Shown one piece after another: positions 1 through 64,000 of a DNA stretch of 64,000 bases (its first letter is position 1; each line of letters begins with the position of its first letter). Position numbers and translations under genes: made by a program. Location of the stretch: positions 1 to 64,000 of the forward strand of contig JAJYLW010000013.1 of the NCBI GenBank assembly GCA_021787475.1, read 5' to 3'. The stretch is from Actinomycetes bacterium (GTDB lineage: Bacteria; Actinomycetota; Thermoleophilia; BMS3ABIN01). The notes under the pieces are model-generated. The model was not told where the DNA came from, did no database searches, and was given only the letters and a program-made list of their open reading frames with translations.

Positions 1-189
1 AAACGGGGCAATCGCCACAAGGAAACGCCAAAAACCAGGCAAACTATAGTTCACAAAAAAGCCCGCAATTGGAGAAAATGAATAAAGAACACCGATGATC
101 ATCATGCCCATCCACCAAATCAGATTGAAAACCCACCGGTGGCGCCTTATAAATGATTGTCTTGGCATTTCAGGGTTGTTTGTTTTCAT
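1..189 (-). CDS. Membrane protein, N-terminal part only (runs off window)
   Basis: An open frame starts at the ATG at 189 and is still open at base 1, giving 63 residues beginning MKTNNPEMPR. After a basic stretch (QSFIRRHRW) come two hydrophobic segments (about residues 20-37 and 44-62), with an aromatic/methionine-rich first helix. This looks like the N-terminus of an integral membrane protein. No family can be assigned from so little. It lies directly downstream, on the same strand, of the secreted beta-propeller gene with a gap of about 28 bp, so the two could be co-transcribed. It is too short and incomplete for ordinary ORF calling. Confidence 0.5.
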   Translation of the reverse strand, partial: MKTNNPEMPRQSFIRRHRWVFNLIWWMGMMIIGVLYSFSPIAGFFVNYSLPGFWRFLVAIAPF

Positions 190-217
190 AAATGCAGCGA
201 TTCAAAAGATTTGTTAA

Positions 218-3200
218 TCACTGCAGCGGCCCCGGAAACCAGTACGTCCTGCCAGCGTCATCCTGGCAATTGGCGTAAGTGGTGGTCGTAAACCTTGAAA
301 TGGTCGTAGGCACAAAGTACTTTAGAGTAACGGTTTCAGACGTACTTGGATTCAGGTCTGAAACCGTCATCGGCAGCGTCGTGGTTGCGTAGACGCTGGT
401 GGGACTAGCGATGGAAGCAGCGATAGTAGGACTTTTGGCAAACCCCGTGCCGCTGTTACCCAGGCTGTAATCGATGGAGAGCTGGCGGTTGTTATAGTCG
501 TCCCAGGAGGCCCAGTAGATTCTCTTCACTCCCCAGGTGAGGCTGGGAATGGTGGTGGCGGCCGTGGGGATGTTGGAGATCGGTGAGAACTGTCCCGCCT
601 TGTCCATGGCCTTGATGGCAAAGTAATACGTTGTGCCGGCGTTTAGACCGGTAACGGTGATTTCCTGGGTGTTGCCGGCAGGCAGCGGCGTAGGCAGATT
701 TCCTGCCGGAGTGGCGTCGTTCCAGTACTGATCGGTGATGGCAGAGGTTGAATATCGCAAGTCGTAGGAGGTGGCCGTTCCCGTATTGCCGTCGTCGCCG
801 GGAGCAGTGAAAGATAAGGTGGCCGTGCCGGAGCTGGTGGCGGTAACCGCCAGATCACTGATCTGGGCCGGGGGCGTGAAATCAACTGTGTTAGTAGTGG
901 TGGTGTCGGGGGTCTTCTGGATTAAGTCGCTGCCGTTACCGTATACGTCTATGGCGGCAGAGTAGTTCCTGGTTGAATCAAGAGTCATGGAGATCTTGCT
1001 GGACGGGTTCACCTGGATATTGTTGTAATTCAGGGTATCTACCGATCCGCCCGAATGATCAGGTGCTGTTACCGTTATACTGGCAGCGCCGGTTCCGTTT
1101 CCATCATCTTCGACCCTGTAGCCGTCATCAATGTTGCCGCCGTGCACCACGATGCTTGCCCTGTCCAGCTCTGGATAGTCGAGATATTCGGCATTGGGGA
1201 TGGGTACATCGTTGGGGCCCAGATTCTTCGCCATCACCCGTCCTTGCGAGTCGTACAAACGGATATCGACCGGCGAATGTTTGGTGACTTCGAGATCTGT
1301 CTGAGAAGCCGTAGCGTCCTGGCAGCCGTCGCAGGAACCCCAGGCAAATGCGTTCTGCCAATAATTAGACGTTTGAAAAGGCGGATTGTCCGGCCCATCT
1401 CGGTACCCACCTAGTTGAGGTTCTGGATAAAAACCGATGTTGGCTCCAGTATATTCTCCCCACTGCCCCTTAAACTGGAGCCAGGCAAATGGAGTTCCGC
1501 CTGAGCTATCGACCTCAGGAATCACGGTTGCCGAAGTCTTTTTGCCAGGACCGGGATTGCTCGGATCATTGAGAGTGTCACCGTTGCCTAGTGCAGTATC
1601 CCAAAAACCCAAATTAAGAATCGGAATCGTGGACCCAGGAAAAACGTCATACTTATCACCAGGCTTAAAATAATTTGCATGCGACCCTTTGGCGACATAG
1701 GTGACAACTTGATTGGGATCGGTGGGCGATTTTTCCACGCTGCCGGGGCCGCTCCAGTTTCGGTACTGTCCGTTTCCATGCTGGCTGTAGACTGCCCGGT
1801 AAGGGCTGAGGTTTCCGTCCAGATCGATTTGAATCAGCTCCCAGTCGCCTTCATGAAAATCCTCCGGGAAATCATTGGCATAATAGAAAATCCAGTACTG
1901 GATGAAGGAGCTCGTATTTCCAGCCGGCCGGGAGACTACTCGCGTATAAACCGTTGCCGGGAATTGCCCCATCCTTTGCTGATATGGTGCAACATAATCA
2001 TTTTGAAGTAGTTGATAATTGATTGAGATTGTAGGATTAAAAAGCGACAGCTCGCCACCGCCGGTACTTATTGAATTGCCGTACAAATCTATATAAAGGT
2101 CCGGGATGGACGCATCCGATGCCAGAACCTGCGCCGTCGGATTTTCTACCGGCGTAAACGTAGGGTCATTCCTTTTCATCAAGAATGTTAACGGCGCCGT
2201 TAGAAACTGCTCTACCGGCATGGGGAAGAAGTTCTCGTTCTGGGCCAGCTTGAGCTCCGGCTTGTATTTGTCCGCCAGCGTCTGCGCAGTATCGCCGATC
2301 CGGTTTTCATAAATGGCGTTCAGGCCCAAGCGCTGATCTACCCAGATAATGAAGCCGGAGGAAGAGGAGACATCAGGACTATCAACGGGGGTGCCGCCAG
2401 ATTCTGACACCGGTTGGGTGATGCCGGTGGCAAGATTATTCATATAGACCAGGTTGGTTAAATAAGAATCCCAGACGACGATATTGCCGTTTATCCTGAC
2501 AGCCAAGGCATGATCACTTCCTGGGATGGTCTGGGTCTGCCCGGTGGCAAGGTCATAAACAAAAACCCTGTCATCCATAGCGTAGTATCCCGTGGGCCCA
2601 TTCACCCACCAGGAAATCTTCGTGCCGCTGATAGACGGCGATTCCGGAACATTGCCCGAGCCCCCACCTGTGGCAATCTGCCTAACCTCGCCCGTGACAA
2701 TATTCATGGCCATTATGTTAGCTATGGCTGGCGTTCCCAGGTTGTAATTGTCGTAATGGCCCCAGGTTATCCAGTCGCCGTCAATCGAAGGAATAGAATC
2801 GTCACCAGCGGTGGTTACTACCGGCTGCGCGCCCAGGGACGGGTTGTCCAGGTCAAACATGTAAATGTCAGATTGACCGAAGCCGTTGCGGGTGTCCTGC
2901 CAGACAATCCGGTGGCCGGAGACCGAAAGGTATTCTGGCACTGCGCCTGGAGTGCTTAAGAGCTGGTCGCAGCCACTGGCGCCGGGGCAGCCGCCGCCGA
3001 GAAACATATAGTGAATCTGATAAGGAGAGAAGCTATACTCTGCCGGTTGCAGCCAGACAACCAGGTTGCCGCTAATTGCCGGGCCTATCTGACCGTCGAA
3101 TGCCTGTCCATTGCCGGGAGTCTGAACCAGCGGCTGCTCCGCACTGTTTGTGCTTAAGTCCTTGTAGAAGATGCGCGCCGGATTGCCCATCCCTCCGCCG

Positions 3201-3450
3201 GGCCGGTCATCAGACCAGACCGCGATATCTCCACTAATGGCTGGATACTGCTGCCAGCCGTCATGCGTGGCTGTCACCGGCGAATCGGCGCCGAAGACGA
3301 ATGGGCTCCGGGATTGGAGATGCTGGCGGCGCGAGCTGGTGCAGAAAAAGCAAGAGTTAGGGCAAAGGTGGCAAATGAAACAGAAAGGAAGAAACAAGAC
3401 AAGCGACGATAAGAACTACCTGTAAGCTGAAAGCGTAAAGGCACGCCCAT
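218..3450 (-). CDS. Secreted multidomain protein: beta-propeller repeats, Vps62-like domain, FN3; frame interrupted near N-terminus
   Basis: The main frame reads from about 3397 to 218 (about 1,059 codons from a TTG). Residues about 40-370 hold some seven repeats of the kind 'YPAISGD-x-VVW-x-D-x-R-x-G', typical of TolB/WD-like beta-propellers. Residues about 480-640 (FPEDFHEGDWELIQ, QHGNGQYRNW, AKGSHANYF) resemble Vps62/DUF946-type domains. A fibronectin type III domain follows (about 855-950), then a CARDB-like C-terminus. The best start is not in this frame: an ATG at 3450 with a strong Shine-Dalgarno (GGGAGGGG just upstream) encodes a clean signal peptide ending APARAA, but that frame stops at 3274. 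Signal peptide and body are therefore joined only if one base is gained or lost between about 3324 and 3274. This is a sequencing indel, a real mutation, or a shift site. The protein is presumably exported; its ligand is unknown. Confidence 0.7.
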
Positions 3451-3673
3451 AACCCCTCCCGTAATGAGCCTGCAAGGAACCTGCCCCCGTGTCAGACAAG
3501 CAGGCTTGAATTATGAAACGGCAATCCTGCTTAGCTTTAATTTGCCAAGTCGAGAATCTATCATAGACAAATCATCTCGTCAATTTAGTATTTTATGTTT
3601 AGTAGGTTGAGTCAAATTTCTGCCAATTAAAGAATTTGGATTATTAAGCTCAGGTATTAAACACAAAAAGGAA

Positions 3674-4396
3674 TTAAGGCAGGCTTAAGAATTCTGCAAA
3701 CACCTTTTTCCCCAGGTGTTCAAGTGATGCGGCGTGCCTGACCGTGCCGGATTCAATTTCCGCCAATCCCGGCCCGCCGGCCAGGGCCAGCACTTCTTCC
3801 CGGTTGGCGGGGACGGACAGCCATTCCGATATCATCGGCGCTGTTACCTCAAGGTGGAATTGAAGCGCGTAGACATTGCGTCCAAAACGGAAGGCCTGGT
3901 GAGGACAGAGGGAAGAGGAAGCGAGCAACTCCGCCCCGGCTGGAAGCGCGAACGTGTCGCCATGCCACTGAAAAACCGTCTGGCCCGCGCCGAGGCGGGA
4001 CAGAAGCGGATCGGCCATGCCTGCCGGCGTCGGCTCAACTTCGTACCAGCCGATCTCCTTGCCGCCGCAGGGCATGACTTCCGCGCCCAGCGCCGCGGCG
4101 ATCAGCTGCGCCCCGAGGCAGACGCCCAGGACCGGCGCTTCTTTTTCCACTGCTTTTTTAATGACGCCTGTCTCCCGCTCCAGCCAAGGATACTTGTCGT
4201 ACAGGCTGGCCGGCCCGCCCATCACTACGAGCATATCAAACGCCGCCTCGTCAAGACCGGGGTCGCCCGGGGCAAAATATTTATAATCTACCGCCGCATC
4301 AACAAACGCCGGCTCAATCAGCCCGAGGCCTTCATGGTGGACATGCTTGATGACGGCGGCAAAGCGTTTCTTTCCCGGGGGCTGGCTCATCAGCAT
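3674..4396 (-). CDS. Class I glutamine amidotransferase-like protein
   Basis: 240 residues covering a single class I glutamine amidotransferase (GATase1) fold, similar to stand-alone GMP-synthase-like amidotransferases. The nucleophile elbow GVCLGAQ puts the cysteine at residue 93, and the His-x-Glu partner pair is in FHLEV (H181, E183); the MGGPASLYD oxyanion strand is also present, so all catalytic residues are retained. No synthetase domain is attached, so the ammonia acceptor is unknown. The frame opens 15 bp after the stop of the ChrA-like transporter on the same strand, which suggests co-transcription. No clear Shine-Dalgarno sits before the ATG at 4396; a second ATG at 4390 is possible. 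Related proteins are often annotated as GMP synthase or gamma-glutamyl hydrolase by similarity only. Confidence 0.85.
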   Translation of the reverse strand: MLMSQPPGKKRFAAVIKHVHHEGLGLIEPAFVDAAVDYKYFAPGDPGLDEAAFDMLVVMGGPASLYDKYPWLERETGVIKKAVEKEAPVLGVCLGAQLIAAALGAEVMPCGGKEIGWYEVEPTPAGMADPLLSRLGAGQTVFQWHGDTFALPAGAELLASSSLCPHQAFRFGRNVYALQFHLEVTAPMISEWLSVPANREEVLALAGGPGLAEIESGTVRHAASLEHLGKKVFAEFLSLP

Positions 4397-4411
4397 ATGA
4401 TACAGCCAGGA

Positions 4412-5617
4412 TCACCGGAGCAACAACAACGACAGGGCGCCGCCGGCCAGGACAACATAAAGGATGTCCACCTTCCTTACCAGCGCCGCCAGCGCCGCGG
4501 CCGCCAGCAACGCTTTCAGCGGCCCCCAGTTCACGGAGATGGCGAATTTCACGGTGACGTAGGCAAGCAGCCCGACAAACGACGCCAGCACGCCCGCAGA
4601 TGCCCGGGCAAACCAGGGGGAGCGCTTCAACCGGTCGTAAAAGGGCGTAACGATGATGATCATCAGGAATGAAGGTGAGAACACGGCCGCCGTAGCCACG
4701 AACGCCCCCGCCAGGCCAAATGCCAGATAGCCGACAAAAGTCGTTGTCATCACGATCGGCCCCGGCGTGACCTGGCCCAGGGCGATGCCGTTGATAAAAG
4801 TTTGGCTGTCCATCCAGCCGTGAACATGAACAACCTCATAAAGAATCAGCGGCAGTGAGGCAAAGCCCCCGCCAAAAGCAAACAGGTCGATCCTGAGCAT
4901 CAGCGCGGCCAGGTAGAAAAGCTGCCGCGTGAAAATGAAGAGCGCCAGCATCGCCGCCGCCAGCAGGCCGAGCAGCAGCGCAACCGGCACTGTTTTAAAG
5001 TCCGCACCCGGGGCCAGCACTCCCGCTCCGGACTGTCCTTCGCGAGCGCCGGCATAAAAAAGGATGCCGGCCAAAGCGGCGCCGATGATGACAAAAAACG
5101 GGCTTATGCCAAACCAGAGCAGCAGGCCGGCGGCGGCGGCGAGTATGGGCGCCTGCCAACCCTGGAATATCTCCCTGCCAAAAGTCAGGGTGGCGTTGGC
5201 GACAATGGCGACGACGATCACCTGGAGCCCGGCAAACAGGGCCACGGCCGCAGGCAGGCTGTGGGCGCGGGCATAAAGGATGGAGAAGACAAGCATCAGC
5301 GCAAAAGCGGGCAAGGCGAAACCAATGTAACTTGCCAGGGCGCCACTGACCCCCCTGGCTTTAAGGCCCACCCAGGCGGCCGCCTGCATGGCGGTGGCGC
5401 CGGGAACCGCCTGCACCAGCGCCACGCCGTCCTTGAAGGTGTCTTCGTCAAGCCAGTGACGACGCGTCACCGCCAGCTCCCGGATATAGGCGACCATCGC
5501 CGGGCCGCCAAAAGCCGTCAGGCCAAGGCGGAGAAAAGCGGCAAATATTTGCTTGAGCGGGGGCTTCTGCCCTGGCGAAACGTTTTTTGGCGCCGCCTCT
5601 TTTCGGGATCTTTCCAT
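4412..5617 (-). CDS. chrA: Chromate transporter, ChrA family
   Basis: The protein is a two-repeat ChrA (CHR) family membrane protein of 401 residues from the ATG at 5617. Each half has the family signature: FLRLGLTAFGGPAMVAYIRE in the first and the matching FAFGGGFASLPLILYEVV in the second, each followed by GVALVQAVPGA / GIALGQVTPGP loops and about five to six membrane helices. Family members move chromate out of the cell, though many homologues are uncharacterised. The frame could extend to a GTG at 5716, but the extra 33 residues are not ChrA-like. A TATAGT box lies 7 nt before the ATG at 5617, so this start suits a leaderless transcript. It is followed by the amidotransferase gene and is divergent from the GT39-like gene at 5725. 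Confidence 0.88.
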   Translation of the reverse strand: MERSRKEAAPKNVSPGQKPPLKQIFAAFLRLGLTAFGGPAMVAYIRELAVTRRHWLDEDTFKDGVALVQAVPGATAMQAAAWVGLKARGVSGALASYIGFALPAFALMLVFSILYARAHSLPAAVALFAGLQVIVVAIVANATLTFGREIFQGWQAPILAAAAGLLLWFGISPFFVIIGAALAGILFYAGAREGQSGAGVLAPGADFKTVPVALLLGLLAAAMLALFIFTRQLFYLAALMLRIDLFAFGGGFASLPLILYEVVHVHGWMDSQTFINGIALGQVTPGPIVMTTTFVGYLAFGLAGAFVATAAVFSPSFLMIIIVTPFYDRLKRSPWFARASAGVLASFVGLLAYVTVKFAISVNWGPLKALLAAAALAALVRKVDILYVVLAGGALSLLLLR

Positions 5618-5624
5618 CGATTTC

Positions 5625-5630
5625 ACTATA
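5625..5630 (-). promoter_or_regulatory. Candidate -10 box (TATAGT) for chrA, leaderless start
   Basis: On the minus strand TATAGT ends exactly 7 nt before the ATG at 5617, which is where transcription would begin. No Shine-Dalgarno is visible, so a leaderless mRNA is the simplest reading. The matching -35 region is weak. Confidence 0.35.
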
Positions 5631-5724
5631 ATGTTGGTATTGTGTTTGACCTCACTGCTCAACGCCCGGTAACCGGCGAGATGAATTGACGTAGCGGCTG
5701 AAGGCTTCTGGCCCACTTACACAG

Positions 5725-7404
5725 TTGCAACACCTCCTTGGAAATCAACGGAAGCGCCTGCTGCCGGCTGTGGCCGCAGCGGTGGTGGTTCTTGCTCTTT
5801 CCATCCCGTTTATCAACCAGCCATTCAACCAGGACGACCGCGACTTTGTCGCTTTCGCGCGCGCTTCCTCCAACAGCCTCACGGGGCTGATCATCAGGAA
5901 CTACACTTATGACGGGAAGTTTATCAGGAATTACCACGACCCCCACGGCCCGGCCCTGACAACATACATGGGATTATTCCTCAGTGCGGGGACCGGCGAA
6001 AGCGAGACCCTTTTCCATGCCCTCTACTTGATATTCCCTCTGACAGGCGCCGTGTCAATGTACTTTCTCGGGCGGCGGTTCACGAGACGACCCTTGATTG
6101 CGGCGCTCCTACTTATCTTCACGCCGGGATTTCTGGTGATGTCGCACACCCTGATGGATGATGCGCCGGGCCTGTCCCTGTCGCTGGCGGCCGCCGCGCT
6201 TTACATTGCCGGCGTGGACAGGGGCGACCGCCGGCTGCTGACCGGCTCGGGGCTCGCCATGATGCTTGCCGTTCTGACGGCGTACCAGACTCTGACTTTC
6301 CTGCCGGCGCTGCTGCTTTACGGAATCCTCAACAGAAAGAAGACGCTCAAGCCTTATCTCCCATACCTCCCATTCATAATGCTGGCGGCCGCCGGCATCG
6401 CCTGGATGGCGGTCACTTTCAAGGTTTACGGGCGGATTCCTTCGGTATCCTACAAGCTTAGGGGACAGAGCTATCATTGGCCCGGGTTCGAGACAAACTC
6501 AGGTCTGAAGCCTGACGCCATCCTGATCTCTCTGGCCGGCGCAACTGTGTTTCCACTGTCGGCGCTGTTTCTTTTTTTGCGCGGAAAGAAAAACCTGGCC
6601 GTTGGCCCGCTGGCGCTTGCGGCCGCAGCCGCCCTGGTCATTTTTTTAAACCGCGACGCTCTCGGCGGAGGCCTCTCGCAGAAAGTCCAGGTTATCCTGC
6701 TGACGTTTGCCGGAATTATCATCATTTACAAAATGATCATAAGCGGCGGTGCCTTTTTGTTCACGAGGAGCGCAGACTCACGGGACAACTTCTTTCTGCT
6801 GTCCTGGTTCGCTTTGACGTTGGGATGCTACATGTTGTTGCTGGTTCCATACGTATCGGTGCGCCATCTGTTGTTAACGTTTCCGCCCGTGATACTGGTT
6901 TTTGCACGAGAGTTTGATTCGCTCTGGCCCAGGCGGCAGCGCCTGCGGCTTCTGTTCATCACCGCAACCCTTTTCTTTACTCTGGCCGCCGGCCTTGGCG
7001 CCGCCATTGCCGATTACCGCTCCGCATCTGTGTATCCCGAGCTGGCGGCGAAGCTTGGCCGCCTTTATGGACAGGGAAAATGGCGGGGTGGAGCCGTGTA
7101 CTTCCGGGGTGAATTTGGTTACAGATATTATCTGGCGCAGCAGGGGTTCAAGTACCTGAATGATAAAACAGTCCTTCATACCGGCGACCTGGTAATCTTC
7201 TCAAAACTCTCTTCCAATTCGACTCCATGGCCAAAGGCTTCATATTCACCCGTCTGGCAATGGGAGCCATCCGACTGTTTTCCGGTTCGCGTCTGGAATT
7301 ACTGGGCCGGCGCCGGCTTTTACACTAACCGGATGGGACCGCTCCCGATTGCGATTTCCCAGGCAATCCAGGATCAGTTTATCGTCTACCGGGTTCAAAC
7401 CTGA
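5725..7404 (+). CDS. Polytopic membrane glycosyltransferase, GT39/ArnT-like (GT-C fold)
   Basis: 559 residues with a short basic N-terminus, a first helix at about 12-30 and an extracytoplasmic loop containing FNQDDRDFVAFAR. This is the acidic motif after the first membrane helix that defines GT-C glycosyltransferases of the PMT/ArnT/GT39 group. About ten more hydrophobic segments follow to residue about 440, then a soluble C-terminal domain of about 110 residues. Such enzymes use polyprenyl-phosphate sugars on the outer face of the membrane to modify proteins or lipids; acceptor and donor here are unknown. The start is uncertain: TTG at 5725 is the first possible codon after an in-frame stop at 5692, and no good Shine-Dalgarno is seen. 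The gene is divergent from chrA. Confidence 0.75.
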   Translation: MQHLLGNQRKRLLPAVAAAVVVLALSIPFINQPFNQDDRDFVAFARASSNSLTGLIIRNYTYDGKFIRNYHDPHGPALTTYMGLFLSAGTGESETLFHALYLIFPLTGAVSMYFLGRRFTRRPLIAALLLIFTPGFLVMSHTLMDDAPGLSLSLAAAALYIAGVDRGDRRLLTGSGLAMMLAVLTAYQTLTFLPALLLYGILNRKKTLKPYLPYLPFIMLAAAGIAWMAVTFKVYGRIPSVSYKLRGQSYHWPGFETNSGLKPDAILISLAGATVFPLSALFLFLRGKKNLAVGPLALAAAAALVIFLNRDALGGGLSQKVQVILLTFAGIIIIYKMIISGGAFLFTRSADSRDNFFLLSWFALTLGCYMLLLVPYVSVRHLLLTFPPVILVFAREFDSLWPRRQRLRLLFITATLFFTLAAGLGAAIADYRSASVYPELAAKLGRLYGQGKWRGGAVYFRGEFGYRYYLAQQGFKYLNDKTVLHTGDLVIFSKLSSNSTPWPKASYSPVWQWEPSDCFPVRVWNYWAGAGFYTNRMGPLPIAISQAIQDQFIVYRVQT

Positions 7405-7512
7405 CGGTGACCATGAAAGGAACAATCGTTGAGGCGGCGTTTAAAACGCCGAAATTCAGCCGGAGACGATGCCGTGTCACGGCCGGAGCAATGGCTCGGA
7501 ATATGTTTGTTA

Positions 7513-7541
7513 TTGAAAAAATATCTGCAAATGTATAGAAT
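7513..7541 (+). promoter_or_regulatory. Promoter for the Ser-rich surface protein gene
   Basis: TTGAAA (7513-7518) and TAGAAT (7536-7541) are separated by 17 bp, close to the housekeeping sigma consensus. Transcription would start near 7548, leaving a leader of about 64 nt before the Shine-Dalgarno GGAGG at 7602. Confidence 0.5.
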
Positions 7542-7611
7542 AATTCTCCAAGCAAGTTGGTGAAAAACTGAAATTTCAGGTAAAAGCTACTAGGGGCGAG
7601 GGGAGGTGGAA

Positions 7612-7983
7612 ATGAACAAGAAAGCTTTAATGCTATTGGTTGCCATGCTCGCGATCGTCGCCATGTTAATTGCGGCAGTGCCGGCGTTTGCAACAGGCAG
7701 CGGCTCAGGTTCGGCACCCCCAGCCTCGTCGCACTCGGGCAGCGGCAGTTCGCCAGCGCCGACTGCGACGCCGACGCCAAGCAGATCGCCAAGCAGCAGC
7801 TCTTCCAGCAGCAGCGGAGGCAGCAGTTCCTCCAGCGGGAGTGTCAGCGGCACCAGCTCTTCCGGAACCAGCAGCGGCACCACCAGCAACGGCAAGACCG
7901 GCGCCGATGTATTTCTTTACGCCGGACTGGGAGTGGCGCTTCTCGGAAGCGGGTATTTCCTCACCAGGAAGGCCCGGGCCTAG
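7612..7983 (+). CDS. Ser/Gly-rich exported protein with C-terminal membrane anchor
   Basis: 123 residues in three parts. Residues 1-29 are a signal peptide (MNKKALMLLV, ending AVPAFA). Residues about 30-92 are almost entirely Ser, Gly, Thr, Pro and Ala, a flexible wall-spanning type of stalk. The C-terminus has a hydrophobic helix (FLYAGLGVALLGSGYFLTRKARA) with a basic tail, the layout of a sortase-type or membrane-anchored surface protein, although no clear LPXTG motif precedes it. The ATG at 7612 is preferred over the GTG at 7606 because GGAGG (7602-7606) then sits 5 nt upstream. Low complexity prevents a functional assignment. The gene stands alone between its own promoter and terminator. 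Confidence 0.7.
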   Translation: MNKKALMLLVAMLAIVAMLIAAVPAFATGSGSGSAPPASSHSGSGSSPAPTATPTPSRSPSSSSSSSSGGSSSSSGSVSGTSSSGTSSGTTSNGKTGADVFLYAGLGVALLGSGYFLTRKARA

Positions 7984-8026
7984 TTTCCGGTTTTTCTGCG
8001 GTTCCAAAACCGCAATCGCAAGCAAA

Positions 8027-8071
8027 GGGCAGGAGCAGCGTCAATTTCGCGCTGCTCCTGCCCTTTATTTT
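8027..8071 (+). terminator. Intrinsic terminator after the Ser-rich protein gene
   Basis: A perfect 14-bp stem (GGGCAGGAGCAGCG with its complement), a 9-nt loop and a following TTTATTTT tract make a strong rho-independent terminator 44 bp after the stop codon. Confidence 0.85.
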
Positions 8072-8085
8072 CTGAGCCATCCTTA

Positions 8086-8202
8086 GATTCTGTCCCGGTA
8101 GGCGTATCCTGCTGCGGCCGGCTGCAAAGGCCATCAATGCAGGTGTTTTCTTGCCCGCTTTTCGCTCAGCCTCGCCAGAAATTTCCTACTGAGAAAAATT
8201 CT
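8086..8202. repeat. Family B repeat, long subtype (B1)
   Basis: About 117 bp between convergent genes. One end reads GATTCTGTCCCGGTAGG and the other, on the opposite strand, AGAATTTTTCTCAGTAGG, giving an imperfect inverted repeat. The interior (CTGCTGCGGCCGGCTGCAAA ... CTTGCCCGCTTTTCGCTC) is shared with the copy at 35278. The right end covers the last codons and the TAG stop of the SpoIIE-type phosphatase gene. Confidence 0.65.
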
Positions 8203-10774
8203 TGAACCTGACCACCAGCAGCGCGATGTCGTCCCGGAGACCGCCTTGCGAATATTCGATGGCCGACTCAAGCAGTTCATCGGCGACTCTTTGGGCATCC
8301 AGACAGCAACGGCCGGCTACGGCCCGGGCAACTCGCAACTCCCCAAACGGCTCGCCCCCTTCCGGCCGGGCTTCGATCAATCCGTCCGTGTACATAAAAA
8401 TGGCGCAGGCGCCGGAAACAGGCATCTGTGACGACAGAAAGGTAAATTCTTCCAGGACGCCCAGCGGCACTGCCTGGGGGGCATGCATCGGGTTGGCCTG
8501 CCCGTCGCGGCAGAGAAGCGGCGGCGGATGTCCGGCGGAAGCATAATTAACGGTCTCTTTCTGAGTGTCAATTACCGCCAGGCCCATTGTGATGAACTTC
8601 TCCGCCGAGACCTGGCCATAGACTGCCCGGTTCAGTTTGGTCAGGCAGTCGCCGGGAAACATGCCCTCGCCCAGGTAGGCACGCAGCATGTACTTGATCA
8701 TGGCGGTGTAGGTGGCGGCCTCCAGCCCTTTGCCGCAGACATCGCCGACGGCGATGGCGATCCGTCCCTGGTCCAGCTCGATGAAATCATAAAAGTCCCC
8801 GCCAACCTTGGCGTAGGGAGCGGCAGAGCGGTAAAGCAGCCCTACCTCGATATCATCGCGGACAGGTTTTTCCGGCAGTAGCGCCGTCTGCAGCGTTTCG
8901 GCCACGTAATGCTCGCGTTCGTAGTTCTCGGCGCTGGCGAGCGCCACCGAGCATTGCGCCGCAAGCAGGGAAATTACCTCTTCATCCTCGGCGGTAAAGT
9001 CAGCGCCGCCTTTCCTGTCGGTAAGCATGAAATAGCCCCTGGCCCTGCCTCTGAGGTCTCGGATTGTTGCCACGATAAGGCCGCGCATCATGAAATGCCC
9101 AGGCGGTAGCGGCCGGATCAGATCAAGTTCGGAGATCCGGACCGCGTCGCTGCCGCCCTCGCGGCTGATGAGGGCGGCGACGGCCTCGTGCATCGCGCCG
9201 GGTCCCTGTTCCACTTCGCAGCGCTGCTGATACCAGGCCGGCCGGTAGATGGAAATGACCTCCGGCTGGGCTTGGGTGCTGCCGAAAAGCAAGAGAATTC
9301 CGACCCCGGCAAAGGTGAGCTCGCCAGCTCCGCGCAGCACCATCTCCAGGAGTTTCTTCTGGTCGGTCTCCCGGATAAGGGACAAGCCAATCTCGTGCAG
9401 GATTGACAAGCGGGTGGCGTAATCGAGGATTCTGCTGCGCGCATCCAGCTCGCTTTCAAACAGGCGCGCGTTGCCGATGGCGACCGCTGCCTGCCGGGCA
9501 AACGACGCCAGCAGGCGGGCTTCATGATCACTGAAAGCGGCGCGGTTTTCCGAAAAAACGGCCAGAACTCCCAGCACCGTCGACTCCATCAAAATGGGTG
9601 CGGCGACAGCCGAGCGCAAAAATTTTCCCGATTCCGCCATTTGCGCCCGGGAGCCAGAAATGTTCCCAAGAATCATCGGCTCGCGGCTGCCAACGACCTT
9701 TGTGGCCAGGTTTTCATCTTTTAGCATTACTTCAACCGGCGGGTCCTTAAGCCCTTTGGCGGCGACCCTGACCAGTCGGTCGGGATGCTCTTCGGAATGA
9801 AGCAGAGCAAGAGCGTGCGGGCTGTGCAGGATACCCGCCGCCAGATCCGTAATAAGATCAAGCGTTTTGTCAAGCTCAAAGCTGGAGGCGAGCGCTTCGC
9901 CGATGCTTTCGAAGGCCTTCTCCAGATCCCGGCGGGCGCCATCGAGCTGAGAGTAAGGCTGCTGCAGCGCCGAGACAAATACGGCCCTGAGGATAAGGTA
10001 ATAAGCTGCAACCTTGTAGCTGTAGCCCATAATGTTATAGCTGTCATTAGGACCTGAGTAAAACGTGAAGGCCAGCTCGCTAAAAATGCTTATTACCAGG
10101 GCTGTTTGCAGATAAATTGTGGCACTGAGATCAAACACCCGCTTTCTCATAAGCACGACGCCGGTCGCGGCAAACGTGCCCATAACCACTATCTCAAGCG
10201 CTACCTTCAACGGCGTCGCCCCCAGGCCGCTGATAAACATTACCGGCAACGCCTCCGGCAACTTGCTTTCAATAAAGACCAGCAGAATGACGACGGCCGC
10301 GGCAGCCACCAGCAGCAACCTCGGGTTAACCCGCCGCGGCAGTCGGGACTCAGGGATAAAGATGGACGTCAGCAATCCGCCGCCCAAGAACAGTCTGGCG
10401 GCGATCCAGTACGTGGCTTCCTTGTTCATCGAATGCCCGGAAAGAAAGGCTGGCATTCCCCTAATGGTGAGCGCATGGAGAAAATCAAGCAACCCAACAG
10501 CAAAAAAAATGACGGCCAGGGCCAGGATGCGGCCGTTGGGCTGCTGTTTATAGCCGTACCAGCCGGTAATGAAGATGCCGAAGCTGACCGCGGCCGTGGC
10601 AATCTGGGAAACGATGCCGGTGACAGAGAAAAAATTTGACGGCAGCTGGTGGTTAAAGTAACTGCCAGCAAAGACGACCAGCAAAAAACCGGCGGCGGAG
10701 ATCAGGCCGGCCGCGAACAAATACGACAGGCGCCTGCGGCCGTCGCCGGGTGGATTTGCGGCAGCCTTGTTCAT
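8186..10774 (-). CDS. Membrane sensor phosphatase: MASE3 - GAF - GAF - SpoIIE/PP2C
   Basis: 862 residues. About residues 15-270 form seven to eight membrane helices with the FAVGLLDFLHAL signature of MASE3 sensory domains. Two GAF domains follow (about 285-430 and 455-610). The C-terminal SpoIIE-like PP2C serine phosphatase domain (about 625-862) keeps the metal-binding motifs VGGDFYDF, VGDVCGKG, SAGHPPPLL, YTDGL and RDDIALLVVR, so it should be active. Family members of this layout usually control an anti-sigma-antagonist switch (RsbU/RsbP type); no partner is in this window. The ATG at 10774 has AAAGG about ten bases upstream, inside a perfect 14-bp palindrome GAAAGGTACCTTTC (10777-10790), which could hide the ribosome site or bind a regulator. 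Confidence 0.88.
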   Translation of the reverse strand: MNKAAANPPGDGRRRLSYLFAAGLISAAGFLLVVFAGSYFNHQLPSNFFSVTGIVSQIATAAVSFGIFITGWYGYKQQPNGRILALAVIFFAVGLLDFLHALTIRGMPAFLSGHSMNKEATYWIAARLFLGGGLLTSIFIPESRLPRRVNPRLLLVAAAAVVILLVFIESKLPEALPVMFISGLGATPLKVALEIVVMGTFAATGVVLMRKRVFDLSATIYLQTALVISIFSELAFTFYSGPNDSYNIMGYSYKVAAYYLILRAVFVSALQQPYSQLDGARRDLEKAFESIGEALASSFELDKTLDLITDLAAGILHSPHALALLHSEEHPDRLVRVAAKGLKDPPVEVMLKDENLATKVVGSREPMILGNISGSRAQMAESGKFLRSAVAAPILMESTVLGVLAVFSENRAAFSDHEARLLASFARQAAVAIGNARLFESELDARSRILDYATRLSILHEIGLSLIRETDQKKLLEMVLRGAGELTFAGVGILLLFGSTQAQPEVISIYRPAWYQQRCEVEQGPGAMHEAVAALISREGGSDAVRISELDLIRPLPPGHFMMRGLIVATIRDLRGRARGYFMLTDRKGGADFTAEDEEVISLLAAQCSVALASAENYEREHYVAETLQTALLPEKPVRDDIEVGLLYRSAAPYAKVGGDFYDFIELDQGRIAIAVGDVCGKGLEAATYTAMIKYMLRAYLGEGMFPGDCLTKLNRAVYGQVSAEKFITMGLAVIDTQKETVNYASAGHPPPLLCRDGQANPMHAPQAVPLGVLEEFTFLSSQMPVSGACAIFMYTDGLIEARPEGGEPFGELRVARAVAGRCCLDAQRVADELLESAIEYSQGGLRDDIALLVVRFKNFSQ

Positions 10775-10876
10775 AAGAAAGGTACCTTTCCGAGAAAATA
10801 ATGCCCAAAAAGTTATTTTATAATCTGGACCAGCAAAATTCGAAACTCCCTGACCGCGGGAAATTTCGGTAATGAA

Positions 10877-10910
10877 AAACCCTTGCCGGATTTACTCTCA
10901 GCAAGGGTTT
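10877..10910 (-). terminator. Intrinsic terminator after the superoxide reductase gene
   Basis: The 10-bp stem AAACCCTTGC / GCAAGGGTTT has a 14-nt loop. Read on the minus strand it is followed by further T residues. It lies between the superoxide reductase gene and the phosphatase gene, so the latter probably has its own promoter. Confidence 0.6.
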
Positions 10911-10940
10911 CACCTTTTTGTTGGGCGCCCAGAACCCTTT

Positions 10941-11003
10941 GAGCCTATCCCAGTGGGCGTATCCGGCAGCAGCCTTGCCACAAATACCGATTGCGACAGG
11001 CTC
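10941..11003. repeat. Family B repeat, short subtype (B2)
   Basis: 63 bp with inverted ends GAGCCTATCCC and, on the other strand, GAGCCTGTCGC. The interior includes GGCGTATCC and GGCAGCAGCCTTGCC. It lies just 3' of the superoxide reductase gene and aligns along its length with the copies at 15078 and 22893. Confidence 0.65.
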
Positions 11004-11025
11004 TTATTTACTCCGACCGGCGGTC

Positions 11026-11379
11026 CTAAAAGGAGACATCCATGTTATAGGTCCAGTCTCCATGGATGTTGCATCTCTCAAACGCCCTCAGCGTTCCCGG
11101 CTGGTCCATGACAATGTTGAAGCACGCCTTGGGATAGGTATGATCCCAACTTATGTCGCAACGGGCGACAAAAGTTTCATCAAGATAGAGATCAATGAAC
11201 TCTATGTGGTGCTCCGCCTCCATCGGATGAGGCATCTGTTCGCCCAGCCAGACAGTAACCTCGAATGGCTCATTTGCCTTTGGCGTTCCGGCGATGTGAA
11301 TGACCGGCACGTGCTTTTTCTCCAGGTCGCTCATGTTCGATATGTCTTTGGCAACGTTAATGACTGATTGATAAGGCAT
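11026..11379 (-). CDS. Superoxide reductase, class II (neelaredoxin-like)
   Basis: 117 residues, the size of one-iron superoxide reductases that lack the rubredoxin-like desulforedoxin domain. The iron ligands of the family are all visible: H23 in EKKHVPVI, H51 in HPM, H57 in HHIEF, and C103 and H106 in CNIHG. The catalytic Glu/Lys pair is at the N-terminus (E20-K21). The enzyme reduces superoxide to hydrogen peroxide without making oxygen and is typical of anaerobes. The ATG at 11379 follows GGGAGG with an 8-nt gap. It is the downstream gene of a minus-strand run (YeeE-like transporter, DUF3786), separated from it by about 100 bp, and is followed by a terminator. Confidence 0.92.
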   Translation of the reverse strand: MPYQSVINVAKDISNMSDLEKKHVPVIHIAGTPKANEPFEVTVWLGEQMPHPMEAEHHIEFIDLYLDETFVARCDISWDHTYPKACFNIVMDQPGTLRAFERCNIHGDWTYNMDVSF

Positions 11380-11482
11380 TGATAAAACCTCCCGTAACCG
11401 CTCTTGAAATTACATTATTGGATTACCCTCAGGAAAAGACTTTAAAACCAAACATTCTTAACGCGGAATGTGGAATGCGAAT

Positions 11483-12724
11483 TTAGATGAGTGCTTTTGT
11501 TTTTTCGTTCCAGGCGGCGGCAACGTAATACAAAAGCATAATCATGACAACAAGCGCTACTGACCAGAAATACGATAAGTAGCTTGGAAGATAAACGGCG
11601 CTCCCCATAAGGGCGGCCAGCCCGGGGTGCAAATTGAACAGCTCCTGCAGCAGCGAGTTTGAAAATGCCATAAACACCAACCCGATCAACACCTTGATGC
11701 TGCCTTCGGCGAACCGCCAGCAGACGCCGCTGGCGCAGCCGCCGGCAAAAGGCATGCCGAAACCAAAAAAAATGCCGCCGATGAAACTGCCGGCCCAGAA
11801 TGTAGGCTCGACGTAAACTCCCGCCGGCCTGAGCCCGCTCGACTTAAGCACGGCAAAGCCGATCACGCTGACAATCACCGCAATCGCCATTGCCTTGGCC
11901 TGGGCGCCGTTCGCGGAGACAAACGGCTCCCGGAAAGCCTGCAGGAAAGCAAAGCGGCTGCGGTGGAGAACCAGGCCAAATAAAAGGCCGGCAATCAAAA
12001 TACCTCCGATCTGCCGGTAATCGGCGGCGGCGGCAGGGTCAGAGCCCATGCTGCGGTAGAGATAGACGGCCAGCAGCGCCACCGCCAGCGCCAGGGCGCC
12101 GAACCAGGGCTGAAGTTTCCTCAAATCCGGCGATCCGGCCCGGCGGCGCCGGGAGCGGCCTTCGCCACGCTTGAAACGAAAATGTTCCAGCTCCCAGTAA
12201 AGGTAATGAACCTCCAGATACACGCCAATTATCAGGCCGGCCATCATCGCCAGCCCGCCGAGAGACAGGGCGCTGGTGGCACTGAAGAAACCGCCAACAT
12301 TGCAGCCGGCTGCCATGGTAGCGCCTATCCCCATCATGATTCCCCCGGCTGCCGACCTGACCATCTCAAACGGCGGCGGCACCTTGACGGCAAATTGGCG
12401 CGACAACAAGGCGGAAGCAAAAGCGCCCCAGATCAGGGCAAAGGTCAGGACCGAGCCGTAGCTAAGCAGCGGGTTCAGCGGGTGTGAACCGTATAACCCG
12501 GCTGAGTAAAACAGCCAGTCAACCCATTCCCTCGGACCAGCAATCACCCCCAGCGGCCGCGCCCAGGCAAAAATGATGATGCTGAGCAGCCCTATCAGGA
12601 GTCCGCCCAGCCATACCGGCCAGTTCTTAAAGAAAACCTTTTCGTACGCTTCCCGGAAAATTAAAACAAGCGCACCCGCTTCTTCAACTGCGCCAGGCTG
12701 AACTGTTTTTGCTGAATCTTCCAT
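11483..12724 (-). CDS. YeeE/YedE family (TsuA-type) sulfur-compound transporter
   Basis: 413 residues with about ten membrane helices. Two Sulf_transp (DUF395) halves are recognisable by their conserved cysteine motifs: MAAGCNVGGFF (about residue 140) and FAGGCASGVCWR (about residue 330). In characterised relatives such cysteines conduct thiosulfate through the membrane; others are linked to selenium or sulfur metabolism. The tandem, fused form is common in anaerobes. The central cytoplasmic loop (about 185-215) is basic. It follows the DUF3786 gene with a short gap that contains a heptamer-repeat palindrome. The substrate is inferred from the family only. Confidence 0.85.
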   Translation of the reverse strand: MEDSAKTVQPGAVEEAGALVLIFREAYEKVFFKNWPVWLGGLLIGLLSIIIFAWARPLGVIAGPREWVDWLFYSAGLYGSHPLNPLLSYGSVLTFALIWGAFASALLSRQFAVKVPPPFEMVRSAAGGIMMGIGATMAAGCNVGGFFSATSALSLGGLAMMAGLIIGVYLEVHYLYWELEHFRFKRGEGRSRRRRAGSPDLRKLQPWFGALALAVALLAVYLYRSMGSDPAAAADYRQIGGILIAGLLFGLVLHRSRFAFLQAFREPFVSANGAQAKAMAIAVIVSVIGFAVLKSSGLRPAGVYVEPTFWAGSFIGGIFFGFGMPFAGGCASGVCWRFAEGSIKVLIGLVFMAFSNSLLQELFNLHPGLAALMGSAVYLPSYLSYFWSVALVVMIMLLYYVAAAWNEKTKALI

Positions 12725-12737
12725 TGGCCAAGAAACC

Positions 12738-12758
12738 GTTTAACGTGAAACGTTAAAC
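12738..12758. repeat. Heptamer-period tract (C1), also a perfect palindrome
   Basis: Three consecutive heptamers (GTTTAAC, GTGAAAC, GTTAAAC). The first and last are reverse complements around a 3-nt centre, so the whole 21 bp can form a hairpin. The TAA stop of the DUF3786 gene lies inside it. Related tracts occur near 23025 and 57563. Confidence 0.5.
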
Positions 12759-13388
12759 ATTGTCATCATGCGCTCCATGACCGCCCAGTTGAACCATCGC
12801 CCGCGCCGTCATCACCATGGCCGCCCAAAGAGCGTCGATGCGAAGATGGGAGGCTGCCGTCTCGTCCAGCAGCATCTGCGCCCGTGGCGGAAATTCAAGG
12901 TCACCGGTCCATAGGATAACCGTTACGACCAGCTTGGGAAAAACCGGGATGGAGACGGCGGCGTCACCGCCCGCCGCGGCGCGCCCCCCCAGCATGACCC
13001 CGGTATGCATGAATTTCTCCGGGTCCGAGCCGAAGTTGTGGGCGATCACCTCGTTGGGGATTTCATGCGGGCCCTTGAAGAAGGCGGCTCCGCCCGGCAG
13101 GGAGTTTGGGGGAATCATCTTCCCGGACGTCTCGGGCGGCGCACAGCCGGCCAGATAAAGCGGAGCCAGCAGATTAAGGTGGGTGGTGTCGTCCAGGTGA
13201 AGCTCATGCAGGCCGATCTCCCTGATGCTGCGCCCATCAGGGTCAACCAAGTAGGCCTGCCCGAAAACGGGAAGGGCAAACACCGCGTCTTCCACCCAGT
13301 ATTCGGCGCCGGCGCACGCGGCTGCTTCCTCCGGATCGCGCCTTTCCAGCTTCTTCCAGGCCTCAAGCTCTCCGGCAAGCATAGTCAA
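12753..13388 (-). CDS. DUF3786 domain-containing protein
   Basis: A soluble protein of about 211 residues. It contains EYWVEDAVFALPVFGQAYLVDPDG, the LHELHLDDTTHLNLLAPLYLAG segment and a GDLEFPPRAQMLLDETAASHL C-terminus, all typical of DUF3786, a family of unknown function in anaerobic and corrinoid-using bacteria. The frame extends to 13424, but GGAGG at 13397-13401 stands 8 nt before a TTG at 13388, which I take as the start; the ATG at 13382 is a second choice. The neighbouring YeeE-like transporter and superoxide reductase suggest a redox or sulfur context. No catalytic residues can be named. Confidence 0.75.
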   Translation of the reverse strand: MTMLAGELEAWKKLERRDPEEAAACAGAEYWVEDAVFALPVFGQAYLVDPDGRSIREIGLHELHLDDTTHLNLLAPLYLAGCAPPETSGKMIPPNSLPGGAAFFKGPHEIPNEVIAHNFGSDPEKFMHTGVMLGGRAAAGGDAAVSIPVFPKLVVTVILWTGDLEFPPRAQMLLDETAASHLRIDALWAAMVMTARAMVQLGGHGAHDDNV

Positions 13389-13478
13389 GCCTTGGACCTC
13401 CCTTGCTTTAAGAAAAACGGTCAAAGACCGCTTATTATCACGAAATCAAGGGCTATTTTCAAGGGGAGGCTGAGGCGA

Positions 13479-13536
13479 GCGCCTGTCCCGCAGGCACAAT
13501 CTGCTCATTCCTGATAACCTGCCGGGTGAACTCTTA
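13479..13536. repeat. Possible degenerate family B repeat (B7)
   Basis: GCGCCTGTCCCGCAGG at one end, and on the other strand TAAGAGTTCACCCGGCAGGTTATC at the other, resemble the family B ends. The TAA that begins the second end is the stop codon of the small membrane protein gene (13534-13536). Similarity is weaker than in the other copies. Confidence 0.35.
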
Positions 13537-14100
13537 CCCGGCGCCAAAAATCCTGATCGAGGCCATGATAAAGATGATGCCCAGCTGAAAAACGCCCTGG
13601 ACTCCGCCAAGGCGGGCGTTTCGCATGCCCAGCTTCGATATCCTGCCTGTGTCCGGCTTATCGGAAAGCAGTTGCCGGAAGATCTGGATCTCGTTGGGCA
13701 GGAGAATGCCAAACCCCTGGATAATCAGAATGCCCGTAATGATATAAGCGGCAATTAACAGAGGGCTGGTGAGGGAGTAGCCCAGATGCGGGGCCAGCTT
13801 AAAGCCGGCGGTAACAGTCACCCCAGCCAGCACCGGCATCAGGAAAGTCATCTTCGGCATCAGGCGGGTGAACACAGCGACGCGGTTTTGCGGTTCCATG
13901 CCGCCCATTACCGGCCCCAGAACAAACCCCATGAACAGGTCAATTCCGGTCCAGGCGGCGCCGGTGATGATGTGAACGTAGTTGAGGCTGACCAGGGGAC
14001 CGAACAGGTAGGCGTAGAAAAAAGCCCCAATTGGCAGGATTACAGCTACAAGGACAAAGAAAGGGTTGGCCATGCGGATGATGCGTGAAAGCGTCGCCAC
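13534..14100 (-). CDS. Small polytopic membrane protein (CopD/DUF2269-like), function unknown
   Basis: 188 residues with four to five hydrophobic helices. The second contains YVHIITGAAWTGIDLFMG, and later segments contain ILLPNEIQIFRQLL. The His-rich helix and overall size recall the CopD/DUF2269-type four-helix membrane proteins, some of which are b-type cytochromes, but I cannot confirm heme ligands. The frame reaches a TTG at 14118, but GGAGG at 14107-14111 lies 6 nt before a GTG at 14100, giving MATLSRIIRMANPF, the preferred start. The stop codon falls within a family B repeat end. Confidence 0.65.
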   Translation of the reverse strand: MATLSRIIRMANPFFVLVAVILPIGAFFYAYLFGPLVSLNYVHIITGAAWTGIDLFMGFVLGPVMGGMEPQNRVAVFTRLMPKMTFLMPVLAGVTVTAGFKLAPHLGYSLTSPLLIAAYIITGILIIQGFGILLPNEIQIFRQLLSDKPDTGRISKLGMRNARLGGVQGVFQLGIIFIMASIRIFGAG

Positions 14101-14118
14101 GGTTTTCCTCCATGCCAA

Positions 14119-14557
14119 AGCCCAATAACCGATTGACAGCAGATGACGTAAGTTTTGTTATGCTATCGCTTAAGTTTGATAGATTCAATAATTTTTGGCT
14201 TACACTTGTGACGCGGCAGATTCGAGGCCTCGCCACTTAATGCAAGTTGCATTTGTTACATTTTGTTGCCATTTTGGCACTTTTTAACTAAAATGAACAG
14301 GTTTAAACACAAGCACGGTGCGTAGCGGCAATACTGATTGCCGGGCGCTTCATACTTTAGGCTCGATTTTCCGGGCGCTTTCCCCATTTTCCCTGTCTTT
14401 TTTTAATCCAGTACCGGGCTGCGCGTGGAAAAACGCTGCTTCAGGCGCCGTCAGGCAGGCTTGAGGAATTCCCTCCCGCAGCCTGCTGGTCATGAAAGCT
14501 AAATAAATGAGCCTGCCCGAGGCGGGCTCGCAGGCCCCAGCAGGCCGGAAAGGATGT
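14119..14557 (+). other. Intergenic region with a promoter and a long leader
   Basis: TTGACA (14133-14138), 17 bp, then TGTTAT (14156-14161) form a fair plus-strand promoter. This would give a leader of about 390 nt before the lysozyme-like gene at 14558. Several short inverted repeats are present (for example TGCAAGTTGCA at about 14242). In actinobacteria such cell-wall hydrolase genes are often under a c-di-AMP riboswitch, but I do not find its conserved core here. No gene is supported. Confidence 0.35.
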
Positions 14558-15073
14558 ATGCGCAGTGCGTTTGCTGTTATTGTCGCAGCTGCAGTTCTCG
14601 GCGCCAGCTTTGCCAATTTTGGCGCCCAAACGCGGGCGGCGGTTGCCGAAGACCAGTTTTCCAGAAGCGTGCAGCCCGTCTGGACAGGACTTAAGAGAAA
14701 GCAAATCATGATAACCTGGAACCGGCTGACAACCGTTTATCTTGCTAAAGCAGGCGAGTTGGAAAAAAGGCAGGAACAACAAAAGAAGAGCCAGGAGGCT
14801 GTTGCCCGCTTCGGGCTGTGGGGGCCTGACCTGATCGAAGCGGCGGCAGAGTACGGACAGGATCCTGAAACTCTCTACCGTGTAATGATCTGCGAAAGCA
14901 TGGGGGACCCGGACGCCGACAACGGCGTCTGCAAGGGGCTGTTTCAGTTTAACCCCGGCACCTGGGCCGGGACGCCCTACGCCAGCCAAAACATATTTGA
15001 CGGTCATGCCCAGATCATGGCCGCCGCCTGGATGTTCTCCCAAGGGCGCAAGGGGGAGTGGACCTGTCAGTAA
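14558..15073 (+). CDS. Secreted lysozyme/transglycosylase-like protein
   Basis: 171 residues. An N-terminal signal peptide (MRSAFAVIVAAAVLGASF) is followed by a charged linker with a short coiled-coil-like stretch (ELEKRQEQQKKSQE). The C-terminal domain contains LIEAAAEYGQDPETLYRVMICESMGDP, GLFQFNPGTWAGTPY and AAAWMFSQGR. This is the pattern of SLT/Rpf-type lysozyme-like folds, with the catalytic Glu in ICESMGD and the GLFQFNPGTW loop. It probably cleaves peptidoglycan outside the membrane. The start at 14558 is chosen because GGAAAGG precedes it and the signal peptide begins there; the longer frame from 14507 adds a non-hydrophobic extension. A family B repeat follows 4 bp after the stop. 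Confidence 0.8.
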   Translation: MRSAFAVIVAAAVLGASFANFGAQTRAAVAEDQFSRSVQPVWTGLKRKQIMITWNRLTTVYLAKAGELEKRQEQQKKSQEAVARFGLWGPDLIEAAAEYGQDPETLYRVMICESMGDPDADNGVCKGLFQFNPGTWAGTPYASQNIFDGHAQIMAAAWMFSQGRKGEWTCQ

Positions 15074-15077
15074 TGTA

Positions 15078-15141
15078 GCGCCTGTGCCAGCAAGTAATTC
15101 GCGGCAAGGACGCGGCAGGATACGCCTGATGGGATAGGCTC
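15078..15141. repeat. Family B repeat, short subtype (B3)
   Basis: 64 bp beginning GCGCCTGTGCCAGCAAG and ending GATGGGATAGGCTC. The interior (GTAATTCGCGGCAAGG ... GGCAGGATACGCC) aligns with the reverse complements of the copies at 10941 and 22893. It sits directly behind the lysozyme-like gene. Confidence 0.65.
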
Positions 15142-15229
15142 TTATAAAAGCAGGCAATTTTTTACCGTCTCCCCGATAAACAACAGGAAACCGGAAACAG
15201 GCGTCATCATCATCCCGGGCCAGTTGGGC

Positions 15230-15235
15230 TATAAT
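15230..15235 (+). promoter_or_regulatory. Consensus -10 box (TATAAT) for leuS
   Basis: A perfect TATAAT ends 11 nt before the leuS ATG. The predicted transcription start is then only a few nucleotides before, or at, the start codon, and no Shine-Dalgarno is present. The -35 region is poor. Confidence 0.45.
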
Positions 15236-15246
15236 GTCGCTGGCCC

Positions 15247-17751
15247 ATGGACAAGTACAATCCCGCCGAAATAGAAGCCAAGTGGCAGCAGGCATGGAAG
15301 GAGCAGCAAGCCTTCACGGCGCCCAATCCAGGAAATGCCGGCGCGGCGGACCGCTCCCGGAAGAGCTACGTGCTGGAAATGCTTCCCTATCCCTCCGGGA
15401 CGCTGCACATGGGGCATGTCAAAAACTACACCATGGGCGATGTCCTGGCGCGCTTCCGCGCCCGCAACGGCCTCACTGTCTTTCACCCGATGGGTTACGA
15501 TGCCTTTGGCCTGCCTGCCGAGAACGCGGCGATCAAGACCGGCGCCCACCCGGCGGACCTGACCAGGATTAACACCGCCAACATCAATCAGCAGCTTCAC
15601 CGCCTGGGCGTCTCTATCGACTGGAGTAGGGAACTGGCCACCTGTGAGCCAGATTACTATAAGTGGACCCAGTACTTCTTTCTCAAGTTCTTTGAGCGGG
15701 GCCTTGCCTATCGAAAAGAGGCGTCCGTCAACTGGTGCCCTTCCTGCGCTACGGTGCTTGCCAACGAGCAGGTGGTCCAGGGCAACTGCGAGCGCTGCTC
15801 GACAGCAGTCAATCAGCGCAGCTTGGCGCAATGGTTCTTCAGGATCACCGACTACGCCGACAGGCTCCTGGAGGATTTTGACCTGCTGAAGTCGTGGCCG
15901 GAGCGGGTGATCACGATGCAGCGCAACTGGATCGGAAGAAGCGAGGGGGCGGAGGTGGTCTTCCGGGTGGCGGATCTGGACCTGGATATACCCGTCTTTA
16001 CCACCAGGCCCGACACGCTTTTTGGCGCCACTTTTTTCCTGCTAGCGCCCGAGCACGAGCTGGTGGAAACGCTCGTTGAGGGCACCGCGTATGCCAATCC
16101 GGTCCGGGATTACGTCGCCTCAGCCGGGATGAAGCCGCCCCAAGGCCGTGCTGCCGCCGAGCGTGAGAAAACAGGCGAGTTTACCGGCCGCTACGCCATT
16201 AATCCTGTCAACGGCGAGCCGCTGCCAATTTATGTTAGCGACTACGTGCTGATGGAATACGGCACCGGCGCGATCATGGCGGTGCCTGCCCACGACCAGC
16301 GCGATTTTGAGTTTGCGCGAAAATTTGACATTGAGGTCAGGCCTGTTATCGCCACCCCCGGCGGCGCCGCCGCCCACGGCGCCACCATGACGGCCGCCTA
16401 CGAGGAAGAGGGCGTCATCGTCAACTCGGGCCGTTTCGACCGCATGCCCAACCGGGAGGCCGGGCGGGCGATCACCCGTTGGCTTAGCAGCGAGCACCTG
16501 GGCCAGGCGGCGGTCAGCTACCGCCTCCGCGATTGGCTGGTGAGCCGGCAGCGCTACTGGGGCGCCCCTATCCCCATCATCTACTGTGACCGCTGCGGTA
16601 CCGTGCCGGTTCCGGAAGCCGACTTGCCGGTTCTGCTGCCGGATGTCGAGGATTACGCCCCCAAAGGGCGATCGCCAATCGCCGCCAGCGAGGAATTTGT
16701 CAACACTGCCTGCCCCGCCTGTGGCGGCGCCGCCCGCAGGGAGACAGACACCATGGACACCTTTGTCGATTCGTCGTGGTACTTCCTCCGTTATACCGAC
16801 CCGCATAATAACCGAGAGCCGTTTGACAAACAGGTAGTCAATTACTGGATGCCGGTTGACCAGTATATCGGCGGTGTCGAGCACGCCATTCTCCACCTGA
16901 TGTACGCCCGCTTTTTCACCAAGGTCCTTTATGACTTGGGCATGGTTGATTTCAAGGAGCCTTTCACAAATCTGTTTACCCAGGGAATGATCTACTACAA
17001 GGGCGCGAAGATGAGCAAATCCAAGGGAAACGTGGTCAACCCGGATGAACACGTCGGACGGTACGGCGCCGACACCCTCCGGCTTTACATTCTCTTCATT
17101 GGTCCGCCGGAGCTTGACGTGGAATGGCAGGACCAGGGCATCGAGGGCTCTTTCCGCTTTCTGGGACGGGTCTGGCGCTTCGTGAGCGAAGTGATCGAGA
17201 AAACCGAAGCCCTGCCGCAACCCGCGCCTGACTTTGGCAGCGCCGCCGGCGAAGCGGCGGCGCTGCTGGGCAAGACGCACCGGGTAGTCGCCAAAGTGAC
17301 CGCGGATATTTCAGAGCGCTTCCGCTTCAACACCGCCATCAGCGCCGTCATGGAGCTGGTGAACGACACCTATCTCGCCAGGGACGCGCTCCTGGCGGAC
17401 GATGAAGGCCGGGTCGTTCTTCGTTTCGTCGCCGAGACAGTGGTATCCCTCCTTGATCCGTTCACCCCCCATTTAAGCGCCGAGCTGTGGCATCGCCTTG
17501 GCAACGGCGACATCTGGAAGGAACCGTGGCCTCAGGCTGACTGGCGCCGGCTAAAGGAGGCGACTTTCGAGCTGGTGGTGCAGATAAACGGCAAGGTGCG
17601 CGACCGGCTGAAGGTGCCGGCGTCGGCCTCGAGGCAGGATCTGGCGGCGGCCGCCCGGTCGAGCAGCCGCATCGCCGTTTATACCGAGGGAAAGCAGATT
17701 GTCAAGGAGATAATCGTGCCGGGGAGGCTGGTTAACCTGGTGGTTAAATAA
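15247..17751 (+). CDS. leuS: Leucine-tRNA ligase
   Basis: 834 residues, normal for bacterial LeuRS. It charges tRNA-Leu with leucine in the cytoplasm. Visible features in order are the HIGH-type signature HMGH (about residue 56), a four-cysteine zinc site (CPSCATVLANEQ...CERC, about 162-182), and the CP1 editing domain with its TRPDTLFG threonine-rich strand (about 255) and MAVPAHDQRD loop. These are followed by the class I KMSKS loop (KMSKSKGNVV, about 588), the anticodon-binding domain and a C-terminal domain. ATG at 15247 fits the family N-terminus (MDKYNPAEIEAKWQ). Translation may be leaderless. It is followed by a half copy of repeat family A and a terminator. Confidence 0.98.
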   Translation: MDKYNPAEIEAKWQQAWKEQQAFTAPNPGNAGAADRSRKSYVLEMLPYPSGTLHMGHVKNYTMGDVLARFRARNGLTVFHPMGYDAFGLPAENAAIKTGAHPADLTRINTANINQQLHRLGVSIDWSRELATCEPDYYKWTQYFFLKFFERGLAYRKEASVNWCPSCATVLANEQVVQGNCERCSTAVNQRSLAQWFFRITDYADRLLEDFDLLKSWPERVITMQRNWIGRSEGAEVVFRVADLDLDIPVFTTRPDTLFGATFFLLAPEHELVETLVEGTAYANPVRDYVASAGMKPPQGRAAAEREKTGEFTGRYAINPVNGEPLPIYVSDYVLMEYGTGAIMAVPAHDQRDFEFARKFDIEVRPVIATPGGAAAHGATMTAAYEEEGVIVNSGRFDRMPNREAGRAITRWLSSEHLGQAAVSYRLRDWLVSRQRYWGAPIPIIYCDRCGTVPVPEADLPVLLPDVEDYAPKGRSPIAASEEFVNTACPACGGAARRETDTMDTFVDSSWYFLRYTDPHNNREPFDKQVVNYWMPVDQYIGGVEHAILHLMYARFFTKVLYDLGMVDFKEPFTNLFTQGMIYYKGAKMSKSKGNVVNPDEHVGRYGADTLRLYILFIGPPELDVEWQDQGIEGSFRFLGRVWRFVSEVIEKTEALPQPAPDFGSAAGEAAALLGKTHRVVAKVTADISERFRFNTAISAVMELVNDTYLARDALLADDEGRVVLRFVAETVVSLLDPFTPHLSAELWHRLGNGDIWKEPWPQADWRRLKEATFELVVQINGKVRDRLKVPASASRQDLAAAARSSSRIAVYTEGKQIVKEIIVPGRLVNLVVK

Positions 17752-17756
17752 TTCGC

Positions 17757-17857
17757 CTCCGCCGTCCTCCTTGCTTCGCTTTGGCCTCCCTACGGCCAGA
17801 TCTCGTCAGCCCCTCGCAATTTTACATTTCTCTGGTTTTCTGATAGAGCCGGATAAC
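17757..17857 (-). repeat. Family A repeat, half copy (A4)
   Basis: On the minus strand about 100 bp read TTATCCGGCTCTATCAG ... AACCAGAGAAATGTAAAATTGCGAGGGG ... GGCCGTAGGGAGGCC ... AAGGAGGACGGCGG. This matches the left half of the copy at 53573 closely. The right half and its terminal repeat are missing. It begins 5 bp after the leuS stop codon. Confidence 0.65.
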
Positions 17858-17901
17858 CGGTTTATTTTAATATTTCCCGTTTAACGTAATCGGTTGTTTG
17901 C

Positions 17902-17930
17902 TTGACATTAACCCTCAACGGTTATATATT
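17902..17930 (+). promoter_or_regulatory. Strong promoter upstream of comEA
   Basis: TTGACA (17902-17907) and TATATT (17925-17930) with an ideal 17-bp spacer. Transcription should begin near 17937, only about 5 nt before a GC-rich hairpin with a U-tract. Confidence 0.65.
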
Positions 17931-17941
17931 ACAGTTCGCTG

Positions 17942-17964
17942 GGCGGCCGCGGGCCGCCTTTTTT
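17942..17964 (+). terminator. GC-rich hairpin with U-tract between leuS and comEA
   Basis: A perfect 7-bp stem (GGCGGCC / GGCCGCC), a 3-nt loop and TTTTTT. It can terminate leuS transcripts, but it also lies immediately downstream of the promoter at 17902 and directly before the comEA ATG at 17966, so it may act as an attenuator or a protective 5' hairpin. Confidence 0.7.
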
Positions 17965-17965
17965 A

Positions 17966-18664
17966 ATGGGCGCCGGCAGGCTGATATTTCTGCTCCCGGC
18001 GCGGAGGCGGCCGGCTCAAATTCTTTTGAATGCGGAGAACTGGAAGGTTGAAGTTGAGTCTGAGGCTGAACGGAGCCGGAGCCCGCCTGTGTCGCTGTTG
18101 CGCGGACAGCTAATTGCCTGGTCGCTGGCCGGCCTGGTGGTCCTGATTCTCGGGGCGACGTTTCTGCGGAGCCATTATAACGGTGCAGATACGCCGGCCG
18201 CGACGACCATGCTGATCGGCACCACCGGCGCCGGCCAGGACAGACCGGCCCGCATCAAAATCGACATCGTAGGCGCCGTAGCCCGTCCAGGCCTCTATGA
18301 AGCCGCTTCCGGCGACCGCGTCGATGACGCTCTGCGGCTGGCCGGCGGCCCGACGCCGGCAGCCGACCTGGCGCAAATCAACCTGGCCGCCAGGATCGCC
18401 GACGGGCAGCAGCTAATTGTGCCGGAGAAAGGATCGGCAACAAGCGCCGCCGCACCATCATCGTCAGCCAAATCGGTAGTCAATCTGAACACCGCCACCC
18501 TTGACGAGCTTACCCAGCTGAATGGAATCGGCCCTAAAACGGCGGCGAAGATTATCGCCTACCGGGAAAGCCACGGCGGCTTTAACAGCACTGATGAGCT
18601 GATGCAGGTGCCCGGCATCGGGCAGGCAAAGTTTGACCAGATCAAGGACAGGCTGGCTGTCTGA
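17966..18664 (+). CDS. comEA: Competence protein ComEA (DNA receptor)
   Basis: 232 residues from the ATG at 17966. After a cytoplasmic N-terminus comes one membrane helix (LIAWSLAGLVVLILGATFL, about 50-68). It is followed by an SLBB-type domain (VGAVARPGLYEAASGDRVDDALRLAGG) and a C-terminal pair of helix-hairpin-helix motifs (LNTATLDELTQLNGIGPKTA and VPGIGQAKFDQI). ComEA binds double-stranded DNA outside the membrane and hands it to ComEC, which follows 22 bp later. The real start may be downstream at a GTG (18088, MSLLRGQL), which has GGAG upstream and begins nearer the helix. Cleanly assigned by domain order and neighbour. Confidence 0.93.
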   Translation: MGAGRLIFLLPARRRPAQILLNAENWKVEVESEAERSRSPPVSLLRGQLIAWSLAGLVVLILGATFLRSHYNGADTPAATTMLIGTTGAGQDRPARIKIDIVGAVARPGLYEAASGDRVDDALRLAGGPTPAADLAQINLAARIADGQQLIVPEKGSATSAAAPSSSAKSVVNLNTATLDELTQLNGIGPKTAAKIIAYRESHGGFNSTDELMQVPGIGQAKFDQIKDRLAV

Positions 18665-18685
18665 GATGAAACGGGCGTCGCATCC

Positions 18686-21100
18686 GTGCTCCGCCCGCCG
18701 GAATCCGGCCAGATGACAGCCTGGCTGCGGCGTCTCAGCGTGCAGGCCTGCGGGCGCTACCTGGGAGCGCCCGCCGCCTTTGTCCTTGCTTACCTTTCCG
18801 GCCTGTCATTCAGCCTGCTGCGCTCGTCGTGGCGGCAGGCAGCCATTGGCGGCGCTGCCGCCGCCTGCCTGCTGCTGGCCACCATGCGCATGCGAAAAAA
18901 GCCGGTTCTGCTGCTCGCTTTCGCCTGCCTGGGGCTGATGATCGGCTCGGCACGCATGCAGATGCTTTCGGCCAGCCTGCTCAGAGACAGGTACATGGGA
19001 AAGCGCATCCACGCCGATGTCACCATTGTTGATTCACCAAATCAAAAAGGAACAATGCTGGGCTTTACCGCTCGCGTTGACAGGGTGAAGCTGTCGCGTT
19101 CCTGGCAGAATGACGGTGAAGATATCCGCATAGAGATAATGTGCCATGACAAATGCGCTTTGGACCAGAGTCCGCCGCTTCGGCAGGGAGAGCAGTTGAA
19201 CCTTACCGGCCGCGTCCAGCCGGCGCCCTCCACACCGGGAGCGGATTTTGACTATGGCGCTTACCTGAAACAGAGGGGAATAAACGCGGTCCTGGTTTCA
19301 CAGCCGGGTGCGGTCAAGCTTCTGCGGCAAAGGCGCGGCGGCTGGGGCGGCCTGGTGGACGCCGTCCGCCGGCGCGCCTTTGCCAGCCTTGAGCAGGGCG
19401 GCTGGGGCACGGCCGGCGCTGTCCTGAAAGGGATGGTTCTAGGAGACACCAGCCAGGTTTCCGATGACGTCATCTCTGATTTCCGCGATTCGGGGCTGCT
19501 GCACCTGCTGGCTGTATCCGGTGAAAATGTGGTCCTGCTTGGCTTTATCGTCTCGCTGATCTGCCGTTTGCTGCTGCTGCCGCGCATGGCCGCAACAGTC
19601 ATCGCCATGTTTGTGCTATGCGTATATGTTCCCCTGACCGGAGCCGGCCCCTCAATTGTCCGCGCCGGCGTTGTCGGCTCCCTCGGGCTGGCGGCGACGC
19701 TACTGGGCCGCCGCGGCAACCGGTATCATTTCCTCGCCCTGGCGGCGGCGGTCATCCTGTCCCTGAATCCTTTCAGCCTGCTGGATCCTGGCTTCCAGCT
19801 ATCGTTTGCCGCCGTGCTGGCCATCTTCATGCTTGCCCCCATTATCAGGGAACGGCTTCGGCTGCTGCCGCGGACGCTTGCAGATGTCATCTCGGTGTCC
19901 ACATCGGCGGGCCTGGCGACGGCGCCGATAACCCTGATCCACTTCCGTCAGATATCGTTGCTGACAGTGCCCGCCAATATTGCCGTGGACTGGCTGGCGG
20001 GCCCGGTGATGCTGATGGGAACGCTTTCGATTGCTACCGGCCTGTTTTCATTAGATTTAAGCTGGCTGCTCAACGGCGCCGGCGCCGCCTGCACGGGCTA
20101 TGTCATTGCCGTTGCCGGTTTCTTTGCCGGCTTGCCGGGGGCGGTTTATAGCGGCGGCCCGCCCCCGGCAATTGCGACGATCTCTTACTACGCCCTGCTT
20201 GGCGGCGCGGTCACCGCGGCTAAAAAGGGCGTCATGAAGCCATTTGTTTCCCGGTTTATGCGGCGGCGCCGAGAGTTTGCCGCGCTGGCGCTGGTTGCCC
20301 TGGCGCTGACGCTGGGCCTGGCCTGGCTCAGCCACAGAAATACCGTGGCCAGTGCGCCGGAAAGCTTTCGCGTCTCTTTCTTCGATGTCGGCCAGGGAGA
20401 TTCGGCGCTCATCCAGGTGCCACATGGGGCAAGCATTCTCGTTGACGGCGGCCCCGGCTCTTCCGTCTTGGACCGCCTTTCCCAGAGCGGCGCCGCCAGC
20501 CTGGATGCTGTCGTCCTTACCCACAGCCACGCCGACCACCTGGCCGGGCTGATCGAGGTCCTGAAGCACTACCATGTCGGCACCGTTTACGACGGCGGCT
20601 CGCCCTCGTCCAGCCCCCTGTACCAGGATTTTCTCAAGGAAATAAAAGCGAGGGAGGTTGCGTACCACGTGGTCCGCCGCGGTCAGAAGCTCGCTTACGA
20701 CGAGCTGACGCTGGCTGTTTACAATCCCGGTGACTCCCAGCGGCCGGACGACCCCAACGCAAACTCGGTCGTCCTTGTGGCAAGCTACCACGGCCTTGAT
20801 ATACTCATGCCCGGAGATGCGGAAGGGGACGTCCTGAAAACACTCAGCCTTCCTCACGTGGACGTCTACAAAATCGGACACCACGGCAGCCGCGACCAGT
20901 CGATGCAGCAGGTGCTGGAGCGCATCCGGCCGGCCGTCGCCGTCGTGTCGGTTGGCGCCAACAATGATTACGGCCATCCGGCCGCCGAGACGATGGCAAA
21001 GCTGAAGGCGTCCGGAGCACGCATCTTCAGGACCGACCGCCAGGGCACTGTCCGTGTGTCGCTGACGGGAAACGGCATCGAGGTAAGGACCGACCGTTGA
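18686..21100 (+). CDS. comEC: Competence protein ComEC (DNA-uptake channel/nuclease)
   Basis: 804 residues. The N-terminal third has membrane helices and the OB-like DUF4131 region. The central Competence domain (about 240-520) holds the conserved LLHLLAVSGENVVLLGFIV and GAGPSIVRAGVVGS motifs and many helices. The C-terminal metallo-beta-lactamase domain (about 555-800) has the metal motif THSHADHLAG, as well as GDAEGD and GHHGSRDQ, so it is a nuclease-competent form. It conducts single-stranded DNA through the membrane during transformation. The start is unclear: GTG at 18686 or ATG at 18713 (MTAWLRRLS). It overlaps holA by 4 nt (TTGA), indicating translational coupling. Confidence 0.95.
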   Translation: MLRPPESGQMTAWLRRLSVQACGRYLGAPAAFVLAYLSGLSFSLLRSSWRQAAIGGAAAACLLLATMRMRKKPVLLLAFACLGLMIGSARMQMLSASLLRDRYMGKRIHADVTIVDSPNQKGTMLGFTARVDRVKLSRSWQNDGEDIRIEIMCHDKCALDQSPPLRQGEQLNLTGRVQPAPSTPGADFDYGAYLKQRGINAVLVSQPGAVKLLRQRRGGWGGLVDAVRRRAFASLEQGGWGTAGAVLKGMVLGDTSQVSDDVISDFRDSGLLHLLAVSGENVVLLGFIVSLICRLLLLPRMAATVIAMFVLCVYVPLTGAGPSIVRAGVVGSLGLAATLLGRRGNRYHFLALAAAVILSLNPFSLLDPGFQLSFAAVLAIFMLAPIIRERLRLLPRTLADVISVSTSAGLATAPITLIHFRQISLLTVPANIAVDWLAGPVMLMGTLSIATGLFSLDLSWLLNGAGAACTGYVIAVAGFFAGLPGAVYSGGPPPAIATISYYALLGGAVTAAKKGVMKPFVSRFMRRRREFAALALVALALTLGLAWLSHRNTVASAPESFRVSFFDVGQGDSALIQVPHGASILVDGGPGSSVLDRLSQSGAASLDAVVLTHSHADHLAGLIEVLKHYHVGTVYDGGSPSSSPLYQDFLKEIKAREVAYHVVRRGQKLAYDELTLAVYNPGDSQRPDDPNANSVVLVASYHGLDILMPGDAEGDVLKTLSLPHVDVYKIGHHGSRDQSMQQVLERIRPAVAVVSVGANNDYGHPAAETMAKLKASGARIFRTDRQGTVRVSLTGNGIEVRTDR

Positions 21101-22110
21101 GCCCAAAAACAAGGAAGAAAGAGCCGTTAAAACCAGCGTATTTGATCACCGGCAGCGATGATTCCAAGGTTGAAAAGGCGGTGCGCCGGTTGAAACGGCG
21201 TGTCATTGCCGATTCTGGCACCGACCTGAACATCGATGTCTTTGACGCCCGCGAGCATAAGGCACCGGAAGTGCTCCAGGCGGCCGGCACGCTGCCGTTT
21301 GGGGCCGGCCCCCGTCTGGTGCTGGTGATCGAGGCCAGCGCCTGGAGCAAGGCCGACAAGGACGCCGTCGCGACTTTTCTCGTCGACACACCCGCCACTT
21401 CTGTTCTGGCAATTATCGGGAGCGGCATCAAGAAAAACGAGGCCCTCTTCAAAGCAGTGGCGGCCGCCGGCGAGGTGCTTGCCTACGAAGCGCCGCGGGG
21501 GAGCGGATTGACCCGCTGGACCCGGGAGCAGGCCGGTAGGCTTGGATTGAAACTGGGAACGGCGGAGGCGCAGCGGCTGGTCTTTCAGGCAGGTTCGGAC
21601 CAGCGGTCAATCCTCAGCGAGCTGGAAAAATTGTCGGCCCGTCTGGGACCGGGTCCGGTGCGCATTGATGATATTGAGAACCTGTGCTGGTCTTCCCCGG
21701 AAACAAAAATCTGGGACCTCACCGACGCGCTGGGGGCCGGCGACAGGGGCGCAGTGTTTCGCGGGCTGGAGGCCCTGCTGGGCGGCGGCATGGCTCCCGT
21801 GGCAATCTTTGCTTCCATTGCCAGGCACGTGCGCAACCTGACGCAGGTTGCTGAGGCTGCCGCCAGGGAGGAGGACCCGGTCCAGGCGGCCCTGGCTCTG
21901 GGACAGAAGCCCTACCCGGCCAGGAAGCTGGCTCAGCAGTGCCGCAATTTCAGCACCGGCCAACTGCGGCAGGTCGTCCGCATCCTGGTGGAGGCCGACG
22001 CTGATTTAAAGGGCGGGAAAGACATCCGCCCGGACCTGGCGCTGGAAAGCACAGTTGCCCGAATCATGGATCTTGCGGCGCCGCCGGCCGCGTCCGCTCC
22101 AGGTCGATAA
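21097..22110 (+). CDS. holA: DNA polymerase III subunit delta
   Basis: 337 residues, the usual length. It has the N-terminal Rossmann-like AAA+ region (PAYLITGSDDSKVEKAVRRL), the LVLVIEASAWSKAD and VLAIIGSG strands, and the C-terminal collar domain. Residues such as AEAQRLVFQAGSDQRSILSELEKL match bacterial delta subunits. Delta opens the beta sliding clamp within the clamp-loader complex. The comEA-comEC-holA order is common in Gram-positive phyla. Its start codon TTG overlaps the comEC stop. The 3' end overlaps by 47 bp the oppositely oriented membrane-protein gene, a convergent overlap without a terminator. The usual next gene, rpsT, is displaced by about 4.7 kb. Confidence 0.92.
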   Translation: MSPKTRKKEPLKPAYLITGSDDSKVEKAVRRLKRRVIADSGTDLNIDVFDAREHKAPEVLQAAGTLPFGAGPRLVLVIEASAWSKADKDAVATFLVDTPATSVLAIIGSGIKKNEALFKAVAAAGEVLAYEAPRGSGLTRWTREQAGRLGLKLGTAEAQRLVFQAGSDQRSILSELEKLSARLGPGPVRIDDIENLCWSSPETKIWDLTDALGAGDRGAVFRGLEALLGGGMAPVAIFASIARHVRNLTQVAEAAAREEDPVQAALALGQKPYPARKLAQQCRNFSTGQLRQVVRILVEADADLKGGKDIRPDLALESTVARIMDLAAPPAASAPGR

Positions 22111-22870
22111 ACAGCACCGTGTAAGCGACAATGAAAAATGACAGCACCGCGCTGATCACCGCGGCGAAAAACACGTCGGAAAAAAAGTTGCCCTGGCCGA
22201 CGTTGAGCGTATTGATGATCGCCGTCAGCGCCAGTGACATCACCCCGAATATCAGCGAAAAACCAAGCACCTTCCACCACCGTCCCCGGACCAAATCCAT
22301 GCCGTAGCGGATGGCCCCCCAGCCGGTCCGTTGATTTAGAATGACCGCCTGGATGGCGAAAGTCCAGTAGACGTAAAATATGATCATCGGTACAATGAGG
22401 AGAAGGAACAGCCCCGACAGCATCAGCTCGATCATCAGCAGGGTGACGAACGCCGCCGGCCAGCGCCGCAGTGCCTGGGCCAGCGCCGCAGTCCATTCGA
22501 TCTGCCCGCCGTCGATGCCCACCTTAACCACCAGCGCAATCGCCATGAAAGACAGGGTTCCCGCCAGCGAGCTGAAAAAGTGAAGCGCCAGGGAAAGGCC
22601 AGCAAGCTCGGCCGAATCCTCGACAAACCCGCTCACGTCGACTTTCTGTGACTGATTATTGCGAATCAGGTTGGACTGCCGGTTGAGGAAGTTCTGCTGG
22701 CTGGTGAGGATGGGGAGGCGGTTAAGCCCCCAGGCGGCGGCCGCCAGTGGAATCTGCACGATCAGGACGATAATCAGGATCAGCCCGATCTTTTCCCTGA
22801 ATACTTTCCAGGCCTGCACGAAAGTGTCGCCCAGAGCAATCCCCGTGCCGGGAGCGGCTTCGCTGCTCAT
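22064..22870 (-). CDS. Polytopic membrane protein (GPDP membrane-domain / DUF975-like)
   Basis: 268 residues with about six membrane helices and a short soluble N-terminus (IALGDTFVQAWKVFREKIG). The segment YWTFAIQAVILNQRTGWGAIRYGMDLVRGRWWKVLG is typical of the broad 'glycerophosphoryl diester phosphodiesterase membrane domain'/DUF975/YciC group, whose function is unknown. The ATG at 22870 has GGAAAGACGG upstream. It is convergent with, and overlaps, holA. A family B repeat begins about 23 bp upstream of its start. No enzymatic residues are seen. Confidence 0.7.
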   Translation of the reverse strand: MSSEAAPGTGIALGDTFVQAWKVFREKIGLILIIVLIVQIPLAAAAWGLNRLPILTSQQNFLNRQSNLIRNNQSQKVDVSGFVEDSAELAGLSLALHFFSSLAGTLSFMAIALVVKVGIDGGQIEWTAALAQALRRWPAAFVTLLMIELMLSGLFLLLIVPMIIFYVYWTFAIQAVILNQRTGWGAIRYGMDLVRGRWWKVLGFSLIFGVMSLALTAIINTLNVGQGNFFSDVFFAAVISAVLSFFIVAYTVLFIDLERTRPAAPQDP

Positions 22871-22892
22871 GACCGTCTTTCCGGCGCCGGGG

Positions 22893-22956
22893 GCCTGTCC
22901 CGGTACGTGTATCCTGCCGCCGCCACTTGCCCGGGATTACCTGCTGAGACAGGCTC
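22893..22956. repeat. Family B repeat, short subtype (B4)
   Basis: 64 bp starting GGGCCTGTCCCGGTACGTG and ending CCTGCTGAGACAGGCTC. On the opposite strand the second end reads GAGCCTGTCTCAGCAGG. It lies in the divergent region between the membrane-protein gene and the rhodanese gene. Confidence 0.65.
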
Positions 22957-23205
22957 TGGCTGTGCGTAATGATAATGCAAAACAAACCCCGCAACTTTTA
23001 AATTTGATAGGGTCTAGCATGAATCGTTAAACGTGAAACTTTCCCAGACTCGGGATAATGTATCAAAATACCGGGTCAAAGGCTAAAATTGAGCTGCCCT
23101 CGCGGTTACGGCTCGGCGCAACGGCGACAGAGCTTCCGATTTGAAACCGCGGCGCCCGCGGCTGCATCTAAATTTTTCGGAGTCAATAACGACAAAGGAG
23201 CGGTA
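22957..23205 (+). other. Divergent intergenic region upstream of the rhodanese gene
   Basis: It holds a short heptamer tract (GTTAAAC GTGAAAC TTTCCCA at 23025-23045) and a GC-rich stretch with the inverted motif CCGCGGCGCCCGCGG (about 23148). An open frame runs from 23089 in register with the rhodanese gene, but it has no Shine-Dalgarno and looks non-coding. No other gene is seen. Confidence 0.3.
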
Positions 23206-23613
23206 ATGCTTGACGTGGTTTTATTCTTGCTGATTGGAATTCTGGCCGGGGCTGTCTTTCTGAAACTGAAGGCGGGCTGGCGGCTCAAACGCGCCGGCGT
23301 CCGGCAGGTGCGAGCGCTGGAAGCGCTGGAACTGATAAACAATCACGGCGCCATCGTCGTGGACGTGCGCGAGCCGGGGGAATATGAAGCCGGCCGGATA
23401 CCAAACGCCAGGCACATGCCGCTGAGACAGGTCACGACCCGCCTCAGGAAGCTGGAAAAGGCAAAAGGCCGGCCCGTTGTCGTCAGCTGCCGCAGCGGCC
23501 GCCGTTCAGCAGCGGCCAGCATGATCATGCGCCGGCACGGATTCGAGCAGGTATATAATCTTAGGGGAGGCCTGATAGCCTGGCGCAAAGCCAATCTGCC
23601 ACTGGAAAAATGA
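23206..23613 (+). CDS. Membrane-anchored rhodanese-like sulfurtransferase
   Basis: 135 residues: one N-terminal membrane helix (MLDVVLFLLIGILAGAVFL) followed by a single rhodanese domain. The domain contains VVDVREPGEYEAGRIPNARHMPL, and the active-site loop SCRSGRRS puts the catalytic cysteine at C95. Such enzymes transfer sulfane sulfur via a persulfide on this cysteine; the acceptor is unknown. The start is the ATG at 23206, with AAAGGAGCGG 3-10 nt upstream, rather than the longer frame from 23089. The stop overlaps the start of the glutaredoxin gene (ATGA), so the two proteins are probably made together. Confidence 0.88.
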   Translation: MLDVVLFLLIGILAGAVFLKLKAGWRLKRAGVRQVRALEALELINNHGAIVVDVREPGEYEAGRIPNARHMPLRQVTTRLRKLEKAKGRPVVVSCRSGRRSAAASMIMRRHGFEQVYNLRGGLIAWRKANLPLEK

Positions 23614-23888
23614 TGCCCACGGTTACAATTTATGCCGCCCCCGTATGCCGGTATTGCGCTGCCGCCGAGCGTCTGTTAAAGGAAAAAGGCGTCACCGGCA
23701 TCAGGAAGATTGATATCGACCTTGACCCCCGCGGCCGTGACCGGCTGGAGGAGAAAACGGGCCGGCGGACGGTGCCGCAGATTTACATTGGCGATTACCA
23801 CGTGGGCGGCTATGATGACCTGGCGGCGCTGGAAAAGGCCGGTGAGCTGGACCGCCTGCTGTCAGGCGAATCGACGCTGCCCTATTGA
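23610..23888 (+). CDS. Glutaredoxin
   Basis: 92 residues with the glutaredoxin fold signatures: dithiol active site CRYC (C13, C16), the TVPQIYIGDYHVGG cis-proline and glutathione-binding segment, and the GGYDDLAALEKAGELD C-terminal helix. It is a dithiol Grx of the GrxC/Grx3 size class that reduces disulfides or glutathionylated proteins. If the host lacks glutathione, as many actinobacteria do, it may work with another thiol. It is translationally coupled to the rhodanese gene, suggesting joint action in thiol or persulfide metabolism. Confidence 0.92.
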   Translation: MMPTVTIYAAPVCRYCAAAERLLKEKGVTGIRKIDIDLDPRGRDRLEEKTGRRTVPQIYIGDYHVGGYDDLAALEKAGELDRLLSGESTLPY

Positions 23889-23933
23889 TCGTTTCAAGTT
23901 GTCGGGGGCCCGGCGGGCCACCCGATTTGCGGA

Positions 23934-24767
23934 TTATTTCTTAATCCGCGTCATCGCCACCATCGCGTTGAGCCCGATCTCCCTGTCCTTGCTGGCCGCC
24001 AGCTCTTTCAGGTAAGGGATGGCGTCCTCGATCAGCCGGGGGCTGTTCATGCCAATGATGCCGATTGCCATGATCGCGTTCTTGACGACGGTGGGGTCGC
24101 CACTTTTCAGATAATCGATTAACGTCGGCATGTGCTCGCGCACCAGGTCGGGATAGTTGAATCCAAGGGCGCCAAAAGCGAAGACAACGCCGCCGCAACT
24201 GGTCTCCTTCGCGTGACGGAGCACGTCAACTAGCTTTGGAAACTGGTCCTTGATCAACTCCGGCGAGTTGACGCCGATCTTGCCCAGGGCGTGGGCGCCG
24301 GCCTCTCGCTCATCCTCGGAGCGGGAGTCAAGCATCTTCACCAGCGGCGGCAGCTGATCGCGGACCAGGTCGGGAAAGTTAAAGCCGATGTTGCCAATCG
24401 CGTAGGCGGCGTCCTGGCGGATGAAGGAATCGCTATTACGTATCATCTCCTTCAGCAAGGGAAGCACCTCCTCCGACTTGTCCTGGTAATTGAAAACGAG
24501 GTTGCCAAGGGCGCAGGCGCCTTCAGATTTCAGGAGCGGGTTGTCATCCAAAACTTTCATGATAGTGCCGGTGTAACCGTACACATCCTCGGGGTGATCA
24601 AAGCCGAAGCGGCCCAGCACATTGAGGATGCCCCGCTGCGTCTCCTCATCGCAGCCCTGGAGGCAGCGGATGAGCTCCGCGACCGCCTGCTGGCGATTCT
24701 TATAGAGCAGGTCCGACACCTCACCGAATTTTTTCTCTTTTAACAGGCTTTCCAGTTTTTGTGTCAT
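23934..24767 (-). CDS. HEAT-repeat protein
   Basis: 277 residues made almost wholly of six to seven HEAT/ARM-type helical repeats of about 41 residues. The clearest carry an 'IG-x-N-x-P-(D/E)-L-(V/I)-(R/K)-(D/E)' motif: NIGFNFPDLVRDQ, KIGVNSPELIKDQ, ALGFNYPDLVREH and IIGMNSPRLIEDA. There is no signal peptide and no catalytic domain, so it is a cytoplasmic protein-binding scaffold of unknown partner. The start ATG at 24767 lacks an obvious strong ribosome site. It is convergent with the glutaredoxin gene, separated by 45 bp. Confidence 0.85.
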   Translation of the reverse strand: MTQKLESLLKEKKFGEVSDLLYKNRQQAVAELIRCLQGCDEETQRGILNVLGRFGFDHPEDVYGYTGTIMKVLDDNPLLKSEGACALGNLVFNYQDKSEEVLPLLKEMIRNSDSFIRQDAAYAIGNIGFNFPDLVRDQLPPLVKMLDSRSEDEREAGAHALGKIGVNSPELIKDQFPKLVDVLRHAKETSCGGVVFAFGALGFNYPDLVREHMPTLIDYLKSGDPTVVKNAIMAIGIIGMNSPRLIEDAIPYLKELAASKDREIGLNAMVAMTRIKK

Positions 24768-24917
24768 TTTTAGGTCAACCCGATGATGACGATGATGATA
24801 TGCTCCCGCGCCGAGCGGTGCGGCCGCAGGTTCCGGACTTTCGAATCATAGCACGCCCGCATAGAAACCGTTAGGCGGCGGCCAGGCGGGGAATATAAAT
24901 TTTAAACTGATCTTTGA

Positions 24918-24928
24918 GAGCCTATCCC
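24918..24928. repeat. Solitary family B end, left of ligD remnant
   Basis: GAGCCTATCCC, identical to the end of copy B2. It is immediately followed by ligD-derived sequence and forms an inverted pair with GGGATAAGCTC at 26212-26222. Confidence 0.4.
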
Positions 24929-26206
24929 TCACCGGCTTCACGGAGCCCAGAGGCGGACGCACACGGTTTGGCGCCTTGTTGCTCGGCTACTACCAAGGAA
25001 AGTTCTTGTTTACGCCGGCCACGTTGGCGCCGGCTTCAACGAAGCCGGTCTCGACCGCCTTTACAAACTGATGCTGCCACTGGAAACAAAAAAACAACCT
25101 TTTCCGGCAGTACCGGCCACCAATAACCCCACCCACTGGATCAGGCTCAGGCTGGTAGCCCAGGTCAAGTTCGCCGAATGGACCCGGGAGGGCCTGATGC
25201 GCCAGCCGGTTTTTCTCTGGCTGAGAGAAGACAAGCGAGCAGGCGATGTCATCAGGGAAGAAAAAGCCGCCGGGGCGATGGTTCTGCCGCCGCTGGGAGA
25301 AGGAATCCGTTCAATCTTGCTTGATGGACGCCAGCTTGCGCTGACCAACCTGGGCAAGGTCTTCTGGCCGGCCGGCGGCTACACCAAATTTGACCTGATC
25401 AATTATTACCTCCGCGTCTCGCAGTTCATCCTGCCGCATCTTGCCGGCAGGCCACTTAACATGAAACGCTATCCTGACGGCGCCGGAAGCGGATTCTTCT
25501 TTCAAAAAACGCCGCTCTAGAAACTCCGGCCTGGATCAAAACCGAGCGCATTTTTCACGCCGACACCGGGGAGAGTATCGACTACATCATCTGCGACTAC
25601 GTGTCAACCCTGCTTTACCTGGCGAACCTCGCCTGCATCTCCCAAAACCCTTGGCTGTCAATGATGCCGCGCCTGGATTCGCCGGATATTATCGCGCTTG
25701 ACCTTGACCCGTCCCGCTCCGAAGATTTTGACGTATGCATCGAGGCGGGGCTGCTGGTGAAAAAGCAACTGGACCGCTTTGGCCTCAGGGGATACGCGAA
25801 AGCCTCGGGGGCGACCGGCATCCACGTCTACGTGCCGATCAAACCGCGGCACACCTTTGCCCAGAGCCACAGTTTTGCCGGCATTATTGCTCGCCTCTGC
25901 CTCCAGGAGCGGCCCGACCTGATCACCCTTGAGCCGGCGCTTGGCATGCGCCAGAGAAAGCTCTACCTGGATTACATGCAAAACGTTCGCGGAAAAACAC
26001 TGGCGTCTGCCTATTCCGTCAGGGCGGGGCCGGACGCGCCTGTCTCGGCCCCGCTTGAGTGGAGCGAGCTCAAACCCGGGCTTAAGCCCCGGGACTTTAC
26101 AATGAAAAACATGCCGGAGCGGCTTGCGGACGTCGGCGGTCTGTTTGCCGGAGCGCTCGCGGCTGATCAGGACCTCGGTGACGCGCTCGGCCGCGCCACG
26201 AATTAA
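24929..26206 (+). pseudogene. ligD: DNA ligase D remnant (ligase OB end + polymerase domain), two frame breaks
   Basis: A 5'-truncated, frame-broken LigD. The first piece (about 24929-25005) reads TGFTEPRGGRTRFGALLLGYY, part of the ligase OB domain. After a shift near 25001-25012 the frame continues VYAGHVGAGFNEAGLDRLYKL ... VKFAEWTREGLMRQPVFLWLRED, then enters the LigD polymerase (primase-like) domain (LTNLGKVFWPAGGYTKFDLINYY). A second break at the A6 run 25504-25509 needs one extra A to reach the rest (PAWIKTERIFH ... DIIALDLDPSRSEDFDVC ... MQNVRGKTLASAYSVRAG), which includes the catalytic DLDPS. The adenylation domain is absent. Intact LigD repairs double-strand breaks with Ku. The remnant is bracketed by inverted family B ends. 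Confidence 0.85.
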
Positions 26207-26211
26207 CTGGT

Positions 26212-26222
26212 GGGATAAGCTC
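26212..26222. repeat. Solitary family B end, right of ligD remnant
   Basis: GGGATAAGCTC (GAGCTTATCCC on the other strand) fills almost the whole gap between the ligD stop and the stop codon of the convergent YgjP-like gene. It is in inverted orientation to the end at 24918. Confidence 0.4.
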
Positions 26223-26846
26223 TTACCCGCCCGCGGCTGCGGCCCGCTCGCGCCAGTGGCTCTGGTTCAGCTCGCCGCTGCCCGGTTCGCACATCCACCA
26301 GGGGACGTAGCGCCAGGCCGACCGCAGCTGACGTTCGATGGACTTGCAGTCCGGCTCAAAACGGGACACCAGCCGCCAGAAACGCGGCGAATGGTTCAAT
26401 TCGACAGTGTGGCAAAGTTCGTGCACGAACACGTACTCGACAAGCAGCGCCGGCACAAACAGCAGCTTCTCGTTGATGCTGACGGTGTGACGGGCGGAGC
26501 AGCTGGCCCAGCGGGTGCGCTGCTTTCTAAGAGCGGCGCGTCCAAACGGAAGACACAGCTCCCGGCTGATCTGACCCAGCCACGGCGGAAGATGGGCGCG
26601 CGCTTTCCTTGAAGTCCACCGCCGCAAAGCGTGCACGCACTCCTGCTGGCCGATATTTCCGGAAATTATGAGGCTGCCTTCCTGCTCGCGCGCCGAGGTG
26701 CGCGCTGACTCGCCGGGGTGGTAAAAGACATCCAGTTCCTCGCCGATTGCGCGCAGGGTGATAACGTCAGGCAGAGGAAAGGGAGGGACGGGGAGGTTAC
26801 TCTTCTTTCTTTTCCGGCTTCTTGCGCGGGGCAGCTTTCTTTGCAT
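26223..26846 (-). CDS. YgjP-like (DUF45) zinc metallopeptidase-fold protein
   Basis: About 207 residues from the ATG at 26846. The C-terminal half is a YgjP-like DUF45 domain: RKQRTRWASCSARHTVSINEKLLFVP, then the zinc motif HELCH in VFVHELCHTVELNHSPRFW with a third ligand histidine, and the closing basic region. Family members (SprT/WLM-like) are metal-dependent hydrolases of poorly known substrate. The start is hard to fix. There is no ATG, GTG or TTG between the rpsT stop and residue ITLRAIGEEL, so the gene must begin inside the rpsT tail (about 50 bp overlap), unless a rare codon is used. The stop TAA belongs to a family B repeat end. Confidence 0.7.
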   Translation of the reverse strand: MQRKLPRARSRKRKKSNLPVPPFPLPDVITLRAIGEELDVFYHPGESARTSAREQEGSLIISGNIGQQECVHALRRWTSRKARAHLPPWLGQISRELCLPFGRAALRKQRTRWASCSARHTVSINEKLLFVPALLVEYVFVHELCHTVELNHSPRFWRLVSRFEPDCKSIERQLRSAWRYVPWWMCEPGSGELNQSHWRERAAAAGG

Positions 26847-27609
26847 CGGGCTTCTTGCCGCTGTCTGTGGCTTTTGCTGAGCTTTTCTTCGCGGCGGCGG
26901 GCTTTGCCTCCTGCTTTTTCCCGAGCCCCGTCTTCGTCTCCGGATCATCAGCGGCAGGGGCGCTGTTCTCACCAGCCGGCGCCGGACCTTCCTTCTCAGG
27001 CTCCGCCTCAGCCTCAGCGGCCGCTTCCGCTGCCGGCTTCTTCCCGGCAGCCTTCTCTTCAACATCCGGCGCCTCTGCCTGCGCTTGAGGAGACGGCTCT
27101 GTTTGTGTTTCCGGCTCTTTTTCTGCTTCTGCTTCGGAAGCGCCGGGAGCCTCCGCGGCGGTCCCGACTGTCTCTTCTTTTTCAGCTTTGGGCACTACTG
27201 GGGTCCCGGCCTTGCCCGCTTCACCCGCCGCTGGTTTCTCGCGGCCGGCGGATTTTTTTGCCTGCCTCGCCCCGGAGCGTCCGGCGCGCCGATCGGCCTT
27301 GCTTTCGCCCTTTGGCTTGGTCGCGGCCGGCCCCGCTGTTTTCTTCACGCCCGGGGCCAGATCGACAATGGCCGTCACGCGGGATTTCTTGCGGGCGGCG
27401 CTGTTGGCGTGCAGCATCCCGCGCCCAGCGGCCCTGTCAATCAATGAGATCAGCTCCAGCGCCATTTGCCGGCCCTTTTCCTCATCCTCCCGGGCAGCAA
27501 CGGCCAAGGATTTAAACATCGTCTTGATCCTCGATTTGTATCTGAGGTTCTCGAGGCGCTCGCGCCTGGCGATTTTTACGCGTTTGCGTTGCTGCTTTAT
27601 GTTTGCCAA
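26797..27609 (-). CDS. rpsT: Ribosomal protein S20 with a long Ala/Lys/Glu/Pro-rich C-terminal tail
   Basis: Residues 1 to about 87 are a normal S20 (MANIKQQRKRVKIARRER, IDRAAGRGMLHANSAARKKSRV), which binds 16S rRNA early in 30S assembly. After this the frame stays open for a further 183 residues of low-complexity sequence rich in A, K, E, P and G (first basic, then acidic, then a KK/AAPRKKPEKKEE basic end). S20 is usually 85-95 residues long. The start is TTG at 27609 with GCAGGAG 5-6 nt upstream; rare start codons are common in rpsT and linked to autoregulation. The tail shows no frame break. It may be a real nucleic-acid-binding or phase-separating extension. Confidence 0.9.
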   Translation of the reverse strand: MANIKQQRKRVKIARRERLENLRYKSRIKTMFKSLAVAAREDEEKGRQMALELISLIDRAAGRGMLHANSAARKKSRVTAIVDLAPGVKKTAGPAATKPKGESKADRRAGRSGARQAKKSAGREKPAAGEAGKAGTPVVPKAEKEETVGTAAEAPGASEAEAEKEPETQTEPSPQAQAEAPDVEEKAAGKKPAAEAAAEAEAEPEKEGPAPAGENSAPAADDPETKTGLGKKQEAKPAAAKKSSAKATDSGKKPDAKKAAPRKKPEKKEE

Positions 27610-27754
27610 TATAGCTCCTGCTCGCTTAAGATAACTGGGTCAATAAATATTGGACATGCAAGGGCGAATGATAACACAAAAAAAGGACGGTGGACAATGG
27701 CGCATGCCTGGCAGGAGGGCAGGATAATGACGGTGCGGCATCGAAAGGTTGCCG

Positions 27755-30595
27755 GTGAACAATAACCCGCCACCTTACCAGTTCTCGGACTTCTGGGAAT
27801 ATCTAGCCCGCCGTTTCAATCTGGGCTCCCACGAAGAAGAGCCAGGCAACGTCCGGCCGCTGAAAAAGAAGAAGAAGCGGCTGTGGTTGCGCATCGCAAT
27901 CGGGGCCGTCATCCTGCTGCTTGTCCTTTTCTTCGGCCGCGGCGTCTACCTTTACACCGAGTGGCTCTGGTTTGGCGAAGTCGGCTACACGGGCGTCTTT
28001 TGGAAGGTGCTGCTTTCCAAAGCCGTTCTTGGCCTGGGAGCGGGAGTCGTTTTCTTCGCCGTTGTCTACGGAAACATCCTGCTGGCCAGGCGGCTGTCGC
28101 CCAAATTCAAGGTTGGCCCCGGCAGCGAGATCATCGAGCGGATGCCGGTTCCAGACCGATTGCTTAAGGTGCTGGTGCCGCTGGCCCTGTTTCTGCCCAC
28201 CATTATCGTCATCGCAGCGGTCGGCAGCGGCTGGCTCGATCTGCTCAGATTTCTTGACCGGGCCCCCTTCGGGGTGACGGATCCCATTTTCGGCCATGAC
28301 GCCGGCTTCTATGTCTTTGCGCTGCCGTTTCTGAGGCTGATGCAGTCGTTTACTTGGTGGACCCTGATCCTGACGCTGCTTATCACCACCGGCGTCTACT
28401 TTTTCGATTACGCCATCAACTGGGAGAAGGACAGGCTCCGTCTGGCGCCCCATGTGAAAGGCCATCTGTCGGTGCTGCTGGGGTTGATCATGTTCACGCT
28501 CGGCGTCAGCTATCTACTGAAGGGCTATACGCTGATGTTCTCTCCCCGGGGAGTCATTTACGGTGCCAGCTTTACCGACGTCCACGCCCAACTGCCAGTT
28601 TACAAATTTCTTTTTGCAGTCGCGATAGTGTCAGGATTATTGTTTATGGTCAACACATATTTCCGCGGCTGGAAGCTGCCGATCGCGGCAATCGGCCTCA
28701 TAATCCTGACGGCAATTTTTGCCGGCCTTGTCTATCCCTTTATCATCCAGCAATACGAGGTCTCGCCCAATGAGCTGGCCAAGGAGAAGCCGTACATCCA
28801 GCACAACATCGACTTTACCCGCCAGGCTTTCGACCTGAATGGATTTCAGGAAAAACCGTTTGCAGCGGAAAGCAACCTCACTGCGGCCGACATTCAGGCC
28901 AACTCAGCCACCATCAACAATATCCGCCTCTGGGAGCCTGACACGCTCGGGCAGACGTACAACCAAATCCAGGCCATCCGGCTGTACTATAACTTTCCCG
29001 ACGTTGACGTTGACCGCTACATGATCGGCAACAGGGAGACGCAGGTGATGCTGGCCGCCCGCGAGCTCACCGTAGACAGTCTTCCCGATCAGGCAAAAAC
29101 ATGGCAAAACGAGCATCTTGTCTACACACACGGCTATGGCCTGGCGATGAGCCAGGTGGCGCAGGTAAGCGCGGAAGGACTGCCGGAGCTGTTGATCAAG
29201 GACCTGCCGCCGGCAAGCTCGGCGCCGGAGCTGAATGTTACAAATCCGGCAATTTATTACGGCGAGCAGGCAAACGATTACGCTGTCGTCGACAGCAGCG
29301 TCAAGGAATTCGATTACCCCAAAGGCAACGACAATATCTACACAAATTACGCCGGCAGCGGCGGCGTCAACATCTCGGGTATTTTTAACCGGCTTGCCTT
29401 CAGCTGGCGCTTCGCCAGCCTGAAGCTGTTGGTCAGCGACGCCATCGGCAGCCGAACGCGCATCATGATCCACCGCCAGATTCAGGACCGGATCCGCAAC
29501 ATCGCGCCATTCCTCGTTTATGACCACGATCCCTATCTGGTGGTTGCGGGCGGCCGCCTGTACTGGATCCAGGACGCCTACACGACGACTGACAGCTACC
29601 CTTACTCGCAGCCCTCTCCGGAGGGCTACAATTACATTCGCAACTCTGTCAAGGTCGTCGTTGACGCTTACAATGGCAGCGTCACTTTTTACGCCGTCGA
29701 TCAAAAAGACCCCCTGCTCAGGACTTACGAGAACATCTTTCCGGGCCTGTTTACGGCGGCCGGCAGGATGCCGGACGAACTTCGCCAGCATCTGCGCTAC
29801 CCCGAGGACCTGTTCAAGACGCAGGCAGAGATGTACGCCACCTATCACATGACCGATCCCCAGGTTTTCTACAATAAGGAAGACCAGTGGAGCATCCCCC
29901 GCCTCGGGGACGGCGGTGCCGAGATGTCCCCCTATTACGTGATCATGAGTCTGCCTGGCGAGAACAAGGAGCAGTTCATGCTGCTGCAGCCATTTGTGCC
30001 AAAAACGAAGGACAACATGATTGCCTGGATGGCGGCAAAGTCCGACGAGGGCGTCTACGGCCAGCGGCTGGTGTTCCAGTTTCCCAAGGACAAGCTCGTC
30101 TACGGCCCCCAGCAAGTCATGGCCCGCTTTAACCAGGACCCGACCATCTCGCAACAGGTTACCCTGTGGAATCAAAGCGGCAGTCAGGTAATTTACGGCA
30201 ACCTGCTGGTCGTTCCGGTGAACCAGTCGATCCTCTACGTCGAGCCGCTCTACCTGCGCGCGCAGCAGGGGCAGATACCGGAGCTCAAGCGCGTGCTTGT
30301 CGCCTACGGGGATCAGGTTGTCATGGAGGAAGATCTGGCCCAGGCCCTGACCAGGATATTTGGCGCTCCATCCACTGGAGTCACGGAAAAGCCGCCTGCG
30401 GCTGCCACCGCGGCGCCATCGCCGCCGGCCGCGCCCGGCGCCGCGCCGAATCTGAAGGCGCTCGCCGCCGCCGCTCTTGACCATTACAACAAGGCGGTCG
30501 CCGCCGAAAAACAGGGGGCTTGGACTACCTACGGCAGCGAGCTTAAGGCCCTGCAGGATACCCTGAACCAGATGCAGTCCGCCGGCGGAGGATAA
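27755..30595 (+). CDS. UPF0182 (COG1615) family membrane protein
   Basis: 946 residues from the GTG at 27755, chosen because AAAGG lies 7 nt upstream; TTG at 27749 is the alternative. The N-terminal third has seven membrane helices, beginning LWLRIAIGAVILLLVLFFGRG after a KKKKKR stop-transfer signal. The remainder is a large extracytoplasmic domain with family motifs (YTEWLWFGEVGYTGVFW, IQHNIDFTRQAFDL, IRLWEPDTLGQTYNQIQAIRLYYNFPDVDVDRY, VYTHGYGLAMSQVA, RVLVAYGDQVVMEEDLAQAL). A Pro/Ala-rich linker precedes a short C-terminal helical DUF-like tail. The family occurs mainly in actinobacteria and cyanobacteria; its function is unknown. It is divergent from rpsT. Confidence 0.93.
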   Translation: MNNNPPPYQFSDFWEYLARRFNLGSHEEEPGNVRPLKKKKKRLWLRIAIGAVILLLVLFFGRGVYLYTEWLWFGEVGYTGVFWKVLLSKAVLGLGAGVVFFAVVYGNILLARRLSPKFKVGPGSEIIERMPVPDRLLKVLVPLALFLPTIIVIAAVGSGWLDLLRFLDRAPFGVTDPIFGHDAGFYVFALPFLRLMQSFTWWTLILTLLITTGVYFFDYAINWEKDRLRLAPHVKGHLSVLLGLIMFTLGVSYLLKGYTLMFSPRGVIYGASFTDVHAQLPVYKFLFAVAIVSGLLFMVNTYFRGWKLPIAAIGLIILTAIFAGLVYPFIIQQYEVSPNELAKEKPYIQHNIDFTRQAFDLNGFQEKPFAAESNLTAADIQANSATINNIRLWEPDTLGQTYNQIQAIRLYYNFPDVDVDRYMIGNRETQVMLAARELTVDSLPDQAKTWQNEHLVYTHGYGLAMSQVAQVSAEGLPELLIKDLPPASSAPELNVTNPAIYYGEQANDYAVVDSSVKEFDYPKGNDNIYTNYAGSGGVNISGIFNRLAFSWRFASLKLLVSDAIGSRTRIMIHRQIQDRIRNIAPFLVYDHDPYLVVAGGRLYWIQDAYTTTDSYPYSQPSPEGYNYIRNSVKVVVDAYNGSVTFYAVDQKDPLLRTYENIFPGLFTAAGRMPDELRQHLRYPEDLFKTQAEMYATYHMTDPQVFYNKEDQWSIPRLGDGGAEMSPYYVIMSLPGENKEQFMLLQPFVPKTKDNMIAWMAAKSDEGVYGQRLVFQFPKDKLVYGPQQVMARFNQDPTISQQVTLWNQSGSQVIYGNLLVVPVNQSILYVEPLYLRAQQGQIPELKRVLVAYGDQVVMEEDLAQALTRIFGAPSTGVTEKPPAAATAAPSPPAAPGAAPNLKALAAAALDHYNKAVAAEKQGAWTTYGSELKALQDTLNQMQSAGGG

Positions 30596-31105
30596 AAGAA
30601 GGGAAACGCCCTAGAACCGGACTTTGGACCTTGGACATTTGAATAACAAGATCGAGGCAATCCCAGAGTTCATTCCTGAGCGAACTGGAAGATCAGCTAA
30701 AAGAAACAGAAGGCTCCGGGTGATCTAATGCCTCAAGCCTTGGGACCCACACTCAGCTTGACAAGGTCATAATTGCTTAAGAGCGGATTCTTTTACCGCC
30801 TCGATCGCCTTGCGAAGCTTCCCTTGGCCCGGCCTGCGACCTCCCGGAGCTCTAAAAGTGATATCGTCAGAAACTGCGCATCTTTAAAGAGAAGGAAAAA
30901 TTTCTTCCGCAAACAGCAGTGAGCCCCAAGTGAGGATTGCTGACGGCCTGAACGAGATGTCAATCCGACAATCTGCCGGAAAAAGTTTCAGCCCATCTCT
31001 TTGCCTTGGGACTCACTTATATTATTGCGCGCCCGGCAATTAATAAACATTTTCGGCGATGGCATTCCAAACGCCTGCGGACATCCGGAACCTCAAGGAG
31101 ACAAT
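30596..31105 (+). other. Long intergenic region between UPF0182 and murJ
   Basis: About 510 bp. A heptamer-period tract lies at 30614-30647 (ACCGG ACTTTGG ACCTTGG ACATTTG). The rest has only short open frames; one on the minus strand (about 30885-30776) ends KLRKAIEAVKESALKQL but has no start or ribosome site. Codon-like composition is lower than in flanking genes. It could be decayed coding DNA, but no gene is supported. The murJ Shine-Dalgarno (AAGGAGA) closes the region. Confidence 0.35.
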
Positions 31106-32698
31106 TTGCCACCTGTACCAATATCTGAGGCGGAAGCAACGCCGGTTGGCCGCCGTCTCGCCACGGCGGCGCTGATAGTCATTGCCGCCACGGCGGCGTC
31201 ACGGGGATTCGGCTACGTGCGCGAGATTGCCGCTGCCGCCTTCTTTGGCGCCGGCGCCGACAAGAGCGCTTTTGACGTTGCTTTCCTAGTCCCGTCGACG
31301 GTGCAGATCCTGGTGGCCCAGGCAGCGCTGAGCGCGGCGCTGATACCGGTTTTTGCGGGTCTGCTGGAAAAGGGTGAGCGGCAAGAGGCATGGCTGGTGG
31401 CCAGGACCGTCTTCACCCTGATGATGCTTGTGCTTGGCGTCGTAGTCGCCGTCTGCATCATATTTGCTCCCTCGATCATGCCTCTCTTCGCCCCGGGATA
31501 CCGCCACGACACCGTCATGATGGCAAAGATTGTCTACATGTCGCGGCTGCTATTCCCAACTGTTTTGCTGCTCGCGGCTACAGGCGTCTTTATTTCGGTG
31601 CTCAATTCCTTTGATCATTTCACATTGCCGGCCATTGCGCCAATTGTCTGGAACGTTGTCATCCTGCTGGCAATTTTTTTTGGCTCAGGCCGGCTTGGCA
31701 TCGACGCCCTTGCCTGGGGCGTGCTCCTGGGAACGCTGGCGCAACTGGCGATGCAAATGCCGGCGCTGACCGGCCGCGGCGGGCGACTCGGCTGGGGCCT
31801 TTCCTGGCGCAACCCGTACGTGCGGCAGGTCGGGGCCCTGATGCTTCCGGTAAGCCTCAGCCTCGGACTGATAAACCTGAACGGCGTCATTGACATTCAG
31901 TTTGCTTCATTCCTGGGGCAGGGAGGAGTGGCGGCAATGAACTATGCCTTTCGCCTTTATCAGTTGCCCGAGTCACTTTTTGCCATCGCCGTGGGGACGG
32001 TTCTGTTCCCAACCCTGTCCAAGCTGGTGGCGCGCAAGGATTATGACAGCTTCAGGGACACCGTTTCCCTGGGGCTGCGCGCCATTTTCTTTATCCTCAT
32101 TCCGGCAACGGCGTTCATGCTGGCAATGTCAACGCCGCTGGTCCGACTTGCCTACCAACACGGCCAGTTCGGCGCCGGCAGCACCGCGCTGGTTGCCTCT
32201 TCCCTGTTTTTCTTTGCGTTTGGCAGCGCCTTCAGTGGCGGCAGCGCCCTGCTTACCCGGGGCTTTTTCTCGCTGAGCCGGCCCTGGATTCCCACAACCG
32301 TGGCAGTTTTCAATCTTGGAGTCAATGCCTTCCTTAACTGGCTTTTTATCAAGCCGTTCGGCCTGGGAGGCATACCACTGTCCACCTCGGTGGTGTCTGC
32401 CTGCACCTTCTTTGTGCTTCTGATCCTGCTCAGAAGGGAACTGGGAAGAATAAACGGCCGCGCGGTTTTAAGGTCGGCGCTTGCCGCGGTTGCGCTCTCC
32501 ATTGCGGCAGTCCTGGGCGGGTTCGCTGCCTGGAGGATGCTCGACGGCGCGCTGGGGCGGAGCCTTTCCGCGCAAATGGTCTCCCTGTTTGCCGGCATCC
32601 TGGCCGTGACGGCTATTTACCTTGTTCTCGCACGGCTGCACAAAATGCCTGAGCTGCAACTGGCCGGTCTGCTGCGACGCAGTAATAATAAAACGTGA
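31106..32698 (+). CDS. murJ: Lipid II flippase MurJ
   Basis: 530 residues with about 14 membrane helices of the MOP/MVF superfamily. Signatures include ATAASRGFGYVREIAAAAFFGAG (helix 1, with the conserved Arg), FLVPSTVQILVAQAALSAALIPVF, FFPTVLLLAATGVF-like helix 4 and MNYAFRLYQLPESLFAIAVGTVLFP. MurJ flips lipid-linked peptidoglycan precursor to the outer face of the membrane. The frame could run from 31001, but AAGGAGA at 31095-31101 lies 4 nt before a TTG at 31106, and the protein then starts MPPVPISEAEATP, just ahead of helix 1. It stands alone, followed by AT-rich DNA and a family A repeat. Confidence 0.93.
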   Translation: MPPVPISEAEATPVGRRLATAALIVIAATAASRGFGYVREIAAAAFFGAGADKSAFDVAFLVPSTVQILVAQAALSAALIPVFAGLLEKGERQEAWLVARTVFTLMMLVLGVVVAVCIIFAPSIMPLFAPGYRHDTVMMAKIVYMSRLLFPTVLLLAATGVFISVLNSFDHFTLPAIAPIVWNVVILLAIFFGSGRLGIDALAWGVLLGTLAQLAMQMPALTGRGGRLGWGLSWRNPYVRQVGALMLPVSLSLGLINLNGVIDIQFASFLGQGGVAAMNYAFRLYQLPESLFAIAVGTVLFPTLSKLVARKDYDSFRDTVSLGLRAIFFILIPATAFMLAMSTPLVRLAYQHGQFGAGSTALVASSLFFFAFGSAFSGGSALLTRGFFSLSRPWIPTTVAVFNLGVNAFLNWLFIKPFGLGGIPLSTSVVSACTFFVLLILLRRELGRINGRAVLRSALAAVALSIAAVLGGFAAWRMLDGALGRSLSAQMVSLFAGILAVTAIYLVLARLHKMPELQLAGLLRRSNNKT

Positions 32699-32889
32699 AA
32701 AATAACGGAGAATCTCCTTGAAGCGCATGCGGACGTATTTTGCAGTAAAACGCTGGCGCCGGGAGCACCCCTAATTTTAATGTTATCAATGTTGACAACG
32801 ATTGACTATACAACTTTGGTTGTATTTTCATTTTTAGAATAATAATTAATGAAGCGCGCCAGTCTTGCTTAAATCTGTTAACCTTTACC

Positions 32890-33104
32890 GATCATACAAC
32901 TCGCTCTGGATAACCACGGAAATGTTGTATTGTTGCGAGGGGCTTGCCGGGATTTGGCCGCAGGGAGGCTGAAGCCAAGCAAGGAGGACGGCGGGTTTTC
33001 CGGCGAGGACTGTCTGAGCCCCTCAGGGGCGAGTTGCGCAGCCGGCCGGACATAGGCAAATCCAAGGCAAGCTCCGAGCAAATACCTGAACAAACCGCAT
33101 AATC
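32890..33104 (+). repeat. Family A MITE-like repeat (A1)
   Basis: About 215 bp. The left end GATCATACAACTCGCTCTGG and the right end read on the other strand (GATTATGCGGTTTGTTCAGG) form an imperfect 20-bp inverted repeat. The interior (GGATAACCACGGAAATG, TTGTTGCGAGGGGCTTGCC, GATTTGGCCGC, GGAGGCTGAAGCCAA, GGCGAGGACTGTCTGAGCCCC, CAAATCCAAGGCAAGCTCCG) is about 85 percent identical by eye to copy A2. Near-identical 15-bp direct repeats flank it (AATCTGTTAACCTTT at 32872, AATCTGTTAATCTTT at 33101), as after insertion of a mobile element. It has no coding capacity. Confidence 0.75.
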
Positions 33105-33226
33105 TGTTAATCTTTTTTCCACCAGAGGGTAGATTCAACGATCAGGAAAGTTCAGCAAGAATTGTCGTGATTATTGGCCTGGGTTCCAAAATACCTCACT
33201 TTCATTAAACGAAAAGCATTGACCAA

Positions 33227-35032
33227 ATGACCGCTCAATCGCGCATCCGGAATTTTTCCATCATTGCCCATATCGACCACGGCAAATCGACGCTCGCCGA
33301 CCGCATGCTTGAGATAACAAATACCGTCAGCGGCAGGGACATCACTGACCAGATGCTGGACATGATGGATCTGGAGCGGGAGCGCGGCATCACGATCAAG
33401 GCGCAGGCGGCCCGGGTGCTTTACAAGTCGAGCGACGGCAAGGAGTACATGCTGCATCTGATCGACACCCCCGGGCATGTTGACTTTTCCTATGAAGTAT
33501 CAAGGAGTCTGGCGGCATGCGAAGGCGCTTTGCTGGTGATTGACGCCGCTCAGGGAGTCCAGGCCCAGACGCTGGCAAATGCCTACCTGGCGCTTGACAA
33601 TAACCTTGAAATCGTGCCAGTACTGAACAAGATCGACCTGCCGGCAGCTGATCCGGACCGTGTGGCTGCCGAAGTGAAAGACTTGTTCGGCGCCGGCGCC
33701 GGGGAGATCTTGCGCGTTTCCGCCAAGACGGGCGAGGGAGTGGGGGATGTGCTGGAAGCGATCGTGCACCGGATTTCGCCTCCGGGCGGCGATCTCCAGG
33801 CGCCGCCCCGGGCGCTTATCTTTGACTCCGTCTATGACCAGTACCGGGGCGTAATCGCGTTTGTGCGCGTTGTTGACGGCTCATTCCAAAAAGGTGAACA
33901 GATAATCGCAATGGCGATGGGAACGCGGGCCGAAATTGAAGAAGTCGGTTTCTTCTCACCCAACATGCTTCCGACCACGGCCCTCTCTGCCGGAGAGGTT
34001 GGCTATATCATTACCGGCATAAAGACCGTTGGCGACCTTCGCGTCGGCGACACCCTGACCGATGCCGGGAGGCCGGCGCAGCAAGCGCTGCCTGGCTACC
34101 GCGAGGCCAAGTCAATGGTTTTCTGCGGCCTTTTCCCGATTGAGGGCGATGATTATCCAGCCCTCCGGGAAGCGCTCGACAAGCTCAAACTGAACGATGC
34201 TTCCTTAAACTATGTTCCGGAAACTTCCCGCGCCCTTGGATTTGGCTTCCGCTGCGGCTTTCTCGGCCTGCTCCATATGGATATTGTCAGAGAGCGCCTT
34301 CAGCGCGAATACGGCCTCGATTTGTTGGCGACAACTCCGAATGTGGAGTACCAGGTGGGCCTGTCTTCCGGCGAAGAGGCAGTTGTCCACAACCCGGCAG
34401 AGATGCCTGACCCTGCCCGTATTGTCTGGATAAAAGAACCATATGTAAAGGTTTCCGTGCTGGTGCCGGGAGAGTTTGTTGGCGCGGTTATGGAGCTCTG
34501 CCAGGAGCGCCGGGGAGAGTTTGATGACATGCAATATCTGTCATCAAACCGGGTGCAGCTTCATTACAAAATCCCGCTTGCTGAGATTGTGCTTGATTTC
34601 TTTGACCAGCTAAAGTCCCGCACCAAGGGCTATGCTTCCATGGATTACGAAACATCCGGCTACCGCGAAAGCAAACTCGTGAAGCTGGACGTCCTGATTG
34701 CCGGCGAGCCGGTGGACGCGCTGTCGCTGATCTCGCATCAAAGCAAGGCTTATGCCCAAGGGAAGGCGCTTGTTCAGCAGCTCAAGGAAGAGATACCCAG
34801 GCAGCTTTTCGAAGTCGCGATTCAGGCGGCGATCGGTAAAAAAATTATCGCCAGGGAAACGATCCCCGCCAAGCGCAAGGATGTGCTTGCCAAATGTTAC
34901 GGCGGCGATATTACCCGCAAGCGCAAGCTGCTGGAGAAACAGAAGGCGGGGAAAAAGCGGATGAAGCAAGTGGGAAAGGTCGAGATACCCCAACAGGCGT
35001 TCCTGGCGGTGCTGAATATAGCAAAGAAGTAG
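33227..35032 (+). CDS. lepA: Elongation factor 4 (LepA), translational GTPase
   Basis: 601 residues, the normal length. The GTPase domain carries [13 protein letters not shown] (G1), the RGITIKAQ switch [12 protein letters not shown] (G3) and NKIDLP (G4). It is followed by domain II, the EF-G-like domains III and V, and the LepA-specific C-terminal domain ([26 protein letters not shown]). EF4 acts on ribosomes in translation and 30S maturation. The start ATG at 33227 matches the family N-terminus ([17 protein letters not shown]). It has no clear Shine-Dalgarno. It is preceded by the family A repeat and closed by a terminator. Confidence 0.98.
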
Positions 35033-35065
35033 TTCCGTGCTAAATCCATGAAATCAGCCAAAGAA

Positions 35066-35096
35066 AAAGCCCCAGTCTAGCCGGCACTGGGGCTTT
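35066..35096 (+). terminator. Intrinsic terminator after lepA
   Basis: A perfect 11-bp stem AAAGCCCCAGT / ACTGGGGCTTT with a 9-nt loop, about 33 bp after the lepA stop. The A- and T-rich ends of the stem make it usable in both directions, though the T-tract is short. Confidence 0.65.
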
Positions 35097-35277
35097 CCAC
35101 TAGGGGGGTGGGGGGTTGAAAGGTTATTGGGCACCTTTCTTCCAAGTGAAACTTATCATACCCCCATAGGTATCGTCAATAGCCGAAAACCTTTAGTATT
35201 TCTAATGGAAGCAAGCAAAATTGCAGATAATACTTATAATCCCGGCTCTAACGCAAATTGCTGGCCGGTTTCCATTT

Positions 35278-35404
35278 AAAGCCTATGCCAGCAGGTCTGT
35301 TCTGCTGCGGCCGGCTGCAAATGGCATAAAAGCAGATGCTGGATCGTCCTTGCCCACGGCTTTTTCGCTCGGCTCCGCTACGAAAGCCTGCTGGGACAGG
35401 CTTT
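35278..35404. repeat. Family B repeat, long subtype (B5)
   Basis: 127 bp with good inverted ends: AAAGCCTATGCCAGCAGG on the left and, on the other strand, AAAGCCTGTCCCAGCAGG on the right (16 of 18 match). The interior (CTGCTGCGGCCGGCTGCAAA, CTTGCCCACGGC, TTTTTCGCTCGGCTCCGC) is shared with B1. It occupies part of the 490-bp gap between lepA and the GGDEF gene; the rest of that gap shows nothing else. Confidence 0.7.
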
Positions 35405-35519
35405 TATATTCCGGGTTCATGAATGTTACCATTTACTTAATAGGATTGTTTTCATCCGGTGCCGGTTTTAGAAGCCGAAGCCTTGGCTCTAGCCGGCGGT
35501 CCCTGCCAGGAGCGCGCAG

Positions 35520-37634
35520 TTGAAAATTGGTTACGGCAAAAAACGCATTCTCTGGTATGCCGCGCTCGGCATTCTGGCTGGCGGGCTCATATTGCTCCTC
35601 CACAACCTGTCGGAACGGTACCTGCCAGAATACCGCAACTTGATCCTGGGCGTTGTCGTGCCGACAATGGCGGCCGCGCTGGCGCTGCTGGCTTACCGGG
35701 AAAACGCCGTTTACCGCTGGGGCAGCCGCCTCGATGACGCCCGCCGCCGCGGCAACGAGCTGATGATGACGGCCGTTGCCCAAAAGAAGTGGGAACAATC
35801 ACTGGCAGACCCCGCACTGGCGACCTGCTGGCGTGAGCTGGGCTGCGTCAAGAAGGACTGCCCCGTCTACGGGAAAGAGCATGCCCGCTGTTGGCTGATC
35901 GCCGGCACTTTCTGCCGCGGCCTCGTGCAAGGCAAGTTTGCCAAGAAGCTGAAAGACTGCCGCCTCTGCCGGGTCTATCAACAGGCGACTACCGATCCTG
36001 TAAGTCAGATTACCGAAAACTTCATGGCCATGAACTATCTGCTGGGCGAGCGCGAGGAGCAGATGCAGCAGGCTTACGATGAAGCCCGTGACCGGGGCGA
36101 GAAGCTGGCGGGACTGGTGGCGCTGTCCGAGGCGGCGCTTTCGTCTGTGCATTTGTCCGAGGTGATGCAGAACCTGCTCGAATCGGCCGCAGCTTTCGTG
36201 GGTGCTGATATCGGCTATGTTTCCCTCGTTGACGCGGCCGGCAAAAACCTGGTCACGCGCGTCACGTACGGTCTGCCTGCCGGAGCCGCCGCTTCCTTGA
36301 CTATAAGCGCGGGCGAGGGAGTCGTCGGCCGGGCGTTTGCCGGAACTTATGTGGCCGTCTCTGAGGATCTGCTAATTGACAGCAGATTCGTGAGCCCATA
36401 CCTGAAATCGCTGAAGGCCAGGACCCTGATCAGCCTGCCACTGATCTGCCGCGGGCAGCCGCTGGGAATGCTGACCCTGGGGACTTTTTCGCCTCATCAC
36501 TACACGGGCGAGGAAAAGGATTCGCTCAGCGTCGCATCGGACCGTGTTGCGGCCGCGATCGAAAACGCGAGGCTGGAGTCGGAGCTCAGCCGCGACCGCG
36601 GCCAGATGGAGCTAATGGAAACAGTCAGCCGGGATCTGGGCTCGCAGGAAGGCATTACTGGCGTATACAACTCATTCATCTTCCACGCCTCCGGGCTGAT
36701 CAAGTTTGACCGCGCCTGCCTGATGCTCTGGCACCCTGAGTCCAAAGAAACGGAAATTCTGGCGGTGAACACCAAGGCGCCCCGCACCTGGCTTAATGAC
36801 GGGCTGCGCCTGCCAAAAGAGGCAACGCCGGCAGGCAAGGTGATCACAACCGGACGTTCGCTTCTCCGCCACGATATCTTGGGGGATGAATATCCGGCTG
36901 ACAAGCTGTTGGTGGAAGAAGGGGTCCGCTCTTCGATATTTATTCCGCTGATTTCCAAAGGCGAGGTTTTAGGAATCGTAAACATGGACAGTTTTCAGCC
37001 GCAGGCTTTTTCAGACGGGGACCTGAAACTGCTGGAACCGGTTGCGCGCCAACTGGGCCTTGTTCTTGACAATGCCCGCCTGCGCGATCAGACAAAGCGG
37101 CATGCGCTTGTTGATAATCTTACAGGTTTGTATAACCACCGTTATTTCTATGAGGCTGTTGTGCGGGAGATCTCACGGTCCAACCGGCATGGCGGTCAGC
37201 TGTCTGTGATGCTGTTCGGCGTGGACGGTTTTAAGGATTTTAACCGGGAGCGCGGTCATTTTGAGGGTGACCGCATCCTCAAGGAAATTGCCGCGACGCT
37301 GGCGGCAGTCGTGAGGCAGGCGGACATCGCCGCCAGGTACGGCGGCGACGAGTTTGCCGTGCTTTTGCCGGAACTGGGCGTCTCCGGCCGGGGTGGATCC
37401 GACCGGGTTAACGCGGTGCGGATTGCCGGGCGCATTCGCGATGCCATCGGCGGGCGCGTATTTGCCGGCCCGGACGGCAGCCGGCTGCCCCTATCTCTCA
37501 GCGCCGGCGTGGCGGAATATCCCGCCCATGCTTTCGATGCCGCCACCCTGCTTGAGCGGGCTGACTGGGCTCTGTGGGAAGCAAAAGCAAACAGTGGTGA
37601 TTTTGTCGTAATTGCGGAAAAAACACAAATGTAG
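35520..37634 (+). CDS. Membrane diguanylate cyclase: two-CW motif, GAF, GAF, GGDEF
   Basis: 704 residues. Two N-terminal membrane helices (about 9-27 and 40-58) are followed by a Cys-rich segment (about 100-150: CWRELGCVKKDCPVYG, RCWLIAGTFC, CRLCRVYQ) of the 'two-CW' type seen next to sensory modules. Two GAF domains (about 205-345 and 370-520) follow, then a GGDEF domain (about 530-700) with an intact YGGDEF active site and an RxxD inhibitory site (RQAD) five residues before it. It should make c-di-GMP and be subject to product inhibition. The start is TTG at 35520, with AGGAG 7 nt upstream. The Cys cluster may sense redox state or bind a metal or heme. Confidence 0.92.
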   Translation: MKIGYGKKRILWYAALGILAGGLILLLHNLSERYLPEYRNLILGVVVPTMAAALALLAYRENAVYRWGSRLDDARRRGNELMMTAVAQKKWEQSLADPALATCWRELGCVKKDCPVYGKEHARCWLIAGTFCRGLVQGKFAKKLKDCRLCRVYQQATTDPVSQITENFMAMNYLLGEREEQMQQAYDEARDRGEKLAGLVALSEAALSSVHLSEVMQNLLESAAAFVGADIGYVSLVDAAGKNLVTRVTYGLPAGAAASLTISAGEGVVGRAFAGTYVAVSEDLLIDSRFVSPYLKSLKARTLISLPLICRGQPLGMLTLGTFSPHHYTGEEKDSLSVASDRVAAAIENARLESELSRDRGQMELMETVSRDLGSQEGITGVYNSFIFHASGLIKFDRACLMLWHPESKETEILAVNTKAPRTWLNDGLRLPKEATPAGKVITTGRSLLRHDILGDEYPADKLLVEEGVRSSIFIPLISKGEVLGIVNMDSFQPQAFSDGDLKLLEPVARQLGLVLDNARLRDQTKRHALVDNLTGLYNHRYFYEAVVREISRSNRHGGQLSVMLFGVDGFKDFNRERGHFEGDRILKEIAATLAAVVRQADIAARYGGDEFAVLLPELGVSGRGGSDRVNAVRIAGRIRDAIGGRVFAGPDGSRLPLSLSAGVAEYPAHAFDAATLLERADWALWEAKANSGDFVVIAEKTQM

Positions 37635-37676
37635 CATGTCTGGCCGCGATCCCACCAAATACCAGCAAATCAATTA

Positions 37677-38399
37677 ATGGCGATCGTCCGCGTAGGGACC
37701 TCCGGCTGGAATTACAGCCATTGGCGGGAGCGGTTTTATCCCGCCAAGCTGCGGCAATCGGAATGGCTGGAATTTTACGCCGGTGTCTTTGACACCGTTG
37801 AGATCAATGCGACTTTTTACCGGCTGCCAAAGCCGGAGTATGTGGACGGCTGGCGCCGGGCGGTGCCGGGCAATTTCCTTTTCTCAGTCAAGGGCAGCCG
37901 TTATCTTACGCATGTCAAGCGGCTTGGCGAAAACGGCGAACCCGTTGACCGTTTTTTTGACTTGGTCGGCAGACTGAGAAAAAAAGGGGGACCTGTGCTC
38001 TGGCAGTTGCCGCCAAGTTTCAAGCGCAATGACGACCGGCTGGCCGCGTTTGCCGGCGACCTGCCCGGCGGCTGGCGCCATACATTTGAGTTCCGTCATC
38101 CCTCCTGGTTCAATGCGGAGGTCTACGATATCCTGGAGAGGGCCGGAGCCGGTCTCTGCATTCCCGACCATCCCGATATACCGGCCGAAAGGGTGCTGAC
38201 AGCCGGATGGACTTATATCCGTTTTCACTATGGCAAGGATGACGGCAGTTACACGCGCCGGCAGTTGGGACAGTGGGCCGGACGCATCCGCGACTTTATC
38301 CAGTCAGGCGCCGATGTTTACGCCTACTTCAACAATGACTTGATGGGCTACGCGGTCCAGAACGCAGGCCAGCTTAAGAAAATGTTGAATCTGGGATAA
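37677..38399 (+). CDS. DUF72 domain-containing protein
   Basis: 240 residues matching DUF72 (YecE-like) TIM-barrel proteins along their length: VRVGTSGWNYSHWRERFYP at the N-terminus, the VEINATFYRLP strand, FLFSVKGSRYLTH, LWQLPPSF, FEFRHPSWF and, near the end, YAYFNNDLMGYAVQNA. The fold has a conserved polar pocket, but the reaction is unknown. No Shine-Dalgarno is visible before the ATG at 37677, which is 42 bp after the GGDEF gene. It is not obviously linked in function to its neighbours. Confidence 0.9.
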   Translation: MAIVRVGTSGWNYSHWRERFYPAKLRQSEWLEFYAGVFDTVEINATFYRLPKPEYVDGWRRAVPGNFLFSVKGSRYLTHVKRLGENGEPVDRFFDLVGRLRKKGGPVLWQLPPSFKRNDDRLAAFAGDLPGGWRHTFEFRHPSWFNAEVYDILERAGAGLCIPDHPDIPAERVLTAGWTYIRFHYGKDDGSYTRRQLGQWAGRIRDFIQSGADVYAYFNNDLMGYAVQNAGQLKKMLNLG

Positions 38400-38488
38400 C
38401 ATAACCGGGGATTAATTCAAATTGATGATCCAGCTTGCTCCGGCGCCAAGTCAAAAGGGTTTGGTTTTATCATGAAGATGTTTGACCC

Positions 38489-39106
38489 ATGAAAATATTC
38501 GTAGGAATATCGGGGGCTTCCGGCGCCATTTATGGAGGCCGGCTGCTTAGGGCGCTGACCGGGGACGTTCACGAAGTGAGCGTCTGCTTTTCCGACGCTG
38601 CCGTTGAAGTTGTCCGGCACGAGGAATTTGACGCCGGCCTCGAATTGCTGGGCGCCCCCGCCGAGCAGGTGCTGGAGGCGTTTTTCTCGCGGCATGGAAT
38701 CTCGCCGCGCCGGCTGGAAATCGTTCTGCCGGGCAACATCGGCCACGCCTTTTCCAGCGGCAGTGCGCTGGCGGATGCGGCTGTAGTCTGTCCCTGCTCC
38801 ATGTCAACGATTGCCGCAATCGCATCCGGAATCAGCGGCAATCTTATTCAGCGGGTGGCCGACGTGATGCTGAAGGAATCACGGCCGCTGGTGGTGGTTC
38901 CCCGGGAGACGCCCCTGAATGAGATCCAGCTCCGTAATCTCTACCGGGTAAAAAAAGCAGGCGCGCAGATTGTTGCGGCAATGCCTGCTTTTTATCATAA
39001 TCCGCAGACGGTTGAGGATCTGGCGGATTTTATCGTCGGCAAGGTTCTCGATGTTCTCGGCGTTGACCATCAGCTCTTTCGTCGCTGGGAAGGAGGACAG
39101 CGATGA
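38489..39106 (+). CDS. ubiX: Flavin prenyltransferase UbiX
   Basis: 205 residues with the UbiX/Pad1 signatures GISGASGAIYGGRLL (FMN binding), the FSSGSALADAAVVCPCSMSTIAAIASGI segment and LVVVPRETPLNEIQLRNLYRV (dimethylallyl phosphate and FMN binding). It makes prenylated FMN, the cofactor of UbiD-type decarboxylases. Here it overlaps menG/ubiE by 4 nt (ATGA) and lies close to a polyprenyl synthase, so the likely role is menaquinone biosynthesis; no UbiD partner is in the window. The start ATG at 38489 fits the family N-terminus; the ribosome site is weak. Confidence 0.95.
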   Translation: MKIFVGISGASGAIYGGRLLRALTGDVHEVSVCFSDAAVEVVRHEEFDAGLELLGAPAEQVLEAFFSRHGISPRRLEIVLPGNIGHAFSSGSALADAAVVCPCSMSTIAAIASGISGNLIQRVADVMLKESRPLVVVPRETPLNEIQLRNLYRVKKAGAQIVAAMPAFYHNPQTVEDLADFIVGKVLDVLGVDHQLFRRWEGGQR

Positions 39107-39819
39107 CCGCCGGCGCCAGAGCCGCGCCAGAGCCGGAGCGGGTGCGGACAATGTTTGACGGCATTGCCGGCCGCTATGACTTGATGAACAACATCATCTC
39201 TGCCGGGAGGCACCATCGCTGGCGTCAACTGGCGGCGGATGCGGCCGCCATCGGCCCCGGGATGAGCGCGCTTGACGTCTGCTGCGGCACCGGGGAAATG
39301 GCTTTTGCGCTGGCTGACCGCGTCGGCCCCACGGGCCGGGTGTTCGGGGTTGATTTTAGCCGGCGCATGCTGGAAATTGCGCGACAGAAAGCCATCCGGC
39401 AGGGCGCGGCGGTTCAGTTCAGCCTGGGAGATGCCAGCCAACTGGAACTTGAGCCAGATGCTTTCGACGCCTGTACTGTCGGATTCGGTGTGCGTAATAT
39501 CCCCGGCCTGGCCGGCGTCTTTGCCGAGATGAACCGCGTCGTCCGGCCGGGAGGACGGGTCGTCTGCCTTGAGATTACCAGGCCGATTCGGCCGCCGTTC
39601 CGGCAGTTTTACCGGATCTGGTTCGACGGGGTCGTGCCGGCGCTGGGCAGGATTGTTTCCCGCCATGAATCCGCATACAGCTACCTGCCCGCATCCGTGC
39701 GCCGGTTCCCGGCCGCTGCCGAGCTGGCCGCGATCATGCGCGAGGCGGGGCTGCAGCAGGTCGGTTACCGGCTGCTCGCCGGCGGCATCATCGCACTGCA
39801 CTGGGGAAAAGCCACATGA
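39103..39819 (+). CDS. menG: Demethylmenaquinone methyltransferase (UbiE/MenG family)
   Basis: 238 residues of a class I SAM methyltransferase. Family motifs are present: VRTMFDGIAGRYDLMNNIISAG near the N-terminus, the SAM loop LDVCCGTGEMAFALA, GVDFSRRMLEIAR, the acidic GDASQLELEPDAFDACTVGFGVRN, and MNRVVRPGGRVVCLEITRP. It methylates demethylmenaquinone to menaquinone in the last step of the pathway. It is coupled to ubiX through a 4-nt overlap. In a Gram-positive-type host the product is menaquinone rather than ubiquinone, hence menG; ubiE is the alternative name. Confidence 0.94.
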   Translation: MTAGARAAPEPERVRTMFDGIAGRYDLMNNIISAGRHHRWRQLAADAAAIGPGMSALDVCCGTGEMAFALADRVGPTGRVFGVDFSRRMLEIARQKAIRQGAAVQFSLGDASQLELEPDAFDACTVGFGVRNIPGLAGVFAEMNRVVRPGGRVVCLEITRPIRPPFRQFYRIWFDGVVPALGRIVSRHESAYSYLPASVRRFPAAAELAAIMREAGLQQVGYRLLAGGIIALHWGKAT

Positions 39820-39856
39820 ATTCCGCGTTTATGCCGTATGATTTTAAAGGTATACC

Positions 39857-40094
39857 AATCATACAACCCGCTCAGGATAACCACGGAGATGATGTATTGT
39901 TGCGAGGCGCTTGCCAGGATTTGGCCGCATGGAGGCTGAAGCCAAACAGGAGCACGGCGGAGTTTCCGGCGAGGACTGTCTGAGCCCCGCAGGGCGGGTT
40001 ACGCAGCCGGCCGCCGTCCGGCGTAGCGGAGCCGGCCGGACATGGCAAATCCAAGGCAAGCTCCGAACAAATACCTGAACGAATCGTATGATCA
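39857..40094 (+). repeat. Family A MITE-like repeat (A2)
   Basis: About 238 bp, the longest copy. The left end AATCATACAACCCGCTCAGG and the right end on the other strand (GATCATACGATTCGTTCAGG) match at 15-16 of 20 positions. The interior is collinear with A1, with an extra GC-rich segment (CCGCCGTCCGGCGTAGCGGAG) near 40010. Similar direct repeats flank it (GTATGATTTTAAAGG at 39836, GTATGATCAGTAAAG at 40086). It separates menG from the polyprenyl synthase gene. Confidence 0.75.
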
Positions 40095-40206
40095 GTAAAG
40101 ATATTTTCACGAGAGGCTAAACATTTATAACTCGATACCAGCGATTGAGGCCAAGGCTCCGCTTGAGCAATTCAAGGCGCTTTACTGGAGGCGCTACACG
40201 CTGCCC

Positions 40207-41124
40207 ATGCGACGCTGTGAACAGCTTCTTGAAAAAATTGCCGCCCTGCCGGCAGGCACGCTGGGCGAGTCGTGCACGCTGACCCTGACAGCCGGAGGCA
40301 AGCGGCTCCGGCCCTTGCTTGTCTTTCTTGCCGCCCGCGCCAGCGAAAGCATCGGCGAAGGAGTTGTGACGGCTGCCGCCGCAGTCGAGCTGGTCCACAT
40401 GGCCACGCTTGTTCATGACGACATCCTGGATAGAGCCGAGCTCAGGCGCGGCCAACCGACCCTGGCGGCAAAATTCGGGCACGCGGTCAGCGCCGCGGCC
40501 GGCGACTACCTGTTTTCCTGCGCCTTTGATATTTTGGCATCAGCAGGCTCCATACGGGCAGTCAGCGTTCTTTCCGCGGCAAGCCTGGGGCTGAGCCGGG
40601 GTGAGCTGCTCCAGATGCAGGCAAGCCGCAATTTCGGGCTTGCCTCCGGCGCCTATTATGAGCGTGCGGCCCTGAAGACTTCCGGTCTGTTTTCAGCCGC
40701 TTGCCAACTGGGCTCACTGCTTTCCGGCTGCCGCGAGGAAACAATAACGGCTTTGGGCAAATTTGGTCATTTCCTCGGCCTTTCATTTCAGCTCTCTGAT
40801 GATATTCTTGATCTTTCCGGCGACGCCTCCGAGACAGGAAAAGAACCAGGGACGGATTTGCGGGAGGGAACGGTGACGCTGCCACTGATTTTGGCGCTCA
40901 GGAATGACCCGTCCATCAGAACGCTTCTTGACGAACCTGCTTCCAAAGCAAGATCGGCGGAGATCTGCAGGCGCATCGAAGCTGCCGGCGGTCTCGAAAG
41001 CGCGCGGCGCCAAGCCGGCAAATATGTAAACAGCGCCCGGGAGAGCCTGAGGCCCGCTGCGGGTGAAATCGACCCGGAGCCGCTTGAGCTTATCGCTAAG
41101 GCAGCCGTCCACCGGAGTAAATAA
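40207..41124 (+). CDS. Trans-polyprenyl diphosphate synthase
   Basis: 305 residues from the ATG at 40207. It has the isoprenyl synthase signatures GGKRLRP (substrate binding), LVHDDILDRAELRRG (first Asp-rich motif) and FQLSDDILDLSGD (second Asp-rich motif, followed by KEPGTDLREGTVTLP). It builds the long isoprenoid chain, most likely the menaquinone side chain given ubiX and menG upstream. The residue size class (HepT/IspB-like) fits, but chain length cannot be read off. The same frame stays open upstream for about 28 codons (NIYNSIPAIEAKAPLEQFKALYWRRYTLP) behind GAGAGGC and an ATT, so translation might begin earlier at a rare ATT codon. Confidence 0.92.
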   Translation: MRRCEQLLEKIAALPAGTLGESCTLTLTAGGKRLRPLLVFLAARASESIGEGVVTAAAAVELVHMATLVHDDILDRAELRRGQPTLAAKFGHAVSAAAGDYLFSCAFDILASAGSIRAVSVLSAASLGLSRGELLQMQASRNFGLASGAYYERAALKTSGLFSAACQLGSLLSGCREETITALGKFGHFLGLSFQLSDDILDLSGDASETGKEPGTDLREGTVTLPLILALRNDPSIRTLLDEPASKARSAEICRRIEAAGGLESARRQAGKYVNSARESLRPAAGEIDPEPLELIAKAAVHRSK

Positions 41125-41125
41125 T

Positions 41126-41578
41126 ATGCAACAGTCAGATGAAGAGCTGGAGCAATTGCTGAACGCAATCATCCCGTTCGCCCAGCGCATGCTTTCCCGG
41201 CACGGCGAGTTTTACCCGTTTGCCGCCGCCGTCAGCCGTGACGGCAGACTGAAATTTATTGGCGAGTTTGTCGGCGACGCGCCCGTGCGGGAAAATCCTC
41301 TCGCCGCCGAGCTGATCGGCTACCTGCGCGAACAGCTAATTGACGGCGCCAGCAAAGGAGAGTTCCGGGCGACAGGCCTTTGCTCCGGTGCCCAGGTGGA
41401 TGTTTCCGGCCAGAATGAAAAAAGCGACGCTGTGCGCATTTCCGTCGAGCACCTGGACGGCCGGGCAATGAATGTCTTTTTGCCATACCGGCTTGACTCG
41501 GCCGGGGAAGTTTTATATGGAGATGTGTTTGCCACCGCGGCCGAGGCGGTCATTTTTTTGCGCGGCTTTAATGACTAG
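41126..41578 (+). CDS. Conserved small soluble protein, function unknown
   Basis: 150 residues starting MQQSDEELEQLLNAIIPFAQRML at the ATG 41126, with GGAG 8 nt upstream; it begins one base after the polyprenyl synthase stop, so it is probably co-transcribed. Features are GEFYPFAAAVSRDGRLKFIGEFVGD, a mid-region with RATGLCSGAQVDV, and AVRISVEHLDGRAMNVFLPYRL. This pattern recalls small uncharacterised proteins of actinobacteria with an alpha-beta fold. No catalytic motif, membrane helix or signal peptide is seen. Confidence 0.75.
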   Translation: MQQSDEELEQLLNAIIPFAQRMLSRHGEFYPFAAAVSRDGRLKFIGEFVGDAPVRENPLAAELIGYLREQLIDGASKGEFRATGLCSGAQVDVSGQNEKSDAVRISVEHLDGRAMNVFLPYRLDSAGEVLYGDVFATAAEAVIFLRGFND

Positions 41579-41589
41579 AGACAGGACTT

Positions 41590-41617
41590 AAGAATTAAAC
41601 CCAAAATCCAAAATTCG
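41590..41617 (+). repeat. Heptamer-period tract (C5)
   Basis: Four consecutive degenerate heptamers, AAGAATT AAACCCA AAATCCA AAATTCG, just before the dapB Shine-Dalgarno (GAGGAG). Confidence 0.45.
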
Positions 41618-41631
41618 GCAGAGGAGCTTTA

Positions 41632-42420
41632 ATGACTGGTGCTGACGACAGGCTTAAGGTTCTCGTAATCGGCGCACTGGGAAAGATGGGCCGCGCTGTC
41701 TGCGACGCAGTCAGCGACGAGCCCGACCTGGAGCTGGCGGCAGTTGTCGACGCTGCCGGCCGCGAGGTGGTGTGGGCGGGGCCGGCTGCCGCGGCCGCCG
41801 CCTACGTTTCCCTCGACGAATGCCTCGAGAAGGAAAAACCTGATGTGGCGGTCGACTTTACCACTCCGGGCGCGGCTTTTGAAAATGTTACCGCTTGCCT
41901 GAAAAAAGGGATCAACTGTATTGTTGGCACCACTGGCATAAAAGAACATCAACTAAAACAGATAGAGCTCGAGTGCCGGCTAAGCGGAGCAAGCTGCCTG
42001 ATTGCTCCCAATTTCGCCATCGGCGCGGTGCTGATGATGGACATCGCCCAGGTAGTGGCCCGCTACATGCCTTTTTGCGAAATTACCGAGCTTCATCACG
42101 ACCAGAAGCTTGATGCTCCATCGGGCACGGCGCTCAGAACCGCCGAGATGATCGCCGCCGCCCGACTGGACTGCCCGGAGCCGCCCGGCCCTGAAGGAAA
42201 CGTGGCCCGCGGCCTGGCCCACCACGGCATCCCCATCCACAGCGTCCGTCTGCCGGGCCTGGTGGCCCATCAGGAGATAATTTTCGGCGGCCAGGGCCAG
42301 ACTCTCACTGTCCGCCACGACTCGATCTCACGCCAGTCTTTCATGCCGGGAGTTGTGATGGCGGTGCGCCGCGTTGCCAGCCTGGACGGCCTGGCTGTCG
42401 GGCTGGAGAAGATCATGTAA
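41632..42420 (+). CDS. dapB: 4-hydroxy-tetrahydrodipicolinate reductase
   Basis: 262 residues. The N-terminal nucleotide-binding motif is VIGALGKMGRAV (G-x-x-G-x-M-G). VGTTGIKEHQL and APNFAIGAVLMM are typical of the family, and the catalytic/substrate loop ELHHDQKLDAPSGTA contains the conserved His-His and Lys. It reduces the product of DapA with NAD(P)H in lysine and diaminopimelate synthesis. The start ATG at 41632 has GAGGAGC 5 nt upstream. dapA follows after a heptamer-repeat tract; dapF and dapL are 20 kb downstream. Confidence 0.97.
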   Translation: MTGADDRLKVLVIGALGKMGRAVCDAVSDEPDLELAAVVDAAGREVVWAGPAAAAAAYVSLDECLEKEKPDVAVDFTTPGAAFENVTACLKKGINCIVGTTGIKEHQLKQIELECRLSGASCLIAPNFAIGAVLMMDIAQVVARYMPFCEITELHHDQKLDAPSGTALRTAEMIAAARLDCPEPPGPEGNVARGLAHHGIPIHSVRLPGLVAHQEIIFGGQGQTLTVRHDSISRQSFMPGVVMAVRRVASLDGLAVGLEKIM

Positions 42421-42438
42421 ATCTGGGATAATACCCCT

Positions 42439-42522
42439 AGTTCCCGGTTCCGGATTCAAAGTTAACTTGGAACCATAACTTTGAACTTAAATTTGCACTA
42501 GGAATATTGAACTTTGAACTCT
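42439..42522 (+). repeat. Heptamer-period tract (C6) overlapping the dapA start
   Basis: About twelve degenerate heptamers in register (AGTTCCC GGTTCCG GATTCAA AGTTAAC TTGGAAC ... GAATATT GAACTTT GAACTCT). The dapA start codon TTG (42514) is inside the last units. Confidence 0.5.
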
Positions 42523-43398
42523 TCTTTTGGTGACATAATTACAGCCATGGTCACTGCCTTTCATGAAGACGGGCAGGTGAACTACCAGGCCACCGCCGAT
42601 CTGGCCTTGCATCTGGTCGAGAGCGGTTCCGACGGACTGGTCGTCAGCGGCACTACCGGCGAGTCGCCCACTTTGACCGATGAGGAAAAGGTCGAGCTTT
42701 TCCACGTGGTCAAGGAAGCCGTCGGCGGCCGCGCCGCTGTCATTGCCGGCACCGGCTCAAATGATACGGCCCACAGCGTCCACCTGACCGGGCGGGCCCA
42801 TGAGGCAGGCGTCGACGGCATCCTGGCCGTGACGCCCTATTACAACAAGCCGCCACGCGCCGGCATCATCGCCCATTTCCGGGCAATCGCCGCCGCTACC
42901 GACAAACCGGTCATCCTTTACAACATTCCCGGCCGCACCGCCCTTAACGTGGGGCCAGAAACGCTGGCGGAGCTGAATGAGACAGACAACATTGTCGCCG
43001 TCAAGCAGGCCAATCCTGACCTGGAGCAGTCGCGCCTGCTCGCAAGCATCTGCGACATGGGCATCTACGCCGGCAACGACGATATGCTCTTGCCGCTGCT
43101 GGAGCTGGGAGCATGGGGAGGCATCTGTGTAGCGTCGCATCTTGCCGGGCGGCAGATGAAAAAAATGGTCGAGCTCTACCGGTCTGGAAATCTGGCAGAA
43201 GCCGGGGCAATCAATGACTCGCTGGCGCCGTTATACAAGGCGCTGTTCATCACCGCCAATCCGATTCCGGTTAAAGCAGCCCTGAATATGACCGGCCTAG
43301 ATGTAGGGGGCGTGCGCCTGCCGCTGGTTCCCGCAACTGCAGCCGAGGAATCCCAGATTCGCGATGCGCTGGCGGCAGGGGCGTTGATCGGCGGTTAG
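42514..43398 (+). CDS. dapA: 4-hydroxy-tetrahydrodipicolinate synthase
   Basis: 294 residues of the DHDPS TIM-barrel family. GTTGESPTLTDEEK carries the conserved Thr-Thr pair, YYNKPP the catalytic Tyr, VILYNIPGRTALNV the family signature, and VAVKQANPD the Schiff-base lysine. It condenses pyruvate with aspartate semialdehyde, the first committed step to diaminopimelate. The start is the TTG at 42514 (MNSSFGDIITAMVTAF); there is no Shine-Dalgarno in the repeat-rich leader, and ATG at 42547 would remove the conserved N-terminal strand. The TAG stop is formed by the first bases of a family B element (GGTTAGAGCCTGTC). Confidence 0.97.
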   Translation: MNSSFGDIITAMVTAFHEDGQVNYQATADLALHLVESGSDGLVVSGTTGESPTLTDEEKVELFHVVKEAVGGRAAVIAGTGSNDTAHSVHLTGRAHEAGVDGILAVTPYYNKPPRAGIIAHFRAIAAATDKPVILYNIPGRTALNVGPETLAELNETDNIVAVKQANPDLEQSRLLASICDMGIYAGNDDMLLPLLELGAWGGICVASHLAGRQMKKMVELYRSGNLAEAGAINDSLAPLYKALFITANPIPVKAALNMTGLDVGGVRLPLVPATAAEESQIRDALAAGALIGG

Positions 43399-43550
43399 AG
43401 CCTGTCTCAGCAGATAATTCGTTGCGAGGCCAGGCAAAATGCAAGGCTGGAGGAGATGAGACCTTGGGCGGGGCCGGCGGGCATCGCAGGAGAATAGCGC
43501 CGGACAGCGAAACATAAGCGGGGGCGAGTCTGGCGGAGGGCCGATAATTC
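43398..43550. repeat. Family B-type end with a family A-like interior (B6)
   Basis: GAGCCTGTCTCAGCAGATAATTCGTTGCGAGGC starts on the last base of the dapA stop codon's surroundings. The interior (GGCAAAATGCAAGGCTGGAGGAGATGAG ... GGGCGGGGCC) has the same layout as family A (TTGCGAGG, CAAGG, GGAGGC). The far end, near GGGCCGATAATTCTGAC, is not sharply defined. It is probably a diverged or composite copy. Confidence 0.45.
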
Positions 43551-43613
43551 TGACCACATTTCACCTGTTTCTGGCAGTTTCCCGGGTATGAACACAAATT
43601 TGAATCCATTTCG

Positions 43614-45275
43614 TTGACTGAATCCAAACTGAGAATTATTGCCCTGGGCGGCTTGGGCGAGATCGGCAAGAACATGATGGTCCTTGATCTGGACGGCCGC
43701 CTGCTTGTCATCGACGCTGGCCTCGCCTTTCCCCGTGATGAGCTGCTGGGAATCGACCTTGTCATCCCCGATTTTGCTTTCCTCCGGGAAAGGGCCGATG
43801 CCGTTGAGGCGGTGCTCCTGACCCACGGCCATGAAGACCATGTTGGCGCTGTTCCGTTTCTGCTGAAAGAGATCAACGTCCCCGTTTATGGCACCAGGCT
43901 GACTCTGGGGCTGGTGGGTAACAAACTGGAGGAGCACGGGCTGTCGGCAAGCGCCGACCTGCGCGAGATCAATCCGGAACGTCCGGAACAGATTGGGCCG
44001 TTCCGCTGCGATTTTATCAGCGTCACCCACAGCATTCCTGACGGCGTTGCGGTGGCGGTAACAACGCCGGTGGGCACTATCATCCATTCCGGCGATTTCA
44101 AGCTTGACCCGAATCCGATTGACCGGCGCCGTACCAACCTGGGCAAGTTTGGCGAGCTGGGGGCCCGGGGGGTGTTGCTGCTCATGTCCGACAGCACCAA
44201 CGCCGAGCTAGAGGGCGTCACCGGTCCGGAGCGGTCGGTGGGCAAAACCCTGGACGAGATTTTTGCGATGGCGCCGGGCCGCGTCATTGTCGCTTCGTTT
44301 GCTTCACACATCCACCGGATCCAGCAGATTGTCAATGCCGCCCGCCATCACCGCCGCAAGCTGGTTGTAGTGGGCCGGTCGATGATCAGAAACGTGCAAA
44401 TGGCGCGCGAGCTTGGCTATCTGGATGCACCCCCGGAAATGATGATCCCTTTAAGTGAGATCAATAACGTCAGGCCGCGTAAGCTGGTGATCCTCTCCAG
44501 CGGCAGCCAGGGCGAGCCCCTCTCGGCACTTACCCGGATGGCCTTCAACGACCATAAGAAAGTGAAGCTTCAGCAGGACGACACGGTCATCATCTCGGCC
44601 CGGCCGGTGCCCGGCAACGAAATCAGCGTCCACCAGGTGATCAACCGTCTTTTCCGCGCCGGGGCAAATGTCATCTATGAATCGGTTGCGCCGGTGCATG
44701 TTTCCGGGCATGCCGCCCGCGAAGAGCTGAAGATGCTGATCAACCTAACACAGCCAAAATATTTCATGCCTATCCATGGAGAATACCGTCATCTTCATTT
44801 TCACAGCCAGCTGGCCGAGGAGATGGGGATGAAAAAAGACCGGATCATCATGGCGGCCAACGGCGATATTATCGAATTGTCCGGCGGCAAGGTGGCTATG
44901 GATGGGCGCATCGAGGCCGGCATGGCGTTTGTTGATGGCCTCGACGTTGGCGATATCCACGAAGTAACGTTGCGCGACCGGAAAAAGCTTTCGCGAGACG
45001 GCACCATCCTTGTTGTCCTGCCGGTGCGGGAACAGGACGGCTCGCCTGTGGCGCCCCCGGAGATATCCGATAAAGGATTTGTCTACATGCGCAACCGCAA
45101 AGAGCTGATGAAAGAGGTTTCCAGCCTCGTGGACGAAATAATTAAGGAAGGAGCTGATCAGGGAATCAGCGACCCAGGCCTTCTTCAGGAGCATATTCAT
45201 GACCGGCTGGCGAGATTTATCTACAAGAAGACCAAGAAGCGCCCGCTGATTATTGCTGTGGTTGTCGAGGTTTAA
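43614..45275 (+). CDS. rnj: Ribonuclease J
   Basis: 553 residues with a metallo-beta-lactamase/beta-CASP core: LGGLGEIGKNMMVLDLDGRLLVIDAG at the N-terminus, the metal motif LTHGHEDHVGAVPFLL, VTHSIPDGVA, HSGDFKLD and SSGSQGEPLSAL. After the beta-CASP part come HVSGHAAREELKMLINLTQPKYFMPIHGEYRHL and the RNase J C-terminal domain. The enzyme has 5'-3' exo- and endonuclease activity in RNA maturation and decay, and acts alongside RNase Y, encoded 12 kb downstream. The start is TTG at 43614 with no visible ribosome site. ftsK begins 2 bp after its stop. Confidence 0.96.
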   Translation: MTESKLRIIALGGLGEIGKNMMVLDLDGRLLVIDAGLAFPRDELLGIDLVIPDFAFLRERADAVEAVLLTHGHEDHVGAVPFLLKEINVPVYGTRLTLGLVGNKLEEHGLSASADLREINPERPEQIGPFRCDFISVTHSIPDGVAVAVTTPVGTIIHSGDFKLDPNPIDRRRTNLGKFGELGARGVLLLMSDSTNAELEGVTGPERSVGKTLDEIFAMAPGRVIVASFASHIHRIQQIVNAARHHRRKLVVVGRSMIRNVQMARELGYLDAPPEMMIPLSEINNVRPRKLVILSSGSQGEPLSALTRMAFNDHKKVKLQQDDTVIISARPVPGNEISVHQVINRLFRAGANVIYESVAPVHVSGHAAREELKMLINLTQPKYFMPIHGEYRHLHFHSQLAEEMGMKKDRIIMAANGDIIELSGGKVAMDGRIEAGMAFVDGLDVGDIHEVTLRDRKKLSRDGTILVVLPVREQDGSPVAPPEISDKGFVYMRNRKELMKEVSSLVDEIIKEGADQGISDPGLLQEHIHDRLARFIYKKTKKRPLIIAVVVEV

Positions 45276-45277
45276 AT

Positions 45278-47692
45278 ATGAGCGCAACGACTCGCCGGCG
45301 CAAAACCGGAAGCCGAAAGGGCAGCGCCAGGAAACGCGCCGGCCGTGGCCTTGATCTTAAGCGCGTGCGTGAGATCGGTGGGCTGGCGGCCGCAGCAGCG
45401 GGCTGTTTCCTGGCCCTGGTGCTCTATCTGGGCTGGTCCGGCGGCCTTGCGGGAGGCTGGTCAGAGGAGCTGCTCCGTTACCTGTTTGGCGTCCTGATCT
45501 ATCTGAGCCCACCGGCTCTCATTGGAGGCGGCGCTCTGCTTATCTTTCCGGATGCGCCGCTGGGGCCGCACGGCCTTCGCGCCGGCCTGCTGCTGCTGTT
45601 GATTGCCCTTTTCCTGATCACAGGAGCAAATACTTTTTCCGTTCTGGGCTCGGCGCCGGCCCATACCAGCTATTTTGACACCAGCTACTTTTCCGGCCAC
45701 GGCGGCATCACCGGCGACGCCCTCTACTGGGTCACAGGTTCGTTGATCGGAGACGTGGGCAGCTCCATCGCTGCAGTGTTTCTTCTAATGGCCGCAGCGT
45801 TTTTGATTACTGGGGCCTCGGTGAGGACGGCGATCATGGCTTCCGGCGTCAGCGCCCGCCGGGCTGCGGCCGGAGCAAGCAAATCAACCCGGCAACTCAG
45901 CCGTTCCCTGTCAGAAAAGATGGGAAAAAATACCATCCAATTGGATGGTGAATCAACATCTGCTTCTGCCTCCACACGGCCCGCCGTCGGCGAAAGCCCG
46001 GCTGCCTGCGCCGGTGGTTCCGGCCTCCTGAACGGCGCCGCGGCCTTCCCTGACATTTACGGCCCCGGGGGACCGGCGCCGGCAGCCGCCCCGGCGCCGG
46101 AAGCGGTGCTGCTTAACAATTCCAGCAATCCGACCAGCCAGCTTTCCTTGCTTGAAGAAACAGGGGATGACGATGATTACCGGCACGATGAAGAATCCGG
46201 CTACGTTCTGCCTGATTCAGACCTGCTGCGAAAAAGCGGCGCCGGGCAGACGGTTTCGGCGGACAGCGCTGACAGGATCAGCCGCGTGCTGGTGGAAACG
46301 CTGGCCAGCTTTGGAATCGAGGCAATCGTGGCCGGCAGCGTCTCCGGGCCGCGCGTCACCCGTTATGAGCTGCAGCTTGCTCCCGGCATCAAGGTCTCGC
46401 GCGTCAGCAGCCTCAAGAATGATATCGCCTATGCGCTGGCGACCACGGACATCAGAATTCTCGCGCCAATCCCGGGGAAATCGGCGGTCGGAGTTGAAGT
46501 TCCCAACGTCAGCCCCAATCTGGTAACGCTGGGCGACATTTTCCGCGACTTTCCGGACAAAAGCGGCCCGCTGATGGCCTGGCTTGGCAAGGACATCTCC
46601 GGCAAGCCGGTTTACGCCGATCTGGCCCAGATGCCGCACCTGCTCGTAGCCGGCACCACCGGCTCGGGCAAAAGCGGCTGCATCAATTGCATGATTTCTT
46701 CGATTCTGCTCAGGAGCACCCCCGAAGAAGTAAAAATGATTCTGATCGATCCCAAGCGGGTTGAGCTGAGCCATTTTGAGGGAATCCCGCACCTGCTCAC
46801 GCCGGTGGTGACAGTAATGAAGGACGCCGCCAACGTGCTGGCCAACCTTGTCCAGGAGATGGATTCGCGCTACAGCCAGATGCAGTTGGCCAGGGCCCGC
46901 CACCTCGACGAGCTCAACCGGGTGCGCGCGGCGCGCAGCCAGCAGCCGGTGCCCTACATCCTGCTTGTCGTTGACGAGCTGGCCGACTTGATGATGGTGT
47001 CTCCGGCAGAAGTTGAAGACGCCATCATCAGGCTGGCGCAAAAGGCGCGCGCCGTCGGCATCCACCTGGTGCTGGCGACGCAGCGCCCGTCGGTGGACGT
47101 GATTACCGGCATGATCAAAGCCAACGTCCCCTCCCGGATTGCTTTTGCCGTCTCCTCACAGGTCGATTCACGCGTCATTCTTGACACCACCGGCGCGGAA
47201 AGCCTCCTGGGACAGGGAGACATGCTGTTCCGGCCGCTGGGAGCGTCCCAACTAAAACGCATTCAGGGCGCCTACGTCTCTGAAGAGGAAATTAAGCTGC
47301 TTACAGACCGCTGCCGCGGCCAGCGGTCGCCCGATTTCCGTCACGAGCTGCTTGAGGGCAAGATTGCGGATGGAGATGAGGGCTTCCCCGCGGATGAAGA
47401 CGACCTCCTGCCCGAGGCAATGCAGCTCGTCGTCAGCACCGGCACCGCCTCGGTGTCGTTCCTGCAGCGGCGGCTCCGCGTCGGCTACACCCGCGCCGGC
47501 CGCCTCATCGACATGCTGGAGAAACGCGGTGTGATCAGCGGCTATGAAGGCAGCAAGCCCCGCCGGGTGCTGGTAGGCGAGGAGAGCCTCGAGCATATCC
47601 TTGCCGGCAGCCGCGCCGGCGTTGGTGCCGGCGGCAGCGTGGAAGGCGGCCCCAATGATGCCGGCAGTGACGGGTTTGGCGCAGACGACTGA
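45278..47692 (+). CDS. ftsK: DNA translocase FtsK/SpoIIIE
   Basis: 804 residues. Four membrane helices lie in residues about 30-185, followed by a variable Ala/Ser/Pro-rich linker to about 300. The alpha-beta motor follows, with RVTRYELQLAPGIKVSRVSSLKNDIA, the Walker A site GTTGSGKSGCIN, Walker B-like ILLVVDELADLMM, and ATQRPSVDVITGMIKANVPSRIAF. It ends with a winged-helix gamma domain (VSFLQRRLRVGYTRAGRLIDMLEKRGVISG) that reads the chromosome polarity signals. It pumps DNA at the division septum. The start ATG at 45278 is tightly linked to rnj. Its last 38 bp overlap the DUF2723 gene. Confidence 0.97.
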   Translation: MSATTRRRKTGSRKGSARKRAGRGLDLKRVREIGGLAAAAAGCFLALVLYLGWSGGLAGGWSEELLRYLFGVLIYLSPPALIGGGALLIFPDAPLGPHGLRAGLLLLLIALFLITGANTFSVLGSAPAHTSYFDTSYFSGHGGITGDALYWVTGSLIGDVGSSIAAVFLLMAAAFLITGASVRTAIMASGVSARRAAAGASKSTRQLSRSLSEKMGKNTIQLDGESTSASASTRPAVGESPAACAGGSGLLNGAAAFPDIYGPGGPAPAAAPAPEAVLLNNSSNPTSQLSLLEETGDDDDYRHDEESGYVLPDSDLLRKSGAGQTVSADSADRISRVLVETLASFGIEAIVAGSVSGPRVTRYELQLAPGIKVSRVSSLKNDIAYALATTDIRILAPIPGKSAVGVEVPNVSPNLVTLGDIFRDFPDKSGPLMAWLGKDISGKPVYADLAQMPHLLVAGTTGSGKSGCINCMISSILLRSTPEEVKMILIDPKRVELSHFEGIPHLLTPVVTVMKDAANVLANLVQEMDSRYSQMQLARARHLDELNRVRAARSQQPVPYILLVVDELADLMMVSPAEVEDAIIRLAQKARAVGIHLVLATQRPSVDVITGMIKANVPSRIAFAVSSQVDSRVILDTTGAESLLGQGDMLFRPLGASQLKRIQGAYVSEEEIKLLTDRCRGQRSPDFRHELLEGKIADGDEGFPADEDDLLPEAMQLVVSTGTASVSFLQRRLRVGYTRAGRLIDMLEKRGVISGYEGSKPRRVLVGEESLEHILAGSRAGVGAGGSVEGGPNDAGSDGFGADD

Positions 47693-49265
47693 CGGCGACA
47701 AGGTCCCGAACACGCCGGCAGCCCGGCTTTGGTCTGCGGCACGCCGGTATCCCCATTTTATTGCATCGGCGTTTCTGGGCCTGGCGTTCCTGACGCTTTA
47801 TACTTACACCCTTGCACCCGGGCTTCTTGGTCATGACTGCGGCGACTGGCAGGCGGCGGGAGCGACGCTCGGCATCAGCCATTCTCCCGGCTCGCCGGCT
47901 TATACAATCATAACCTGGCTGGTTTCGCTGGTGCCGGTTGGCAATCTGCCGGCGCGGGTCAGTTTTGTCTCGGCGCTGGTGGGCGCGGCAGGCGTTATCG
48001 CCGTTTATGTTTTCATGCTGATGCTGCTGGGGCGCTGGCTACCGGCGCTGGTTTCCGCCCTGACGCTGGGCTTTGGCGGCCAATGGTGGGCCCAGTCTTC
48101 CGTCGCGGATCCCTATAACGCGATCCCGGCAATGATCGCCGTTTTTCTGATTCTGCTCCTGCTCTGGCAAAGGAAAGGGGACATCAGATTAGTCTGGGGC
48201 GGGGCATTTCTGGCCGCGTTTGGTTTTGCCTACCATCCGACGATACTTTATTTCATCCCGGTGCTGCTGGCGGGAGTGCTTGTCCTCGGGCCGTGGCGAA
48301 AGCTGCTGAAGCCAAAGGCGCTGCTGGTGACGCTGCTTCTCATCATCCTGGGTGTAAGCTTTTACGCCTACCTGCCCATCCGCAGCGCCACCAATCCCGC
48401 GGTTCTTTATGAGAAAATTGACTCGCTGGGCAGGCTGTACCGGTTCGTGACAGTGAGCGGGGCGCGCAGCACCGGCTCCTTTGCCGTCACTGTGCCCGGC
48501 CAGGAGCTGCTCCGCGAGCGCCTCTCCGAGGTCGTCAGGCAGGGCTATTATCCCTCGTTTGCTTTTCTGGTGCTGGCGCCGGCGATCACGTTGCTCTATC
48601 CGGTAGTGCTCAGGAAGCTGAAGCAGCTGCGCCGCTATCTGATCTGGCTGGCGGCGGGAGCTTTTTTCCACATGGCGGTTGTTTTTGCAATCAGCGGCGT
48701 CTATTTGCAGTACTATCTTCCGTTGCTGCTTTATTTTTCAATCTGGACCGGCTTTTCCTTATACCTGGTGATGACAACCGCCGGCGCCTACCTGGAAAAG
48801 GGCCGCTTCCGCCAGGTGCCCGGGATCATCACTGCGGTCATCTACATGGGCGTGCTGGCGCTCGGTCTTCCACATATATGGCCTTTCGTCAACCATCATG
48901 ATGACCATGGCATGCGTACATTTGGCAACTGGGCATTTTCACAGGCAAAGCCGGGCGCCGTCATCCTGGCGAACTGGGATTCGGAGCCGGGGCTGCTTTA
49001 CATGCAGAAGGTCGAAGGCCAACGGCCGGATTTAAAAATCTATGCGGTCCCTCCCGACACATGGCGCAACAACCTGAATGACGTGCGCAAGAAATACCCC
49101 AAGGCTCAGGTTCTGCTGGCCCGCTCGCTGCCATTTGACAACCGGGCCGAAACCCGCGCGATTGGCTCCTGGTACTTCATCAGCATCAAAGGCAGGACCT
49201 ACCAGGACCAGGACCACGACCTGCCCTGGCCGGCGGCTGTGCAACTGTTTGAGGTAACTTCTTAG
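47655..49265 (+). CDS. DUF2723 (GT117-like) polytopic membrane protein
   Basis: 536 residues from the ATG at 47655, which has GGAAGG 8 nt upstream; the longer frame from 47601 lies wholly inside ftsK. The DUF2723 signature is clear in the first loop: APGLLGHDCGDWQAAGATLGISHSPGSPAY, with an acidic motif after the first helix as in GT-C glycosyltransferases. About ten membrane helices follow, and a C-terminal soluble domain (about 420-536) contains NWDSEPGLLYMQKVEGQRPDLKIYAV. DUF2723 proteins are thought to be membrane glycosyltransferases, possibly for protein O-glycosylation; substrate unknown. It overlaps ftsK by 38 bp, suggesting coupled translation. Confidence 0.85.
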   Translation: MMPAVTGLAQTTDGDKVPNTPAARLWSAARRYPHFIASAFLGLAFLTLYTYTLAPGLLGHDCGDWQAAGATLGISHSPGSPAYTIITWLVSLVPVGNLPARVSFVSALVGAAGVIAVYVFMLMLLGRWLPALVSALTLGFGGQWWAQSSVADPYNAIPAMIAVFLILLLLWQRKGDIRLVWGGAFLAAFGFAYHPTILYFIPVLLAGVLVLGPWRKLLKPKALLVTLLLIILGVSFYAYLPIRSATNPAVLYEKIDSLGRLYRFVTVSGARSTGSFAVTVPGQELLRERLSEVVRQGYYPSFAFLVLAPAITLLYPVVLRKLKQLRRYLIWLAAGAFFHMAVVFAISGVYLQYYLPLLLYFSIWTGFSLYLVMTTAGAYLEKGRFRQVPGIITAVIYMGVLALGLPHIWPFVNHHDDHGMRTFGNWAFSQAKPGAVILANWDSEPGLLYMQKVEGQRPDLKIYAVPPDTWRNNLNDVRKKYPKAQVLLARSLPFDNRAETRAIGSWYFISIKGRTYQDQDHDLPWPAAVQLFEVTS

Positions 49266-49280
49266 AGGATTTTCCCGCCT

Positions 49281-49337
49281 GAGTCCTTGCCTGTCATTCC
49301 CTCGGCCTCGCCATGAATTACCTTCCGGGATAGACTC
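49281..49337. repeat. Family B repeat, short subtype (B8)
   Basis: 57 bp. On the minus strand it reads GAGTCTATCCCGGAAGG, TAATTCATGGCGAGGC and ends in ACAGGCAAGGACTC, aligning with the consensus left end (GAGCCTGTCCCAGCAGG, TAATTCGTTGCGAGGC). It lies 15 bp after the DUF2723 gene. Confidence 0.55.
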
Positions 49338-49395
49338 TTCTTTGAGTTTTGCGTCAAACCCCGAGCGGGTATAAACGTAGAAACCAAGGAGGGAC

Positions 49396-50556
49396 ATGAT
49401 CGGACTAAAGCTAGGAAAATGGGCCGGCAGGACGGTTCCGGCCGGAAAGGCAGCGCTGTTTATTGTTCTGGCGTTTTTTTTAGCCGTCCTGGCCGGGGGT
49501 TGCGGTTCGGGCCAGCAGGGCGCCGTTACCATCACGACGGCAGCCCCTTCCCCATCCCAGAAAACGGCTCCCCAAGGCGGACTCACCGGCGCTGTGGTAC
49601 AAGTCGTACAGAAAGTAAAGCCGGCCGTTGTCCAGATAACCAACGAGCAGCAGGCGTCGGGCCAGTTCAATCAGCCTTTTACCGTTCCTGCCGGGGTCGG
49701 CTCCGGAGTCATTATTGATTCAGCCGGCCATATCATCACCAACAACCATGTTATCGAAGGCGCGCAGAAACTGCTGGTGACTCTGCCGGACGGGCGCTCT
49801 TTTGACGGCAAGATCGTCGGCGGAGACTCGCGCACCGACGTTGCCGTTGTCCAGATAAAAGGCAACAACTTGCCGGTTGCGATGCTGGGCGACGCTACTA
49901 AGCTTCAGGTGGGGGAGTGGGTAGTCGCGATCGGCAACGCTCTGGCGCTGCCTGGCGGACCGACTGTGACGGCCGGCGTCATCAGCGCCCTGGGCCGGAC
50001 CATCCAGGAGCCCGCCGCCACCAGCAGCAGTTCCACTCAGGGTCCCTTCCTGTTTAGCGCCATCCAGACGGATGCGGCAATAAATCCGGGCAACTCCGGC
50101 GGGCCGCTAGCAAATTTAAGCGGTCAGGTCGTCGGCCTGAATACGCTGGTCGCCGGCGATTCCCAGACCGGCGGGCAGGCTGAAGGCATCGGCTTCGCCA
50201 TCTCCATCAATACCGCCGGCCAGATCGCCCAGGAGCTGATCAACACGGGCAAGGTCGTGCACCCGTACATCGGCATTACCTACGAGCCGCTTGACCCGCT
50301 GACAGCATCACAGCTGGGAATTTCTGCCAACGAGGGCGCGCTGGTGGTGGAAGTGGCCTCGGGCTCGCCCGCGGCTGCCGCCGGCGGACTGAAACCCCGT
50401 GACGTCATCACCGCGGTCAACGGCAAAATGCTTGTCAGCGACTCTGACCTGGCTGAAGTTCTGAATTCACATAAGCCCGGAGACACGCTCAGCATGAATG
50501 TGCAGCGTGACGGCAAGAAAATCACGGCAAAGATAACACTGGCCAATGCGCCCTGA
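49396..50556 (+). CDS. HtrA/DegP-like trypsin-type serine protease lipoprotein with PDZ domain
   Basis: 386 residues. The N-terminal signal sequence ends in a lipobox (VLAGGC), so the protein is probably lipid-anchored outside the membrane. A short Thr/Pro linker precedes the chymotrypsin-like domain with all three catalytic residues: His in ITNNHVIEG, Asp in SRTDVAVVQI and Ser in NPGNSGGPLAN. A single PDZ domain (about 285-380; GALVVEVASGSPAAAAGGLKPRDVITAVNG) follows. Such enzymes degrade or refold damaged exported proteins. The start ATG at 49396 has AAGGAGGG 5 nt upstream, and a TATAAA box lies about 25 nt further upstream. Preceded by repeat B8. Confidence 0.95.
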   Translation: MIGLKLGKWAGRTVPAGKAALFIVLAFFLAVLAGGCGSGQQGAVTITTAAPSPSQKTAPQGGLTGAVVQVVQKVKPAVVQITNEQQASGQFNQPFTVPAGVGSGVIIDSAGHIITNNHVIEGAQKLLVTLPDGRSFDGKIVGGDSRTDVAVVQIKGNNLPVAMLGDATKLQVGEWVVAIGNALALPGGPTVTAGVISALGRTIQEPAATSSSSTQGPFLFSAIQTDAAINPGNSGGPLANLSGQVVGLNTLVAGDSQTGGQAEGIGFAISINTAGQIAQELINTGKVVHPYIGITYEPLDPLTASQLGISANEGALVVEVASGSPAAAAGGLKPRDVITAVNGKMLVSDSDLAEVLNSHKPGDTLSMNVQRDGKKITAKITLANAP

Positions 50557-50639
50557 AAGCGGGCTGTCCAAAAAAGGGGCTTCCGGGTTGGCGGCTGGTT
50601 TCAGCAACCCGGTATGAAAGTGCTAAAATCCTAAAACCG

Positions 50640-50715
50640 GGTCTAAAACCGGACTTTGGATATTGGACACTGGATGAAACCTCCTTACTGGATGAAGCCT
50701 TCTTATTTGTTGTCC
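50640..50715 (+). repeat. Heptamer-period tract (C7) with an 18-19-bp tandem repeat
   Basis: Heptamers in register (GTCTAAA ACCGG ACTTTGG ATATTGG ACACTGG ATGAAAC) pass into a direct repeat of ACTGGATGAAACCTCCTT and ACTGGATGAAGCCTTCTT. It lies in the gap between the protease and RodZ-like genes. Confidence 0.45.
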
Positions 50716-50789
50716 AATCCGGGGTTTAATATCTGTTTTTAAGACATACTTCGAGTCGGGGGCCGCTCCGGCCAAGAAGGACTTGGGCC

Positions 50790-51617
50790 ATGTTTGAGAT
50801 CGGAACCACATTAAGAGACGCCAGGGTGCGGCGCAACATCTCGTTGCAACAGGCCGGAGACGACACAAAAATCAGGGTCAAATACATCCAGGCAATGGAG
50901 AATGAAGACTTTGACGTTCTTCCGGGGGGCACTTATGTCAAAGGATTCCTGCGAACCTATGCCGACTATCTGGGTGTTGATTTTCAGGTGGTCCTGGATG
51001 AGTACAACGAGCGCTTCGGCGCCAGCGACATTCATGAGCATACGATCCAGCCTCCCCGGACCGCCAAGCCAAAAGCGCCGCGCAAACACCAGAATTTTCT
51101 GTTCGTGGCTATCCTGGCGGTTGCAATTATAGCCGCGCTGGCCTACCTGGGATGGGGAAACTCCTCCAGCCACAATCTGCCGCCGGTGCCGGCAGCCACC
51201 GGAGCAACGACGACCGCGGCAGTTCCGGCAGCGCCGGCTGCCGCGGCCACCCAGACCCAGGCCCAGACCGGGGCGGCCCCGGGGCCGGCAACCGTGACTG
51301 ATGCGGACGCATTCCAAAGCATCACATTCAAGTCAAGCTCGCAAAGAAACTGGGTTGGGATTTACAAGGACAGCAACTTAAGCAGCGTGATCTGGGGCGA
51401 CACGCTCGCCCCCGGGGAGAGCAAGACGCTCGACAACTCCAGCTTCGCGTCGCTGACGGCAGTGTGGATGGACGTCGGCAGCACCGACGGGCTGGAGATC
51501 AAGGTCAATGGGCAGGACCAGAAAATAAGCGGTCCGGGTATTTACAAAGTCACGCCAAACGGGATCGCCGGTTCGGGGGAAATTTCAACAAACAGCAGTA
51601 CCGTTGGCCCGGGATAA
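50790..51617 (+). CDS. RodZ-like protein: XRE helix-turn-helix, membrane helix, DUF4115
   Basis: 275 residues. The N-terminal HTH_25/XRE domain (MFEIGTTLRDARVRRNISLQQAGDDTKIRVKYIQAMENEDFDVLPGGTYVKGFLRTYADYLGVD) is characteristic of RodZ. A basic stretch and one membrane helix (FLFVAILAVAIIAALAYLGW, about 108-127) come next, then a Pro/Ala/Thr linker. The C-terminal DUF4115 domain begins near SITFKSSSQRNWVGIYKDSN. RodZ links MreB to the cell-wall machinery in rods; actinobacterial homologues occur without MreB, and no mreB is in this window. It slightly precedes pgsA, forming the conserved rodZ-pgsA-cinA-recA neighbourhood. Confidence 0.88.
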   Translation: MFEIGTTLRDARVRRNISLQQAGDDTKIRVKYIQAMENEDFDVLPGGTYVKGFLRTYADYLGVDFQVVLDEYNERFGASDIHEHTIQPPRTAKPKAPRKHQNFLFVAILAVAIIAALAYLGWGNSSSHNLPPVPAATGATTTAAVPAAPAAAATQTQAQTGAAPGPATVTDADAFQSITFKSSSQRNWVGIYKDSNLSSVIWGDTLAPGESKTLDNSSFASLTAVWMDVGSTDGLEIKVNGQDQKISGPGIYKVTPNGIAGSGEISTNSSTVGPG

Positions 51618-51624
51618 GCTCCTT

Positions 51625-52236
51625 ATGAGCGAGTCAAGGCCTGTAGCTCCGCCAAATCACACAATTTCCAGGGAGCGCTGGCGGCTGCCGGTAAATCTTG
51701 CGAATATTCTCACCGGCTTGCGCATCCTCCTGATTCCGGTTTTTCTGGTTTTCCTGCTCCAATTTGAAATTGTTCCCTACAGCGTTGACATCGCCGTCGC
51801 CATTTTCATCGTGGCGGCAATCACCGACACGCTTGACGGCTATTTTGCCCGCTCCCGCGGCGCCGTTACCGTGCTGGGGCAGATTCTCGATCCGGTGGCG
51901 GACAAGCTTCTCATCTCGGCGGCGCTGATCGCACTCGTGTCCCTTGACCGCATCCCGGCATGGATTGCCATGCTTATCATCGCGCGGGAGTTTTCCGTGT
52001 CCGGGCTGCGGCTGGTCGCGGCCGCCAGCCGGATTGTCATCCCCGCCAGCCCACTTGGAAAAATAAAGACCCTTAGCCAGGTAGTGGCGGTGGCGGCGCT
52101 GCTTTTACCGGGTTTTGGCTTTATCCTTGGCAGGCCGCTCAGCTGGTACCTGATTTACCTGGCGGCGCTCCTGACCGTAATCTCCGGAGCTGATTACTTC
52201 GCCCGAGCCAGGGTTCTCCTCAAGTCGCCACAATGA
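51625..52236 (+). CDS. pgsA: CDP-diacylglycerol--glycerol-3-phosphate 3-phosphatidyltransferase
   Basis: 203 residues from the ATG at 51625 (TTG at 51604 would overlap the previous gene by 14 bp). The CDP-alcohol phosphatidyltransferase motif D-x2-D-G-x2-A-R-x8-G-x3-D-x3-D is complete in DTLDGYFARSRGAVTVLGQILDPVADK. It has about five membrane helices. It makes phosphatidylglycerol phosphate. The short N-terminal extension (SESRPVAPPNHTISRERWRLP) is unusual but ends before the conserved NLANILTGLRILLIPVF helix. It overlaps cinA by 4 nt (ATGA). Confidence 0.95.
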   Translation: MSESRPVAPPNHTISRERWRLPVNLANILTGLRILLIPVFLVFLLQFEIVPYSVDIAVAIFIVAAITDTLDGYFARSRGAVTVLGQILDPVADKLLISAALIALVSLDRIPAWIAMLIIAREFSVSGLRLVAAASRIVIPASPLGKIKTLSQVVAVAALLLPGFGFILGRPLSWYLIYLAALLTVISGADYFARARVLLKSPQ

Positions 52237-53465
52237 AAGCAGCCATCATTACCGCCGGCTCGGAACTCACTGACGGCCGGGTGCTCGACACGAACACAGC
52301 CTTTCTGGCCCGCCGCCTCGATTCACTCGGTGTAAAAGTGGTCCTTACGCTTAGCGTTCCTGACGACCGCGAGCTGATCGTCGCAGCGATAAATTTCGCC
52401 CTGGGGGAAAAGCCCGGGCTTGTCGTTATCACCGGCGGGCTGGGGCCGACGGAGGATGACCTGACCGCGCCGGCGGTAGCGGCGGCGCTGGACCTGAAGC
52501 TTGAGCTCAGCGGCCAGGCCGAAGAGTATGTGCGGGCCGCCGTGGGCGCTTCCGGAGAGCTGCCGCCGCATCAGGCCAAACAGGCGATGATGCCCCCCGG
52601 CAGCAGTGTTATCAGGCCGGCGGGGACGGCGCCCGGGTTTATCGTCAATGCCGGCGGCGGCAGAGTCGTGGCGCTGCCGGGCGTGCCCTGGGAGCTTCGG
52701 GCGATGTGGGAAGACGCAGTTTCCGACCCCCGGGTTTCCCGGCTTTTAAGCGCTGCCCGGCCTCCGGCCCGGGGCCGGCTTAGCTTCTACGGCGTCGCCG
52801 AGGCGGAGATTGGGGCGGCAGTCGGGAAAATCATGGGGAGGAACGGTGCCGGCCTTGATGTGAGCATCTGTTCGCGGCGGGGCGAGGTTATGCTGGAAGT
52901 CACTGCCGACAGTAAGGATGAAGGCCGGGTGCAGGAACTGGTCAAAACACTCAAGCAAAACTTCAGTGATTTTGTTTTCTCGGAAGGTGAAGAGATCGAA
53001 AACGTAGTTGCCGCCCGGCTGACCGGCATGGGAGCGACGCTGGCGGTCGGCGAGTCGTGTACGGGCGGGATGCTGGGCGAGGCGATTACGCGCGTGCCCG
53101 GCGCCTCGGCATTTTTTCTGGGCGGGGTGACCGCCTACAGCAATGATGTCAAGAGAAACCTGCTCAAGGTGCGGCAGGAGACGCTGGATAACGTTGGCGC
53201 CGTCTCGGAGCCGGTGGCGCAACAGCTGGCACTGGGCGCCAGGTCTTTAACGGGCTCCGACTACGGCGCCGGCATCACCGGCGTGGCCGGGCCCGGCGGC
53301 GGCACCGCGGAAAAACCGGTCGGCCTTGTCTTCATCTGCGTTTCTTCCGACGCCGGCGATGTTGTAAGGCGCTTTGATTTCCCTGGCGGCCGCGGCCAGG
53401 TGCGCCAGTCGGCGGTGACGGCGGCGCTGCACATGCTGCACTGGAAAATAATTGCTGACCCCTAG
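52233..53465 (+). CDS. cinA: CinA family protein (nicotinamide-nucleotide amidase / competence-damage inducible)
   Basis: 410 residues with both classical domains. The N-terminal MoaB/COG1058 domain (about 1-165) shows AAIITAGSELTDGRVLDTN and ITGGLGPTEDDLTAPAVA. The C-terminal CinA amidohydrolase domain (about 255-405) shows AVGESCTGGMLGEAITRVPGAS, GGVTAYSNDVKRNLL and ITGVAGPGGGT. Members recycle NMN and hydrolyse ADP-ribose. In many bacteria cinA is cotranscribed with recA; here thpR and a family A repeat lie between. Translation is coupled to pgsA. Confidence 0.96.
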   Translation: MKAAIITAGSELTDGRVLDTNTAFLARRLDSLGVKVVLTLSVPDDRELIVAAINFALGEKPGLVVITGGLGPTEDDLTAPAVAAALDLKLELSGQAEEYVRAAVGASGELPPHQAKQAMMPPGSSVIRPAGTAPGFIVNAGGGRVVALPGVPWELRAMWEDAVSDPRVSRLLSAARPPARGRLSFYGVAEAEIGAAVGKIMGRNGAGLDVSICSRRGEVMLEVTADSKDEGRVQELVKTLKQNFSDFVFSEGEEIENVVAARLTGMGATLAVGESCTGGMLGEAITRVPGASAFFLGGVTAYSNDVKRNLLKVRQETLDNVGAVSEPVAQQLALGARSLTGSDYGAGITGVAGPGGGTAEKPVGLVFICVSSDAGDVVRRFDFPGGRGQVRQSAVTAALHMLHWKIIADP

Positions 53466-53502
53466 AACTCGGAATGCTGATTTTGGATTCGGGAATGAAG
53501 AA
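53465..53502 (+). repeat. Heptamer-period tract (C8)
   Basis: AACTCGG AATGCTG ATTTTGG ATTCGGG AATGAAG: five degenerate heptamers starting at the cinA stop codon. Confidence 0.45.
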
Positions 53503-53572
53503 ACATATTAGCTTAGCCCTCCTACTCCTATGTTTTGTGGGGTTTATCTCAAATCTGGAACATTCCGAAATC

Positions 53573-53758
53573 TGATTATCCAGCTCGCTCAGGATAACCA
53601 GAGAAATGTAAAATTGCGAGGGGTTTGACGAGGTCTGGCCATAGGTAGGCCGATGCGGAGCAAGGATGACGGCAGCGCTCACCTGTGGATTTCTTCCGGT
53701 GAGCATGTCTGATGCGAGGCAGGCCCCAAGCAGTTTCCTGAATAAACTGTATGATCAG
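53573..53758 (+). repeat. Family A MITE-like repeat (A3)
   Basis: About 186 bp. The left end GATTATCCAGCTCGCTCAGG and the right end on the other strand (GATCATACAGTTTATTCAGG) form an imperfect inverted repeat. The left half is nearly identical to the half copy behind leuS, and the right half carries CCTGAATAAACTGTATGATCAG. The copies of ACATTCCGNAATC at 53560 and 53772 may be a target duplication. It occupies the leader of thpR. Confidence 0.7.
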
Positions 53759-53788
53759 TTCCCAGAATCAAAACATTCCGCAATCCGC

Positions 53789-54412
53789 ATGATGAGGAGT
53801 TCGCGCCGCCAGGGGCGGGGGGAGCGCTACCGCGAGGGCAGGCGGCGGCCGGAGGGCCCTTCACTCCGGCTATTCATTGCCGCTGAAATCCCGCCGCCGG
53901 CGACCCGCAAGCTGGCCGGATGGCAAACGGAGTTCCTGGCATCGGACCGGTCTCTCCGGCTTGTGCCGGAGGCGCAGCTTCATATCACGCTCATCTTCCT
54001 GGGGCAGATGGGTGAAGAGGAGCTGCAGGGCGCTGCCGGGCAACTGGCGGAGTTGCGGCAGCAGGATCCGCTGACCTCGTTTGAGGTCACCGCTGGCGGC
54101 CTTGTCGGCCTTTCCAAGGGAAGGAACCTCAGAGTAATTGCCGCCTCGCTGGAAGAACCCGCCGGGCGGCTAAAAGCCATCCACGACGAGCTGGCGGCCG
54201 GACTGGTCCAAAAAAAAATCTACAAGCGCGAAAAACGCCGGTTCTTCCCGCATGTCACGATTGCCCGGGCGCGGGGCAGGGTGGCGCTTAATCCGGCGGA
54301 AATCCGGCCGGATCCGGTTAAATTTACAGCTGTCCGAATCACGCTGTATAATAGCATTCTCAAACCAAGCGGGGCCATTCACCAGGCCCTGGAAACGGTC
54401 CAACTGAACTGA
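53789..54412 (+). CDS. thpR: RNA 2',3'-cyclic phosphodiesterase (2H family)
   Basis: About 207 residues from the ATG at 53789 (a second ATG follows at once). The two H-x-(T/S)-x motifs of the 2H phosphoesterase superfamily are present: HITLIFLG (about residue 64) and HVTIARAR (about 155). The LRLFIAAEIPPPATRKLAGWQ N-terminus fits ThpR/LigT. It opens 2',3'-cyclic phosphates on RNA and can ligate tRNA halves in vitro. The N-terminal 28 residues are basic and not part of the domain. The frame is open further back to 53666, but that stretch is repeat A3. recA follows 12 bp later. Confidence 0.92.
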   Translation: MMRSSRRQGRGERYREGRRRPEGPSLRLFIAAEIPPPATRKLAGWQTEFLASDRSLRLVPEAQLHITLIFLGQMGEEELQGAAGQLAELRQQDPLTSFEVTAGGLVGLSKGRNLRVIAASLEEPAGRLKAIHDELAAGLVQKKIYKREKRRFFPHVTIARARGRVALNPAEIRPDPVKFTAVRITLYNSILKPSGAIHQALETVQLN

Positions 54413-54424
54413 TTGGAGGCTGCG

Positions 54425-55462
54425 GTGGAAAAGGAAAAAGCGCTGGAAGTTGCATTGGGCCAAATCGAGCGGCAGTTTGGCAAAGGGTCAATCATGCGCA
54501 TGGGCGATGACTGCGCCGGGATCCAGGTGGGAGTCATCCCCACGGGAGCCCTGGCTCTGGACATCGCGCTTGGCATTGGCGGCCTGCCCCATGGGCGCGT
54601 CATTGAGATTTTCGGACCGGAAGCATCCGGCAAGACCACGCTCGTTTACCATGTCATCGCCGAGGCGCAAAAACGGGGTGGCATTGCCGCCTTCATCGAC
54701 GCCGAACACGCCATGGATCCCGTTTACGCCCGCCGGATTGGCGTCAATGTCGACGACCTGCTCGTGTCCCAGCCTGACTATGGCGAGCAGGCTCTTGAGA
54801 TAGCCGAGATGCTGATCCGGAGCGGCGCCATTGACGTAGTCGCCGTTGACTCCGTGGCTGCCCTCACCCCTAAAGCTGAGATTGAGGGTGAGATGGGTGA
54901 CTCTCATGTGGGACTCCAAGCACGGTTGATGTCGCAGGCGCTCCGCAAGCTGGCCGGGACGCTCAACAAGACCGGTACGGTAGCCATCTTTACCAATCAG
55001 CTGCGGGAGAAAATCGGCGTCATGTTCGGTAATCCCGAGGTCACTCCCGGCGGCAAGGCGCTCAAGTTTTACGCCTCTGTCCGCCTTGATCTGAGGCGGA
55101 TCGAGACGCTTAAAGAGGGAACGCAGGCAGTCGGCAACCGCGTCCGCGCCAAGGTCGTAAAAAACAAGATGGCGCCGCCCTTCCGGCAGGCTGAATTTGA
55201 TGTCATGTACGGCGAAGGCATCTCCCGGGAAGGCAACATTCTTGACATGGGGGTTGCCCAGGGAATTATCGACAAGAGCGGGGCTTTCTTCTCTTACGGC
55301 GGCGAGCGCCTCGGTCAGGGCCGCAATAACGCCAAGGCGTTCCTGAAAGAAAACAAGGACATGGCCCAGGCCATCCTGAATGAAACGCTGGTGGCCGCTG
55401 GCGTGCAGATTTCTGAGGACGGCGGCAAACATGCCGAGACGGCAGATGCCGTAGCCAAATAG
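54425..55462 (+). CDS. recA: Recombinase RecA
   Basis: 345 residues, typical length. N-terminal [26 protein letters not shown], Walker [10 protein letters not shown], Walker [11 protein letters not shown], the L2 loop region [30 protein letters not shown] and a short acidic C-terminus are all present. RecA drives strand exchange and SOS induction and binds incoming DNA during transformation. GTG at 54425 is the start because GGAGG (54415-54419) is 5 nt upstream; the frame could begin at 54413 but would then swallow the ribosome site. No typical LexA box was found directly upstream, so it may be read from a promoter before cinA. It is followed by a strong terminator. Confidence 0.98.
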
Positions 55463-55478
55463 CCTTTCAAACCGATAT

Positions 55479-55517
55479 CCGGCCGGCTGGCAATTGCCAG
55501 CCGGCCGGGACTTTTTT
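55479..55517 (+). terminator. Intrinsic terminator after recA
   Basis: A perfect 30-bp palindrome (two 15-bp arms, CCGGCCGGCTGGCAA and its complement; 55479-55508) followed by GAC and six Ts. A very stable terminator 16 bp behind recA. Confidence 0.85.
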
Positions 55518-55552
55518 CTCCACCATTCACCATCCATCATCCGGTCTTTTCA

Positions 55553-55581
55553 TTGACAGGCCTGTCAAGGACCGATAGAAT
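55553..55581 (+). promoter_or_regulatory. Promoter with palindromic operator, upstream of the candidate RNA
   Basis: TTGACA (55553-55558), a 17-bp spacer, then TAGAAT (55576-55581). The -35 box is embedded in the perfect 16-bp palindrome TTGACAGGCCTGTCAA (55553-55568), a likely repressor site. Transcription would begin near 55588. Confidence 0.7.
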
Positions 55582-55587
55582 GAAAGC

Positions 55588-55871
55588 GTTGGAAATCTGC
55601 TTTGCATACAAAACAAGCTATCAACGATAGATTTTCTTGCTCTTCTTTGTATTTCAGGTAAATAGCAACACCAGAAAGCCAAAACGGGCTTAGTGAAAAC
55701 AGGCAGTCGGGTCGTTCACTTCACTAATATAAACCCGGTCGCCGGGCCGCTGCTTAAGCGGTTTGACGGCGCCGGCGCCGCTTACAAAGAAGGCTTGAAC
55801 CGGGCCTGAGGACCCGGAAGATACTTGTTTCCTTGACTATGCCGAGCAGGTGCTCGGCTTTTTGGGTTTTT
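55588..55871 (+). ncRNA. Candidate structured RNA (or rny leader with attenuator), about 285 nt
   Basis: Between the promoter at 55553 and the terminator at 55841 there is no coding frame but much secondary structure. A nested hairpin pairs GGAAAT (55591) and TACAAA (55607) with TTTGTA and ATTTC (55646-55655) around CTATC-AAC-GATAG. TTAGTGAA (55690) pairs with TTCACTAA (55720). CCCGG-TCG-CCGGG (55734-55746) and GC-rich GGCGCCGGCGCC follow, as does CCGGG...CCCGG near 55800-55816. It lacks the hallmarks of RNase P RNA (GAGGAAAGTC), tmRNA (CCA end with T-loop) and SRP RNA. It could be a 6S-like or other trans-acting RNA, or a leader that attenuates rny, whose start is about 70 nt beyond the terminator. 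Confidence 0.5.
55841..55871 (+). terminator. Intrinsic terminator of the candidate RNA, upstream of rny
   Basis: Stem GCCGAGCA / TGCTCGGC followed by TTTTTGGGTTTTT. It ends the transcript from 55588, or serves as an attenuator for rny. Confidence 0.8.
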
Positions 55872-55942
55872 AAGGCCGGAATCGGCGGTTTCGGATGGTG
55901 CGGGCAAACGCCAATTTGGCCTGGTAAAGATTGGAGTCAAAA

Positions 55943-57475
55943 ATGAATGTGGTACTGATTGCGGTTGTGGTGGCGGCCGTCGCCGCTGGGGCCGGCTATT
56001 TCCTGCGCAAAATGCTTTCCGAGGCCAGGATAACCGATCTCGAAAAGAGCGCCAAAACAGCCCGGGACGGGGCCGCCCGGGAACTTGAGACCATGCGCCG
56101 CACGGCGGAAGTGGAAGCGCGCGAAAAGTTGCAGCAGTTTCGGGAACAGGCGGAAAACGAGCTGAAGCAGCGCCGCGCCGAAATTCTTAAAGGCGAGCAG
56201 CGGCTGGAGGACAAGGAAAAGCTTATTTCCGAGCGCGACCGCGATATCCAGCGCCGTGAACAATCATTAAGCGACCGGGAAACCAATAACAAAAAGCTGG
56301 GCGAAGAGCTCGAGCTTGCCATCCAGGAAAACCGCAAACAGCTTGAGCGGGTTTCCGGACTCACCAGCATCCAGGCAAGAGAGATGCTGCTGAAACAAGT
56401 CGAAGAAGAAGCAAGGCATGATATGGCCAAGCTGATCCGCGCGGTTGAGGAAGAGGCGCGCCGCGAATCGGACCGCCGCGCCCGCAATATCCTTTCGCTG
56501 AGCATCCAGCGCACCGCCGCCAATCACGCCGCCGAGACCACGGTTTCGGTAGTGTCGCTCCCGTCTGATGAAATGAAGGGCCGCATCATCGGCCGCGAAG
56601 GCCGCAACATCCGCGCCCTGGAGAATATCAGCGGCATCGACGTTATCATCGATGACACTCCCGAGGCGGTAGTGTTGAGCGGATTCGACGGCGTCAAGCG
56701 GGAGATTGCCAGGCTCACCCTGACAAAACTGCTCGCCGACGGCCGCATCCACCCGGCCCGCATTGAGGACACTTACAAGCAGGCCAAGGCCGAGGTTGAG
56801 AAAACCATCATGGATGCAGGCGAGCAGGCAACGTTAGAGGCAAACGTTCATGGACTGCCGGAGAACCTTATCAAGCTGCTGGGCCGCCTTAAGTACCGCA
56901 CCAGCTATGGGCAGAATGTGCTTGCGCATTCACTCGAAGTCAGCCACTTGGCCGGGATCATGGCCGCCGAACTGGGCGCCAGCCCCAAACTGGTGCGTCG
57001 GGCCGGCCTCCTGCATGACATCGGCAAAGCTGTTGATCACCAAGTTGAGGGCACGCACGCCAGCATCGGCGCTAACCTGGCCAAGAAAAACAAGGAAAGC
57101 CAGGCAATCTGGCATGCTATTGAAGCGCATCATGGCGACGTCGAGCCGCAGACTGTGGAAGCCGTGCTCGTGCAGGCGGGCGACGCCGTCAGCGCCGCCA
57201 GGCCCGGCGCCCGCCGCGACAGCCTGGAAAGCTACATCAAGCGGCTGGAATCGCTGGAGAGCATCGCATTGAGTAAAAAGGGCGTGGAGAAATGCTACGT
57301 GATGCAGGCCGGCCGCGAAATCAGGGCGATGGTAAAGCCTGCCGAGATAGACGATGACGAAGCAGCCCTGTTGTCAAGGGAGATTGCCAGGGAGATCGAG
57401 AAGCAGCTGGATTATCCCGGGCAAATCAAGGTTACCGTTATCCGCGAGAGCCGGGCGACTGAGTTTGCGAAGTGA
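55943..57475 (+). CDS. rny: Ribonuclease Y
   Basis: 510 residues. One N-terminal membrane helix ([20 protein letters not shown]) is followed by a long charged coiled coil (about 30-200), a KH RNA-binding domain with [15 protein letters not shown] (about 215), and an HD metal-phosphohydrolase domain (about 325-420) with [11 protein letters not shown] as the HD signature and a distal AHHGD. It is a membrane-bound endoribonuclease starting mRNA decay. The start ATG at 55943 is preceded by TTGGAG 6 nt upstream; the longer frame begins at that TTG. It follows the candidate structured RNA, which may regulate it. miaB lies 136 bp downstream. Confidence 0.97.
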
Positions 57476-57487
57476 CAAGCGGATGGC

Positions 57488-57525
57488 AGATTCTGGATTC
57501 TGGGTCCTGAGTGCTGGATACTGAG
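57488..57525 (+). repeat. Heptamer-period tract (C9)
   Basis: GATTCTG GATTCTG GGTCCTG AGTGCTG GATACTG in strict seven-base register, between rny and miaB. A shorter pair (CTTAAAC GTCAAAC) lies at about 57563. Confidence 0.5.
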
Positions 57526-57611
57526 CAAACCAAAACCCGCAGTTCAACATTTTTGTGAAATCTTAAACGTCAAACGCGCTCTTCAGTTTGAAACCGGGTT
57601 GAGCGAAGAGA

Positions 57612-58946
57612 ATGCCTTCTTACTACCTCACAACCTTCGGCTGCCAGATGAATGAGCACGACTCGGAGCGCATCCGCGGAGTGTTGGAGGAAGACGGCTG
57701 GCAGCCCGCTTCCGGGCCCGAGACCGCCGACCTGCTTGTTTTCAATACCTGCGCCGTGCGCAAGAGCGCCGAGAACAGGCTGCTGGGCAGGCTGGGCGAG
57801 GCCAGTCGCCTGAAGAAGGAAAATCCCGGCCGGCTGGTCGCCCTCGGCGGCTGCTTTGCCCAGCGCCGCCGGGAAAAACTGTTTAATGAGCTGCCTTTTC
57901 TCGACGTGGCTTTCGGCCCCCGGAGCATCGCCGAGCTGCCGCGTTTGCTCGCAAACGCGACTGCCGGATCAAGGTCAGCCGCCCCGGCGCCTTCATATTC
58001 CTTTGAGTCAAAACCAACCCTGAGCGCAGATCTGCCGGTGCGCCGCAGCGACAGGTTCCGCGCCTGGGTGCAGGTAATGAGCGGCTGCACCAATTGCTGC
58101 AGCTACTGCGTTGTGCCTTCAGTGCGCGGGCCGGAGCGGAGCCGGCCTGCAGCCGATATTGTGGCGGAAGTGGAAAGGCTCGTTGACGACGGAGTGGCAG
58201 AAGTAACGCTGCTGGGGCAAAACGTCAATGCTTACGGGCTTGACCTTGAAAAGGACAGCCCGGGCCGTCTAACTTTTTCCGGCCTGCTCCACCGCCTGGA
58301 CGCTATTTCAGGCTTGGAAAGGATAAGGTTCACAACATCCCATCCTCGCGACCTTAACGATGACCTGATCGCTGCGATCCGTGATTTGCCCGGCGTCTGC
58401 GAGCATCTGCACCTGCCGGTCCAGTCAGGCTCCACGCATGTTCTTGGCCGCATGAAGCGCGGCTATACCCGGGATGAATACCTGGCGCTGGCAGAACGCC
58501 TCTACGAAGCCGTTCCGGAACTGGCTCTCACTACAGACATAATTGTCGGCTTTCCGGGTGAGCGCGAGGAGGATTTTTACCGGACGACCACTCTGGTTGA
58601 GCGCATCCGTTTTGACGGCGCCTTCACGTTTGTCTTCTCCTCCCGCCCTGGAACCGAGGCCGCCGGCCTGCCGGGCAAGGTTCCGGAAAAAGCAATCAGG
58701 CGGCGGATGCGAGAGCTTGTCAGTTTAACCCAGAGGCTGGCGCAAGCGAAAAACCGGCAGTTGATCGGGCGGCAACTGCCGGTCCTGGTGGAGGGCTCAA
58801 GCCGCCATGCGGGCGGCCAGATGCGCGGCCGCACGCGCACAAACAAGATTGTCAATTTCAGCGGCGCCGCAGGCGCCGGTCAGGTGGTTGACGTCACCAT
58901 CGATTCGGCAACTTCGACCACTCTCGGGGGCAGGCAGGCGTGCTGA
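57612..58946 (+). CDS. miaB: tRNA-2-methylthio-N6-dimethylallyladenosine synthase MiaB
   Basis: 444 residues of the methylthiotransferase family. The N-terminal UPF0004 domain has the three cluster-binding cysteines (TFGCQMNEHDSERI, NTCAVRKSAENR, GGCFAQR). The radical-SAM domain has C-x3-C-x2-C in SGCTNCCSYCVVPSVRGPE. A TRAM domain (IGRQLPVLVEGSSR ... RGRTRTNKIVNF) closes the protein. It adds the methylthio group at C2 of i6A37 in tRNA, acting after MiaA, whose gene is 1.5 kb downstream. The start ATG at 57612 (MPSYYLTTFGCQMN) is standard. Confidence 0.97.
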   Translation: MPSYYLTTFGCQMNEHDSERIRGVLEEDGWQPASGPETADLLVFNTCAVRKSAENRLLGRLGEASRLKKENPGRLVALGGCFAQRRREKLFNELPFLDVAFGPRSIAELPRLLANATAGSRSAAPAPSYSFESKPTLSADLPVRRSDRFRAWVQVMSGCTNCCSYCVVPSVRGPERSRPAADIVAEVERLVDDGVAEVTLLGQNVNAYGLDLEKDSPGRLTFSGLLHRLDAISGLERIRFTTSHPRDLNDDLIAAIRDLPGVCEHLHLPVQSGSTHVLGRMKRGYTRDEYLALAERLYEAVPELALTTDIIVGFPGEREEDFYRTTTLVERIRFDGAFTFVFSSRPGTEAAGLPGKVPEKAIRRRMRELVSLTQRLAQAKNRQLIGRQLPVLVEGSSRHAGGQMRGRTRTNKIVNFSGAAGAGQVVDVTIDSATSTTLGGRQAC

Positions 58947-59048
58947 TTGTGTTTGCAGGCATGTTGTGTTAAACCAGCCATGGGCGGCTGTTGACGTCCG
59001 CAACCGCAGATAACTTCCTAAGAATGCCTCACGGGGAGGGGTATTGCC

Positions 59049-59867
59049 ATGAATCAACCGGGGGGGACCGTACGTCGGCCGGCAGTCGCCGGCCAGTTTT
59101 ATCCGGGCAGCCGCGAGGAGCTTAGCGACGCTGTCAGCCGCCTGACCGTCGCCGGTCCGCTCCGGAAAGCACTGGGCGTGATGGCGCCTCATGCCGGCTA
59201 CGTCTATTCCGGCCGGGTCGCCGGCGAAGTCTACGGCCAGCTTGAGCTGCCAGATACTTTTGTTATCATCGGACCCAACCACACCGGTCTGGGGGCGCCG
59301 GCGTCCATCATGACCGCCGGCGTCTGGAAGACGCCCCTCGGTGACGTTGCCATCGACTCGGAACTGGCGGCAGAGGTGGCTGGCTCGGGCAATCTCCTCG
59401 AGGAGAACAGCGCCGCCCACGCTCGTGAGCACTCAATTGAGGTTCAGCTGCCATTTCTGCAATTTCTGGTAAACAAACCAAAAATCGTCCCCATCTGCCT
59501 GATGCCGCTTTCGGCGGCGCTATGCCAGGACATTGGGCTTGTTATTGCATCTACCATCAAGTCAACGGAAAAACCGGTTCTGATTATCGCCAGCTCTGAC
59601 ATGTCGCATTACGAAAGCCAGGAGCGCGCCAAGGGCCAGGACGAGCTGGCCCTTGGCGAGATAATGCGGCTGGACGGCGCCGGGCTGCTGAGGACGGTGC
59701 AAGCGAACCAGATCACGATGTGCGGCGCGGCGCCGGTGGCGGCAATGCTGGCCGCCTGCCGCGAGCTGGGAGCCTCCCGCGCCCGGCTGGTCAGGTACGC
59801 GACTTCCGGCGACGTCACCGGTGATTACAGCCACGTGGTGGGCTATGCCGGAGTTGTTATAATTTAA
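59049..59867 (+). CDS. amrB: MEMO1-like protein (AmmeMemoRadiSam system protein B)
   Basis: 272 residues matching the MEMO family throughout: VRRPAVAGQFYPGSREEL, VMAPHAGYVYSGRVAGEVYG (H48), FVIIGPNHTGLG (H78), HAREHSIEVQLPFLQFL and ASSDMSHYES, with the conserved cysteine C225 in QITMCGAAPVAAML. These are the residues that bind metal in human Memo1. In prokaryotes the protein co-occurs with AMMECR1 and a radical-SAM enzyme; the joint reaction is unknown. The ATG at 59049 has GGGAGGGG 9 nt upstream. The AMMECR1 gene follows after 2 bp, but no radical-SAM partner is between or next to them. Confidence 0.93.
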   Translation: MNQPGGTVRRPAVAGQFYPGSREELSDAVSRLTVAGPLRKALGVMAPHAGYVYSGRVAGEVYGQLELPDTFVIIGPNHTGLGAPASIMTAGVWKTPLGDVAIDSELAAEVAGSGNLLEENSAAHAREHSIEVQLPFLQFLVNKPKIVPICLMPLSAALCQDIGLVIASTIKSTEKPVLIIASSDMSHYESQERAKGQDELALGEIMRLDGAGLLRTVQANQITMCGAAPVAAMLAACRELGASRARLVRYATSGDVTGDYSHVVGYAGVVII

Positions 59868-59869
59868 TT

Positions 59870-60469
59870 GTGACACTGAAATCCGGCGCGATGGCGCTAA
59901 CGGCATCGCACTCAAGTTTGAACGTGAATCTGACTCCGAATAAAAATCCGGCTCACTTGGCCCGGGAAGTTGTGCAGGCGGCGCTTCAGTACAGCCATCT
60001 CCCCGATCCGCCGCCGGAAGAGTTTTACCGGCGGCGGGCCGCCTGTTTCGTCAGCATCAAAAAACAAGGCGGGCTGCGCGGCTGCATCGGCACGCTCGAT
60101 CCGGCGGAGACCGATCTTGCCCGCGAGATAATCCGCAACGCCCAATCGGCGGCATTTGCCGACCCACGCTTTCCACCGGTAGTGCTGGCAGAAGTGACGC
60201 TGCTTAGTTTCAGCGTCGACGTCCTCAGCGCCCCCGAGCGGATTGACTCGCATCAGGAACTTGACTGCAAGAAGTATGGAGTCATTGTCGGTTGCGATTA
60301 CCGCCGGGGCGTGCTCCTGCCCGACCTGGAAGGCGTTGACAGCATCGAGCGCCAGCTCGAAATCGCCTGCCAGAAAGCCGGCATTTACCCGGGCGATAAA
60401 TTTGACATGCACAGATTCACTGTTGTCCGCTACGATGAGAATTGGAACCCGGGTCAGCTCCCGGAATAA
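59870..60469 (+). CDS. amrA: AMMECR1-like protein (AmmeMemoRadiSam system protein A)
   Basis: 199 residues. The AMMECR1 domain is complete: PPPEEFYRRRAACFVSIKKQGGLRGCIGTLDPAE contains the invariant LRGCIG hexapeptide with its cysteine, followed by AQSAAFADPRFPPV, LSFSVDVLSAPERI, YGVIVGCDYRRGVLLPDLEGVDS and KAGIYPGDKFDMHRFTV. Function is unknown beyond association with MEMO. The start is either GTG at 59870, with a TATAAT-like sequence just before it, or ATG at 59891. It overlaps miaA by 35 bp, so the pair is embedded in the tRNA-modification/DAP gene string. Confidence 0.93.
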   Translation: MTLKSGAMALTASHSSLNVNLTPNKNPAHLAREVVQAALQYSHLPDPPPEEFYRRRAACFVSIKKQGGLRGCIGTLDPAETDLAREIIRNAQSAAFADPRFPPVVLAEVTLLSFSVDVLSAPERIDSHQELDCKKYGVIVGCDYRRGVLLPDLEGVDSIERQLEIACQKAGIYPGDKFDMHRFTVVRYDENWNPGQLPE

Positions 60470-61397
60470 AGAAATCCCGGTAGCGGTCATCTCCGGCCCC
60501 ACGGCCGCCGGCAAAAGCCGCATCGCGACAGAGGTAGCGGTCGCCTGTGGCGGTGAGGTTGTCTCAGCCGACTCAATGCAGGTTTACGGCGGCGTGCCTG
60601 TGCTCACCGACCAGCCGTCAGCCAGCCTCCTCACGACCGTCCCGCACCACCTTGTCGGCACCGTGCCTTTAGACGAGGAATACAGCGCCGCCCGCTTTGC
60701 CCGCGAAGCGGCAGCCGCCATTGAGGAGATTTCCCGGCGCAGGCGGCTGCCGCTGGTTGCCGGCGGCACCGGCCTTTATGTCCGCGCCCTCCTCGGAAAT
60801 TTTTCTTTCGCCGGCCGCAGCGGTCCGGAGCCGCGGCGCAAATGGGAAAAGTTCATTGCCAGTCAAGGAATCGTCGCCGCCCTGAACGAGCTTTCCCGCC
60901 TGGACCCTGAATCGGCGGCATTTGTGGATGCCGGCAATCCCAGGCGGCTGGCGCGTGCTCTTGAAGCCGCCGAGTCGAGCATTCCGCTCTCGGCCGAGCG
61001 CAGCCGGCTCTGGTCGGGCGACTCGCCATACCGCGTTCTTTTCTTTGGCCTCGAGCTGCCCCGCCCGGAGCTATACCGGCGCATCGACGCCCGCGTCGAC
61101 GCGATGCTGGCCGGCGGCGCTGCCGGCGAGGTCAGGGCGGCGCTTCAGGGCAAAGTTTCGCGCACCGCTGCTCAGGCGATCGGCTTTGTCGAGATTTCTG
61201 CCCTTCTCGCCGGCGAAGCTGGCCCCGAGGAAACCGCCGCCGCTATCAAACAGAGAAGCCGCCGCTACGCCAAACGCCAGCTCACCTGGATGCGAAAGAT
61301 GCCGGATGTTGTTAGAATCGACCTGACCGGCAGTAATGTCGCCCAGGCCGCTCGGGATATCGCCGGCCGTATCCGTCAGGCTGGGCTGGTTTCCTGA
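60435..61397 (+). CDS. miaA: tRNA dimethylallyltransferase MiaA
   Basis: 320 residues from the ATG at 60435; the open frame begins earlier at 60243 but that part is within amrA. P-loop GPTAAGKS, SADSMQVYGG, HHLVGTVPLDEEYSAARFAREA and LVAGGTGLYVRALL are all typical, and the C-terminal part has YAKRQLTWMRKM. It transfers the dimethylallyl group to A37 of tRNAs reading UNN codons, giving the substrate for MiaB. No Shine-Dalgarno is obvious, consistent with coupling to amrA. Its stop overlaps the dapF start (TGATG). Confidence 0.96.
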   Translation: MRIGTRVSSRNKEIPVAVISGPTAAGKSRIATEVAVACGGEVVSADSMQVYGGVPVLTDQPSASLLTTVPHHLVGTVPLDEEYSAARFAREAAAAIEEISRRRRLPLVAGGTGLYVRALLGNFSFAGRSGPEPRRKWEKFIASQGIVAALNELSRLDPESAAFVDAGNPRRLARALEAAESSIPLSAERSRLWSGDSPYRVLFFGLELPRPELYRRIDARVDAMLAGGAAGEVRAALQGKVSRTAAQAIGFVEISALLAGEAGPEETAAAIKQRSRRYAKRQLTWMRKMPDVVRIDLTGSNVAQAARDIAGRIRQAGLVS

Positions 61398-62278
61398 TGA
61401 GCACCGTAGACGCCGAAGCAAATTTCTCCAAGTGGCACGGCCTGGGCAACGATTACATAATCGTGGCCGCTCGCGACCTTCCCTTCAAGTTGACCCCGGA
61501 ACGTACTATTGTTATCTGCGACCGCCATTTCGGCATCGGCTCCGATGGCGTCCTGCTGTGGAGCGGCGACGAGGCCTCCGGTTTTAGTCTCGAAATTCAC
61601 AATCCCGATGGCAGCATGGCGGCGCTGTCCGGCAACGGCATGCGCATGTTGGCCAAATACCTTTATCAGAATGGCTTCGCAAAAGACGCTTCCCTGACGG
61701 TCAGCACCAGCGCCGGCGTCATCAAGCCGACAGTCCAGCCCGATGGCCAGGTGCGGGTGTTTATGGGCAATGCTCGGCTGGGCGGGAGAGGCATTGCTGG
61801 TTATGAGGGAGCCGCCGACCAGAGCGAGGCCGTGGGCGTCCGCCTGGAAGCCGCCGGAGAAGAGTTCAGTTTCACCTTCGTCGACATGGGCAACCCCCAT
61901 TGTGTCATCGAAACTGCCGACCTAGCCGCGGTGGAGATGGAGCGCCTCGGCCCAGCATTGGAAAATCACCATTTGTTCACCAATCGCGCCAATGTCGAGT
62001 TCGTGAAGGTCACTGGTCCGGCTGAGGTTTCCATGCGCGTCTGGGAGCGGGGCGTGGGGGAGACCAGCGCCTGCGGCACCGGCGCCTGCGCCGTCGCCGT
62101 TGCCGCCTGCCGCGCCGGCAGCGTCAAAACCCCGGTAACCGTGCATCTGCCGGGCGGCGATCTTCTGATCGAGGTGCACCCCGATCTGGGCGTTCACATG
62201 ACCGGACCGGCTGAGGAGACTTACAACGGTGTCATGTCTAAAGAGTTTGTCAACCGAATAATGGAGCTTCAAGAATGA
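61397..62278 (+). CDS. dapF: Diaminopimelate epimerase, with Ser at the first catalytic Cys position
   Basis: 293 residues of the DapF fold. The N-terminus FSKWHGLGNDYIIV, NPDGSMAALSGNGMRMLAKYL, MGNPHCVI and GVGETSACGTGACAVAVAA are all family blocks. The usual active-site pair is two cysteines, one in CGNG and one in ACGTG. Here the second is kept but the first is serine (SGNG). The enzyme inverts LL- to meso-diaminopimelate for peptidoglycan. As far as I recall, serine variants of this site exist in some actinobacterial sequences, so activity is possible but not certain. It is coupled to miaA upstream and dapL downstream. Confidence 0.93.
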   Translation: MSTVDAEANFSKWHGLGNDYIIVAARDLPFKLTPERTIVICDRHFGIGSDGVLLWSGDEASGFSLEIHNPDGSMAALSGNGMRMLAKYLYQNGFAKDASLTVSTSAGVIKPTVQPDGQVRVFMGNARLGGRGIAGYEGAADQSEAVGVRLEAAGEEFSFTFVDMGNPHCVIETADLAAVEMERLGPALENHHLFTNRANVEFVKVTGPAEVSMRVWERGVGETSACGTGACAVAVAACRAGSVKTPVTVHLPGGDLLIEVHPDLGVHMTGPAEETYNGVMSKEFVNRIMELQE

Positions 62279-63432
62279 GATTCTCGCGCCGCATGGACGG
62301 TCTGCCGCCCTACCTGTTTGCCGAGATCGAGCGCAAAGTGGCCGAAAAGAGAAAGGCAGGCGTTGACGTAATCAGCCTCGGCATCGGCGACCCGGACATG
62401 CCCACGCCGGCGCACATTGTCACCGAGATGCAAAGGCAGGTTGCCGATCCGGCGAACCACCAATATCCCAACAACCGCGGCCTGGACGAGTTCCGCCAGG
62501 CCGTCGCCGATTTCTACCGGCGCCGCTTTGGCGTGACGCTGGACCCTGAGAAGGAAGTCTTTCCGCTGCTGGGCGCAAAGGAAGGAATTGCCCACATCTG
62601 CTTCAATTTCCTTGACACCGGCGACGTCTGCCTCGGCGCCGATCCAGGCTATCCCGTTTATGCCGGCGGGCCGGTGCTGGCCGGCGGCGATGCCATGCCG
62701 CTGCCGCTGAGGCCCGAGCTTGATTTTCAGCCCGACCTTGCCGCCATCCCGGCCGACATCGTTGCCAAAGCGAAAATGCTGTTTGTCAACTATCCCAATA
62801 ATCCCACCGGCGCCGTCGTCGAAAACGAGTTTTTCGAACACTTGGCCGAGTTCGGCCGCCGCCATGACATCTGTATCATCCATGACAATGCATACTCCGA
62901 GATCACCTTCGATGGTTATGAGGCCCCAAGCTTTTTGGAGACGCCCGGAGCAATTGACGTTGGTCTGGAATTCCTTTCGCTGTCAAAAACGTACAACATG
63001 ACCGGCTGGCGGATCGGGGCCGCTGTCGGCAACGCCGGCGTCATCGAAGCGCTCTGGCGGCTGAAGACGAACATCGACTCAGGCATGTTCCAGGCCCTCC
63101 AGCGCACCGCCGCCTTCGCCATGAACTCATCGCAACAGTGCGTCCGTGACATGAATGAGATCTACCGCCGCCGCCGCGATCTGGTGGTGGGAACGCTGGC
63201 CAGGATCGGCATCAAGGTAACGCCACCCAAAGGCACGATCTATATCTGGGCGGCGGTGCCGGACGGCTACACTTCGGCCGAGTTTGCCGAGATGGTGCTG
63301 GAAAAGTGCGCCGTCGTCGTGCCGCCGGGCTCCGGCTACGGCCCCAGCGGCGAGGGATTTGTCCGCATTTCACTGACCGCGCCCGACGAGCGCATCGCCG
63401 AGGCGCTGGGGCGAATCAAGGATAGTCTTTAA
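62275..63432 (+). CDS. dapL: LL-diaminopimelate aminotransferase
   Basis: 385 residues of a fold-type I PLP aminotransferase. FSRRMDGLPPYLFAEIERK, SLGIGDPDMPTP, LLGAKEGIAHI, NYPNNPTGA and the Schiff-base lysine in LSLSKTYNMTGWRIG are typical of DapL. It converts tetrahydrodipicolinate directly to LL-diaminopimelate, replacing DapD, DapC and DapE. The presence of dapA, dapB and dapF in the same window, together with the dapF-dapL 4-nt overlap (ATGA), supports this over a general aspartate aminotransferase. The start ATG at 62275 is standard. Confidence 0.92.
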   Translation: MRFSRRMDGLPPYLFAEIERKVAEKRKAGVDVISLGIGDPDMPTPAHIVTEMQRQVADPANHQYPNNRGLDEFRQAVADFYRRRFGVTLDPEKEVFPLLGAKEGIAHICFNFLDTGDVCLGADPGYPVYAGGPVLAGGDAMPLPLRPELDFQPDLAAIPADIVAKAKMLFVNYPNNPTGAVVENEFFEHLAEFGRRHDICIIHDNAYSEITFDGYEAPSFLETPGAIDVGLEFLSLSKTYNMTGWRIGAAVGNAGVIEALWRLKTNIDSGMFQALQRTAAFAMNSSQQCVRDMNEIYRRRRDLVVGTLARIGIKVTPPKGTIYIWAAVPDGYTSAEFAEMVLEKCAVVVPPGSGYGPSGEGFVRISLTAPDERIAEALGRIKDSL

Positions 63433-63448
63433 TCACAACCGGAATCTT

Positions 63449-63483
63449 TTGAACTCGGAATTCGGAACCCGGAACCCGGAACT
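63449..63483 (+). repeat. Heptamer-period tract (C10) overlapping the hflX start
   Basis: AACTCGG AATTCGG AACCCGG AACCCGG AACTTGC: five heptamers in strict register (63452-63486). The presumed hflX start TTG immediately precedes the first unit, so the N-terminal residues NSEFGTRNPEL are encoded by the tract. Confidence 0.55.
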
Positions 63484-64000
63484 TGCTTATCTGATAGCCG
63501 TCCTCCCTGGCCCGGCTCCGGAAGAAGGACGGGACCAGCTAGCAGAGCTGAAGGAATTGCTGGCGACCGCCGGCGCCCGATTTGCGGGCCAAATGGTGCA
63601 GCATCGCGCCCGTCCCGCGGCGGCGACCTATTTCGGCAAGGGGAAACTCAAGGAGCTGAAAGCCGAGCTGGACCGGCTTGAGCCGGACCTTGTCGTTGCT
63701 GAGGACGAACTGACGCCGACGCAACAGCGCAACCTGGAGGCCCGCCTGGGCTTGCGCGTCATCGACCGCACCGCGCTCATCCTCGACATCTTCGCGCAGC
63801 ATGCGCATACGGCTGAGGGCAAGCTTCAGGTTGAGCTTGCCCAACTCCGGTTCAACCTCACGCGCATGCGCGGCCAGGGCACGGAGCTTTCCCGCCTGGG
63901 CGGGGGCATCGGCACACGCGGCCCCGGTGAGACAAAACTTGAGGTTGACCAGAGGGTTGCCCGCAAACGGATCGGGACGCTCAAGCAACGCCTGAGAGAT
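63449..64000 (+). CDS. hflX: GTPase HflX, N-terminal part (runs off window)
   Basis: The frame is open from the TTG at 63449 to the window end, 184 codons. Residues about 12-184 match HflX: AYLIAVLPGP, RPAAATYFGKGKLKELKAELDRLEPDLVVAEDELTPTQQRNLEARLGLRVIDRTALILDIFAQHAHTAEGKLQVELAQL and RLGGGIGTRGPGETKLEVDQR. This is the glycine-rich HflX-specific region that precedes the GTPase domain. HflX is a ribosome-splitting GTPase active under stress. No Shine-Dalgarno precedes the TTG. The true start could be a little further in; the first eleven residues come from a heptamer repeat and are not conserved in the family. Confidence 0.93.
   Translation, partial: MNSEFGTRNPELAYLIAVLPGPAPEEGRDQLAELKELLATAGARFAGQMVQHRARPAAATYFGKGKLKELKAELDRLEPDLVVAEDELTPTQQRNLEARLGLRVIDRTALILDIFAQHAHTAEGKLQVELAQLRFNLTRMRGQGTELSRLGGGIGTRGPGETKLEVDQRVARKRIGTLKQRLRD

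Follow-up and report, generated by a model that had tools for sequence, protein, structure and literature searches.

A conserved structured leader with an intrinsic terminator precedes rny in a family of Actinomycetota and is a candidate attenuator of RNase Y synthesis

Results

Gene order and transcription signals between recA and rny

The window analyzed here is a stretch of 64,000 nucleotides from an Actinomycetes bacterium of the Thermoleophilia (GenBank GCA_021787475.1, contig JAJYLW010000013.1). It carries, all on the plus strand, cinA, a thpR-like gene (2'-5' RNA ligase), recA, a leader, rny, and miaB. The rny gene was assigned by a match to Pfam PF12072, and the other gene names come from translations read by eye. 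The features of the recA-rny region are listed in Table 1.

Table 1. Features of the recA-rny region (positions in the window)
Feature	Position	Strand	Basis or remark
recA strong terminator	55479..55508	+	Intrinsic-terminator stem, GC-rich, then ACTTTTTT
Sigma-70 type promoter, TTGACA-17-TAGAAT	55553..55581	+	Matches consensus at 11/12 bases
Leader RNA to terminator, ~275 nt	55588..55864	+	5' end deduced from -10 box
P0 5' strand, AUCUGCUUUGCAUA, candidate antiterminator	55595..55608	+	Complementary to terminator loop and 5' arm
P2 hairpin, CUAUC-AAC-GAUAG	55618..55630	+	Relatives checked: hairpin there, other sequence
P1 5' strand, CUUCUUUGUA	55642..55651	+	Pairs with 55783-55792; covariation
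Pa, hairpin of UGGC...GCCA type	55663..55681	+	Weakly supported; AGCC/GGCU pairing could replace it
P3 hairpin, outer CGGG/CCCG, inner UAGUGAA/UUCACUA	55685..55737	+	Alignment of 15 sequences
P4 hairpin, variable sequence	55740..55771	+	Sequence and alignment
P1 3' strand, UACAAAGAAG	55783..55792	+	Pairs with P1 5' strand
P0 3' strand, UAUGCCGAGCAGGU	55838..55851	+	Overlaps terminator 5' arm and loop
Leader intrinsic terminator, GCCGAGCAGGTGCTCGGC+TTTTT	55841..55863	+	Hairpin in 14/14 complete homologues
rny RBS, GATTGGAG	55929-55936	+	Sequence
rny (RNase Y), putative regulated gene	55943..57475	+	PF12072 match, ORF; start codon at 55943

Of all intrinsic-terminator stems detected in the window, on both strands, the one that follows recA is the longest; it is predicted to insulate rny from recA transcription. 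The leader promoter follows after a gap of 45 bases. Upstream, a candidate promoter for recA itself (TTTACA-18-TATAAT, 54323-54352) is located within the 3' end of thpR, and relatives have kept it (loci L009, L143, and L145).

A sequence-only reading of this DNA had described a consensus promoter, a noncoding transcript of about 285 nt with convincing hairpins, and a strong terminator, and it had left two options, a trans-acting RNA resembling 6S or Ms1 and a structured leader controlling RNase Y. Both the near-consensus promoter and the terminator were found where that reading had placed them. The predicted transcript contains no open reading frame of at least 60 amino acids, and its length is corrected to about 275 nt.

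Taken as bare patterns, such signals occur at chance level: 3 promoter-like patterns were observed in 4 kb against 1.1 expected, and 10 terminator-like patterns against 6.0 expected. The leader is nevertheless regarded as real because relatives have its promoter boxes, folded core, and terminator in the corresponding gap; these relatives comprise five other species of the genus and members of other genera within the family. The TTGACA and -10 boxes are kept at 15/15 homologous loci. These conservation counts cover the relatives whose assembly spans the recA-rny gap.

The leader terminator ends 79 bases 5' of the rny start codon. Since a pattern scan of the window found no promoter-like site between this terminator and rny, the gene apparently depends on transcription that starts around 55588 and proceeds past the terminator. 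As in an attenuator, the promoter and an intrinsic terminator lie on the strand of rny, with the terminator between the transcription start and the gene.

The leader is noncoding and matches no Rfam family

The predicted fold of the leader has an energy of -99.8 kcal/mol, compared with -79.8 +/- 5.1 kcal/mol in dinucleotide shuffles (z = -3.95; 0/200 shuffles as good), and the z scores of 13 of the 14 homologous leaders range from -2.1 to -4.5. Among the leader homologues, no short open reading frame preceded by a Shine-Dalgarno site is kept. We considered a leader peptide, as an ATG in the -10/start region opens 16 codons, and rejected it because neither the frame nor the start is kept in relatives.

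A search of the window against Rfam release 15 returned nothing at curated thresholds and nothing credible below them. The Rfam cis-regulatory families, including riboswitches and T-boxes, did not match the leader at the gathering score, nor did the Ms1, RNase P RNA, tmRNA, and SRP RNA models. ARAGORN found neither a tRNA nor a tmRNA. The 6S model (RF00013) has no match at the leader locus, and the 6S RNA of this genome sits elsewhere (G000:C5:104156-104312, 75 bits). On these grounds, we rejected an identity with 6S RNA, Ms1, tmRNA, SRP RNA, or RNase P RNA. The earlier remark that landmarks typical of RNase P, tmRNA, and SRP RNA are missing is correct.

Comparative evidence for the folded core

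In the structural model, P1 closes a domain that holds Pa, P3, and P4, and the P2 hairpin precedes P1. The P1 strands differ between the window (UUCUUUGUA/UACAAAGAA) and other genomes (UUUCCUUGU/ACAAGGAAA, CUGCUUUUC/GAAAAGCAG, and GGUUUCUUUGU/ACAAAGGAACC). On the alignment fitted to the model, the structure pairs in 90.4% of cells, and sliding the partners lowers this to 50% or less. The covariation score of 0.160 compares with at most 0.080 for slid partners (0/500 shuffles as high).

Because a model-fitted alignment leans towards its own structure, alignment-free partner tests were added, in which each representative's own strands were compared with strands swapped among eight clade representatives (40320 permutations). 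We chose tests of own versus swapped partners because plain MAFFT, when aligning the core, puts P1 in the wrong place in three sequences. For P1, 8 of the 40320 permutations were as good as the own partners when the strands were chosen by hand, and 750 of 40320 when the windows were not hand-chosen. The comparative evidence supports the proposed leader structure, including covariation in P1.

The inner seven pairs of P3 are essentially invariant in 15 sequences, the flanks of its stem, CGGGCU and ACCCG, are conserved, and its loop inserts in G013 and G015 stay base-paired. An invariant inverted repeat (TTAGTGAA/TTCACTAA) could also be the DNA operator of a repressor, with everything else incidental. 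We consider this very improbable, since the spacing of the arms varies widely, the longer inserts remain base-paired, the distance from the promoter downstream to the repeat exceeds 100 bp, and other helices are conserved as well.

A 5' strand of the leader may compete with the terminator

Near its 5' end, the leader carries AUCUGCU, which is complementary to AGCAGAU of the terminator loop and 5' arm. CUGCU is kept in 15/15 homologues and UCUGCU in 14. In the window's genus, this pairing (P0) extends to about 13 to 14 pairs with one mismatch (AUCUGCUUUGCAUA with UAUGCCGAGCAGGU). The extension differs in G006, where ACACAC faces GUGUGU, and G-U pairs keep P0 where the terminator stem reads CCGGGC (G018) or the loop reads GGAU (G017). 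The near-invariance of the P0 core leaves the flanking extension and a few compensations as the main support for this pairing.

In the partner tests, 48 of the 40320 permutations were as good as the own P0 partners with hand-chosen strands, and 8 of 40320 with unselected windows. When the 5' end of each leader was set against its own terminator, the shuffle p value was 0 to 0.043 in the 13 leaders tested. The terminator core GAGCAGATGCTC occurs in 1 to 5 copies in each of the relatives' genomes searched (family f1), which is above the expectation for a 12-mer; because it recurs in this way, the terminator loop alone is not specific to rny.

P0 and the terminator are mutually exclusive because they share bases. 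In the window's genus, the minimum free energy structure contains P0, and the terminator state lies 1.0 to 5.8 kcal/mol higher. In the sister genera, the minimum free energy structure contains the terminator, and the probability of P0 is at most 0.40. Overall, the predicted energies of the two states lie within 0 to 6 kcal/mol of each other. The leader therefore holds a conserved alternative pairing predicted to disrupt its terminator, with a near-invariant core and an extension that covaries.

Linkage of the leader to rny

R1, a covariance model built on the P1-closed core, finds one copy per genome in 15 genomes, all of the window's family. The copy lies directly upstream of rny in 14/14 genomes in which the locus is assembled, and the contig with the fifteenth copy ends inside the leader. 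Four family members lack an R1 match, and their assemblies also lack rny. Outside the window's family, R1 has no match in 249 genomes of the class and 296 of the phylum (partly the same genomes), and in the window genome it matches only the leader locus. R1 was built from these very sequences, so finding them again proves nothing; the test lies in the uniqueness and placement of the copies. In three draft genomes of the family (G007, G011, and G018), contigs break between recA and rny, a region of strong hairpins, and the leader or rny is thereby hidden.

A stand-alone trans-acting small RNA, resembling 6S or Ms1 or serving as an RNase Y sponge, could lie beside an rny gene transcribed from another start. 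The locus does have the form of a complete transcription unit with a terminator, and the P0 state would give such an RNA paired 5' and 3' ends. We find this reading improbable because the linkage to rny is perfect with no separate copies, because the window shows no promoter-like site in the interval from the terminator to rny, and because the 6S gene is elsewhere and Rfam has no match. Of the two options left by the sequence-only reading, the 6S/Ms1-like RNA is thus not supported. The structured leader is well supported by a single copy always directly 5' of rny, by the lack of any other promoter-like site before rny in the window, and by an internal terminator that a conserved 5' strand could disrupt. 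As a by-product, the terminated leader RNA might nonetheless have a trans-acting role.

Terminator-bearing rny leaders in other lineages

In families f3 and f5 of the class, rny loci with enough upstream sequence were examined. A promoter lies 297 to 387 bases upstream of the RNase Y domain match, and in most loci a terminator lies 59 to 130 bases upstream of it. Complementarity that could provide an antiterminator is visible, with shuffle p values mostly between 0.05 and 0.4 because of the high GC content, and we regard these antiterminators as only suggestive. The leaders of f3 (L013, L018, L033, and others) share a block like GAGAGxTTTGGGAGGTTT between complementary AGGGGTC/GACCCCT arms, which, as read from the sequences, is a second lineage-specific structured rny leader. 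In families f4, f6, f7, and f8, no such terminator was seen in the loci read. Different, short leaders in f4 (L045, L048-L052, and L057) have no terminator; their -10 box, AGGAT, precedes conserved CCTGCA and TTTCCGAA-like boxes.

In the Desulforamulus order, 28 of 30 loci gave a readable leader. A TTGAC(A/T)-17-TAnAAT promoter is present in 28/28, and the leaders are 253 to 316 nt long. In 28/28, a 5' box related to UGGGAGAAAAUAGAAUUGGA pairs with a strand just 5' of the terminator, which is itself related to ACCGAG...CUCGGU-U7; leaders of this type were noted at L064, L085, and L165-L194. The probability of this 5' pairing is near 1 in 28/28, and it invades the base of the terminator (probability >0.1) in 14. 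Rfam has no match in the leaders of four Bacillota loci of this or a related type (L064, L085, L086, and L115). Locus L086 is on a contig labelled Deltaproteobacteria that carries a Desulforamulus-type rny leader and RNase Y, and this contig is probably mis-binned or mislabelled. Many other Bacillota loci have a promoter about 80 to 400 nt upstream of rny without a terminator.

R1 gave no significant match in 29 loci from f3, f5, and the Desulforamulus order. We therefore rejected homology of the window family's leader to the leaders of f3, f5, and the Bacillota; the likeness is one of architecture only. A motif shared across phyla, AUAGAU, is enriched (24/98 leaders against 8.4 expected) yet not universal, so it is not claimed. 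These surveys suggest that attenuated rny leaders, built on the same plan from unrelated sequences, are widespread.

Only in the window's family do the 5' pairing and the terminator clearly exclude each other; in f3, and for the most part in the Desulforamulus order, the pairing either sits right beside the terminator or reaches no further than its base. This bears on a passive reading, in which the terminator fixes a low rny level and P0 is a static end-closing stem that protects the 5' end of the mRNA, with no switching. The 5' pairing is indeed mostly compatible with the terminator in the Desulforamulus order and abuts it in f3. In the window's family, however, the bases of P0 fall within the arm and loop of the terminator. 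The two cannot both form, and their states are close in energy. We judge a passive leader to be unlikely.

Discussion

RNase Y initiates mRNA decay in many bacteria, and B. subtilis is the main organism in which the matching of its amount to demand has been elucidated. From the computed parts, their conservation, and the pairings, we infer readthrough, termination, and an input from RNase Y. We consider it reasonably likely that the leader is the 5' end of the rny mRNA and a cis-acting transcription attenuator, with RNase Y as the likeliest input. The cell would then probably decide at the leader terminator whether more RNase Y is made.

Transcription would start at or near 55588, and the nascent RNA would fold into the P2 hairpin and the P1-closed multibranch domain holding Pa, P3, and P4. 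The emerging 5' arm of the terminator, GCCGAGCAGRU, could pair with the earlier-made AUCUGCUUUGCAUA to form the P0 antiterminator and allow readthrough into rny. Alternatively, the terminator would form once its own 3' arm has been made. Anything that occupies, cuts, or traps the 5' strand, or that alters the P1/P3 domain, would set the amount of rny transcript.

That the choice between P0 and the terminator controls readthrough is what the pairings point to; that RNase Y itself is the input signal is less certain. Feedback by RNase Y is proposed as the likeliest signal because of the precedent in B. subtilis. The 5' strand of the leader is A/U-rich and contains G, and RNase Y of S. aureus prefers to cleave after G in A/U-rich RNA (PMC4608709). 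Spare RNase Y could cut this strand, so that the antiterminator is lost and termination is favored. A broader proposal, which we put forward as speculation, is that attenuation in a structured leader is a widespread and independently evolved means of controlling RNase Y across the class and the Bacillota. The leader's nascent 5' end would serve as RNase Y target and antiterminator strand at once, and RNase Y would sense its own spare activity co-transcriptionally and switch off its gene.

The main rival to an RNase Y input is a protein or ligand that reads the invariant P3 stem. An attenuator whose input is a small molecule or an RNA-binding protein recognizing P3 and the P1 junction would account for the riboswitch-like complexity of the leader, with its P1-closed multibranch domain, its invariant UAGUGAA/UUCACUA stem, and the conserved flanks of that stem. 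Control of rny only, and in one family only, would however be unusual for a metabolite riboswitch, and a purely invariant helix may point to protein rather than ligand recognition. We consider such an input possible but doubtful, and continue to favor RNase Y.

A conserved terminator-bearing leader would add a second, transcriptional mode to the control of RNase Y, and the recurrence of this plan with unrelated sequences suggests strong selection. Attenuation and autoregulated RNase leaders are already known, and the window leader and attenuation of rny appear to be undescribed. A literature search, which covered subscription papers only in part, found no description of an rny attenuator, and the main text of a survey of premature terminators (PMC2965389) does not mention rny. 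This suggests that attenuated rny leaders are undescribed.

Several known systems resemble the leader in part. It shares with 6S RNA (RF00013) a long rod-like fold, paired ends in the P0 state, and a similar size class, but it fails the 6S model, and the genome has its true 6S gene at another locus. As in T-box, trp-type, and riboswitch attenuators, a shared strand makes the terminator and antiterminator exclusive; unlike them, the window leader has no Rfam match and no leader peptide, and its antiterminator is the very 5' end of the RNA. The name of the Actino-pnp RNA places it upstream of pnp, a ribonuclease gene. It is listed as a structured cis-regulatory RNA in Actinomycetales (RF01688; PMC2864571, Table 1). 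It has another gene and another structure, and no match in the window.

In E. coli, a stem-loop in the 5' UTR of rne, the leader of the main decay-initiating endonuclease, senses the level of RNase E. The window leader would likewise be a structured leader of such an endonuclease serving as an enzyme-level sensor. The enzyme and RNA of the rne system are however unrelated, it acts on mRNA stability, and it is not known to use a terminator; the window leader has no Rfam match.

The closest comparison is with rny of B. subtilis, where RNase Y lowers its own synthesis and cleaves the 164-nt leader of its gene, chiefly within the first 50 nt (PMC10303841). The two systems share the gene, a long leader, a consensus sigma-A promoter, and, as proposed for the window leader, regulation via the 5'-proximal part. 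In B. subtilis, the mechanism is mRNA cleavage and decay, a terminator is not mentioned in PMC10303841, and none was seen in the related rny leader of B. pumilus (L124). The window leader differs from that of B. subtilis in having an intrinsic terminator and a 5' strand that competes with it, and its folded domain is larger.
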